Positions 1 to 30,148 of a DNA stretch of 30,148 nt are shown piece after piece. Origin of the DNA: a virus; the IMG/VR virus record IMGVR_UViG_3300008448_000420, positions 1-30,148 of that record, one strand, 5' to 3'. The position numbers were made by a program, and so were the translations under genes. Below the pieces are notes generated by a model, which ran no database searches, was not told where the DNA came from, and saw nothing but the letters and a program-made list of their open reading frames with translations. Within the stretch, counting starts at the first letter, position 1, and the number at the start of each line of letters is the position of its first letter.

Positions 1-78
1 CGTGCAGGTTACAAACCTCATGTAAGAATAACCCTCCATGTGGGAGGGGTAAAGAAGACGGGTTCAAACCGCAAACTT
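1..78 (+). other. Structured leader/tail region of unknown role
   Basis: No gene can be assigned here. Frame 1 is open from the window edge to a stop at 109-111, but it reads straight through the terminator stem, so it may be only the tail of an upstream gene. The stretch contains three small inverted repeats in a row: 6-10/14-18 (AGGTT/AACCT), 32-37/43-48 (CCCTCC/GGAGGG) and one around 59-71 (CGG/CCG enclosing GTTCAAA). They are followed by the terminator at 79-104. It could be the 3' end of a late mRNA or of a small structured RNA. The sequence does not decide between these. Confidence 0.3.
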
Positions 79-104
79 GGGGGATCTTCGGATCCCCCTT
101 TTTT
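79..104 (+). terminator. Rho-independent terminator with UUCG loop
   Basis: An 8-bp perfect stem (GGGGGATC / GATCCCCC) closes a TTCG tetraloop and is followed by six T residues. This is the form favoured by T4-like phages. It ends transcription entering from the left, just before the late promoter at 107. Confidence 0.93.
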
Positions 105-106
105 GT

Positions 107-114
107 TATAAATA
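107..114 (+). promoter_or_regulatory. T4-type late promoter TATAAATA
   Basis: This is an exact match to the T4 late promoter box, recognised by the gp55 late sigma (encoded at 3883) together with the gp45 clamp. It sits directly after a terminator and in front of small virion-type genes. With the usual late spacing (box at about -13 to -6) the predicted start is at about 120, which is also the A of the next ATG. Confidence 0.85.
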
Positions 115-119
115 GTCCG

Positions 120-707
120 ATGTTATCATTCTCAAGATTCCTAACCGAAGCCCCTCTTATGACCAACATTAAGAGGAAAGAAAAGTTTTCTCTGGAAACG
201 GGAAAGCACCTACCCGCAGATCGAGCAGGAACTAAAGTTGCAAGCATCGACAAAGATCATGCGCTGCATCACTACAAAGATGACGGACAGGATATCTACG
301 TTGCACGCCATAAAAAAACTGGCATAGTTCATGCAACGATTGCTGGTAAGCGCAACGCTAAGACTGGCACATATACAGTTCATACAGCAGACTCAACAGG
401 ACAAGGACCAAAGGTTCATAAAGTCTATCGTAAGATTATGCAGTCTGGTCACTCACAAACGCTCGTTGGTAAGTCACACTCTCCAGGCGGTCAGAAAATT
501 TGGCAGAGCTTGTCCAAAGAACGTGGTGTATCTGTTCACGGATGGCATCACGGAAAAGCTCACAATATCAATCCGCGTGATCCAGAAGAAACTCATGTTA
601 CAGATAAAGAAGCACGATCTGGCGCACTGAAACATGATCCTGCTGGTAAAACTCAATACAAGATGAAGCTGATTGCTTCTCTTCATAAAAGAAAAACGGC
701 TAAGTAA
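120..707 (+). CDS. Basic protein with prohead-protease-type leader, probable internal capsid/ejected protein
   Basis: This is a 195-aa, strongly basic, His- and Lys-rich protein of unknown fold. The N-terminus, MLSFSRFLTEA, resembles the capsid targeting leader of T4 internal proteins: a short amphipathic segment ending in [L/I]-x-E before a small residue, which the gp21 protease cleaves. Cleavage would fall after Glu10. The next gene begins with the parallel MKSFSQFLKEG, and this shared leader is the reason I chose ATG 120 over ATG 159. The late promoter box ends only 5 nt upstream and there is no Shine-Dalgarno sequence, so the mRNA may be leaderless. The gene is followed by the next start in a TAATGA overlap. 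I infer a late virion component packaged inside the head. The biochemical function is unknown. Confidence 0.75.
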   Translation: MLSFSRFLTEAPLMTNIKRKEKFSLETGKHLPADRAGTKVASIDKDHALHHYKDDGQDIYVARHKKTGIVHATIAGKRNAKTGTYTVHTADSTGQGPKVHKVYRKIMQSGHSQTLVGKSHSPGGQKIWQSLSKERGVSVHGWHHGKAHNINPRDPEETHVTDKEARSGALKHDPAGKTQYKMKLIASLHKRKTAK

Positions 708-964
708 TGAAATCTTTTTCTCAGTTCCTTAAAGAAGGTTCTCCTATGCCTGGAGTTCATCCAGAAGTATGGAAAGCCCATGAGAAACACATTGCAGCAG
801 CTAAGAAACATAATGAGGGTGGTCTTGGTATCCATAAGGCAGCTGCTACCAGAACGTTCCGAACTCTTAAAAAGAAACTAAAAAAATATGAGCCTGATGA
901 ATCCAAGCATTTGAAACTCATGACAGACATGATGAATCAAAGCGACAAGAACGGGGATCTATAA
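707..964 (+). CDS. Small basic protein with the same prohead-type leader
   Basis: This 85-aa protein begins MKSFSQFLKEG, the same leader type as the preceding gene, with a predicted cleavage after LKE (Glu10). The mature part is helical, Lys-rich and charged (a KKKLKK run near residues 55-60). The start overlaps the previous stop by one base (TAATG), and the stop in turn overlaps the next ATG by one base, so three late genes are translationally coupled. A DNA-associated internal head protein is the best guess from the leader and composition. I recognise no named homologue. Confidence 0.72.
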   Translation: MKSFSQFLKEGSPMPGVHPEVWKAHEKHIAAAKKHNEGGLGIHKAAATRTFRTLKKKLKKYEPDESKHLKLMTDMMNQSDKNGDL

Positions 965-1512
965 TGTCAGCAGTTGAAAACTTACCTTCTAACATCAATT
1001 TCCTTGGTCAGAACGGCTTTAGATTTGCTGTTAAAAGGCTTCCTAACGTCAACTATTTCTGTCAGGCAGCAACACTTCCAGCTGTATCTATGAATGCTAT
1101 TGAAAGCCCTACGCCCTTCGCGTTTGTTCCTCGTCCTGGCGATAGACTTACATACGATCCGTTGATAATTAGATTCAAAGTTGACGAGGATCTTAGAAAC
1201 TATTTCGAAATTCAAAAGTGGCTTGAAGGGCTAGGTCATCCAGACAGTCTAAATCAAACTCGTGAACTATCTAAGAATATCAATAACAATTTGATTGCTG
1301 GAACGCGTCAAATAGGATATTATACAACTTTCGTATCAGACGCGACACTTTCTATTCTTACTAGTGCTAAGAATCTAAATAAGAACATATTCTTCTATGA
1401 TCTGTTCCCGATCAGCCTAACAGAGCTCAACTTTGAGTCAACCAATACTACCATCGAATATCTTGAGGCAACAGCCACGTTCCGTTATCGTAAGTATGAA
1501 CTCGAAGAATAG
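964..1512 (+). CDS. gp19-like tail tube family protein
   Basis: This 182-aa protein has the pattern of the T4 gp19 tail tube family. A phage-tube beta fold begins near residue 13 with NFLGQNGFRF, followed by an ATLPAVS-type segment at about residue 37, a region reading PGDRLTYDPLIIRF, and a C-terminal YLEATATFRYRKYEL strand. T4 gp19 is 163 aa; cyanophages carry several paralogues of this family, so this could be the major tube protein or a related tail/baseplate component. It is the last gene of the late cluster. Its 3' end faces a strong convergent promoter at 1535-1563 on the minus strand, which would make RNA antisense to it. Confidence 0.7.
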   Translation: MSAVENLPSNINFLGQNGFRFAVKRLPNVNYFCQAATLPAVSMNAIESPTPFAFVPRPGDRLTYDPLIIRFKVDEDLRNYFEIQKWLEGLGHPDSLNQTRELSKNINNNLIAGTRQIGYYTTFVSDATLSILTSAKNLNKNIFFYDLFPISLTELNFESTNTTIEYLEATATFRYRKYELEE

Positions 1513-1534
1513 ATTACCCCTGTTTAACACATTC

Positions 1535-1563
1535 ATTATATCTGACAACTGTTCTATTGTCAA
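1535..1563 (-). promoter_or_regulatory. Minus-strand sigma70 promoter, antisense to late genes
   Basis: On the minus strand the sequence reads TTGACA (1563-1558), 17 bp, TATAAT (1540-1535), a perfect consensus promoter. It points leftward into 1512-120. There is no convincing minus-strand gene downstream, so the product would be RNA complementary to the late mRNA. The -35 box lies in one arm of the inverted repeat at 1556-1586. Confidence 0.65.
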
Positions 1564-1586
1564 GATCGTTGTTTGTTCTTGACAAT
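1556..1586. repeat. 10-bp inverted repeat linking two divergent -35 boxes
   Basis: ATTGTCAAGA (1556-1565) is a perfect reverse complement of TCTTGACAAT (1577-1586), separated by 11 bp. Each arm contains the -35 hexamer of one of two divergent promoters. The repeat therefore marks a symmetric divergent control region and could also be a protein-binding operator. Confidence 0.75.
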
Positions 1587-1607
1587 TGGCTCTTATGGTG
1601 ATACGAT
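1579..1607 (+). promoter_or_regulatory. sigma70-type promoter for uvsY
   Basis: TTGACA (1579-1584), 17 bp, TACGAT (1602-1607). The predicted transcription start, about 7 nt after the -10 box, falls at 1614, which is the A of the uvsY ATG. No Shine-Dalgarno sequence is present, so a leaderless transcript is likely. Confidence 0.8.
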
Positions 1608-1613
1608 TAGAAT

Positions 1614-2051
1614 ATGAAATTAGAAGATATCTACGCTATGTGGGAAACTGACTCCAAGTATGACGATCTCAACTTGGATAAGGAGTCTCTCAACATCTCA
1701 TCCCTTCACGCCAAGTATAATCGTCTGCTGAGCGAAACGCGCAGTCAGTTGCGTTCTGCTGTAATCAAGAAGAAGTCACACTACAGCACGCTGCGTGATT
1801 ACTATCTTGGCAATCTTAACAACCCAGAAGATTTAGAACGCATTGGGCGTCAGCCATTCCTGAACAAAGTTCTCAAGAACGAAGTGCAAGGATATATCGA
1901 CGCTGACGGTGAACTCGTTCGTATCGACGAACGCATCGCTCTGCTCGAAGAAAAGGTTGAAGTGATTGTAGAAATCATGAAGTGTATCCACAAGCGCGGA
2001 TACGATATCAAGTCCGCCATTGAGTGGAGAAAGTTTACGAATGGATTCTGA
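1614..2051 (+). CDS. uvsY: UvsY recombination mediator
   Basis: This 145-aa protein (T4 UvsY has 137) matches the family by its MKLEDIYAMW start (T4: MRLEDLQ), the central LRDYYLGNLNNPE segment and the C-terminal helix reading RGYDIKSAIEWRKF. UvsY is a small hexameric protein that loads UvsX recombinase on gp32-coated single-stranded DNA, so it partners with the UvsX encoded at 26140. The start ATG coincides with the predicted transcription start and lacks a ribosome binding site. The 3' end overlaps uvsW by 11 nt, as expected for coupled recombination genes. Confidence 0.9.
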   Translation: MKLEDIYAMWETDSKYDDLNLDKESLNISSLHAKYNRLLSETRSQLRSAVIKKKSHYSTLRDYYLGNLNNPEDLERIGRQPFLNKVLKNEVQGYIDADGELVRIDERIALLEEKVEVIVEIMKCIHKRGYDIKSAIEWRKFTNGF

Positions 2052-3546
2052 TCTAACGCTTACGAAAGTCAATGAGGCTATGCTTCGCGTTGAAGGCGAT
2101 ATGGGTATCGCGCGCGAGCTGTCTGAACATTTGACATTCGAAGTACCAGGTGCTAAGTTCTCACCCAAATATAAATCGCGCGTGTGGGATGGTAAGATCC
2201 GTTTGCTCAACTCACGCAACATGCAAGTCTATGCTGGTCTCGTGAATGAGATACAGAACTTCTGTGAAGAACGTGGATACAGCTTAGACATTGATCCAGA
2301 ACTTGTTATGACTGAGGAGTTTTCCCTTGCAGAAGCAAAAGAGTTCGCAGAAACACTCAATCTTCCTTTCGTTGCTCATGATCATCAGCTTCGTGCTTTC
2401 GCTCTCGCTGTTCGTAACAGTCGCGGTATTCTTATCAGTCCTACTGCTTCTGGCAAGTCAATGATTGCATATCTCATCACGAGGTTTTATCATGATAGCT
2501 TTAAAAGTCGCACTCTTATTCTTGTGCCAACTATTTCTCTCGTTCATCAGCTACGTTCTGATTTTTCTGATTATGGTCTTGAAGTTGATAGCTATGTTCA
2601 TTGCGTCTTTGGAGGACAGGATAAACTATCGAATAAAGCAGTTGTCATCTCAACATGGCAATCGGTTCACGAACTTCCTAAGTCGTATTTCGACGAATTT
2701 GATGTGATCATTGGTGACGAAGCGCATCTGTTCAAAGCGCAGTCGCTCACTAAGATTATGACTAACGCCACGAACGTGAAGTATCGTTTTGGTATGACGG
2801 GAACGCTGGACGGTAGTCAAGTCAACGAGCTCGTGTTGACAGGTCTGTTTGGTCAAACACATAAGATTATTGATACGAAGGAACTTATCGACAGTGGTAA
2901 GCTCGCATCAATCAAAGTCAAGTGTCTTGTTCTCAGTCATCCAATCGAAGATCGCAAGAAACTTAACGGCGGAACGTATCAAGATGAAGTTGAGCATATT
3001 ATTTCGTTTGATCCTCGTAATAAGTTCATTCGTAATCTTGCTCTATCTCTTAAAGGCAACACACTGATCCTATATGCTTACGTCGAAAAACACGGACAAG
3101 TTCTTTATGAAATGATTAGTGATAAATGCGAAAATCGCAGAGTATTTTTTGTGCATGGTGGAGTTGATGGTGAGCGGCGAGAAGATATTCGTGGTATCGT
3201 TGAAGAAGAAAACGATGCAATCATCGTGGCTTCTTATGGAACGTTTTCTACAGGTATCAATATCAAGAATCTTCATAACGTTATCTTTGCGAGCCCAACG
3301 AAAAGCCGCATCCGCACGCTGCAATCTATCGGACGCGGACTTCGCATTTCAGACACAAAAGATAGCATGACGCTATTTGACATTGCTGATGATCTGAGCT
3401 ATAATAAAAAGAAAAACTATACACTCAACCATCTCATTGAACGCGTGAAGATGTATAGTTCTGAGGGATTCCCTTACGAGCTACATAATATCAAGCTAAG
3501 GAGTGATAATGGAACAGGGCGAAGTTTATTTTCTGAAGATGAATAA
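2041..3546 (+). CDS. uvsW: UvsW RNA-DNA / branch-specific helicase
   Basis: This 501-aa superfamily 2 helicase is close to the length of T4 UvsW (503). It has an N-terminal DNA-binding region with the conserved FSPKYKSRVWDGKIRLL segment, Walker A PTASGKS at about residues 134-140, the DEAH box at 226-229, and C-terminal motifs including ASYGTFSTGI and QSIGRGLR. UvsW processes stalled forks and recombination branches and shuts down R-loop origins late in infection. I chose ATG 2041 (GGAGA upstream) over the in-frame TTG at 2020. The 3' part of the gene contains a perfect sigma70 promoter (3377-3405) that would feed the next genes. Confidence 0.93.
   Translation: MDSDLTLTKVNEAMLRVEGDMGIARELSEHLTFEVPGAKFSPKYKSRVWDGKIRLLNSRNMQVYAGLVNEIQNFCEERGYSLDIDPELVMTEEFSLAEAKEFAETLNLPFVAHDHQLRAFALAVRNSRGILISPTASGKSMIAYLITRFYHDSFKSRTLILVPTISLVHQLRSDFSDYGLEVDSYVHCVFGGQDKLSNKAVVISTWQSVHELPKSYFDEFDVIIGDEAHLFKAQSLTKIMTNATNVKYRFGMTGTLDGSQVNELVLTGLFGQTHKIIDTKELIDSGKLASIKVKCLVLSHPIEDRKKLNGGTYQDEVEHIISFDPRNKFIRNLALSLKGNTLILYAYVEKHGQVLYEMISDKCENRRVFFVHGGVDGERREDIRGIVEEENDAIIVASYGTFSTGINIKNLHNVIFASPTKSRIRTLQSIGRGLRISDTKDSMTLFDIADDLSYNKKKNYTLNHLIERVKMYSSEGFPYELHNIKLRSDNGTGRSLFSEDE
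3377..3405 (+). promoter_or_regulatory. Internal sigma70 promoter inside uvsW
   Basis: TTGACA (3377-3382), 17 bp, TATAAT (3400-3405): a full consensus match embedded in the uvsW reading frame. It would transcribe the small Sm-like gene, gp55 and the 47/46 genes independently of uvsY-uvsW. Confidence 0.65.
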
Positions 3547-3883
3547 CGGCGAAGATTTACTCGTCCAGTTGCTTGGTGATGAAGAAGACTGCCTGTGGGT
3601 CACTCAGCCATATCGTGTCGAGCTTATGCCTTCTGTTGAATCAATGACAGTTACAACTTCCATCATGCGTTGGATTCCGTTCGAAAGTTTAATGGAAGAA
3701 AAGGTACGCATAGCTAAGACTAATATCTTGACATATCTGGTAGTTGATGATATAGTAGCAGATAAGTACCTCAATACAATCAGCGAACAAGCTAGAGAGC
3801 AACGCATCAAAGCTAGGGAGCGTCAAAGAGAATTACTCAGACACTACGCAGCTATTGCGAATACATCAGGATCTTTTCACTAA
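3509..3883 (+). CDS. Small Sm-like (LSm-type) conserved phage protein
   Basis: This 124-aa protein starts at ATG 3509 behind TAAGGAG (3497-3503). The first two-thirds has the strand pattern of a small beta-barrel: FLKMNNGEDLLVQLL, a turn, a VTQPYRVELMP strand and a later TNILTYLVVDD strand. The gene at 21073 repeats this pattern (LRLINGEEVIGKV, VVKPAAVMLQP, PRNVLFTYEPD), so the two look like paralogues. Related small proteins recur in T4-like cyanophages and marine phages without known function. An RNA-binding Sm-like fold is my inference from pattern only. It overlaps uvsW and abuts gp55, whose ATG shares its last stop base. A second internal promoter lies at 3728-3756. Confidence 0.6.
   Translation: MEQGEVYFLKMNNGEDLLVQLLGDEEDCLWVTQPYRVELMPSVESMTVTTSIMRWIPFESLMEEKVRIAKTNILTYLVVDDIVADKYLNTISEQAREQRIKARERQRELLRHYAAIANTSGSFH
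3728..3756 (+). promoter_or_regulatory. Internal sigma70 promoter ahead of gp55
   Basis: TTGACA (3728-3733), 17 bp, TATAGT (3751-3756), inside the Sm-like gene and about 130 nt before the gp55 start. It would allow late sigma synthesis from its own early/middle transcript. Confidence 0.5.
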
Positions 3884-4434
3884 TGAATAAAGTAATTAAA
3901 CCAAAAGCAAAAAAGCATTACGTCAACAACAAAGACTTATATGCCGCGATGGTCGAGTATAAGAATCTCGTCAACGAAGCTAAGGACGCAGGTAAGCAAA
4001 GTCCTCGTATCCCACACTATATTGGCGAGTCGATTATGAAGATCGCTACTCATCTTGCGTATCGCCCCAACTTCGCCAACTATACGTTCCGCGAAGAGAT
4101 GATTTCAGATGGTATTGAAAACTGCTTGCTGTATATCAATAACTTTGATCCGAGCAAGTCACAAAATCCATTTGCATACTTCACGCAAATTATCTACTTT
4201 GCTTTCATTCGGCGCATTCAGAAAGAGAAAAAGCATCTCTATACGAAGTATGCTGCTATCGAATACGCTAACATCATGGGTGAAACTTCCGAGTCGCAAG
4301 ACGGTGATCGTAGCAACAACTACGATACAGATATCAAGTACGGCGAGTGGTCGAAGGAACAGATGGAAAAGTTCATGGGTGACTTTGAAGCCAGTAAGGG
4401 TATCAAACGTGGGAGCAAGAAAGCATCAGCATGA
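3883..4434 (+). CDS. 55: gp55 late-promoter sigma factor
   Basis: This 183-aa protein (T4 gp55: 185 aa) matches the divergent late sigma family. It has a YVNNKDLYAAMVEYK start like T4's YVNNKELLQAI, then EEMISDGIENCLLYINNFD and PFAYFTQIIYFAFIRRIQKEKK, the sigma region 2 core that contacts RNA polymerase and the TATAAATA box. Two such boxes are found in this window, at 107 and 29993. In T4 the extreme C-terminus (hydrophobic LDFLY) binds the gp45 clamp. Here the protein instead ends in a basic tail (KRGSKKASA), with MEKFMGDF about 20 residues earlier as the only candidate. Start and stop overlap both neighbours (ATGA with gp47). Confidence 0.93.
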   Translation: MNKVIKPKAKKHYVNNKDLYAAMVEYKNLVNEAKDAGKQSPRIPHYIGESIMKIATHLAYRPNFANYTFREEMISDGIENCLLYINNFDPSKSQNPFAYFTQIIYFAFIRRIQKEKKHLYTKYAAIEYANIMGETSESQDGDRSNNYDTDIKYGEWSKEQMEKFMGDFEASKGIKRGSKKASA

Positions 4435-5492
4435 AGATTGCTTTGATTACTGATACGCATTGGGGTGTTCGTAACGATCAACTCGCGTTCCTTGACAATA
4501 ACAAGAGATTCATTGATGAAGTATTCCTACCCTATCTCGACGCTCATAGCATTAGGACTGTTATCCACCTCGGTGATCTTGTTGATCGTCGTAAATTCCT
4601 TAACATCAACACAGCTAAACGTCTGCGTTCAGATTTTATACAACCACTTCACGCGCGAGGCATCCATGCCCATCTCATCATCGGAAATCACGACACATAT
4701 TACAAGAATACGAATTCAGTCAACTCCATTCGAGAATTTTACGAACACGATTTCCACATCTATGAATCAGCAACAGAAGTAGAGTTTGACGGAGTTCCTA
4801 TTCTTTTCATTCCGTGGATCTGCGATGACAATCGTGAAGAAACGCTCAATCTCTTAGGAACTACTAATGCTCAGATCGCTTTGGGACACTTGGAGCTCGC
4901 TGGCTTCGAAATGTATAGAGGGAGTCCTGTCAGCCACGGCGATGACCGCGTTCTTTTTAATAGGTTTGATTTGGTATGCTCTGGTCATTATCATCATCGT
5001 TCCACTTCTGGTAACATTCATTATCTTGGTAGTCATGCTGAGTTTACTTGGAGCGACTACGATGACCCTAAGGGATTCCATATCTTGGATACTGAAACTC
5101 GTGAACTGGCGTTTATAGAAAATCCGTTCAAGATGTTCCGTAAGGTTTGGTACAACGATAAGGACAAAACCTCGGAAGAAGTTATGGATCGTGACTTCAG
5201 CAAGTATGCGGGCGCTTATGTGAAGTTGATTGTATCAAACAAAGATAATCCATTTGTGTTTGATCTGTTCACTACAAAGCTGTATGAAGCCGCGCCACTC
5301 GAAGTAACTATCGTCGAAGATCATCGCAACATGGATACAATCGACGAGTCTGATCTACTGAACGAAGCCGAAGATACGCTCACTATCTTGTCAAAGTATA
5401 TTGGCACGATTGAGTCTAATGTAGACAACAAAAAACTTGACAATTTGATGCGTTCATTATACAATGAAGCTCTTCAAATGGAAACAGAGTGA
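4431..5492 (+). CDS. 47: gp47 recombination nuclease subunit (Mre11-like)
   Basis: This 353-aa calcineurin-like phosphoesterase (T4 gp47: 339 aa) is the nuclease half of the gp46/gp47 complex that resects DNA ends and recruits recombination-dependent replication. Metal-binding motifs are in order: TDTHWG (Asp8, His10), HLGDLVD (Asp49), GNHD (residues 85-88), and CSGHYHHRS near residue 186. The ATG overlaps the gp55 stop (ATGA), and the stop overlaps the next ATG. An internal promoter occupies 5437-5465 near its 3' end. Confidence 0.95.
   Translation: MKIALITDTHWGVRNDQLAFLDNNKRFIDEVFLPYLDAHSIRTVIHLGDLVDRRKFLNINTAKRLRSDFIQPLHARGIHAHLIIGNHDTYYKNTNSVNSIREFYEHDFHIYESATEVEFDGVPILFIPWICDDNREETLNLLGTTNAQIALGHLELAGFEMYRGSPVSHGDDRVLFNRFDLVCSGHYHHRSTSGNIHYLGSHAEFTWSDYDDPKGFHILDTETRELAFIENPFKMFRKVWYNDKDKTSEEVMDRDFSKYAGAYVKLIVSNKDNPFVFDLFTTKLYEAAPLEVTIVEDHRNMDTIDESDLLNEAEDTLTILSKYIGTIESNVDNKKLDNLMRSLYNEALQMETE
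5437..5465 (+). promoter_or_regulatory. Internal sigma70 promoter at 3' end of gp47
   Basis: TTGACA (5437-5442), 17 bp, TACAAT (5460-5465), within the gp47 coding region. It is placed to transcribe the 60-aa ORF and gp46. Confidence 0.55.
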
Positions 5493-5674
5493 TGGACTTC
5501 GTAGAAAACGAGATCTATGTTGATCGCGATGGTAACGAGTATAGGTATCTCTACAAGACTGGCGGAGTGACTGTATTCGAATCTAAAGATGACAAAAAAG
5601 TAGTTCAGCATTTTTCTGGACGCTATAGGTGGGATGACCAGGATCATCCTCGTGACATTATTGGAAAGAAATGA
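5492..5674 (+). CDS. Small conserved-position ORF between gp47 and gp46
   Basis: This 60-aa acidic/basic mixed protein, beginning MDFVENEIYVDRDG, occupies the position of T4 gene 46.1, but I cannot see sequence identity strong enough to name it. Short alternating hydrophobic stretches (EYRYLYKTGGVTVFES) suggest a small beta-sheet protein. The ATG at 5492 overlaps the gp47 stop, and its stop overlaps the gp46 start, so it is translated as part of the 47-46 unit. Confidence 0.75.
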   Translation: MDFVENEIYVDRDGNEYRYLYKTGGVTVFESKDDKKVVQHFSGRYRWDDQDHPRDIIGKK

Positions 5675-7374
5675 TTCATTTCAAAAAAGTCCGTTGGAAA
5701 AACTTCCTTTCAACTGGTAATGCTTTCACAGAAATCGAACTCGACAAGAACGACACTACTCTCATCGTTGGTGAAAACGGTGCGGGTAAGTCGACGATGC
5801 TCGACGCGCTGTGCTTTGGTTTGTATGGTAAACCTTTCCGCAAGATCAAGAAAGATCAGCTGATTAACTCTGTTAACGGACGCGATGTAGTCGTTGAGAT
5901 CGAGTTCAGCACGCACGATCATGACTATCTGATTCGTCGTGGTATCAAGCCAGCTATCTTTGAAATTCATCAGGATGGGTTTCTACTAGATCAAGACGCA
6001 GCTGTGCGTGACTATCAGGAAATGCTTGAGAAAAATGTTCTTAAGTTGAGTATGAAGTCATTCACTCAGATTGTGATTCTTGGCTCGTCGTCGTTCGTTC
6101 CGTTCATGCAATTGACGACGAACGTTCGGCGTGAAGTCATCGAGGATCTGTTGGATATCCGCGTCTTTTCCTCGATGGCACTTCTTCTTAAAGATCGCGT
6201 AGCAACTAATCGTCAGGGTTATACGCTAAACGAAAATGATATCAGCAATGTCCTGAGCAACATCAAGCTACAGGAAAAGCTGCGCGAAGATTTGGCTCAG
6301 GAAAAAAGTGAGAAGATCGATGAATATCTGGGACGTATTGAAGAAGCTCGCAAAGCCCTCATGCGTAACGAAGCGGAAGCTGCTACTATCGAAACTGAAA
6401 TCGATGAGTTCCTTGAACAGATTAATGACAAAGATACTATAAGCGCCCGTATTCAGAAAATTATAAATCTGGAGGCAAACCTTGAGAAGAAGAAAGCGAA
6501 TGCTAGAAAAACAATTAAGTTCTACCACGACAACGATGAGTGCCCTACCTGTACACAGACAATCGACGCTACCATCAAGTGCGAAAAGATTGATGAGAAG
6601 GAAAAAGTCGTATCCGAAGTGGATGAAGCACTACAAAGTCTCCAAAGTAGCTTGGGCGAAGCTGAACTTCGACTATCTGAGATCACAAGGGTACAACGTG
6701 AAATTAGTTCGAGGCAGCATCTTCTACGAGACATTCACTCTGCGATCAAAACCTCACAAAAAGAAATCAGTCTTTGGGAACGGGAAATCGAATCCGCAAA
6801 ACAGAAGACGACCAGCTTCAATGAAGATGCGATCTTAGATCTTAGAAAACATCATGATCAATTCCTAACTCGTAAAACTGAGATACTGGAAGAACGCGAG
6901 ATGTTTGATCTTGCTACTGTTATCCTGCGTGATAGTGGTATCAAGTCTCGTATCATTAAGCAATACATACCAGTCATCAACAAACTGGTGAATAAATACC
7001 TCGCCGCTATGGACTTCTTCGTGAAGTTCGAGTTGAATGAATCGTTCGAAGAAAAAATTCTATCGCGTCATCGTGACGACTTTACTTACGACTCTTTCAG
7101 TGAAGGCGAGAAGATGCGTATTGACTTGTCGTTGTTGTTCACTTGGCGTGCTATCGCTCGCATGAAAAACAGCGCCAGCACGAATCTGCTGATCCTCGAC
7201 GAAGTGTTTGACGCATCGCTCGACGCCAATGGTTGTGATGAGTTCTTGAAGATCATTCATGATTTGGAAGGCTCGAACATTTTCGTCATCTCACACAAAG
7301 GCGATGTTCTGCATGATAAGTTCCAGAACGTTTTGCGCTTTACAAAACAGAAAAACTTTAGTAGGATAGTGTAA
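5671..7374 (+). CDS. 46: gp46 recombination ATPase subunit (Rad50-like)
   Basis: This 567-aa SMC/Rad50-type ATPase (T4 gp46: 560 aa) is the partner of gp47. Walker A GENGAGKS is at about residues 34-41. A long coiled coil (about 170-440) is interrupted by the zinc hook CPTC at 291-294. The ABC signature SEGEK begins near 477 and Walker B ILDEV has Asp510-Glu511. The complex processes DNA ends for recombination-dependent replication. The ATG overlaps the stop of the preceding small ORF by four bases. Confidence 0.96.
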   Translation: MIHFKKVRWKNFLSTGNAFTEIELDKNDTTLIVGENGAGKSTMLDALCFGLYGKPFRKIKKDQLINSVNGRDVVVEIEFSTHDHDYLIRRGIKPAIFEIHQDGFLLDQDAAVRDYQEMLEKNVLKLSMKSFTQIVILGSSSFVPFMQLTTNVRREVIEDLLDIRVFSSMALLLKDRVATNRQGYTLNENDISNVLSNIKLQEKLREDLAQEKSEKIDEYLGRIEEARKALMRNEAEAATIETEIDEFLEQINDKDTISARIQKIINLEANLEKKKANARKTIKFYHDNDECPTCTQTIDATIKCEKIDEKEKVVSEVDEALQSLQSSLGEAELRLSEITRVQREISSRQHLLRDIHSAIKTSQKEISLWEREIESAKQKTTSFNEDAILDLRKHHDQFLTRKTEILEEREMFDLATVILRDSGIKSRIIKQYIPVINKLVNKYLAAMDFFVKFELNESFEEKILSRHRDDFTYDSFSEGEKMRIDLSLLFTWRAIARMKNSASTNLLILDEVFDASLDANGCDEFLKIIHDLEGSNIFVISHKGDVLHDKFQNVLRFTKQKNFSRIV

Positions 7375-7904
7375 TGGAATTGATCAAGGGTACAGACCCA
7401 CGCCTTAAGCAAACTTGTCCAGAGTTCAATTTTGAAACTGGATATACAATGGAAGATGGAACAGTTCTTACAGCCCAACAGCTTTATGAACTGTTGCGCG
7501 ATAAGTTGATGGAGCATAGAGGCGTGGGACTTTCCGCACCACAGCTTGGTATCATGGCTCGAGTATTTGTTATTGGTAATCCAGATGAAGCAGATAGCAT
7601 CATTGGTGTTTTCAATCCAATGATTGTCGATTATGATCAAGAAACTGTTGTGTATGAAGAAGGCTGTGTTAGTTATCCTGGGATCTTCGTTAAGATCAAG
7701 CGACCGCGTAGTATTCGTGCTCGATATCGTGGATGGAACGGAGAATCAGGCACTACCCGTTTCGATGGTTATACTGCACGAGTGTTTCAGCATGAATACG
7801 ATCACCTAAATGGTATTACGTTCCACTCGCGCGCGAATCGTTATCATATGGAACAGGCTCGTCGTTTCAAGGATAAAGCAGAAAGAAAGTTGAAATCAGC
7901 GTGA
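7374..7904 (+). CDS. def: Peptide deformylase
   Basis: This 176-aa metalloenzyme removes the formyl group from nascent N-termini. All three family motifs are intact: GVGLSAPQ (residues 50-57), EGCVS with the metal-ligand Cys98, and QHEYDH with His140, Glu141 and His144. It is about full length for the family. Phage deformylases are known in cyanophages and vibriophages, where they are thought to sustain processing of abundant phage or photosystem proteins. The ATG overlaps the gp46 stop (TAATG), and its stop overlaps the methyltransferase GTG. Confidence 0.95.
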   Translation: MELIKGTDPRLKQTCPEFNFETGYTMEDGTVLTAQQLYELLRDKLMEHRGVGLSAPQLGIMARVFVIGNPDEADSIIGVFNPMIVDYDQETVVYEEGCVSYPGIFVKIKRPRSIRARYRGWNGESGTTRFDGYTARVFQHEYDHLNGITFHSRANRYHMEQARRFKDKAERKLKSA

Positions 7905-9040
7905 GTAACTATCAGCCGTATACCATTGAAGACGTAAAGCGTTCGTCATCTCGCGAACTGTTCACAGTGATCTCAACATTCGCTGGAGGTGGAGGTTCTT
8001 CGACTGGATACAGGCTAGCAGGCGGGAAAGTTGTCGCGATCAACGAGTTCGTTGAGGAAGCAGTAGCTACCTATTCGCGCAACTTTCCCGACACGAAAGT
8101 TATTCTAGGTGATATCAAAAACATCACAGGAAACGATCTGCTCAACATAGGTAGCTTGAAGCAAGGAGACTTAGATATCCTCGATGGTTCTCCTCCTTGT
8201 TCTGCTTTCTCTACTTCTGGTAAAGGTAAGAAAGGTTGGAACAAAGAAAAAACTTATTCCGATGGGAAGAAGGTTTCTAACATTGAGGATCTATTCCTTG
8301 AATATATACGAATTGCAGAAGACATTCAGCCTAAAGTAATTGTAGCCGAGAACGTTGAAGGTATCACGTCTCGCGCTGCAATCGAGAAACTAAGAGATTT
8401 CGTAACAGGCTTCGAACGCATCGCACCAGGCTATAAGATGGTGTATCAAGTGATGGATGCTTCGAAGTTTGGGGTGCCCCAAGGTCGTATGAGAACATTC
8501 TTCGTGGGAGTTAGGAATGATGTGTTCACGACCTTGGGGCTGGAGGAGTATGAACTCGCTCGTCGAGTATATCCATTACCCACAACAAGCGATGGTGTAA
8601 CGATCGCCAGCGCAATCGAAGGGATCGATAATGATCCAGCAGAAGTTCAAATGCTCCTTGACTTCTGCGAAAACAGCTTTCAGAAAAAGTTCGTTGAGAC
8701 TATGGCTTTTAATCCACACAAGGTATTGAAGCCAGGACCAATCAATGGCAAAACTTCTTGTTTCAACATGAAACGCCCAGCTCCTAACAAACCATCTCCT
8801 ACGCTCACACAGATGGGACAGCAACGCAGCGCCTCTGGCGTTATGCACTATGCAGCGAATCGGAAGTTGACAATTAAGGAAATGAAGCGTATCATGAGTT
8901 TACCTGATGACTACGAGCTCACTGGCACGTTCGATCAGCAGGCAGAACGTATTGGTCGTATGGTTGCGCCTAAAATGATGTGCGCTCTTGCGACTTCTAT
9001 CTACGAAAATATCTTGAAGCCATACAAGGAATTGTCATGA
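7901..9040 (+). CDS. C5-cytosine DNA methyltransferase with motif X Asn-to-Arg change
   Basis: This 379-aa Dcm-type enzyme has the C5 motifs in order: motif I FAGGGGSSTGYRLAG (27-41), catalytic motif IV GSPPC with Cys100, motif VI ENV (150-152), motif VIII QGRMR (194-198), a PSPTLTQMG segment (about 298-306), and motif X ERIGRMVAP (349-357). In the family motif X normally reads IGNxVxP; here Arg353 replaces the Asn near the cofactor methyl. The region between motifs VIII and IX is only about 90 residues, a short target-recognition domain. The GTG start overlaps the deformylase stop (GTGA), and its stop overlaps the CmoA-like gene (ATGA). The Arg and the neighbouring carboxy-SAM synthase suggest carboxymethyl rather than methyl transfer (inference). 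Conventional self-methylation against host restriction is the alternative. Confidence 0.93.
   Translation: MSNYQPYTIEDVKRSSSRELFTVISTFAGGGGSSTGYRLAGGKVVAINEFVEEAVATYSRNFPDTKVILGDIKNITGNDLLNIGSLKQGDLDILDGSPPCSAFSTSGKGKKGWNKEKTYSDGKKVSNIEDLFLEYIRIAEDIQPKVIVAENVEGITSRAAIEKLRDFVTGFERIAPGYKMVYQVMDASKFGVPQGRMRTFFVGVRNDVFTTLGLEEYELARRVYPLPTTSDGVTIASAIEGIDNDPAEVQMLLDFCENSFQKKFVETMAFNPHKVLKPGPINGKTSCFNMKRPAPNKPSPTLTQMGQQRSASGVMHYAANRKLTIKEMKRIMSLPDDYELTGTFDQQAERIGRMVAPKMMCALATSIYENILKPYKELS
8867..8895 (+). promoter_or_regulatory. Internal sigma70 promoter ahead of the CmoA-like gene
   Basis: TTGACA (8867-8872), 17 bp, TATCAT (8890-8895), inside the methyltransferase frame and about 140 nt before the CmoA-like start. 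It has the same -10 hexamer as the gp45 promoter. It would give extra carboxy-SAM synthase relative to the methyltransferase. Confidence 0.5.
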
Positions 9041-9729
9041 CAGGTAAGTTCACGTTCGCTACGCGCGAAGAAGGTTTTGATAATCACATTGACGGATCTA
9101 TTCGAGGATACGGTCATTTGTGGCAGGACGTAGTTGACATCTCGCAGTATTTCGTCGAGAACGAAACTATGGTCGTTGACATTGGTTGCTCGACAGGCAA
9201 GATGCTCAAGAGCATGATCGCACAGAATACGTTCGCCCCAGGAGCTATCTACGAGGGCATCGAGATCGAAAAGGATTTTTGGGAATCGTATAACGAAGAC
9301 GAGCGCAACTTTACTCAGTTGCAGTATTACAAAGGTGATGTGCTTGGTTACGATTTCTATAACTGTTCATATGTGACAAGCATCTTTACAATGCAGTTCA
9401 TGTCATATCGCGATCGTAAGGAAGTGATCAAGAAAGTGTACGACGGCTTGCTCCCAGGCGGCGCTTTCGTGTTTGCTGAAAAGACAATGCCTGAGAACGT
9501 TCGCATCCATGAAATTCGCACGTTTACCTACTACGACTTCAAACGCAAGACATTCACGAGCGACGATATCCTAGATAAGGAGCGCCAGCTCCGACATATG
9601 ACAAAACCCAGCACTCGGCAGGAGCTGATTGATACATGTAAATGGGTTGGATTCGAAACCGTGGATACATTCTGGCAAAACCACGCTTTCACGGGGTTTA
9701 TCGCGTTAAAATCTCCGATACAAAAGTAA
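9037..9729 (+). CDS. cmoA: CmoA-like carboxy-S-adenosylmethionine synthase
   Basis: This 230-aa class I SAM-dependent enzyme (E. coli CmoA: 247 aa) follows CmoA along its whole length: the N-terminal FTF segment, a SIRGY segment (CmoA SVPGY), motif I VDIGCSTG (48-55; CmoA YDLGCSLG), FTMQFM (CmoA FTLQFL), KVYDGLLPGGAFVFAEK (CmoA KIYQGLNPGGALVLSEK), YYDFKR, and a C-terminal FWQNHAFTGFIALK. CmoA makes carboxy-SAM from SAM and prephenate, normally for CmoB in wobble-uridine tRNA modification. No CmoB is present here. Arg183 or Arg186 are candidates for the carboxylate-binding Arg near E. coli position 199; the alignment there is ambiguous. The ATG overlaps the methyltransferase stop, with AAGGA upstream. 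Confidence 0.85.
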   Translation: MTGKFTFATREEGFDNHIDGSIRGYGHLWQDVVDISQYFVENETMVVDIGCSTGKMLKSMIAQNTFAPGAIYEGIEIEKDFWESYNEDERNFTQLQYYKGDVLGYDFYNCSYVTSIFTMQFMSYRDRKEVIKKVYDGLLPGGAFVFAEKTMPENVRIHEIRTFTYYDFKRKTFTSDDILDKERQLRHMTKPSTRQELIDTCKWVGFETVDTFWQNHAFTGFIALKSPIQK

Positions 9730-9782
9730 CAGAAAAAGATACAAAAAATATTCTCTAGTGATATCAGTCACTTAGCACTAAG

Positions 9783-9806
9783 CCCCTGTTTTTACAGGGG
9801 TTTTTT
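9783..9806 (+). terminator. Rho-independent terminator after the modification genes
   Basis: A 7-bp stem (CCCCTGT / ACAGGGG) with a TTTT loop is followed by six T residues. It closes the long gp47-gp46-def-methyltransferase-cmoA transcription unit. Confidence 0.92.
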
Positions 9807-9821
9807 ATTGGAAATAGGGCC

Positions 9822-9850
9822 TTGACAATCAGCCACTGATCTTATAGAAT
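9822..9850 (+). promoter_or_regulatory. sigma70-type promoter, accessory block
   Basis: TTGACA (9822-9827), 17 bp, TAGAAT (9845-9850). The spacer contains a short palindrome, ATCAG-CCA-CTGAT (9828-9840). The -10 and leader (TAGAATGAATATATG, then AAAGGAAC) are nearly repeated at 10259-10283. Confidence 0.85.
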
Positions 9851-9877
9851 GAATATATGGATAGGAAAGGAACTGAC

Positions 9878-10231
9878 ATGAATTTGGCTACCGACTTCAA
9901 AACCGCCCTCGACCGCTACGTCGCTCATATCAAGGCTGACTATGCTGGCTGGCACCGTCCGCGCGGCAACGATACTATCCGCGACGAAATGGTTCGCGAG
10001 TTCGACGCTGGCATCAGCTATGAAGTGAGCCGTAAGTTTATCAAGGTGATCACGGGTCAGGCTGGTGGCAATACCAGCGTCCACTCGTTCATCGTTCTCG
10101 CAGACGACGGCAAGTTCAAGCGTGGCGACATTCTCATGGCGGCTAGCTGGAAAGCGCCCGCGAAGAATTTCGCTCGTGGAAACGTCCTGGCTGGCAATCT
10201 CAAGAACGTTCGCTGGACGGGCGCGCTTTGA
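9878..10231 (+). CDS. Hypothetical protein of the accessory block
   Basis: This 117-aa protein starts at ATG 9878 behind AAAGGA (about 9865-9870), in preference to the in-frame ATG 9857 that lies at the predicted transcription start. It opens with a helical segment (MNLATDFKTALDRYVAHIK) and continues with a mixed alpha/beta region (residues about 50-110: VSRKFIKVITGQ, SFIVLADDGKFKRGDIL). I do not recognise the family. It is GC-richer in codon use than the replication genes. It has a private promoter, and the next promoter follows within 5 bp of its stop. Confidence 0.75.
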   Translation: MNLATDFKTALDRYVAHIKADYAGWHRPRGNDTIRDEMVREFDAGISYEVSRKFIKVITGQAGGNTSVHSFIVLADDGKFKRGDILMAASWKAPAKNFARGNVLAGNLKNVRWTGAL

Positions 10232-10235
10232 GGGC

Positions 10236-10264
10236 TTGACAATTAGTTCAACGCCACCTAGAAT
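10236..10264 (+). promoter_or_regulatory. sigma70-type promoter, accessory block
   Basis: TTGACA (10236-10241), 17 bp, TAGAAT (10259-10264). The downstream leader duplicates that of the promoter at 9822, indicating a copied promoter/ribosome-binding cassette. Confidence 0.85.
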
Positions 10265-10288
10265 GAATATATGATGAAAGGAACCGAT

Positions 10289-10513
10289 ATGAATATCCAT
10301 GAAGCCCAGATGTATGTGAATCTTTGCTCGTCGGCTCTCGCCCACGGTTTCCTGAAAGATCATCAGGACTCGCGAGTCGCAGATCTTCAAAAGATTGCCA
10401 TTGAGCGCCATTGCGGCAATGGATACTTTTCGTTCGACGGCATTCTCGACGATCTTGCCGAGCTGACTGGCAGCGAAGATCTCGCTTCCGACATTCTCAA
10501 CAACGCCGCCTAA
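10289..10513 (+). CDS. Small hypothetical protein
   Basis: This 74-aa acidic, predominantly helical protein has no recognised family. I chose ATG 10289 because AAAGGA lies 8 nt upstream; earlier in-frame ATGs at 10271 and 10274 sit at the predicted transcript 5' end. The C-terminal half is Asp/Leu/Glu-rich (ILDDLAELTGSEDLASDIL). The gene is followed after 11 nt by another small ORF with its own TAAGGAG, so the two form a dicistron under the promoter at 10236. Confidence 0.7.
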   Translation: MNIHEAQMYVNLCSSALAHGFLKDHQDSRVADLQKIAIERHCGNGYFSFDGILDDLAELTGSEDLASDILNNAA

Positions 10514-10524
10514 GGAGATCGACT

Positions 10525-10722
10525 ATGACTATCGACCAGATTCGCGCTGCTCTTAGCCACATGGAATCCAATTACAGCCTCGCTATGGACGCGGGTGAGT
10601 ATGGATTGGCGAATGCGTTCCACGCCAAGATCGACTGGCTTTGGTCAGAGTTGACTCGTCTGATTCAGGCTGAGGATCCGTATACCACGGAGGCGGATAT
10701 TCGCTACTTCGAGGGGACTTGA
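10525..10722 (+). CDS. Small hypothetical protein
   Basis: This 65-aa helical, acidic protein starts at ATG 10525 with TAAGGAG (10511-10517) overlapping the stop of the previous gene. It reads MTIDQIRAALSHMESN, then AGEYGLANAFHAKIDWLW, which looks like a two- or three-helix bundle. No family is recognised. Its stop lies directly against the promoter of the VWA gene (TTGACA at 10719 overlaps its last codons). Confidence 0.7.
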   Translation: MTIDQIRAALSHMESNYSLAMDAGEYGLANAFHAKIDWLWSELTRLIQAEDPYTTEADIRYFEGT

Positions 10723-10747
10723 CAATTCGCCGCCAACCCACTATGAT
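10719..10747 (+). promoter_or_regulatory. sigma70-type promoter for the VWA gene
   Basis: TTGACA (10719-10724), 17 bp, TATGAT (10742-10747), overlapping the 3' end of the preceding small gene. Confidence 0.82.
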
Positions 10748-10771
10748 TATCAAATAGTGATGGAGAAGGTT

Positions 10772-13066
10772 ATGGCTGACACAAAAATGGTTACTCCTGG
10801 CGCGCTCGACAAGCTGGCAAAGCTGCTGGCTGCCGAGAACATTATGGTTGAGCATCGCCCGATTAAGACTGCCTACTTCGACGTGAAGAATCGCGTTCTC
10901 GCCCTTCCCATGTGGAAAGAGATGACTGAGACGCTGTATCATATGCTTGTGCTCCATGAAGTCGGTCATGCATTGGAAACGCCCGCTGACGGCTGGAAGG
11001 GCGCGATCGACAAGGTGAAGGAAGAAGAACAATCTTCTTTCGTGGCGCAAACGTTCCAAGGTTATTTGAACGTTGTCGAAGACGCCCGCATCGAACGCAA
11101 GATCAAGAATAAGTTCCCTGGCTCCCGTCGCGATTTTCTCGATGGTTACGACTGGCTGCATGAACAGGATTTCTTTTCTGTTAAGTCGCGCAACGTCGAT
11201 GAACTTTCGCTCATCGATCGCATCAATCTCTACTTCAAACTTGGCGCACGTATCCGCATCAAGTTCAATGAGGAAGAACAGGCTTTCGTGAAGCGAGCTG
11301 AACAGGCGCTCACGTTCGACGAGGTTATCAAGCTGGCGGAAGATCTGCTGGCTTATGCCAAGAAGAAGAAAGAAGAAAACGACGAAGAAGAAGAGCAGAT
11401 GATGCTCACCGTTAAGTCTGACGAAGGCGATGAGGGTGACGACGAAGATTCTGACTTCGACTTCGACGAAGATGGCGATGAAAGCGACTCTGACTCCGAC
11501 GGCGATACAGAAGAAGAAGAACAGACTGAGTCGTCGAACAAAGAAGAATCTGGCGGAAAGCTCAGTGGCCGTGGCAGCAAGCCACTCGAAGAAGCAACGA
11601 CTGATCAGGCCATGAACGATCGTATGGAAGAGTTGCTTGATCCTTCGCTCTCGAACTATACGTTCAGTTACATTCACTTCCCGAAAGACGTGACGCACGA
11701 AGAGTTCGTCGTTGGCTATCGCGAGCTGCTGAGCGTCATTGATAAAGACTTCGCGCGCGCGAAAGACAGCGCTGATCTTATTGCTTATCGTAACAGTCTG
11801 CTGAACAAGTTCCGTAGCGAAAACAATTCTGCGATCAACTATATGGTCAAGGAGTTCGAACGCAAGAAGGCAGCCGTTGCGTATAGTCGTAGCAAGCAAG
11901 CCAAGACTGGCGTGATCGACACGAACAAGCTGCACAGCTACAAGTTCAACGACGATATCTTTAAACGCCTAAGCATTGAGCCCAACGGCAAGAATCATGG
12001 TGTTGTTGCCATGCTTGATATGTCTGGCTCTATGATGGGTAGCTATCGTGGTGCGATGGATCAGCTCATCTCGCTGGCTATGTTCTGTCGTCGTGTTGGT
12101 ATTCCGCATCGCTTGTATGGTTTCACTCAATGTGCCCATCGTTTCACTCAAGAAAACAATAATCGTTCCGCCGTTAAAAAAGCCAAGCTGAGATCAATCA
12201 TGACTCGCATGAACGACAAGTCGTTCGTGTTCCCTGATCTTGGCTTTGATCTTGTCGAGTTCTTCCACGAAAAGATGTCGCTGAAAGAATTCAACACGAT
12301 GGTTGGTACGTTGCTCGTTTCCTCCAAGCTCATTCAAAACGATTGGGGTGACATGATTGCCAAGGAATCTGCTCGCACTTGGATCTATAATCGATTCGGG
12401 TTTAACAACTATCAGTGCCCGCTGGATTATCTTGGTCTCAGCGGAACTCCACTGAACGATGCGATTCTTGTGTCTCGTGACCTCATGGCTAAGTTCCGCA
12501 AGGAAAAGAACATCGAGATTATGAATTTCGTGTGCATCACTGACGGCGAGAGCAATGATAGTCAATACCATCAGTCTGCTGGTGCTAATCGCGGTCATGT
12601 GGTTTCATCGCTTCCATATGGTGGCAGTAAAGTGAGAAGCATCTTTGTTGACGAAGAAAGCCGCTTGCAGACTTCGATGAACTTCAACTATTCGCACAGT
12701 GTCACCGCTATGTTCGCTCGCACCGTTCGTCAGTCGCAGAATGCTACGTTCGTGGGATTCTATATCGTGAGCAGTGCATATGACGTTCGTCACGTTGGTC
12801 ATCGCTATCTCAGCTATACCGAAGGCGTTGCTTTCCAAGACAAGTGGCGTAAGACTAAAAGCGCGGTGATTCCCGATATGCTCAACTTCGATGAGTTCTA
12901 TATCATCAATGGTGGGCGTAATCTTCGCACCCAGCAGGCTTCCCTCGAAGAAGCCAACAACGAGATGAAAAAAGGTCAGCTTGCACGAGCCTTTATCTCG
13001 GCCCAGAACAAGCGCGGTGCTAGCCGTGCTATCCTTGGCAAATTCATCGAGAAGATCGCTGCATAA
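10772..13066 (+). CDS. HExxH metallopeptidase-like / VWA domain protein (CobT-like)
   Basis: This 764-aa protein has three parts. The N-terminal part carries HEVGH at residues 62-66 and a downstream NVVEDARIE segment (about residue 100) that could supply a third metal ligand, as in zinc metallopeptidases. Residues about 195-260 are a very acidic, low-complexity linker (runs of Asp, Glu, Ser). The C-terminal part is a von Willebrand A domain with an intact MIDAS, DMSGSM, at 416-421. This architecture resembles cobaltochelatase CobT and the VWA partners of MoxR ATPases, and such an ATPase follows at 13354. GGAGAAGG (10762-10769) supports ATG 10772 over ATG 10760. A co-chaperone or remodelling role together with the ATPase is inference; the substrate is unknown. 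Confidence 0.85.
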   Translation: MADTKMVTPGALDKLAKLLAAENIMVEHRPIKTAYFDVKNRVLALPMWKEMTETLYHMLVLHEVGHALETPADGWKGAIDKVKEEEQSSFVAQTFQGYLNVVEDARIERKIKNKFPGSRRDFLDGYDWLHEQDFFSVKSRNVDELSLIDRINLYFKLGARIRIKFNEEEQAFVKRAEQALTFDEVIKLAEDLLAYAKKKKEENDEEEEQMMLTVKSDEGDEGDDEDSDFDFDEDGDESDSDSDGDTEEEEQTESSNKEESGGKLSGRGSKPLEEATTDQAMNDRMEELLDPSLSNYTFSYIHFPKDVTHEEFVVGYRELLSVIDKDFARAKDSADLIAYRNSLLNKFRSENNSAINYMVKEFERKKAAVAYSRSKQAKTGVIDTNKLHSYKFNDDIFKRLSIEPNGKNHGVVAMLDMSGSMMGSYRGAMDQLISLAMFCRRVGIPHRLYGFTQCAHRFTQENNNRSAVKKAKLRSIMTRMNDKSFVFPDLGFDLVEFFHEKMSLKEFNTMVGTLLVSSKLIQNDWGDMIAKESARTWIYNRFGFNNYQCPLDYLGLSGTPLNDAILVSRDLMAKFRKEKNIEIMNFVCITDGESNDSQYHQSAGANRGHVVSSLPYGGSKVRSIFVDEESRLQTSMNFNYSHSVTAMFARTVRQSQNATFVGFYIVSSAYDVRHVGHRYLSYTEGVAFQDKWRKTKSAVIPDMLNFDEFYIINGGRNLRTQQASLEEANNEMKKGQLARAFISAQNKRGASRAILGKFIEKIAA

Positions 13067-13070
13067 TCTG

Positions 13071-13101
13071 GGCGGGAAATAGCTCTTGACAATTTCCCGC
13101 C
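13071..13101. repeat. 10-bp inverted repeat enclosing a -35 box
   Basis: GGCGGGAAAT (13071-13080) and ATTTCCCGCC (13092-13101) are perfect reverse complements separated by 11 bp that contain the TTGACA of the next promoter. As RNA it is a strong hairpin at the end of the VWA transcript, without a T-run. As DNA it could be an operator. The arm and loop lengths (10 and 11) equal those of the repeat at 1556-1586. Confidence 0.8.
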
Positions 13102-13114
13102 TAGGCTATATAAT
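13086..13114 (+). promoter_or_regulatory. Perfect consensus sigma70 promoter
   Basis: TTGACA (13086-13091), 17 bp, TATAAT (13109-13114). The -35 box lies in the loop of the inverted repeat at 13071-13101. It drives the 51-aa ORF at 13139. Confidence 0.9.
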
Positions 13115-13138
13115 GAATCTATAATGAAGGAGAAGCCA

Positions 13139-13294
13139 ATGTTCAAGGTAACCTATACGCTCAAGGGCGAAGATAAGCTGTTGTCGGACGAGTTTGCCAC
13201 GTTTCGCTATCTGAAGGATGCGTTTGTGTTCATGCGTGAACTTATGCTTCTTGGCGGAAAGATTGTTGGCAAACCGACTATCGAAAGAATGTGA
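13139..13294 (+). CDS. 51-aa hypothetical protein
   Basis: This short ORF sits behind a perfect promoter and a clear ribosome binding site (GAAGGAG, then ATG 13139). The product begins MFKVTYTLKGEDKLL and continues with a helix (FRYLKDAFVFMRELMLL) and a final GGKIVGKPTIERM. This beta-hairpin/helix/strand pattern is like other small T4-like early proteins, but I recognise no family. It stands alone between the VWA and the ATPase genes and has its own promoter; the ATPase promoter starts 1 nt after its stop. The compact placement argues that it is real. Confidence 0.78.
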   Translation: MFKVTYTLKGEDKLLSDEFATFRYLKDAFVFMRELMLLGGKIVGKPTIERM

Positions 13295-13295
13295 C

Positions 13296-13324
13296 TTGAC
13301 AATCACGTCTGCTCGTGGTACAAT
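13296..13324 (+). promoter_or_regulatory. sigma70-type promoter for the CobS-like ATPase
   Basis: TTGACA (13296-13301), 17 bp, TACAAT (13319-13324). The spacer carries a small CACG/CGTG repeat. The leader (ATGATGAAGAAAGG) resembles those at 10271 and 13123. Confidence 0.85.
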
Positions 13325-13353
13325 ATATTATATGATGAAGAAAGGTGAGATCA

Positions 13354-14550
13354 ATGCTTAAGGCTAATCAACTCAAGTTCCTCGAACTCGCTACGGAAAC
13401 TTTTGGCGTAGAAGCTATCGTCGGCAATCAAGATTTGCTGACTTTGGCTGACAAGCACGGTATGACTGGTTCTGCTTCCAATTGGATTTTCAAGCCCGAC
13501 TATCGTGCGGGTCGCGGGCAGTATCGTTTGCCGCGTCATGAAAGCGATACGACTAGCATGGCTGCCATGGCGGCTGATATTGTTCCTATTCGCCGTGAGA
13601 CTCCTGTGGTTACCAAGTTCGACCCGAACGCTGTTTCTGAACACGACTATGCGCAAGTTCCTGCCAAGGATAAGCACTATGTTCCGTTCGGTGAGTTCAA
13701 GATGATCGAGAAGATTGTCACGTCTGGCAAGTTCTTCCCCGTGTTTATCTCTGGTCATTCTGGTAACGGCAAGACGTTCATGGTCGAGCAGGTTTGCGCC
13801 AAGGTCAAGCGCCCGATGATTCGCGTGCAGATGTCGCGCGAAACTGACGAGGACGATTTGATTGGTGGCTTCCGTTTGATCGACGGTGAAACCAAGTTCA
13901 TGAAGGGTCCAGTTCTTCGCGCCATGGAACTCGGTGCGTTGCTTCTCATCGACGAAGCTGATCGTGCTGATCCTGGCAAGGCGATGTGCTTGCAGGGTAT
14001 CCTTGAAGGCAAGCCCTACTACATGAAGAAGACTGGCGAGATCGTTCAGGCTGCTCATGGTTTCAATGTTATCGTGACTGCAAACACCAAGGGCCGCGGT
14101 TCTGACGACGGTCGCTATGTCGCTGCTACCATGCTCGACGATGCGTGGCTCGAGCGTTTCCCAATCACTATCGAGCAGGAATATCCGACTGCCGCGATCG
14201 AGAAGAAGATCTTGACAAACTACCTCAGTGATGATACAATTACTGAAGATGATAAGGCGTTCATCGATCACCTCACGGTTTGGTCTGAGATTATTCGCAA
14301 GACTTTTACCGAAGGTGCCATCGACGAGTTGATTTCTACTCGTCGCCTTGTTCATATTGCACAAACGTTCCGCATGATTGGCGACCGCCAGAAGGCTATT
14401 CGCTTGTGCATCAATCGTTTCGACGAAGAGACAAAGACTGCGTTCCTTGATCTCTATGCGAAGGTTGATCCTACGATCAATCCCGTCCCCGAGACTCCTG
14501 CTGCAGAAACCACCCAAGCAGCGGAGAACACTCAGGAAATATCTTTCTGA
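13354..14550 (+). CDS. MoxR/CobS-like AAA+ ATPase
   Basis: This 398-aa AAA+ ATPase has Walker A GHSGNGKT at residues 134-141, a MoxR/CobS-type DEDDLIGGF segment, Walker B LLLIDEAD with Asp200-Glu201, a TANTKGRGSDDGRY sensor region, and a C-terminal helical domain. It is similar to CobS-like proteins known from T4-like cyanophages. The VWA protein upstream is the natural partner, as MoxR ATPases commonly work with VWA proteins and CobS with CobT. Cobalamin metal insertion is unlikely to be the job, since no CobN is visible. ATG 13354 behind AAAGG is preferred to the in-frame GTG 13345. The coding region contains an internal promoter at 14212-14240. Confidence 0.88.
   Translation: MLKANQLKFLELATETFGVEAIVGNQDLLTLADKHGMTGSASNWIFKPDYRAGRGQYRLPRHESDTTSMAAMAADIVPIRRETPVVTKFDPNAVSEHDYAQVPAKDKHYVPFGEFKMIEKIVTSGKFFPVFISGHSGNGKTFMVEQVCAKVKRPMIRVQMSRETDEDDLIGGFRLIDGETKFMKGPVLRAMELGALLLIDEADRADPGKAMCLQGILEGKPYYMKKTGEIVQAAHGFNVIVTANTKGRGSDDGRYVAATMLDDAWLERFPITIEQEYPTAAIEKKILTNYLSDDTITEDDKAFIDHLTVWSEIIRKTFTEGAIDELISTRRLVHIAQTFRMIGDRQKAIRLCINRFDEETKTAFLDLYAKVDPTINPVPETPAAETTQAAENTQEISF
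14212..14240 (+). promoter_or_regulatory. Internal sigma70 promoter inside the AAA+ gene
   Basis: TTGACA (14212-14217), 17 bp, TACAAT (14235-14240), in the ATPase reading frame. It has the same -10 as the promoter that drives the gene and would transcribe its 3' third plus the HTH gene at 14584. Confidence 0.55.
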
Positions 14551-14583
14551 GTGTAATTCAACCACCAATGGAGTATATTGATT

Positions 14584-14847
14584 ATGACTAAGACTGATTC
14601 TGTTCTCGCCGCCCTTCAGAATGGTGATGAGCTGACTGCTGCTCAGATCCGCTCGCGCTTCGGTGCTGGCAATCCTCACGAAGTGATTCGTTCGCTCCGT
14701 GCTAAGGGTCATGCCATCTATCTCAACGAGCGCACGAACTCGAAGGGTGAAGTGACGCAGAAGTACCGTCTCGGTACGCCTTCGCGTGCTATGGTCGCTC
14801 TGGCCTACGCCGTGATGGGTAATGACGTGTTCACTCGCGCTGCCTAA
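14584..14847 (+). CDS. Winged helix-turn-helix-like small DNA-binding protein
   Basis: This 87-aa protein has a typical short winged-helix pattern: a helix (SVLAALQNGDELTAAQI), a turn (RSRFGAGNPHEVIRSLR recognition helix), and a beta wing (AIYLNE...KYRLG). Similar small HTH proteins occur in freshwater and marine myoviruses. The target is unknown; with so many uniform promoters in this phage, a transcriptional role is possible but not shown. ATG 14584 is preferred over the in-frame TTG 14578; AATGGAG lies upstream. A strong terminator follows directly. Confidence 0.75.
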   Translation: MTKTDSVLAALQNGDELTAAQIRSRFGAGNPHEVIRSLRAKGHAIYLNERTNSKGEVTQKYRLGTPSRAMVALAYAVMGNDVFTRAA

Positions 14848-14855
14848 GCTATATA

Positions 14856-14889
14856 AGGGAGGGGGAGCAATTCCCCTCCCTATCTTTTT
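14856..14889 (+). terminator. Rho-independent terminator
   Basis: A 9-bp stem (AGGGAGGGG / CCCCTCCCT) with an 8-nt loop is followed by ATCTTTTT. It ends the accessory block ahead of the bS21 gene. Confidence 0.92.
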
Positions 14890-14903
14890 CTATGGAGTAA
14901 TAA

Positions 14904-15143
14904 TTGGCTACTGATAATCGTGAACCTTGGGAGCATCTCAAGGGCATTTCTGTTACCGTTCGTAACAATGACGTCAACGGTGCTCTTCGCATTTTGAAAA
15001 AGAAAGTTCAGCGCGAAAATCTTTTGCGGGATCTTTCAGAGCACGAACACTATACCCAACCTTCCGTCAAGCGTCGTATGAAGAAGCAAGCGGCTGTAGT
15101 TCGTTGGAGAAAAAAGCAAGCTGAAATTGCTGAATCGCTCTGA
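14904..15143 (+). CDS. rpsU: Ribosomal protein bS21 homologue
   Basis: This 79-aa basic protein shows the bS21 signature. A segment reading VTVRNNDVNGALRILKKK is followed by QRENLLRDL, HYTQPSVKRRMKK and a basic C-terminal helix (VVRWRKKQAE). bS21 sits next to the 3' end of 16S rRNA on the small subunit and influences start-site selection. Phage copies are known, for example in Pelagibacter phages. No ATG fits; the TTG at 14904 is placed 6 nt after ATGGAG. It could replace host bS21 to favour phage messages (inference). Confidence 0.9.
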   Translation: MATDNREPWEHLKGISVTVRNNDVNGALRILKKKVQRENLLRDLSEHEHYTQPSVKRRMKKQAAVVRWRKKQAEIAESL

Positions 15144-15179
15144 TTCGAACATATATAATAACATCACATTGGAGTAATC

Positions 15180-16037
15180 ATGGCAGCAATTGAAATTTCA
15201 GTATCTATTGAAGAACTACGCAAAAGAAAGATCTTCGTAGCGACCCCGATGTACGGCGGTCAGTGCGGCGGACAGTATACCAAGTCATCTGTTGATCTTG
15301 CTCAACTCGCGACACAGTATGGTATGGACGTTCGCTTCTTCTATCTCTTCAACGAATCGTTAATCACTCGCGCTCGCAACTATCTGGTTGACGAGTTTTT
15401 GCGTTCTGATTGCACTCATCTTATGTTCATCGACTCCGATATTGGTTTCGATCCGAACGACGTTATCGCTCTTGCAGTTATTGCTGAGGAAGGTTCCGAC
15501 AAGCATATTGTATGCGGTCCATATCCTAAGAAGTGTATTGCTTGGGAAAAGATCAAGCGCGCAGTCGACAAGGGTTTCGCTGACAAGAATCCAGAAGTTT
15601 TGGAAAAATATGTTGGTGACTACGTGTTCAATCCTAAAGAAGGCACAGGCTCAATCGCACTCGATGAACCAGTTGAAGTTCTTGAAGGTGGCACAGGTTT
15701 CATGATGATTCAACGAGCTGCTTTGGAAAAGTTCCAAGCTGCTTATCCACAATACATGTACAAGCCAGATCACGTTCGCACAGAACACTTCGATGGTTCT
15801 CGCGAAATCCTCATGGCTTTCCAAGCAGAAGTTGATCCTGCTTCAAAGCGTTATCTGTCAGAAGACTATTGGTTCTGTCAGAAGGCTTGGGATATCGGAG
15901 TCAAGACTTGGCTGTGTCCATGGATGAAGCTCCAGCATATGGGTTCGTATGTGTTTGGTGGCTCGCTCGTTGATCTCGCTCAGATTGGCGCATCGGCTAC
16001 AGCTGATGATACATCTAAACCTAGAAAAATGAAGTGA
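15180..16037 (+). CDS. GT-A-type glycosyltransferase
   Basis: This 285-aa protein begins with a nucleotide-sugar-binding fold (KIFVATPMYGG, residues 17-27) and has the metal-binding DSD motif in LMFIDSDIGFDP (Asp85, Asp87), as in GT-A enzymes and the Anp1-like phage family. The C-terminal half has EDYWFCQKAWDIG, probably the base/acceptor region. TTGGAG lies before ATG 15180. The acceptor is unknown: a modified DNA base, a phage structural protein or a host surface glycan are all possible. A TATAAT-like box (15154-15159) precedes it, but without a clear -35. It is followed directly by the gp45 promoter. Confidence 0.78.
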   Translation: MAAIEISVSIEELRKRKIFVATPMYGGQCGGQYTKSSVDLAQLATQYGMDVRFFYLFNESLITRARNYLVDEFLRSDCTHLMFIDSDIGFDPNDVIALAVIAEEGSDKHIVCGPYPKKCIAWEKIKRAVDKGFADKNPEVLEKYVGDYVFNPKEGTGSIALDEPVEVLEGGTGFMMIQRAALEKFQAAYPQYMYKPDHVRTEHFDGSREILMAFQAEVDPASKRYLSEDYWFCQKAWDIGVKTWLCPWMKLQHMGSYVFGGSLVDLAQIGASATADDTSKPRKMK

Positions 16038-16040
16038 ATC

Positions 16041-16069
16041 TTGACAAACGCTCACACAAGTGATATCAT
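16041..16069 (+). promoter_or_regulatory. sigma70-type promoter for the gp45 operon
   Basis: TTGACA (16041-16046), 17 bp, TATCAT (16064-16069). The spacer contains TCAC-ACAA-GTGA (16052-16063), a possible operator half-site pair. Confidence 0.85.
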
Positions 16070-16090
16070 TAGAAGATAGGAGTTTATATG

Positions 16091-16756
16091 ATGAAGCTAT
16101 CCAAAGAAACAACAGAAATCCTTAAGAACTTTGCGTCGATCAATCCATCCCTGATCTTCCAGGCTGGTACTGTTCAGAAGACAGTTTCTCCACAGAAAAC
16201 TGTTCTTGCGAAGGCTAATATCACAGAGAGCTTCGACAAGGAGTTCGCTATCTACGATCTGACACAGTTTATCTCGACTGTTTCGATGTTCGAAGATCCC
16301 GATCTCAATCTTGGCGAAGATACTGTTACCATCACGAATGGTAAGGGTAAGGCAAACATTCGTTATGCTAAGAGCGATCTCATTCAGGCTCCGCCTGCTA
16401 AGGAAATCAATCTTCCTTCAACTGAGATCAGCTTTACTCTTGAAGCAGCTGCATTGCAGAGCGCGATCCGAGCTGCTGGTGTTCTTGGTCTTCCTGAACT
16501 TGCTCTCATTGGTCGTGGAGGTGTTGCATATCTTGGTGCGCTGGATTCGCGTAATGAAGGATCGAACAATTTCATGTATGAAGTCGGAAAGGCTGAAGCG
16601 AACTATCGCATGATTTTCAAGATTGACAATCTCAAGTTGCTGAATCGTGAGTACGAAGTTCGTGTATCTTCCAAGGGTATCTCACACTTCAAGTCGAAGA
16701 CTGGAGATGTGGAATACTGGATTGCTACAGAACAAGGTAGCAAATACGGTGAATAA
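16091..16756 (+). CDS. 45: gp45 sliding clamp
   Basis: This 221-aa protein (T4 gp45: 228 aa) begins MKLSKETTEILKNFASIN, near-identical to T4 MKLSKDTTALLKNFATIN, which decides for ATG 16091 rather than 16088. It continues with KANITESFDKEFAIYDLTQF, matching T4 EANISDVIDFDVAIYDLNGF. The clamp forms a trimeric ring that tethers gp43 and, with gp55, activates late promoters. Two proteins here, the polymerase and the PP-loop enzyme at 23957, end in PIP-like peptides that should bind it. TAGGAG lies upstream, and a private terminator follows. Confidence 0.94.
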   Translation: MKLSKETTEILKNFASINPSLIFQAGTVQKTVSPQKTVLAKANITESFDKEFAIYDLTQFISTVSMFEDPDLNLGEDTVTITNGKGKANIRYAKSDLIQAPPAKEINLPSTEISFTLEAAALQSAIRAAGVLGLPELALIGRGGVAYLGALDSRNEGSNNFMYEVGKAEANYRMIFKIDNLKLLNREYEVRVSSKGISHFKSKTGDVEYWIATEQGSKYGE

Positions 16757-16760
16757 TAAT

Positions 16761-16790
16761 AAGGGGACTTCGGTCCCCTTCCTTCTTTTT
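16761..16790 (+). terminator. Terminator with UUCG loop between gp45 and gp44
   Basis: An 8-bp stem (AAGGGGAC / GTCCCCTT) with a TTCG loop is followed by a T-rich tract (CCTTCTTTTT). Partial read-through would give far more clamp than clamp loader, matching their stoichiometric needs. Confidence 0.9.
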
Positions 16791-16804
16791 GATATGGAGC
16801 CAAG

Positions 16805-17740
16805 ATGCGCGAAGAATTTCTGTGGGTTGAAAAGTATCGTCCTCGCAAGATCGCAGATTGTATTCTGCCTGAAGATCTTAAAGCAACATTCCAACAATTT
16901 GTAAACGATGGTAATATTCCAAATCTTCTTCTCTGTGGTGGTGCTGGTGTTGGTAAGACAACAGTGGCTCGTGCCATGCTGGAAGAAATCAACGCCGACT
17001 ATTACGTTATCAACGGATCAATGAATGGAAACATTGATACGCTGAGAGTTGATATTCGTAACTTCGCTGCTACTGTTTCATTTACAGGTGGACGTAAGTA
17101 TGTTATCCTCGACGAAGCAGACTATCTAACTCACGCGACACAACCAGCTCTTCGTAACTTCATGGAAGAGTTTTCCTCAAATTGCGGATTCATCCTCACT
17201 TGTAACTTCGTCAATCGAATCATTGAACCACTACACAGTCGTTGTTCAGTAATCGAGTTTAAGATTGGTGCTAAGGAAAAGGCTACGCTCGCGAAGGAGT
17301 TCCTCGCGCGCGCATGCGGGATCCTTGATCAGGAAAGCATTGGATACGATAAGAAAGTGCTCGCCGAAGTTATCATGAAGCATTTTCCAGATTGGCGTCG
17401 AGTGCTCAATGAGCTTCAGCGTTATTCTGCTCGTGGTACTATCGACTCTGGTATCTTAGCCTCTGTTGATAATGTCGAGATCAAGGAACTCATTAAGTAT
17501 CTTAAGGATCGCGAGTTCGAGAACATGCGTAAGTGGGTAGCACAGAATGGAAGCATGGATGTGAACGTGTTGTTTCGTAAGCTCTACGATGCAGCAAGTA
17601 TAATCATGAAGCCCGAGTCGATTCCTCCGCTCGTTCTTGCTCTTGCTGACTATCAGTATAAAGCTGCGTTCGTTGTGGATCAGGAAATCAATTTGGCTGC
17701 TTGCATGACACAGATTATGATTGATTGTGAATTTAAGTGA
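16805..17740 (+). CDS. 44: gp44 clamp-loader large subunit
   Basis: This 311-aa AAA+ ATPase (T4 gp44: 319 aa) has FLWVEKYRP at the start, Walker A GGAGVGKT (45-52), Walker B ILDEADYL with the DEAD at 103-106, and the arginine-finger SRC motif at 145-147. It forms the 4:1 gp44/gp62 loader that opens the gp45 ring. ATG 16805 follows ATGGAG. The next gene is an HNH endonuclease rather than gp62, which is directly adjacent to 44 in T4. Confidence 0.95.
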   Translation: MREEFLWVEKYRPRKIADCILPEDLKATFQQFVNDGNIPNLLLCGGAGVGKTTVARAMLEEINADYYVINGSMNGNIDTLRVDIRNFAATVSFTGGRKYVILDEADYLTHATQPALRNFMEEFSSNCGFILTCNFVNRIIEPLHSRCSVIEFKIGAKEKATLAKEFLARACGILDQESIGYDKKVLAEVIMKHFPDWRRVLNELQRYSARGTIDSGILASVDNVEIKELIKYLKDREFENMRKWVAQNGSMDVNVLFRKLYDAASIIMKPESIPPLVLALADYQYKAAFVVDQEINLAACMTQIMIDCEFK

Positions 17741-17748
17741 GATAGATC

Positions 17749-18243
17749 ATGAGCAACAGTAAAGACGGCCGCTACGAAAAACAACTTTTATGTGATAATC
17801 CACTCGCAATTGAATTGTTTGGTGGAGTTACAGAAGTAGAATACCCTTATCCTTTGTTTGACGTTCAAACATGGGGTAAAAAGGTATACTGGTCTAATCG
17901 TGATGTAAAAGGTGCATGGCTTTATGATAGGATCATAGGAAGTCGCAAAACTGGAATTGGTTATAGAGCTAACAATCCAAAGTATGATCGCAGCAAACTC
18001 AATCATGATAACATGAAAGATAAGTTGGTAGATAACTGCCCTTGCTGCGGAGTATCTATGAATTATGGTCGAGGATATAACAAGATGTATAATGAAGTTC
18101 GTGGAATAGTAGCACGACCATCATTAGATCGTATCGACAACAATCTTGGATACGAGCCAAGTAATGTTCGAGTTATCTGCGAATCATGCAACACAATAAA
18201 GAACGATAGGGATTATTATGAGCAATCCGTTCATCTACGTTGA
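17749..18243 (+). CDS. HNH endonuclease inserted between genes 44 and 62
   Basis: This 164-aa protein has a zinc-stabilised HNH pattern: a first pair CPCC (Cys97, Cys100), the core RPSLDRIDNNLGYEPSNVRV (123-142), and a second pair CESC (144-147). HNH enzymes of this size between conserved replication genes are usually free-standing homing endonucleases. The gene is more AT-rich than its neighbours. It separates 44 from 62 and its last 26 nt overlap the gp62 start, so the insertion kept gp62 expressible; the gp62 ribosome binding site lies within its coding region. The target is presumably the cognate 44-62 junction in uninfested phages (inference). Confidence 0.88.
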   Translation: MSNSKDGRYEKQLLCDNPLAIELFGGVTEVEYPYPLFDVQTWGKKVYWSNRDVKGAWLYDRIIGSRKTGIGYRANNPKYDRSKLNHDNMKDKLVDNCPCCGVSMNYGRGYNKMYNEVRGIVARPSLDRIDNNLGYEPSNVRVICESCNTIKNDRDYYEQSVHLR

Positions 18244-18610
18244 TAGCATAAGCTACACGAAGAAGAATCTGATGCGTGGGACTGCGAACGATGAACTCGC
18301 AGAAAAAGGATACAATCCCTATCTGACGAATCGTTCGCTATCCTATCATCAGGACTCTATCCTTTATGCCAACGAAATGAACGCTCGTTCTATAGCTGAG
18401 TTCAAGTGGCAATACGAGTATTTACTAAATAGCCTGCGGAAGCGTAAGAGGTATTCCAAGTGGGAAAAAGAAGTACCCGACGCGACCGTTGAGATGATCA
18501 TGGAGTATTTCGGCTATGGTCGGGCTAAAGCAGAACAAGCGTTGCGCGTTTTGACCGATGAACAGCTTGCCATGATCGAGGTTGCACTCGATAAAGGTGG
18601 AAAAGGATGA
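18218..18610 (+). CDS. 62: gp62 clamp-loader small subunit
   Basis: This 130-aa protein is shorter than T4 gp62 (187 aa) but resembles the compact cyanophage-type gp62: FIYVDSISYTKKNLM, YNPYLTNRSLSYHQDSILYANEMN, and a KRKRYSKWEK segment matching T4 GKRYGKWAK. It is the single non-ATPase subunit of the clamp loader. The position between gp44 (across the HNH insert) and RegA supports the call. Its stop overlaps the regA ATG. Confidence 0.88.
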   Translation: MSNPFIYVDSISYTKKNLMRGTANDELAEKGYNPYLTNRSLSYHQDSILYANEMNARSIAEFKWQYEYLLNSLRKRKRYSKWEKEVPDATVEMIMEYFGYGRAKAEQALRVLTDEQLAMIEVALDKGGKG

Positions 18611-19014
18611 ACGCATCGGTTGAAAGTATGGTCGAGGTAAAACTACGCTCGACAGAAGATTTCCTAAAGATTCGCGAAACGCTAACTCGTATCGGAGTCG
18701 CATCAAGACGCGATAAGGTACTGTTTCAGTCATGCCATATCCTGCACAAGCAGGGCCGATACTACATCGTTCACTTCAAAGAATTGTTCGCTCTCGACGG
18801 TAAGCCCACTAACTTCTCAGATGAAGATAAGGCTCGTCGTAATACAATCGCCAATCTGCTCGCCGAATGGGAGCTGATTGATATCGTCGATACAGAGCGA
18901 ACTAAGGATCCTATTGCGCCACTGAATCAGATTAAGATTTTGGCTCATAAGGAAAAGGGCGAGTGGAAACTAGAAGCCAAGTATAACATCGGAAAAAAAC
19001 GTTCCGAGGCTTGA
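18607..19014 (+). CDS. regA: RegA translational repressor
   Basis: This 135-aa protein (T4 RegA: 122 aa) aligns throughout: STEDFLKIRETLTRIGVASRRDKVLFQSCHI (T4: KPEDFLKVKETLTRMGIANNKDKVLYQSCHI), YYIVHFKELFALDG, EDKARRNTIANLLAEWELI, and EWKLEAKYNIG. RegA binds the initiation regions of many early messages and represses translation. Leaders with AT-rich starts, such as those of the clamp genes, are candidates. In T4, gene 43 follows; here a heat-shock and lysis segment is interposed. Confidence 0.96.
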   Translation: MNASVESMVEVKLRSTEDFLKIRETLTRIGVASRRDKVLFQSCHILHKQGRYYIVHFKELFALDGKPTNFSDEDKARRNTIANLLAEWELIDIVDTERTKDPIAPLNQIKILAHKEKGEWKLEAKYNIGKKRSEA

Positions 19015-19039
19015 CAGTTTACGCTGCACCGCTTATATA
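19011..19039 (+). promoter_or_regulatory. sigma70-type promoter for hsp20
   Basis: TTGACA (19011-19016) overlaps the regA stop codon; 17 bp; then TATATA (19034-19039). The predicted start near 19046 gives a leader of about 50 nt. Confidence 0.8.
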
Positions 19040-19045
19040 TACTCA

Positions 19046-19092
19046 TGTGACGCCGTAAGGGTCACGAACTTACCTTGCTTAAATGGAGGCAA
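19046..19092 (+). promoter_or_regulatory. Two-hairpin hsp20 leader, possible RNA thermometer
   Basis: Hairpin 1 (19046-19066) pairs GTGAC with GTCAC and CC with GG around a GTAA tetraloop. Hairpin 2 pairs TTGCTT (19075-19080) with AGGCAA (19087-19092) around AAATGG, with one G-U pair, and hides part of the GGAGG ribosome binding site (19085-19089). The TTGCT strand opposite the ribosome binding site is the hallmark of ROSE-type thermometers of rhizobial small heat-shock genes. The call is a structural inference. Confidence 0.45.
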
Positions 19093-19096
19093 TACA

Positions 19097-19564
19097 ATGA
19101 ACGACTACGCACAATATACAAAGATCCCATCATTCTTCGATAAGTTTGATCCAATGTCTGTCGGCTTCGACAAGACATTCAAGCTGCTTGCTGATCAGCT
19201 GGAAACAGTCGGTAAGAATGTTCCAGGCTATCCGCCATACAATATCAAGAAGGTTGACGAAAACAAGTATGTCATCGAGCTGGCTGTTGCTGGTTTCGCA
19301 AAGACTGATCTTGAAGTTACTCTTGACGGTGGAAAGCTAACGATTGCTGGTAAAACTAAAGACGCCAGCGATCTTGATAACGCAAACGCCTACTACTTCT
19401 ACAAGGGTATCGCAGAGCGCGCATTCACTCGCACATTCACTCTCGCAGATTCTGTAGAAATCAAGAACGCCGAAATGGTTAACGGCATTCTGAAGGTGTG
19501 GCTGGAAAACTTTATTCCAGAACATAAAAAGCCCAAAAAGTTCGACATTAAAGACGGCCAGTAA
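19097..19564 (+). CDS. hsp20: Hsp20 small heat-shock protein
   Basis: This 155-aa protein of the alpha-crystallin family is IbpA-like. It has a short N-terminal arm with a PPYNIKKVDENKYVIELAVAGF segment (about 42-65), the GKLTIAGK strand near 80, and a C-terminal GILKVWLEN...IPEHKKPKKFDI region. It is an ATP-independent holdase. Hsp20 genes are common in T4-like cyanophages and probably protect capsid or replication proteins. ATG 19097 has GGAGG 8 nt upstream within a foldable leader. A strong terminator follows at 19591. Confidence 0.94.
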   Translation: MNDYAQYTKIPSFFDKFDPMSVGFDKTFKLLADQLETVGKNVPGYPPYNIKKVDENKYVIELAVAGFAKTDLEVTLDGGKLTIAGKTKDASDLDNANAYYFYKGIAERAFTRTFTLADSVEIKNAEMVNGILKVWLENFIPEHKKPKKFDIKDGQ

Positions 19565-19590
19565 TAAGGTCATCTTTCTTTACATCATGC

Positions 19591-19620
19591 GCTGGGCAGT
19601 ATTCCGCTGCCCAGCTTTTT
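19591..19620 (+). terminator. Rho-independent terminator after hsp20
   Basis: A 9-bp stem (GCTGGGCAG / CTGCCCAGC) with a 7-nt loop is followed by TTTTT. Confidence 0.93.
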
Positions 19621-19639
19621 CTGTTTAAGGAGACATACG

Positions 19640-19810
19640 TTGCTAGAATCATTCTTTCACTCGCTCAGATACTATAACACAATCATTGAACTTGCCAAAC
19701 TTACAGATGCAGATTTGAAGCATCTTAATCTTTCGCGTTCAGAAATCATTCATGAAGCTCTGAAACAATACTGGAAATCAAATGGCATCCCTTCTCAATC
19801 TTTTCGCTGA
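19640..19810 (+). CDS. DUF1127-like small protein
   Basis: This 56-aa ORF starts with TTG 19640 behind TAAGGAGA (19626-19633). It contains YNTIIELAKLTDADLK then HLNLSRSEI, matching the DUF1127 core (xxTxxELxxLxDxxLxDIGLSRSEI) of the many very small proteins of Rhizobiales and Rhodobacterales. In those bacteria DUF1127 proteins have been linked to RNA turnover, small-RNA and phosphate or stress responses. It lies between the hsp20 terminator and the lysis genes. No promoter of the TTGACA type precedes it, so expression may come from read-through. It is probably acquired from an alphaproteobacterial host. Confidence 0.72.
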   Translation: MLESFFHSLRYYNTIIELAKLTDADLKHLNLSRSEIIHEALKQYWKSNGIPSQSFR

Positions 19811-19859
19811 GTTCAAAAATCTACTCCGCACAATGATGGGCAATCGACCTTATGGTTAA
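19782..19859 (+). CDS. 25-aa amphipathic micro-ORF
   Basis: This short ORF starts at ATG 19782, inside the 3' end of the DUF1127 gene in another frame. Its product opens MASLLNLFAEFKNLL and ends NRPYG. The first 19 residues would form an amphipathic helix. It is the same length as the next micro-ORF and has a similar ending. The ribosome binding site is weak (TGGAAA). It could be a membrane-active peptide linked to the lysis genes, or not expressed. Confidence 0.4.
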   Translation: MASLLNLFAEFKNLLRTMMGNRPYG

Positions 19860-19929
19860 TGCAATTCGTAATCTATTGAATGGTATCATGGACCACTTTT
19901 CTAATATGGGAAGCTATCCTAACGGCTAA
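19852..19929 (+). CDS. Second 25-aa micro-ORF
   Basis: ATG 19852 overlaps the end of the first micro-ORF in a different frame. The product opens MVNAIRNLLNGIMDHF and ends SYPNG. Like its neighbour it is exactly 25 residues, has an amphipathic helical body and ends in a Pro/aromatic/Gly tail. This equal-length tandem suggests duplication or shared function, but no ribosome binding site is evident. Its stop codon lies within the possible late box at 19925-19932. Confidence 0.38.
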   Translation: MVNAIRNLLNGIMDHFSNMGSYPNG

Positions 19930-19932
19930 ATA
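19925..19932 (+). promoter_or_regulatory. Possible late promoter GCTAAATA
   Basis: GCTAAATA differs from TATAAATA at its first two positions and resembles the CTAAATA late motif reported for cyanophages. It lies 18 bp before the endolysin ATG, allowing a leader that includes the ribosome binding site AAAGGAGG. Lysis genes are expected to be late. Confidence 0.4.
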
Positions 19933-19950
19933 GCGCGAAAGGAGGCCCCC

Positions 19951-20571
19951 ATGTTAGTGACGCATGAACAATTATGTCAGTTCTTTGAAGATACTATAGA
20001 GGACTGGTTGTTAGAATGCTTAGAGCCGCTCAACGATGCTCTAGCGTTCTACGAAATTAATACCCCACAACGCATCGCCATGTTCTTGGCTCAAGTCGGA
20101 CACGAGTCCGCTGGTATGTCAGTCATGGAAGAAAATCTTAACTATTCCGCTCAGGGGCTCAATAAGATTTTCCCAAAGTATTTCATCCGCGCAGGTCGTG
20201 ATGCAAATGCTTATGCTAAGAAACCCGAAAAGATCGCGAACGTAGTTTACTCCAGTCGTATGGGTAACGGCGACGAAGCATCAGGTGATGGCTATCGTTA
20301 TCGTGGTCGTGGATTCATTCAGCTAACAGGTAAGAGCAACTATAAGGCTTTCGCTGAAGACATGGAAATGCCTTTGGAAGAAGCAACTGCTTGGTTGGAA
20401 ACAGCTGAAGGTGCAGTTTGGTCTGCTTGCTGGTTCTGGGATTCCCGTGAACTAAACAAGTGGGCTGACAAGGGTGATATTCTAACTGTAACAAAGAAGA
20501 TCAACGGTGGAACAATCGGTCTAGAAGATCGTAAGCATCATTATGAAGAAGCTCTTCACATTTTTTCATAA
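19951..20571 (+). CDS. GH19-type endolysin
   Basis: This 206-aa glycoside hydrolase family 19 (chitinase-like) enzyme cleaves peptidoglycan. Key regions are FLAQVGHESAG with the probable catalytic Glu52, EENLNYSA with a second Glu near 60, FPKYF, YSSRMGNGD, and the substrate-cleft signature GDGYRYRGRGFIQLTGKSNY (residues 112-131). No signal peptide or transmembrane segment is seen, so export depends on the holin encoded next. AAAGGAGG (19938-19945) is a near-perfect ribosome binding site, implying strong translation. Confidence 0.93.
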   Translation: MLVTHEQLCQFFEDTIEDWLLECLEPLNDALAFYEINTPQRIAMFLAQVGHESAGMSVMEENLNYSAQGLNKIFPKYFIRAGRDANAYAKKPEKIANVVYSSRMGNGDEASGDGYRYRGRGFIQLTGKSNYKAFAEDMEMPLEEATAWLETAEGAVWSACWFWDSRELNKWADKGDILTVTKKINGGTIGLEDRKHHYEEALHIFS

Positions 20572-20580
20572 GGAAATACG

Positions 20581-21063
20581 ATGCCTAGATTCGGTAACCC
20601 AGATCCAAACGAAGAACCAGTAAAGGTTCCAGTTGCTATGGATCAATTAGATCCAGCAACAAAAGGTGCAGCATCAAGAATTGACATGGGATACAGCAGA
20701 CCATCATACGGTTCTGCTCCTATGGCTCCAGCTGCTCCTCAACTTTCAGAAGCTGCTCAACTCGCAAAGATTGAACTTGAGAAGAAGCAGTGGGAAGCAG
20801 AGAACGCAAAGCAGAATGAAGACTGGATGGTCAAGAAGTGGCGTCCAGCAATGGGTTGGTGTTATATGGTTATCTGCGTGCTTGACATGGCAATCTTTCC
20901 AGTGCTATGGTCAATCGCTCAGGTTATGACAAAGACACCGATGGTACAATGGAATCCTCTAACGCTGCAAGGCGCTGGTCTATTCCATCTCGCAATGGGC
21001 GCAGTCCTTGGTATCGCCGCGTGGTCCCGTGGTCAAGAAAAGATCCAAGGCGTAACAAAGTAA
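20581..21063 (+). CDS. Holin (3TMP-type)
   Basis: This 160-aa membrane protein has a long polar, Pro-rich N-terminus (residues 1-80) and a membrane domain with KKWRPAMGWCYMVICVLDM, FPVLWSIAQVM and GAGLFHLAMGAVLGIAAW. This pattern fits the Holin_3TMP family, with a conserved WRPxxGW entry and a basic tail. It forms the inner-membrane holes that release the endolysin encoded 9 nt upstream. ATAAGGAA precedes ATG 20581. Confidence 0.86.
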   Translation: MPRFGNPDPNEEPVKVPVAMDQLDPATKGAASRIDMGYSRPSYGSAPMAPAAPQLSEAAQLAKIELEKKQWEAENAKQNEDWMVKKWRPAMGWCYMVICVLDMAIFPVLWSIAQVMTKTPMVQWNPLTLQGAGLFHLAMGAVLGIAAWSRGQEKIQGVTK

Positions 21064-21072
21064 GGAAATAAT

Positions 21073-21426
21073 ATGAATGTGAATCCTGCGAATATTGAAG
21101 AAGTTCAAAATGCCCAATTGAGTGTTATGATGCTTCGCTTGATTAACGGTGAAGAAGTTATCGGTAAGGTTGGTGTGATTGGAAACATGATCAAGGTTGT
21201 AAAGCCTGCTGCCGTCATGCTCCAGCCACCAACCTCTCCAGCTGGTAAAGCAAACATGGCGCTGCTCGATTATATTCCTATGGCCAAAACCAAAGAAATC
21301 ATTCTCGATCCACGCAACGTTTTGTTTACATACGAGCCAGACAATCAGATTGAGTCTGCTTACAATCAGAACTTCGGTTCTGGCTTAGTGCTACCCAAGA
21401 AAGGGATCTTGACAACTGCGTCATAA
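21073..21426 (+). CDS. Second Sm-like small conserved protein
   Basis: This 117-aa protein has the same strand pattern as the product at 3509: LRLINGEEVIGKV (residues 17-29), then VVKPAAVMLQP and PRNVLFTYEPDNQIESAYNQNFGSG. Homologues are common in T4-like cyanophages and marine myoviruses, without known function. An Sm-like, possibly RNA-binding fold is inferred from pattern only. TAAGGAA lies before the ATG. The gene ends within the promoter region of DNA polymerase: the -35 box at 21409 is inside its last codons. Confidence 0.65.
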   Translation: MNVNPANIEEVQNAQLSVMMLRLINGEEVIGKVGVIGNMIKVVKPAAVMLQPPTSPAGKANMALLDYIPMAKTKEIILDPRNVLFTYEPDNQIESAYNQNFGSGLVLPKKGILTTAS

Positions 21427-21437
21427 AGTGATAGAGT
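21409..21437 (+). promoter_or_regulatory. sigma70-type promoter for DNA polymerase
   Basis: TTGACA (21409-21414), 17 bp, TAGAGT (21432-21437). The predicted start is at about 21444, the A of the gp43 ATG, with no ribosome binding site, suggesting a leaderless message. Confidence 0.78.
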
Positions 21438-21443
21438 ATCACT
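21427..21443. promoter_or_regulatory. 7-bp inverted repeat abutting the gp43 start, putative operator
   Basis: AGTGATA (21427-21433) and TATCACT (21437-21443) are perfect inverted copies around GAG. The repeat covers the -10 box and ends one base before the ATG. As DNA it could be a repressor site. In read-through RNA it would be a hairpin touching the start codon, comparable in position to the T4 gp43 autoregulatory RNA operator. Confidence 0.6.
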
Positions 21444-23960
21444 ATGACAAAGTTTTACACGAACGCCCTCGAATACGGTAACAACATTCTCGTCCGCGGT
21501 TACGATCGCGGACGACCCTTCCAAGAAAAGATTCCATACAAGCCCACGATGTTTGTTCCATCTAAGCGCCCGAACGCTGAGTGGAAGGATATCCGTGGGC
21601 TTGCGCTTGATGCTATGCCATTCGAGTCGATGAGGGATGCGAAGGACTTCATCAAGCGATATGAAGACGTGAGCAATTTCAAGTTGTATGGTATGCCACG
21701 CTTCATGTATGCTTATCTCAATGAAGAGTACCCAAATGAAATTGCGTATGATCGCGAACTCATCAAGGTAGCCTACATTGATATCGAGGTTAGCTCAGAG
21801 TTTGGTTTTCCTACTGTTGAACGCGCATCTGATACTGTTACAGCTATCACTCTGAAGAAAGATGGGATCTTTCACGTTTGGGGTTATGGTGAGTTCACAA
21901 CTGATCGCGAAGACGTTCGTTACTATCAATGCAACAATGAGAAGGAACTCTTCATCAAGTTCCTGAGCGAATGGAGCAACGAGTATCCAGACATTGTAAC
22001 TGGCTGGAACGTTACCTTCTTCGATATTCCGTATCTCGTGCGTCGCATGAGTGCCGTTCTTGGAGAAAGCGAAGCGAAACGTTTTTCTCCATGGAAAATC
22101 TTCAAGGAGCGTCGCGTTCGCACGAAGTTTGGTAAAGAAGAATCTGTCTATAACATCACAGGTGTCGCTACTCTCGACTATCTTGAGATGTATCAGAAGT
22201 TCACATACACTCAGCAAGAAAGCTACAAGCTAGATCACATCGCGTTCGTCGAACTTGGTGAACGCAAGCTGTCGTATGACGAGTATGAAACTCTCCATGA
22301 GTTTTACATGAACGACTTCCAGAAGTTCATCGAGTATAACATTCGAGATACTGAACTCGTCGAAAAGCTAGATGACAAGATGAAACTAATCGACATGGCT
22401 CTCGCGCTCGCGTACGATGCGAAGGTTACTTTGCTCGATGTGTTTACGCAAGTTCGTATGTGGGACGTCATCATTCACAATCATCTATACAAGCAGAAGA
22501 TCGCTGTTCCAATTGAAGGTGGCGGCGCTAAGGATGAAGCGTATGTTGGTGCCTTCGTTAAGGAACCTAAGCCTGGAATGTATAACTGGGTCATGTCGTT
22601 TGACTTGAACTCTCTGTATCCGCATCTTATCATGCAGTATAACATCTCACCTGAAACTTTGCTGCGTGATAATCGCGGAGGAGCTATCAAGGTTGAAACG
22701 AGCGTCGATGAGTTGCTTGAAGGAGTGTTCCCAGAAGTTCCTGACGGATATGGTCTGGCTGCAAATGGTTGCTTCTTCAAGAAAGAACGACAGGGATTCC
22801 TACCTGAGATCATGGAGCGTATGTATAACGATCGTGTTGTTTACAAAGACAAGATGATCGCTGCACAAAAGGAATATGAAAAGACTAAGTCGAAGCAAGC
22901 ATCTAAAGATATTTCGCGATACAAGAATATGCAGCTCGCTAAGAAGGTTCAGTTGAACTCAGCTTACGGCGCTATCGGTAATCCTCACTTCCGTTTCTTC
23001 GATATCAATCAAGCAACGGCTATCACTCTCGGTGGTCAGCTCTCTATTCGTTGGGCTGAAAACGAAATGAATAAGTATTTGAATGGTCTCCTAAAAACTA
23101 AGGATGAAGATTATGTCATTGCTTCAGATACGGATTCGCTATACATTACTTTTGACAAACTTGTATCTATGGTCTTTAAAGACGGAGGATCGCTACCAAG
23201 TGATCCAGTCGCTCGAAAAGAAAAGATCGTTAACTTCTTGGACAAGGTTGCTTCTGAGAAGATTGAACCAGTTATTGATGGTATCTATTCGAATCTTGCT
23301 GTTCGGATGGAAGCATTCCAGCAGAAGATGAATATGAAGCGTGAGGTTATCGCTGATCGTGGTATCTGGACTGCGAAGAAGCGATATATCCTCAACGTTC
23401 ACGATTCGGAAGGCGTTCGCTATGCGAAGCCAAAGCTGAAGATCATGGGTATTGAAGCGGTCAAGTCATCGACTCCCGCTGTGTGTCGTAAAGCTATTAT
23501 TGATGCTATGAATATCATCATGACACAAGGTGAAGAGTCTCTCCATGAATTCATCGCAGAGTTCAAAACTAAGTTCTATGGATTGAGCTTCGAGGAAGTC
23601 GCCTTTCCGCGTTCTGTTCAAGATCTAACTAAATATGAAAAAGAAAAGAAGAGCATTCCAATCCACGTTCGTGGTGCTTTACTGTATAACAACAAAGTAA
23701 AGCAGCTGAAGCTCCAAAAGAAATACGAGCTCATCAAAGATGGTGAAAAGATTCGCTTCTCGTATCTCAAAATGCCAAACCCAATACATGATAACGTGAT
23801 CTGTGCATTTTCGAGTTTACCGTCAGAGTTCAATCTCGATGAGTATATTGATTACGACACACAGTTTGAAAAAGCATTCATGGCACCACTAAATGCTATC
23901 CTTCATGTAATTGGATGGTACTCTGAAAAGCAAAGCACACTTGAGGATTTCTTTTCGTGA
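21444..23960 (+). CDS. 43: gp43 DNA polymerase
   Basis: This 838-aa family B polymerase (T4 gp43: 898 aa) opens TKFYTNALEYGNNILVR, like T4 KEFYISIETVGNNIVER. The 3'-5' exonuclease ExoI motif is YIDIE (Asp113, Glu115). The polymerase motif A is SFDLNSLYPHLI (Asp387), the Lys-containing motif B is near LNSAYGAIGN, and motif C is ASDTDSLY (Asp562, Asp564). The C-terminus KQSTLEDFFS is a textbook QxxLxxFF clamp-binding peptide (Gln830 to Phe837). A promoter and an inverted repeat lie against the start. A GTGA overlap couples it to the PP-loop gene. Confidence 0.97.
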   Translation: MTKFYTNALEYGNNILVRGYDRGRPFQEKIPYKPTMFVPSKRPNAEWKDIRGLALDAMPFESMRDAKDFIKRYEDVSNFKLYGMPRFMYAYLNEEYPNEIAYDRELIKVAYIDIEVSSEFGFPTVERASDTVTAITLKKDGIFHVWGYGEFTTDREDVRYYQCNNEKELFIKFLSEWSNEYPDIVTGWNVTFFDIPYLVRRMSAVLGESEAKRFSPWKIFKERRVRTKFGKEESVYNITGVATLDYLEMYQKFTYTQQESYKLDHIAFVELGERKLSYDEYETLHEFYMNDFQKFIEYNIRDTELVEKLDDKMKLIDMALALAYDAKVTLLDVFTQVRMWDVIIHNHLYKQKIAVPIEGGGAKDEAYVGAFVKEPKPGMYNWVMSFDLNSLYPHLIMQYNISPETLLRDNRGGAIKVETSVDELLEGVFPEVPDGYGLAANGCFFKKERQGFLPEIMERMYNDRVVYKDKMIAAQKEYEKTKSKQASKDISRYKNMQLAKKVQLNSAYGAIGNPHFRFFDINQATAITLGGQLSIRWAENEMNKYLNGLLKTKDEDYVIASDTDSLYITFDKLVSMVFKDGGSLPSDPVARKEKIVNFLDKVASEKIEPVIDGIYSNLAVRMEAFQQKMNMKREVIADRGIWTAKKRYILNVHDSEGVRYAKPKLKIMGIEAVKSSTPAVCRKAIIDAMNIIMTQGEESLHEFIAEFKTKFYGLSFEEVAFPRSVQDLTKYEKEKKSIPIHVRGALLYNNKVKQLKLQKKYELIKDGEKIRFSYLKMPNPIHDNVICAFSSLPSEFNLDEYIDYDTQFEKAFMAPLNAILHVIGWYSEKQSTLEDFFS

Positions 23961-24778
23961 TAGATAGTATCTTAACGAAAGAACTGCACGCGAAGTCTCA
24001 TGATGATCGCGTAGCTGTTCTTCTATCGGGAGGAGTAGATAGTGTTTCCGTTGCGTTTGCTGCGCATCGGCTTGGAAAGAAGATAACTGCATACACGTTT
24101 CACTTAGATGGTCAGCCGTCGTATGATTCACAGAAAGCAGTCGATATCGCAAAGACCATGGGATGGGATTATCACGTTGTGGTAGTCCCTACTAACAACG
24201 TAGAGCGAGACTTCATAAGACTGGCAGAAGAAGTGCATTGCAAAAAGAAAACGCACTTCGAGTGTTGCTTTCCGTTTCTGTATGTGTACCCGCAGATCAA
24301 AGAGCATGAAGTTCTAAGTGGATGGGCTGCTGATGGGTACTACGGTGTATCTAAGAAAGCGAACATCCACTATAAGCATACGAAAGAAAAGTTCGACGAG
24401 TTTCGTAAGGACTACTTTGGTGCTAACAGCCGTGCTGGATATCTGTGGCACAAACGGATCGCAGAAGAGCTGAACAAGAAACGTTTCGTTGCTCCGTATC
24501 TTGATCCAAGCGTGGCTGAGTTTTTTATGAGTAAAGACTGGTATGAACTGAATCAGCCTTATCAGAAGCATCATGTGGTCGAAGCATTCCCCGAGTTCAA
24601 ACAAGTTGGTGGTGTTAAGAAGCACATCAACTTGCAGCTCGGATCTGGTATTGATAAACTGTTTGAACGTGAAGTTCTTTCTAACGCAAGACTGAACTTC
24701 AACAATCGCAAAAGGGTCATGGACGTGTGCCGTGACTGGACTGTTAAAGAACAAAACACACTTGAGGATTTTTTCTAA
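23957..24778 (+). CDS. PP-loop ATPase, asparagine-synthetase-like, with C-terminal clamp-binding motif
   Basis: This 273-aa protein has the ATP-pyrophosphatase loop SGGVDS at 24-29, a second half reading SGWAADGYYG, and APYLDPSVAEFF with a later KHHVVEAF. This order is that of the asparagine synthetase synthase domain, without the glutaminase domain. Such enzymes adenylate a carboxylate or carbonyl and add an amine. The last eight residues, QNTLEDFF (266-273), nearly repeat the polymerase tail (QSTLEDFF), a PIP-box that should dock on gp45 and so place the enzyme at the replication fork. GTG 23957 overlaps the gp43 stop. A DNA- or nucleotide-directed modification is inferred; the substrate is unknown. 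Confidence 0.82.
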   Translation: MIDSILTKELHAKSHDDRVAVLLSGGVDSVSVAFAAHRLGKKITAYTFHLDGQPSYDSQKAVDIAKTMGWDYHVVVVPTNNVERDFIRLAEEVHCKKKTHFECCFPFLYVYPQIKEHEVLSGWAADGYYGVSKKANIHYKHTKEKFDEFRKDYFGANSRAGYLWHKRIAEELNKKRFVAPYLDPSVAEFFMSKDWYELNQPYQKHHVVEAFPEFKQVGGVKKHINLQLGSGIDKLFEREVLSNARLNFNNRKRVMDVCRDWTVKEQNTLEDFF

Positions 24779-25068
24779 TGGGTATCAAGGTTCCACAGGA
24801 ATACGCAGATTTCGACTTCGGTTTCACTGGAGTCGATGAGCATGAAATCAAGCAAGACGTTCTTCAAGAACTCGATGCTAAAGATCAAGCTCTTAGTGAT
24901 AAGGAACAAGAGCTTCAGCAGAAAATCAAAACGCTAGAAGCTATCATCGTTCCTCTTCTGAACAATCTTATCAAAACTTCTGATAAGGCTTACATTCACT
25001 GGCCTAATCGTAAAGATAAGTGTCAGGAAATGCTCGACAAGGTATTGAAAACAACAAGAGGTTTGTGA
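24778..25068 (+). CDS. Conserved small coiled-coil protein (IHWPNR family)
   Basis: This 96-aa protein has an N-terminal acidic FDFGFTG segment, a coiled coil (residues about 28-60: ELDAKDQALSDKEQELQQK) and a C-terminal signature AYIHWPNRKDKC. The signature recurs in T4-like cyanophage and other myovirus proteins of unknown function. The ATG overlaps the PP-loop stop, and the stop overlaps the next ATG, so it is coupled to both. It could be a structural or scaffold-type protein (weak inference). Confidence 0.78.
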   Translation: MGIKVPQEYADFDFGFTGVDEHEIKQDVLQELDAKDQALSDKEQELQQKIKTLEAIIVPLLNNLIKTSDKAYIHWPNRKDKCQEMLDKVLKTTRGL

Positions 25069-25289
25069 TGAGTATGACACAGTTGAATCCACCTATCCCG
25101 ATTATGACTCCAAAGGGTAGGGCGATGGCTCATTTCATTATCGACTATGGTATGGAAAATGATCTGATGTGGGTTTGTTTTCAAGATGACACAGGTGAGT
25201 GCTGGACCTGGGAAAACGCCTACATCCGCGCCCGCACAAATCAAACCATAGGGCGTAGAAAGATATCTAATATCGATCATGACATTTAA
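25068..25289 (+). CDS. Conserved small hypothetical protein
   Basis: This 73-aa protein starts at ATG 25068 overlapping the previous stop (TGATG). It has the pattern PIPIMTPKGRAMAHFIIDYG, then LMWVCFQDDTGECWTW. Short proteins of this pattern (lid-like AHFxIDYGxExDLxWV) occur in cyanophages and marine myoviruses; function is unknown. The last 11 nt overlap the membrane protein gene, so it is part of the same translational unit. Confidence 0.76.
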   Translation: MSMTQLNPPIPIMTPKGRAMAHFIIDYGMENDLMWVCFQDDTGECWTWENAYIRARTNQTIGRRKISNIDHDI

Positions 25290-26097
25290 TTTAGATCGCT
25301 GGCTTATCATGATAACGGGGATCGCACTCTCCGTTGTCGCAGCATGGTATTCAGTAACAGGTCTCGTTGCTATCTTCGCGGGTGCTGCTTTCGCAGTTAT
25401 CATACTCGGCGGAACACTAGAGTTTGGTAAGATCATTCTCGCTTCGTGGCTGTATAGGAACTGGAAGTATATTCCATTCCTGATGAAAGCATATTTCACT
25501 TCTGCTCTTTTGATTCTTATGCTCATTACCAGCATGGGTATCTTTGGTTTCCTATCAAAAGCACACTTGGATCAAGTCGCACCAAGTGGCGATGTAGCAG
25601 CTAAAATAGAACGCATCGATGATAGTCTCGCGCGCGAGCGCATGCGCATCACACGCGCGGAGCAGCAGTTAGCTCAGATGGATAAGGCTATCGACGCTAT
25701 CATCGACAGAAACAATCGCGCACAAACTGCATTACAGCTACGCAATCAACAAAAGAAAGAGCGCGATCAGATTGCTGCTGAAGTCAAAGACGCGCAAAAG
25801 AACATTGATACTCTGCTCGATGAAAAGGCTCCACTCATGAAATCCACGCGAGCAATCAAGAATGAAGTTGGTCCCATTCGTTATGTGGCTGAATTGATCT
25901 ATGGCGAGGGGAGCGAAAAAGATTTAGAAGCAGCCATTCGTATGATGATTCTGCTTCTGGTTACAGTCATTGATCCGTTAGCCGTTTTGCTTATTATCGC
26001 TGGGAGTAAGGATCTACGAAGAGAAGTCGATAATCTAGAAGCAGTCACAACAGATGGCGATCTATGGGAACCAATCACAATCGAAAAGAAGTCTTGA
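25279..26097 (+). CDS. Membrane protein with coiled-coil loop
   Basis: This 272-aa protein has three N-terminal hydrophobic segments (about residues 8-31, 33-55 and 70-92), a long charged coiled coil (about 105-190, rich in Arg, Gln, Glu, Ala) and a C-terminal hydrophobic segment (about 222-243). Proteins of this layout appear in T4-like marine phages under the label coil-containing or membrane protein. The role is unknown; being co-transcribed with replication genes suggests an early membrane function, such as membrane anchoring of replication or superinfection control (speculative). Its last codons overlap the uvsX promoter. Confidence 0.76.
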   Translation: MTFNLDRWLIMITGIALSVVAAWYSVTGLVAIFAGAAFAVIILGGTLEFGKIILASWLYRNWKYIPFLMKAYFTSALLILMLITSMGIFGFLSKAHLDQVAPSGDVAAKIERIDDSLARERMRITRAEQQLAQMDKAIDAIIDRNNRAQTALQLRNQQKKERDQIAAEVKDAQKNIDTLLDEKAPLMKSTRAIKNEVGPIRYVAELIYGEGSEKDLEAAIRMMILLLVTVIDPLAVLLIIAGSKDLRREVDNLEAVTTDGDLWEPITIEKKS

Positions 26098-26122
26098 CAA
26101 CTACGAGGGTTTACGATACAAT
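26094..26122 (+). promoter_or_regulatory. sigma70-type promoter for uvsX
   Basis: TTGACA (26094-26099), 17 bp, TACAAT (26117-26122), overlapping the stop of the membrane protein gene. A strong ribosome binding site (GGAGGTG) follows. Confidence 0.86.
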
Positions 26123-26139
26123 GATATTGGAGGTGAAAA

Positions 26140-27192
26140 ATGTCACTTAAAGAAAAACTGATTAAGAATTCAACCATCGCTTTTACTGCTACGCTCGAAG
26201 ATTCCAAGATCTTCACCAAGAAGGATGTTATTCCTACGACCGTGCCTATGATCAACGTTGCGTTGTCTGGCTCTGTTGATGGAGGACTTGTTCCAGGCAT
26301 CACAATGCTCGCTGGTCCATCCAAGCACTTCAAAACTGGCTTTGCGTTGCTCATGGCTTCTGCATTCCTCAAGAAGTATTCTGATGGCGTGATTCTCTTT
26401 TACGACTCAGAGTTTGGTACACCACAAGCATATTTCAATACATTCGGTATTCCTTTTGATGCAGTTGTTCATACGCCAGTCATGGACGTGGAGCAGTTGA
26501 AGTTCGATATTATGAAACAGCTTACTGCTCTTGAGCGCGGTGAGCATGTTATGATTGTCATCGACTCGATTGGTAATCTTGCTTCTAAGAAGGAAGTTGA
26601 AGATGCGCTCAACGAAAAGTCAGTTGCGGATATGTCTCGTGCGAAGCAGCTCAAGTCGCTGTTCCGTATGATCACTCCGTATCTGACAATGAAAGATATT
26701 CCTATGGTTGTGGTCAATCACACCTATAAGGAAATCGGTATGTTCCCCAAAGATATCGTTGGTGGCGGTACTGGATCTTACTATGGCTCAGATAACATTT
26801 GGATTCTAGGTCGTCAGCAAGATAAAGACTCTGATGGTATTCAGGGTTATCACTTTGTGATTAACGTGGAGAAGTCACGCTATGTCAAAGAAAAGTCTAA
26901 GATCCCAATTACAGTCAACTATGAGGGAGGTATTAATCGGTGGAGCGGTCTACTGGACGTGGCTATTGATGGCGGTTATATTGCTAAGCCTAAAGTTGGC
27001 TGGTATGCTAGGGTAGATAAAGAAACAGGAGAAGTCCTTGCTCCTAATATGAGAGCTGGTGATATCGTAGATAACGCAGACTTCTGGAAGAAAGTTTTCA
27101 AGGAAACTGACTTCGCCACATACATCAAGGAACGTTACTCAATCGCTCACGGAGCAATTCTTTCGGAGGATAAAGAAGATGCTGATCAGTGA
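26140..27192 (+). CDS. uvsX: UvsX recombinase (RecA-like)
   Basis: This 350-aa strand-exchange ATPase (T4 UvsX: about 390 aa) has Walker A GPSKHFKT (59-66; T4 GPSKSFKS), FYDSEFGTP, Walker B MIVIDSIGN, VVVNHTYKEIG, and the L2-type GGGTGSYYGSD region. It forms filaments on single-stranded DNA with UvsY and gp32 and drives recombination-dependent replication. TTGGAGGTG sits 5 nt before ATG 26140. Its end overlaps the next small ORF by 14 nt. Confidence 0.96.
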   Translation: MSLKEKLIKNSTIAFTATLEDSKIFTKKDVIPTTVPMINVALSGSVDGGLVPGITMLAGPSKHFKTGFALLMASAFLKKYSDGVILFYDSEFGTPQAYFNTFGIPFDAVVHTPVMDVEQLKFDIMKQLTALERGEHVMIVIDSIGNLASKKEVEDALNEKSVADMSRAKQLKSLFRMITPYLTMKDIPMVVVNHTYKEIGMFPKDIVGGGTGSYYGSDNIWILGRQQDKDSDGIQGYHFVINVEKSRYVKEKSKIPITVNYEGGINRWSGLLDVAIDGGYIAKPKVGWYARVDKETGEVLAPNMRAGDIVDNADFWKKVFKETDFATYIKERYSIAHGAILSEDKEDADQ

Positions 27193-27385
27193 ATATCACA
27201 GCGACGATAAAACCAAACGCGCTGAAGTTCATAAGTATGAAGGGAACTTCCATGTTGACTTCTTTGAAAACGAGGAATACATTCTAACAGAAAAGTATGT
27301 TGGTAAAAGTCAAAGCTGGGCTGAAGCGGCTGCTGAAAACTATACCATGGGAATCAAGGTGGTACAAAATGGTAAGCGTCGTTGA
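27179..27385 (+). CDS. Small conserved ORF after uvsX
   Basis: This 68-aa protein begins LISEYHSDDKTKRAEVHKYEG and ends with AEAAAENYTMGIK. Similar small proteins with a YAEDAAENW-type ending occur near replication genes in T4-like cyanophages. The function is unknown; the pattern suggests a beta-sheet with one C-terminal helix. It starts inside uvsX (CGGAGG upstream) and overlaps the next gene by 17 nt. Confidence 0.74.
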   Translation: MLISEYHSDDKTKRAEVHKYEGNFHVDFFENEEYILTEKYVGKSQSWAEAAAENYTMGIKVVQNGKRR

Positions 27386-27713
27386 CAATCCAGTCGCAGT
27401 GAAGTATAATCATATTGAACGTGAGGATGTACCCAACTTCATTTGCATTCAAATTGGCGAAGGCGAGTTCGAAGGAATCGTCTATCACTATGAAAATTTG
27501 AAGGTCGGTGAAGAAACTGAAGACGGTGGGGCGCTTCTTAATTTCAACTATCACATCGTTGAATCGTTCCTCGCAGAAGAAATGTTGACCGATAAGATCA
27601 AGTCTCGTTTCGAAGATACTATCGCGTCTATTCTTTTTGATATTTTACAGAAGCAAGTAGGAAGGATTGGGAATGAAGATCGAACTGACGATTCTAAAGA
27701 ATCTAGTTCATAA
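27369..27713 (+). CDS. Conserved hypothetical protein upstream of gp41
   Basis: This 114-aa acidic protein starts at ATG 27369, which I chose because the longer in-frame start (27297) lies deep within the preceding gene. It has a beta-rich first half (FICIQIGEGEFEGIVYHYENLKVG) and a helical second half (FLAEEMLTDKIKSRFEDTIASILFDILQ). No family is recognised. It overlaps gp41 by 41 nt. A perfect promoter lies in its first codons and would serve gp41 rather than this gene. Confidence 0.72.
   Translation: MVSVVDNPVAVKYNHIEREDVPNFICIQIGEGEFEGIVYHYENLKVGEETEDGGALLNFNYHIVESFLAEEMLTDKIKSRFEDTIASILFDILQKQVGRIGNEDRTDDSKESSS
27382..27410 (+). promoter_or_regulatory. Perfect internal sigma70 promoter upstream of gp41
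   Basis: TTGACA (27382-27387), 17 bp, TATAAT (27405-27410), spanning the stop of the 68-aa ORF and the first codons of the next. The start at about 27417 gives a message whose first full gene is gp41. Confidence 0.75.
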
Positions 27714-29094
27714 CGAAGACTTCGCCCGCAAGACTCTACCATTTCTCAAAGAAGACTATTTCAGTGATTCGTCAGAACGTGTTGTGTTCAAGCGAATCAC
27801 TGACTTCATGACAAAGTATAACTCTCGTCCCACTCGTGAAGCGATTGGGATCGAGATTGAGTCAAGCACGAATCTCACTGAAGAAGAACACAAGCGTTCG
27901 ATGGAACTCGTTCGTGCGCTTGTCGAGCCAGAGCCAGTCACTATGGATTGGCTTCTCGAATCAACTGAATCGTTCTGTCAAGAACGCGCAGTGTTCAACG
28001 CAGTCATGGATAGTATCGCTATCCTTGACGGCAAAGATAAGAATCGCACCAAGAACTCTATCCCTGAAATTCTTTCAGAAGCTCTTGGCGTTTCGTTCGA
28101 CAGCCACATTGGTCACGACTTCATCGACGACTTCGAAGAGCGTTTCGAATACTATCATCGCACAGAAGAAAAGCTGCCTTTTGATCTTGATCTAATGAAC
28201 AAGATTACTCGTGGTGGATTGTCTCGTAAGTCTCTTAACATTATTCTCGCTGGCACGGGTGTTGGTAAGACTCTTGCGATGTGTCACTTCGCAGCAGCTA
28301 ATCTTGCTATGGGTAAGAACGTTCTTTACGTCACAATGGAAATGGCTGAAGAAAAGATTGCAGAACGTATCGACGCGAATCTATTGAATATCGCAACAGA
28401 AGATATCAAGCAGCTTCCTCGCGAACTGTATCAAAACAAGATTGCTCGTTTGAAAGCAAAAACTACAGGCAAGTTGATTATCAAAGAGTATCCAACTGCT
28501 TCTGCACACGTTGGTCATTTGCGCCATGTTCTTAATGAGTTGAATCTCAAGCGGAACTTTGTTCCTGATATTATCTACATCGACTATCTGAATATCTGTT
28601 GCTCTTCACGCATCAAGCCTGGTTCAAACGTAAACAGCTATTCCTACATCAAGTCTATTGCAGAAGAACTTCGTGGTCTGGCCGTTGAGCGCAATCTTCC
28701 AATCGTGTCAGCTACACAAACGACTCGATCAGGATATTCTAACAACGATCCTGGACTCGAAGATACTTCAGAGTCGTTCGGTTTGCCCGCAACTGCCGAC
28801 TTCATGATTGCGCTCGTTCGCGATGAAGATATGGATGAGCGTGGGCAAATCCTAGTCAAGCAGCTCAAAAATCGTTACAGCGATCCATCCGAAAACAAGA
28901 GATTTTTCGTTGGCGTCGACCGCGTGAAGATGCGCATGTTCGATCTGGAAGAGTCTGCCCAAGATGATATCATCGACGATAGCCGCGGTGGCAAAACCAA
29001 GCGTTCTGACGCCGTTATGGATAATACCAAGTTCGGGATGGAAGATCGTGAACGTAATAAGCCCAAAGCCAAATTCAACAACTTCAAGTTTTGA
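27673..29094 (+). CDS. 41: gp41 replicative DNA helicase
   Basis: This 473-aa DnaB-type helicase (T4 gp41: 475 aa) has Walker A GTGVGKT at 194-200, VLYVTMEMAEEKIAERIDANLL (T4 VLYISMEMAEEVCAKRIDANML), LKRNFVPDIIYIDYLNIC for Walker B, AEELRGLAVE, SATQTT, and SFGLPATADFMIAL. It unwinds the fork and partners the primase gp61. The ATG 27673 behind AGGAAGGA is chosen over TTG 27667. It is co-transcribed with UvsX as in T4 (uvsX-40-41). Confidence 0.96.
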   Translation: MKIELTILKNLVHNEDFARKTLPFLKEDYFSDSSERVVFKRITDFMTKYNSRPTREAIGIEIESSTNLTEEEHKRSMELVRALVEPEPVTMDWLLESTESFCQERAVFNAVMDSIAILDGKDKNRTKNSIPEILSEALGVSFDSHIGHDFIDDFEERFEYYHRTEEKLPFDLDLMNKITRGGLSRKSLNIILAGTGVGKTLAMCHFAAANLAMGKNVLYVTMEMAEEKIAERIDANLLNIATEDIKQLPRELYQNKIARLKAKTTGKLIIKEYPTASAHVGHLRHVLNELNLKRNFVPDIIYIDYLNICCSSRIKPGSNVNSYSYIKSIAEELRGLAVERNLPIVSATQTTRSGYSNNDPGLEDTSESFGLPATADFMIALVRDEDMDERGQILVKQLKNRYSDPSENKRFFVGVDRVKMRMFDLEESAQDDIIDDSRGGKTKRSDAVMDNTKFGMEDRERNKPKAKFNNFKF

Positions 29095-29114
29095 AGCCCT
29101 AAATAAGAGTGTTC

Positions 29115-29143
29115 TTGACAGCGATAAGCCATTAGAGTATGAT
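29115..29143 (+). promoter_or_regulatory. sigma70-type promoter for the HExxH gene
   Basis: TTGACA (29115-29120), 17 bp, TATGAT (29138-29143), followed by GGGAGGTG and ATG 29171. Confidence 0.86.
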
Positions 29144-29170
29144 AGTCCAATAAGCAAAAAGGGAGGTGCC

Positions 29171-29698
29171 ATGATCCCAGAGGCTTTGGAATACGCTCAA
29201 AACTCCGCCATGATTCACATCACTGGCGGGACACGAAAAAAACAAAAAATGGTTAAAGAAGCGGCAAGATGGATGCTAGGATACGCCCTAGGATCTAGAC
29301 TAGCTAACAACATCGAACTCGAGATTCACTTCGAAGAATCTCTCAAAGACACTCCAGTCTTCGCATCAGTTTTCTGGGAAGATAGTAATCACAAACCCAG
29401 AGCCTTCGATATGGAACTATGCAATCACATAAAAGACAGATTACTATTCCGCGTTCTTGCACACGAAATCGTTCACATTAGACAGTATGCTACTGGTCAG
29501 CTCAAAGATATGGCTATCAAAGTAGACTATTGTAGATGGAAGAACAAGTTGGTTAAAGTTGAAGGCGAAGGCCGTGTAAAGTATTGGGATCTGCCGTGGG
29601 AAGTTGATGCTCGTAAGCACGAAAAAGAAATCTTCAAAGCATGGCGTGATGCCCATGGTTATCATTTCAAACAAAAAACTGGAGAATTATACAAGTGA
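29171..29698 (+). CDS. SprT-like zinc metallopeptidase-like protein
   Basis: This 175-aa protein has a zinc-binding HEIVH at residues 98-102 in LAHEIVHIRQYATG and a downstream WDLPWEVDARKHE segment that probably supplies the third ligand or substrate site. This pairing is seen in phage SprT-like metallopeptidase domains. The N-terminal half contains a helix (KKQKMVKEAARWMLGYAL) and beta strands. The substrate is unknown. The gene has its own promoter and a strong ribosome binding site; its stop overlaps the glutaredoxin GTG. Confidence 0.75.
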   Translation: MIPEALEYAQNSAMIHITGGTRKKQKMVKEAARWMLGYALGSRLANNIELEIHFEESLKDTPVFASVFWEDSNHKPRAFDMELCNHIKDRLLFRVLAHEIVHIRQYATGQLKDMAIKVDYCRWKNKLVKVEGEGRVKYWDLPWEVDARKHEKEIFKAWRDAHGYHFKQKTGELYK

Positions 29699-29928
29699 AA
29701 TTCGTTATGTATAGTAAGGATGGATGCCCGTGGTGTGATCGCGCTAAAGATCTAATTACAGCAAAAGGTGACGAATACGAAGAGTTCAAAATCGGCCGTG
29801 AGCTCACGCGCGAAGAGTTCACGGAACAATTCCCCAACGTTCGCACAGTTCCATACATCATTCTGAACAACGATGTAATCGGTGGATTTGAATCGCTTCA
29901 ATCCCACTACGACGCTCGTGTAGCTTAG
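29695..29928 (+). CDS. grx: Glutaredoxin
   Basis: This 77-aa thioredoxin-fold protein has the dithiol active site CPWC at residues 11-14, the cis-Pro segment RTVPYI, and GGFESL near the end. It is the usual length for phage glutaredoxins such as T4 NrdC-type proteins. It could reduce a ribonucleotide reductase, which is not in this window. GTG 29695 overlaps the preceding stop (GTGA). The last 15 nt, including the TAG stop, are the first 15 nt of a tRNA gene. Confidence 0.93.
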   Translation: MKFVMYSKDGCPWCDRAKDLITAKGDEYEEFKIGRELTREEFTEQFPNVRTVPYIILNNDVIGGFESLQSHYDARVA

Positions 29929-29989
29929 TGGCTAAAGCCGACCGCTCATAACGGTCTGATCGGGGGTTCGAGTCCCTCCGCGAGCACCA
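29914..29989 (+). tRNA. tRNA with CAU anticodon (elongator Met or Ile2)
   Basis: A complete 76-nt cloverleaf is visible: acceptor GCTCGTG / CGCGAGC, D-stem GCTT/AAGC with GG in the loop, anticodon stem GACCG/CGGTC with loop CTCATAA, T-stem GGGGG/CCCTC with TTCGAGT, discriminator A, and encoded CCA. The G1-C72 pair and the lack of three G-C pairs in the anticodon stem exclude initiator tRNA. CAU then reads Met, or Ile AUA if lysidinylated. It overlaps the glutaredoxin 3' end. Confidence 0.95.
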
Positions 29990-29992
29990 CTT

Positions 29993-30000
29993 TATAAATA
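29993..30000 (+). promoter_or_regulatory. T4-type late promoter TATAAATA
   Basis: This is an exact late box 3 bp after the tRNA CCA end. Its predicted start (about 30006) coincides within one base with the ATG of the lipoprotein gene at 30005, as at 107-120. Confidence 0.82.
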
Positions 30001-30004
30001 GAAA

Positions 30005-30148
30005 ATGCGCAAAATCGCATCGATAGTGATCCTCATGATCACTCTGTGCGGTTGTTCGATTCAAACTGTAGAACAGCCGCGCATCGTCAGTTCATACCAC
30101 TTAAAAGCCTCATGGTATGAATGTTGTAAGAAAACCGCAAACGGAGAA
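30005..30148 (+). CDS. Putative small lipoprotein (partial, runs off the window)
   Basis: Forty-eight codons are visible and open to the window edge. The product starts MRKIASIVILMITLCGC: a basic n-region, a hydrophobic core and a lipobox-like L-C-G-C with Cys17 as the lipidation candidate, followed by a polar mature part with a Cys pair (ECCKK). Phage lipoproteins of this kind serve as outer spanins or superinfection-exclusion factors; the late promoter favours a late role. The start lies at the predicted transcription start, with no ribosome binding site. Confidence 0.68.
   Translation, partial: MRKIASIVILMITLCGCSIQTVEQPRIVSSYHLKASWYECCKKTANGE

Follow-up and report, generated by a model that had tools for sequence, protein, structure and literature searches.

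Genes and Promoters at the uvsY Junction

The window, i.e., the whole stretch of 30,148 nucleotides of phage DNA analyzed here, carries a T4-type late promoter, TATAAATA (107..114, plus strand), upstream of the late genes at 120-1512. These comprise two small plus-strand genes (120-707 and 707-964) and a plus-strand gene for a tail-tube-family protein (964..1512, phrog_45), which by synteny occupies the gp3 position. They are followed by uvsY (1614..2051, plus strand, phrog_231), an early gene encoding the recombination mediator, and by a gene for a UvsW-like helicase (2041..3546, plus strand), assigned by synteny as the annotated neighbour of uvsY in cyanophages. Most cyanophages and pelagiphages examined have the same gene order, gp23-gp3-uvsY-uvsW. 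A second late promoter TATAAATA at 29993-30000, with a tRNA-Met at 29914-29989 just ahead of it, flanks the region on the other side, and the window appears to span a complete early block with a late block on either side. The two small late proteins start with MLSFSRFLTEA and MKSFSQFLKEG, like T4 capsid-targeting sequences, and may be internal head proteins cut by the prohead protease.

Between the tail-tube-family gene and uvsY, two promoters lie back to back. The minus-strand promoter (promoter A) consists of a -35 box TTGACA (1563-1558) and a -10 box TATAAT (1540-1535) and thus reads TTGACA-17-TATAAT, a 12/12 consensus match (1563..1535), whereas the plus-strand uvsY promoter, with TTGACA at 1579-1584 and TACGAT at 1602-1607 (TTGACA-17-TACGAT), matches at 10/12. 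The first-pass annotation had described a perfect divergent promoter pair, which holds for the minus arm with its 17-bp spacing but not for the plus arm. Promoter A is the only minus-strand site among the four 12/12 sites in the window. On the plus strand, the phage uses the early consensus cTTGACAat-17-TAnnAT across the early region, and because promoter A shares this consensus with the other early promoters, it fits a phage early promoter of the host sigma70 type. It does not have the character of a MotA-dependent middle promoter as at T4 oriF and oriG, since the -35 boxes at this site are perfect and the promoter is of the early type. The predicted start lies at about 1528, within a TGT found in nearly every member of the element family. 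In the initial transcribed region (1513..1534, minus strand), the GGTCA motif of this family takes the form GGGGTAA.

The two extended -35 boxes form a 10-bp inverted repeat (1556-1565 / 1577-1586), which had been reported before and is exact. It arises because both promoters share the -35 consensus, and we therefore rejected it as an operator. No conservation of the repeat beyond the -35 boxes was seen in relatives. The uvsY ATG (1614) coincides with the expected +1 of the plus promoter and lies 6 nt beyond the plus -10 box in 43 of 44 relatives, so that a leaderless uvsY mRNA is likely. Of the 133 sense early promoters in the clade, 37 likewise have an ATG exactly at the predicted +1, a hint that early mRNAs may be leaderless or start-overlapping.

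Downstream of promoter A there is no minus-strand gene, as 120-1512 holds plus-strand genes throughout, and relatives contain no conserved minus-strand ORF at this site. This agrees with the earlier statement that the minus promoter has no gene to serve. The tail-tube-family gene (964-1512) is the first gene that promoter A opposes, and the small late genes (120-964) are likewise opposed. Most relatives lack a minus-strand terminator within 1.5 kb of the site; in a subset, a weak candidate lies about 656 nt downstream. The antisense RNA is accordingly predicted to be long and untranslated. Two other products were considered and rejected: a short sRNA ending at a terminator, as no terminator is conserved, and a minus-strand coding sequence, as no ORF is conserved.

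Conservation of the Antisense Promoter at uvsY

Protein searches with the tail-tube protein and UvsY identified 101 junction loci, including the window and overlapping loci of one contig, and these yielded 44 distinct intergenic sequences of 95-104 bp; genes in relatives were called simply as longest ORFs. Both promoters are kept between the tail-tube-like gene and uvsY in all 44 sequences. The minus-promoter spacer is exactly 17 bp in 44/44, the minus -10 box is TATAAT in 43/44 and the minus -35 box is TTGACA or TTGACG in 43/44, while the gap between the two -35 boxes measures 13-15 bp in every case. Mean pairwise identity in the minus promoter reaches 0.99 for the -10 box and 0.92 for the -35 box, with 0.41 for the spacer; the corresponding values of the plus promoter are 0.78, 0.98, and 0.46. 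The antisense -10 box is thus more constrained than the -10 box of the promoter that serves a gene (0.99 vs 0.78).

Spurious promoters are common in AT-rich phage DNA, and promoter A could be a chance or neutral by-product of such intergenic DNA. We regard this as extremely improbable. The window contains four 12/12 sites where 0.013 are expected (mean of 300 dinucleotide-model shuffles), and the conservation in all 44 relatives despite a diverged spacer already contradicts the chance explanation. Judged by its conservation pattern, promoter A is real and under selection.

Recurrence at Three Loci in the Clade

The near-complete relatives G001 (158 kb) and G003 (155 kb) each contain the antisense module at three loci. 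Site A, at uvsY, carries it in G001, G003, G002, and G008. Site B, upstream of large late proteins that look nucleotidyltransferase-like and gave no Pfam match, carries it in G001, G003, and G008, and site C, upstream of gp25-gp6, in G001, G003, and G002. Hence, G002 (139 kb) has sites A and C and G008 has sites A and B; further clade fragments have one or two antisense modules each. At site C, whose neighbours gp25 and PAAR were assigned by Pfam, the promoter lies just before gp25-gp6 and points towards the PAAR/gp5 side. By orientation, the predicted antisense transcripts run opposite tail-tube, capsid, and baseplate genes.

The antisense element is present at 15/15 clade loci of site B (at least 74% identity) and at 4/4 clade loci of site C (at least 89% identity), the copies of site C being few (4 loci by search plus G002 and G003). 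An equally good promoter site occurs in 43 of 4000 random 280-nt windows. Among the more distant homologues searched, none has a promoter of at least 11/12 at B or C. Judged by capsid protein, the nearest named phages are Pelagibacter phage Mosig (67%) and Stenotrophomonas phage DLP6 (65%); both are without the antisense module at the positions checked, and the gp3-uvsY junction of Mosig has no antisense promoter of at least 11/12. As far as these comparisons reach, the class of antisense promoters is limited to this clade. The clade consists of uncultured T4-like phages, and a search of genome contigs for a clue to the host found no relative. In Mosig, an intergenic antisense TTGACA-16-TATAAT adjoins a gp55-like late sigma gene (L337, ~21318-21360) and is possibly an independent case outside the clade.

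Comparison of the relatives shows site A to be one copy of a clade-specific module, a predicted strong sigma70-type early promoter directed backwards into the 3' end of a late gene. The same comparison shows that the module occupies three fixed loci per genome, has its own conserved start sequence, and adjoins, back to back, the promoter of the following transcription unit. With 44/44 conservation at uvsY and recurrence at three late-gene ends, the claim of an early-type antisense promoter facing late genes is well borne out. The site B loci (L171, L256, and others) have a late leader between TATAAATA and the ATG that contains tandem hairpin-like repeats, GCAGAAGGCTACGGCAATCCTGC and GCGGTCAGGCTACGGCAATCCCGC, and these were found across the clade. 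An Rfam scan of loci including L171-L174 returned tRNAs only.

A Common Motif at the Predicted Antisense Start

The conserved sequence extends past the -10 box. TGT stands at the predicted +1 in 56 of 57 antisense copies from sites A, B, and C, as compared with just 13 of 133 sense early promoters that have TGT near +1. A GGTCA-like core at about +12, i.e., about 11 nt beyond the TGT, is common to all three sites. Strict matches to this motif in intergenic context mostly accompany an antisense promoter. We also observed an inverted repeat centred on the start (-6 to +10, ~1519-1534 in the window), which is weak in the window itself. Repeats of at least 5 bp occur in 19% of unique antisense copies vs 2% of sense promoters, with arms that vary between relatives (e.g., TGAGT-GTT-ACTCA and GGAT-GTT-ATCC). 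A start-centred hairpin was rejected as a universal feature, being enriched yet missing from many copies.

These data could mean that the functional core of the module is the downstream motif, which would act as an operator or as an RNA element: a factor from phage or host would bind it and control the antisense transcript or prevent its termination. The near-invariant TGT, the shared core, the association of the strict motif with promoters, and the enrichment of the repeat all fit such a role. However, many copies lack the inverted repeat, its arms differ between copies of one genome, and the loci scanned contain no Rfam family, so we consider this explanation quite improbable.

Position Relative to Early and Late Transcription Units

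Each genome has about 12-15 late promoters, so that the antisense module marks three of them and not all. At site B, the late promoter TATAAATA/AATAAATA is 7-9 nt from the antisense -35 box (15/15), and at site C the distance between TATAAATA/AATAAATA and the -35 box is 13 nt (4/4). Given this spacing and the footprints of polymerases, the late and the antisense promoter at B and C could probably not be occupied together. One reading is an either/or switch in which early polymerase at the antisense promoter would occlude the neighbouring promoter, the late one at B and C and that of uvsY at A, with the RNA as a by-product. It is supported by the distances at sites B and C, and at site A by the 13-15 bp that always separate the two -35 boxes. 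On the other hand, late promoters are inactive early even without occlusion, and occlusion would have no need of the conserved sequence past the -10 box; we therefore hold this switch to be improbable.

Sites B and C lie just inside late blocks downstream of early blocks. In G001, nearly all genes are co-directional (132 kb vs 18 kb by strand), and because almost all genes are on one strand, read-through from early blocks is a real risk. Early antisense RNA or convergent polymerases could thus block or destroy sense read-through into late genes until the early promoters are shut by late modification. In favour of such repression, an early-type promoter is aimed at late genes at three conserved sites, there is no conserved minus ORF, and B and C stand where early read-through would arrive. 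As for a cis-antisense repressor, the predicted transcript is, by its orientation, complementary to the genes it would regulate. Yet the element is found at just three of the roughly 12-15 late units, and site A ends a late block whose upstream side is free of early promoters for tens of kb (G001). Furthermore, early silence of T4-type late genes is expected in any case, since their promoters need phage factors, and repression by itself leaves the conserved start sequence unexplained. Repression, put forward in the first-pass annotation, is the main rival to the origin reading given below, and we judge it to be rather unlikely. If true, it would be a rare conserved case in a lytic phage of dedicated antisense promoters in the early/late programme.

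Antisense Promoters as Candidate Replication Origins

The antisense RNA is compatible with a function either at an origin or in repression. Because sites A and C lie where T4 has oriF(uvsY) and oriE, our leading reading, based on analogy and held with somewhat less than even confidence, is that promoters A, B, and C are transcript-primed replication origins. With two of three sites at the positions of T4 transcript-primed origins, one of which has an early antisense driver, a role in replication is at least as likely as one in repression. In the proposed mechanism, host RNA polymerase would produce early in infection, from each site, a long, untranslated, and unterminated RNA antisense to late genes. 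This RNA would stay on its template as an R-loop at easily melted spots and its 3' end would prime leading-strand DNA synthesis, as at T4 oriE. In addition, the divergent uvsY sense transcript at site A could serve as primer for the opposite fork, in the manner of T4 oriF. Once the late promoters fire, overlapping occupancy would silence the antisense promoters of B and C. Remaining R-loops would be cleared by UvsW, which in T4 unwinds R-loops at origins (PMC3016281). More tentatively still, a set of three dedicated antisense early promoters that share a start motif might form a multi-origin replication system in which the late promoters switch off B and C and couple the end of origin activity to late expression; on balance we think this unlikely.

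In each genome, the antisense elements rank with the least stable DNA: 10 of 13 are in the top 1.1%, as compared with a median in the top 10% for sense early promoters, although abutting promoters are in part expected to lower duplex stability. Past the antisense start we found no consistent AT-rich unwinding element: very low stability is seen in the antisense element itself, but not consistently beyond it. Four-fold GC skew gave no origin signal at B or C. A skew dip left of site A follows codon bias and recurs in cyanophage S-SM2 (gp21-gp23), where the gp3 and uvsY genes overlap and leave no space for such an intergenic promoter pair. GC skew was therefore rejected as evidence for an origin. 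R-loop formation at T4 oriF is said to need no specific sequence. By analogy, the start sequence conserved in the clade would argue against origins of this sequence-independent kind.

Comparison With Known Systems

According to the T4 record, oriE lies in gene 5 in '(-) strand direction; primer RNA is complement of gene 5 transcript', oriF lies at uvsY with the uvsY transcript as primer, and the oriG primer is opposite gene 34. In the oriE region, we found TTGATG-17-TATAAT on the primer-RNA strand. In this respect oriE is like the clade module, an early sigma70-type promoter that transcribes opposite late (in oriE, baseplate) genes, and it is near site C in gene order. The T4 synteny is approximate, as oriE sits inside gene 5 and not beside gene 6; site C, which adjoins PAAR/gp25/gp6, is close to but not identical with this position, and site A lies elsewhere. 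The T4 promoter is inside gene 5, whereas the promoter analyzed here is intergenic and perfect and recurs at three loci with a shared start motif. Moreover, oriE has repEA/repEB on the early strand, whereas site A has no conserved small ORF for RepEA/RepEB-type early proteins on the antisense transcript.

Site A resembles T4 oriF, a promoter-based origin (PMC3016281), in lying at the start of uvsY. They differ in that at oriF a single MotA-dependent middle promoter reads in the uvsY sense and is followed by an unwinding element, whereas the promoters at site A are early and divergent, with no clear unwinding element after them. For site B, no T4 origin counterpart was identified. Whether R-loops are used at T4 origins besides oriF and oriG is described as an open question in a review (PMC3016281), and for this question an antisense promoter defined by sequence and recurring at three syntenic loci offers exact coordinates. 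In T4-like phages outside the T4 group, a large part of the origins is, to our knowledge, unmapped.

In a literature search that mostly covered sources outside subscription journals, we found no report of three syntenic antisense early promoters that share a start motif, which is weak evidence that the set is new. RNAs opposite phage genes, as predicted here for the clade, are known from other phages: an antisense RNA opposite T4 gene 32 appears as a reference in PMC3014915, and antisense promoters have been described among the late promoters of AR9 (PMC5312081). Those of AR9 are described as late ones and without a conserved three-site module. Most cyanophage and pelagiphage junctions share the clade's gene order, but in most of them gp3 and uvsY overlap or lie close, with little space for an intergenic pair. 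The module resembles an early promoter, T4 oriE, and a cis-antisense RNA, but we found no described counterpart for the three-site set with its start motif.
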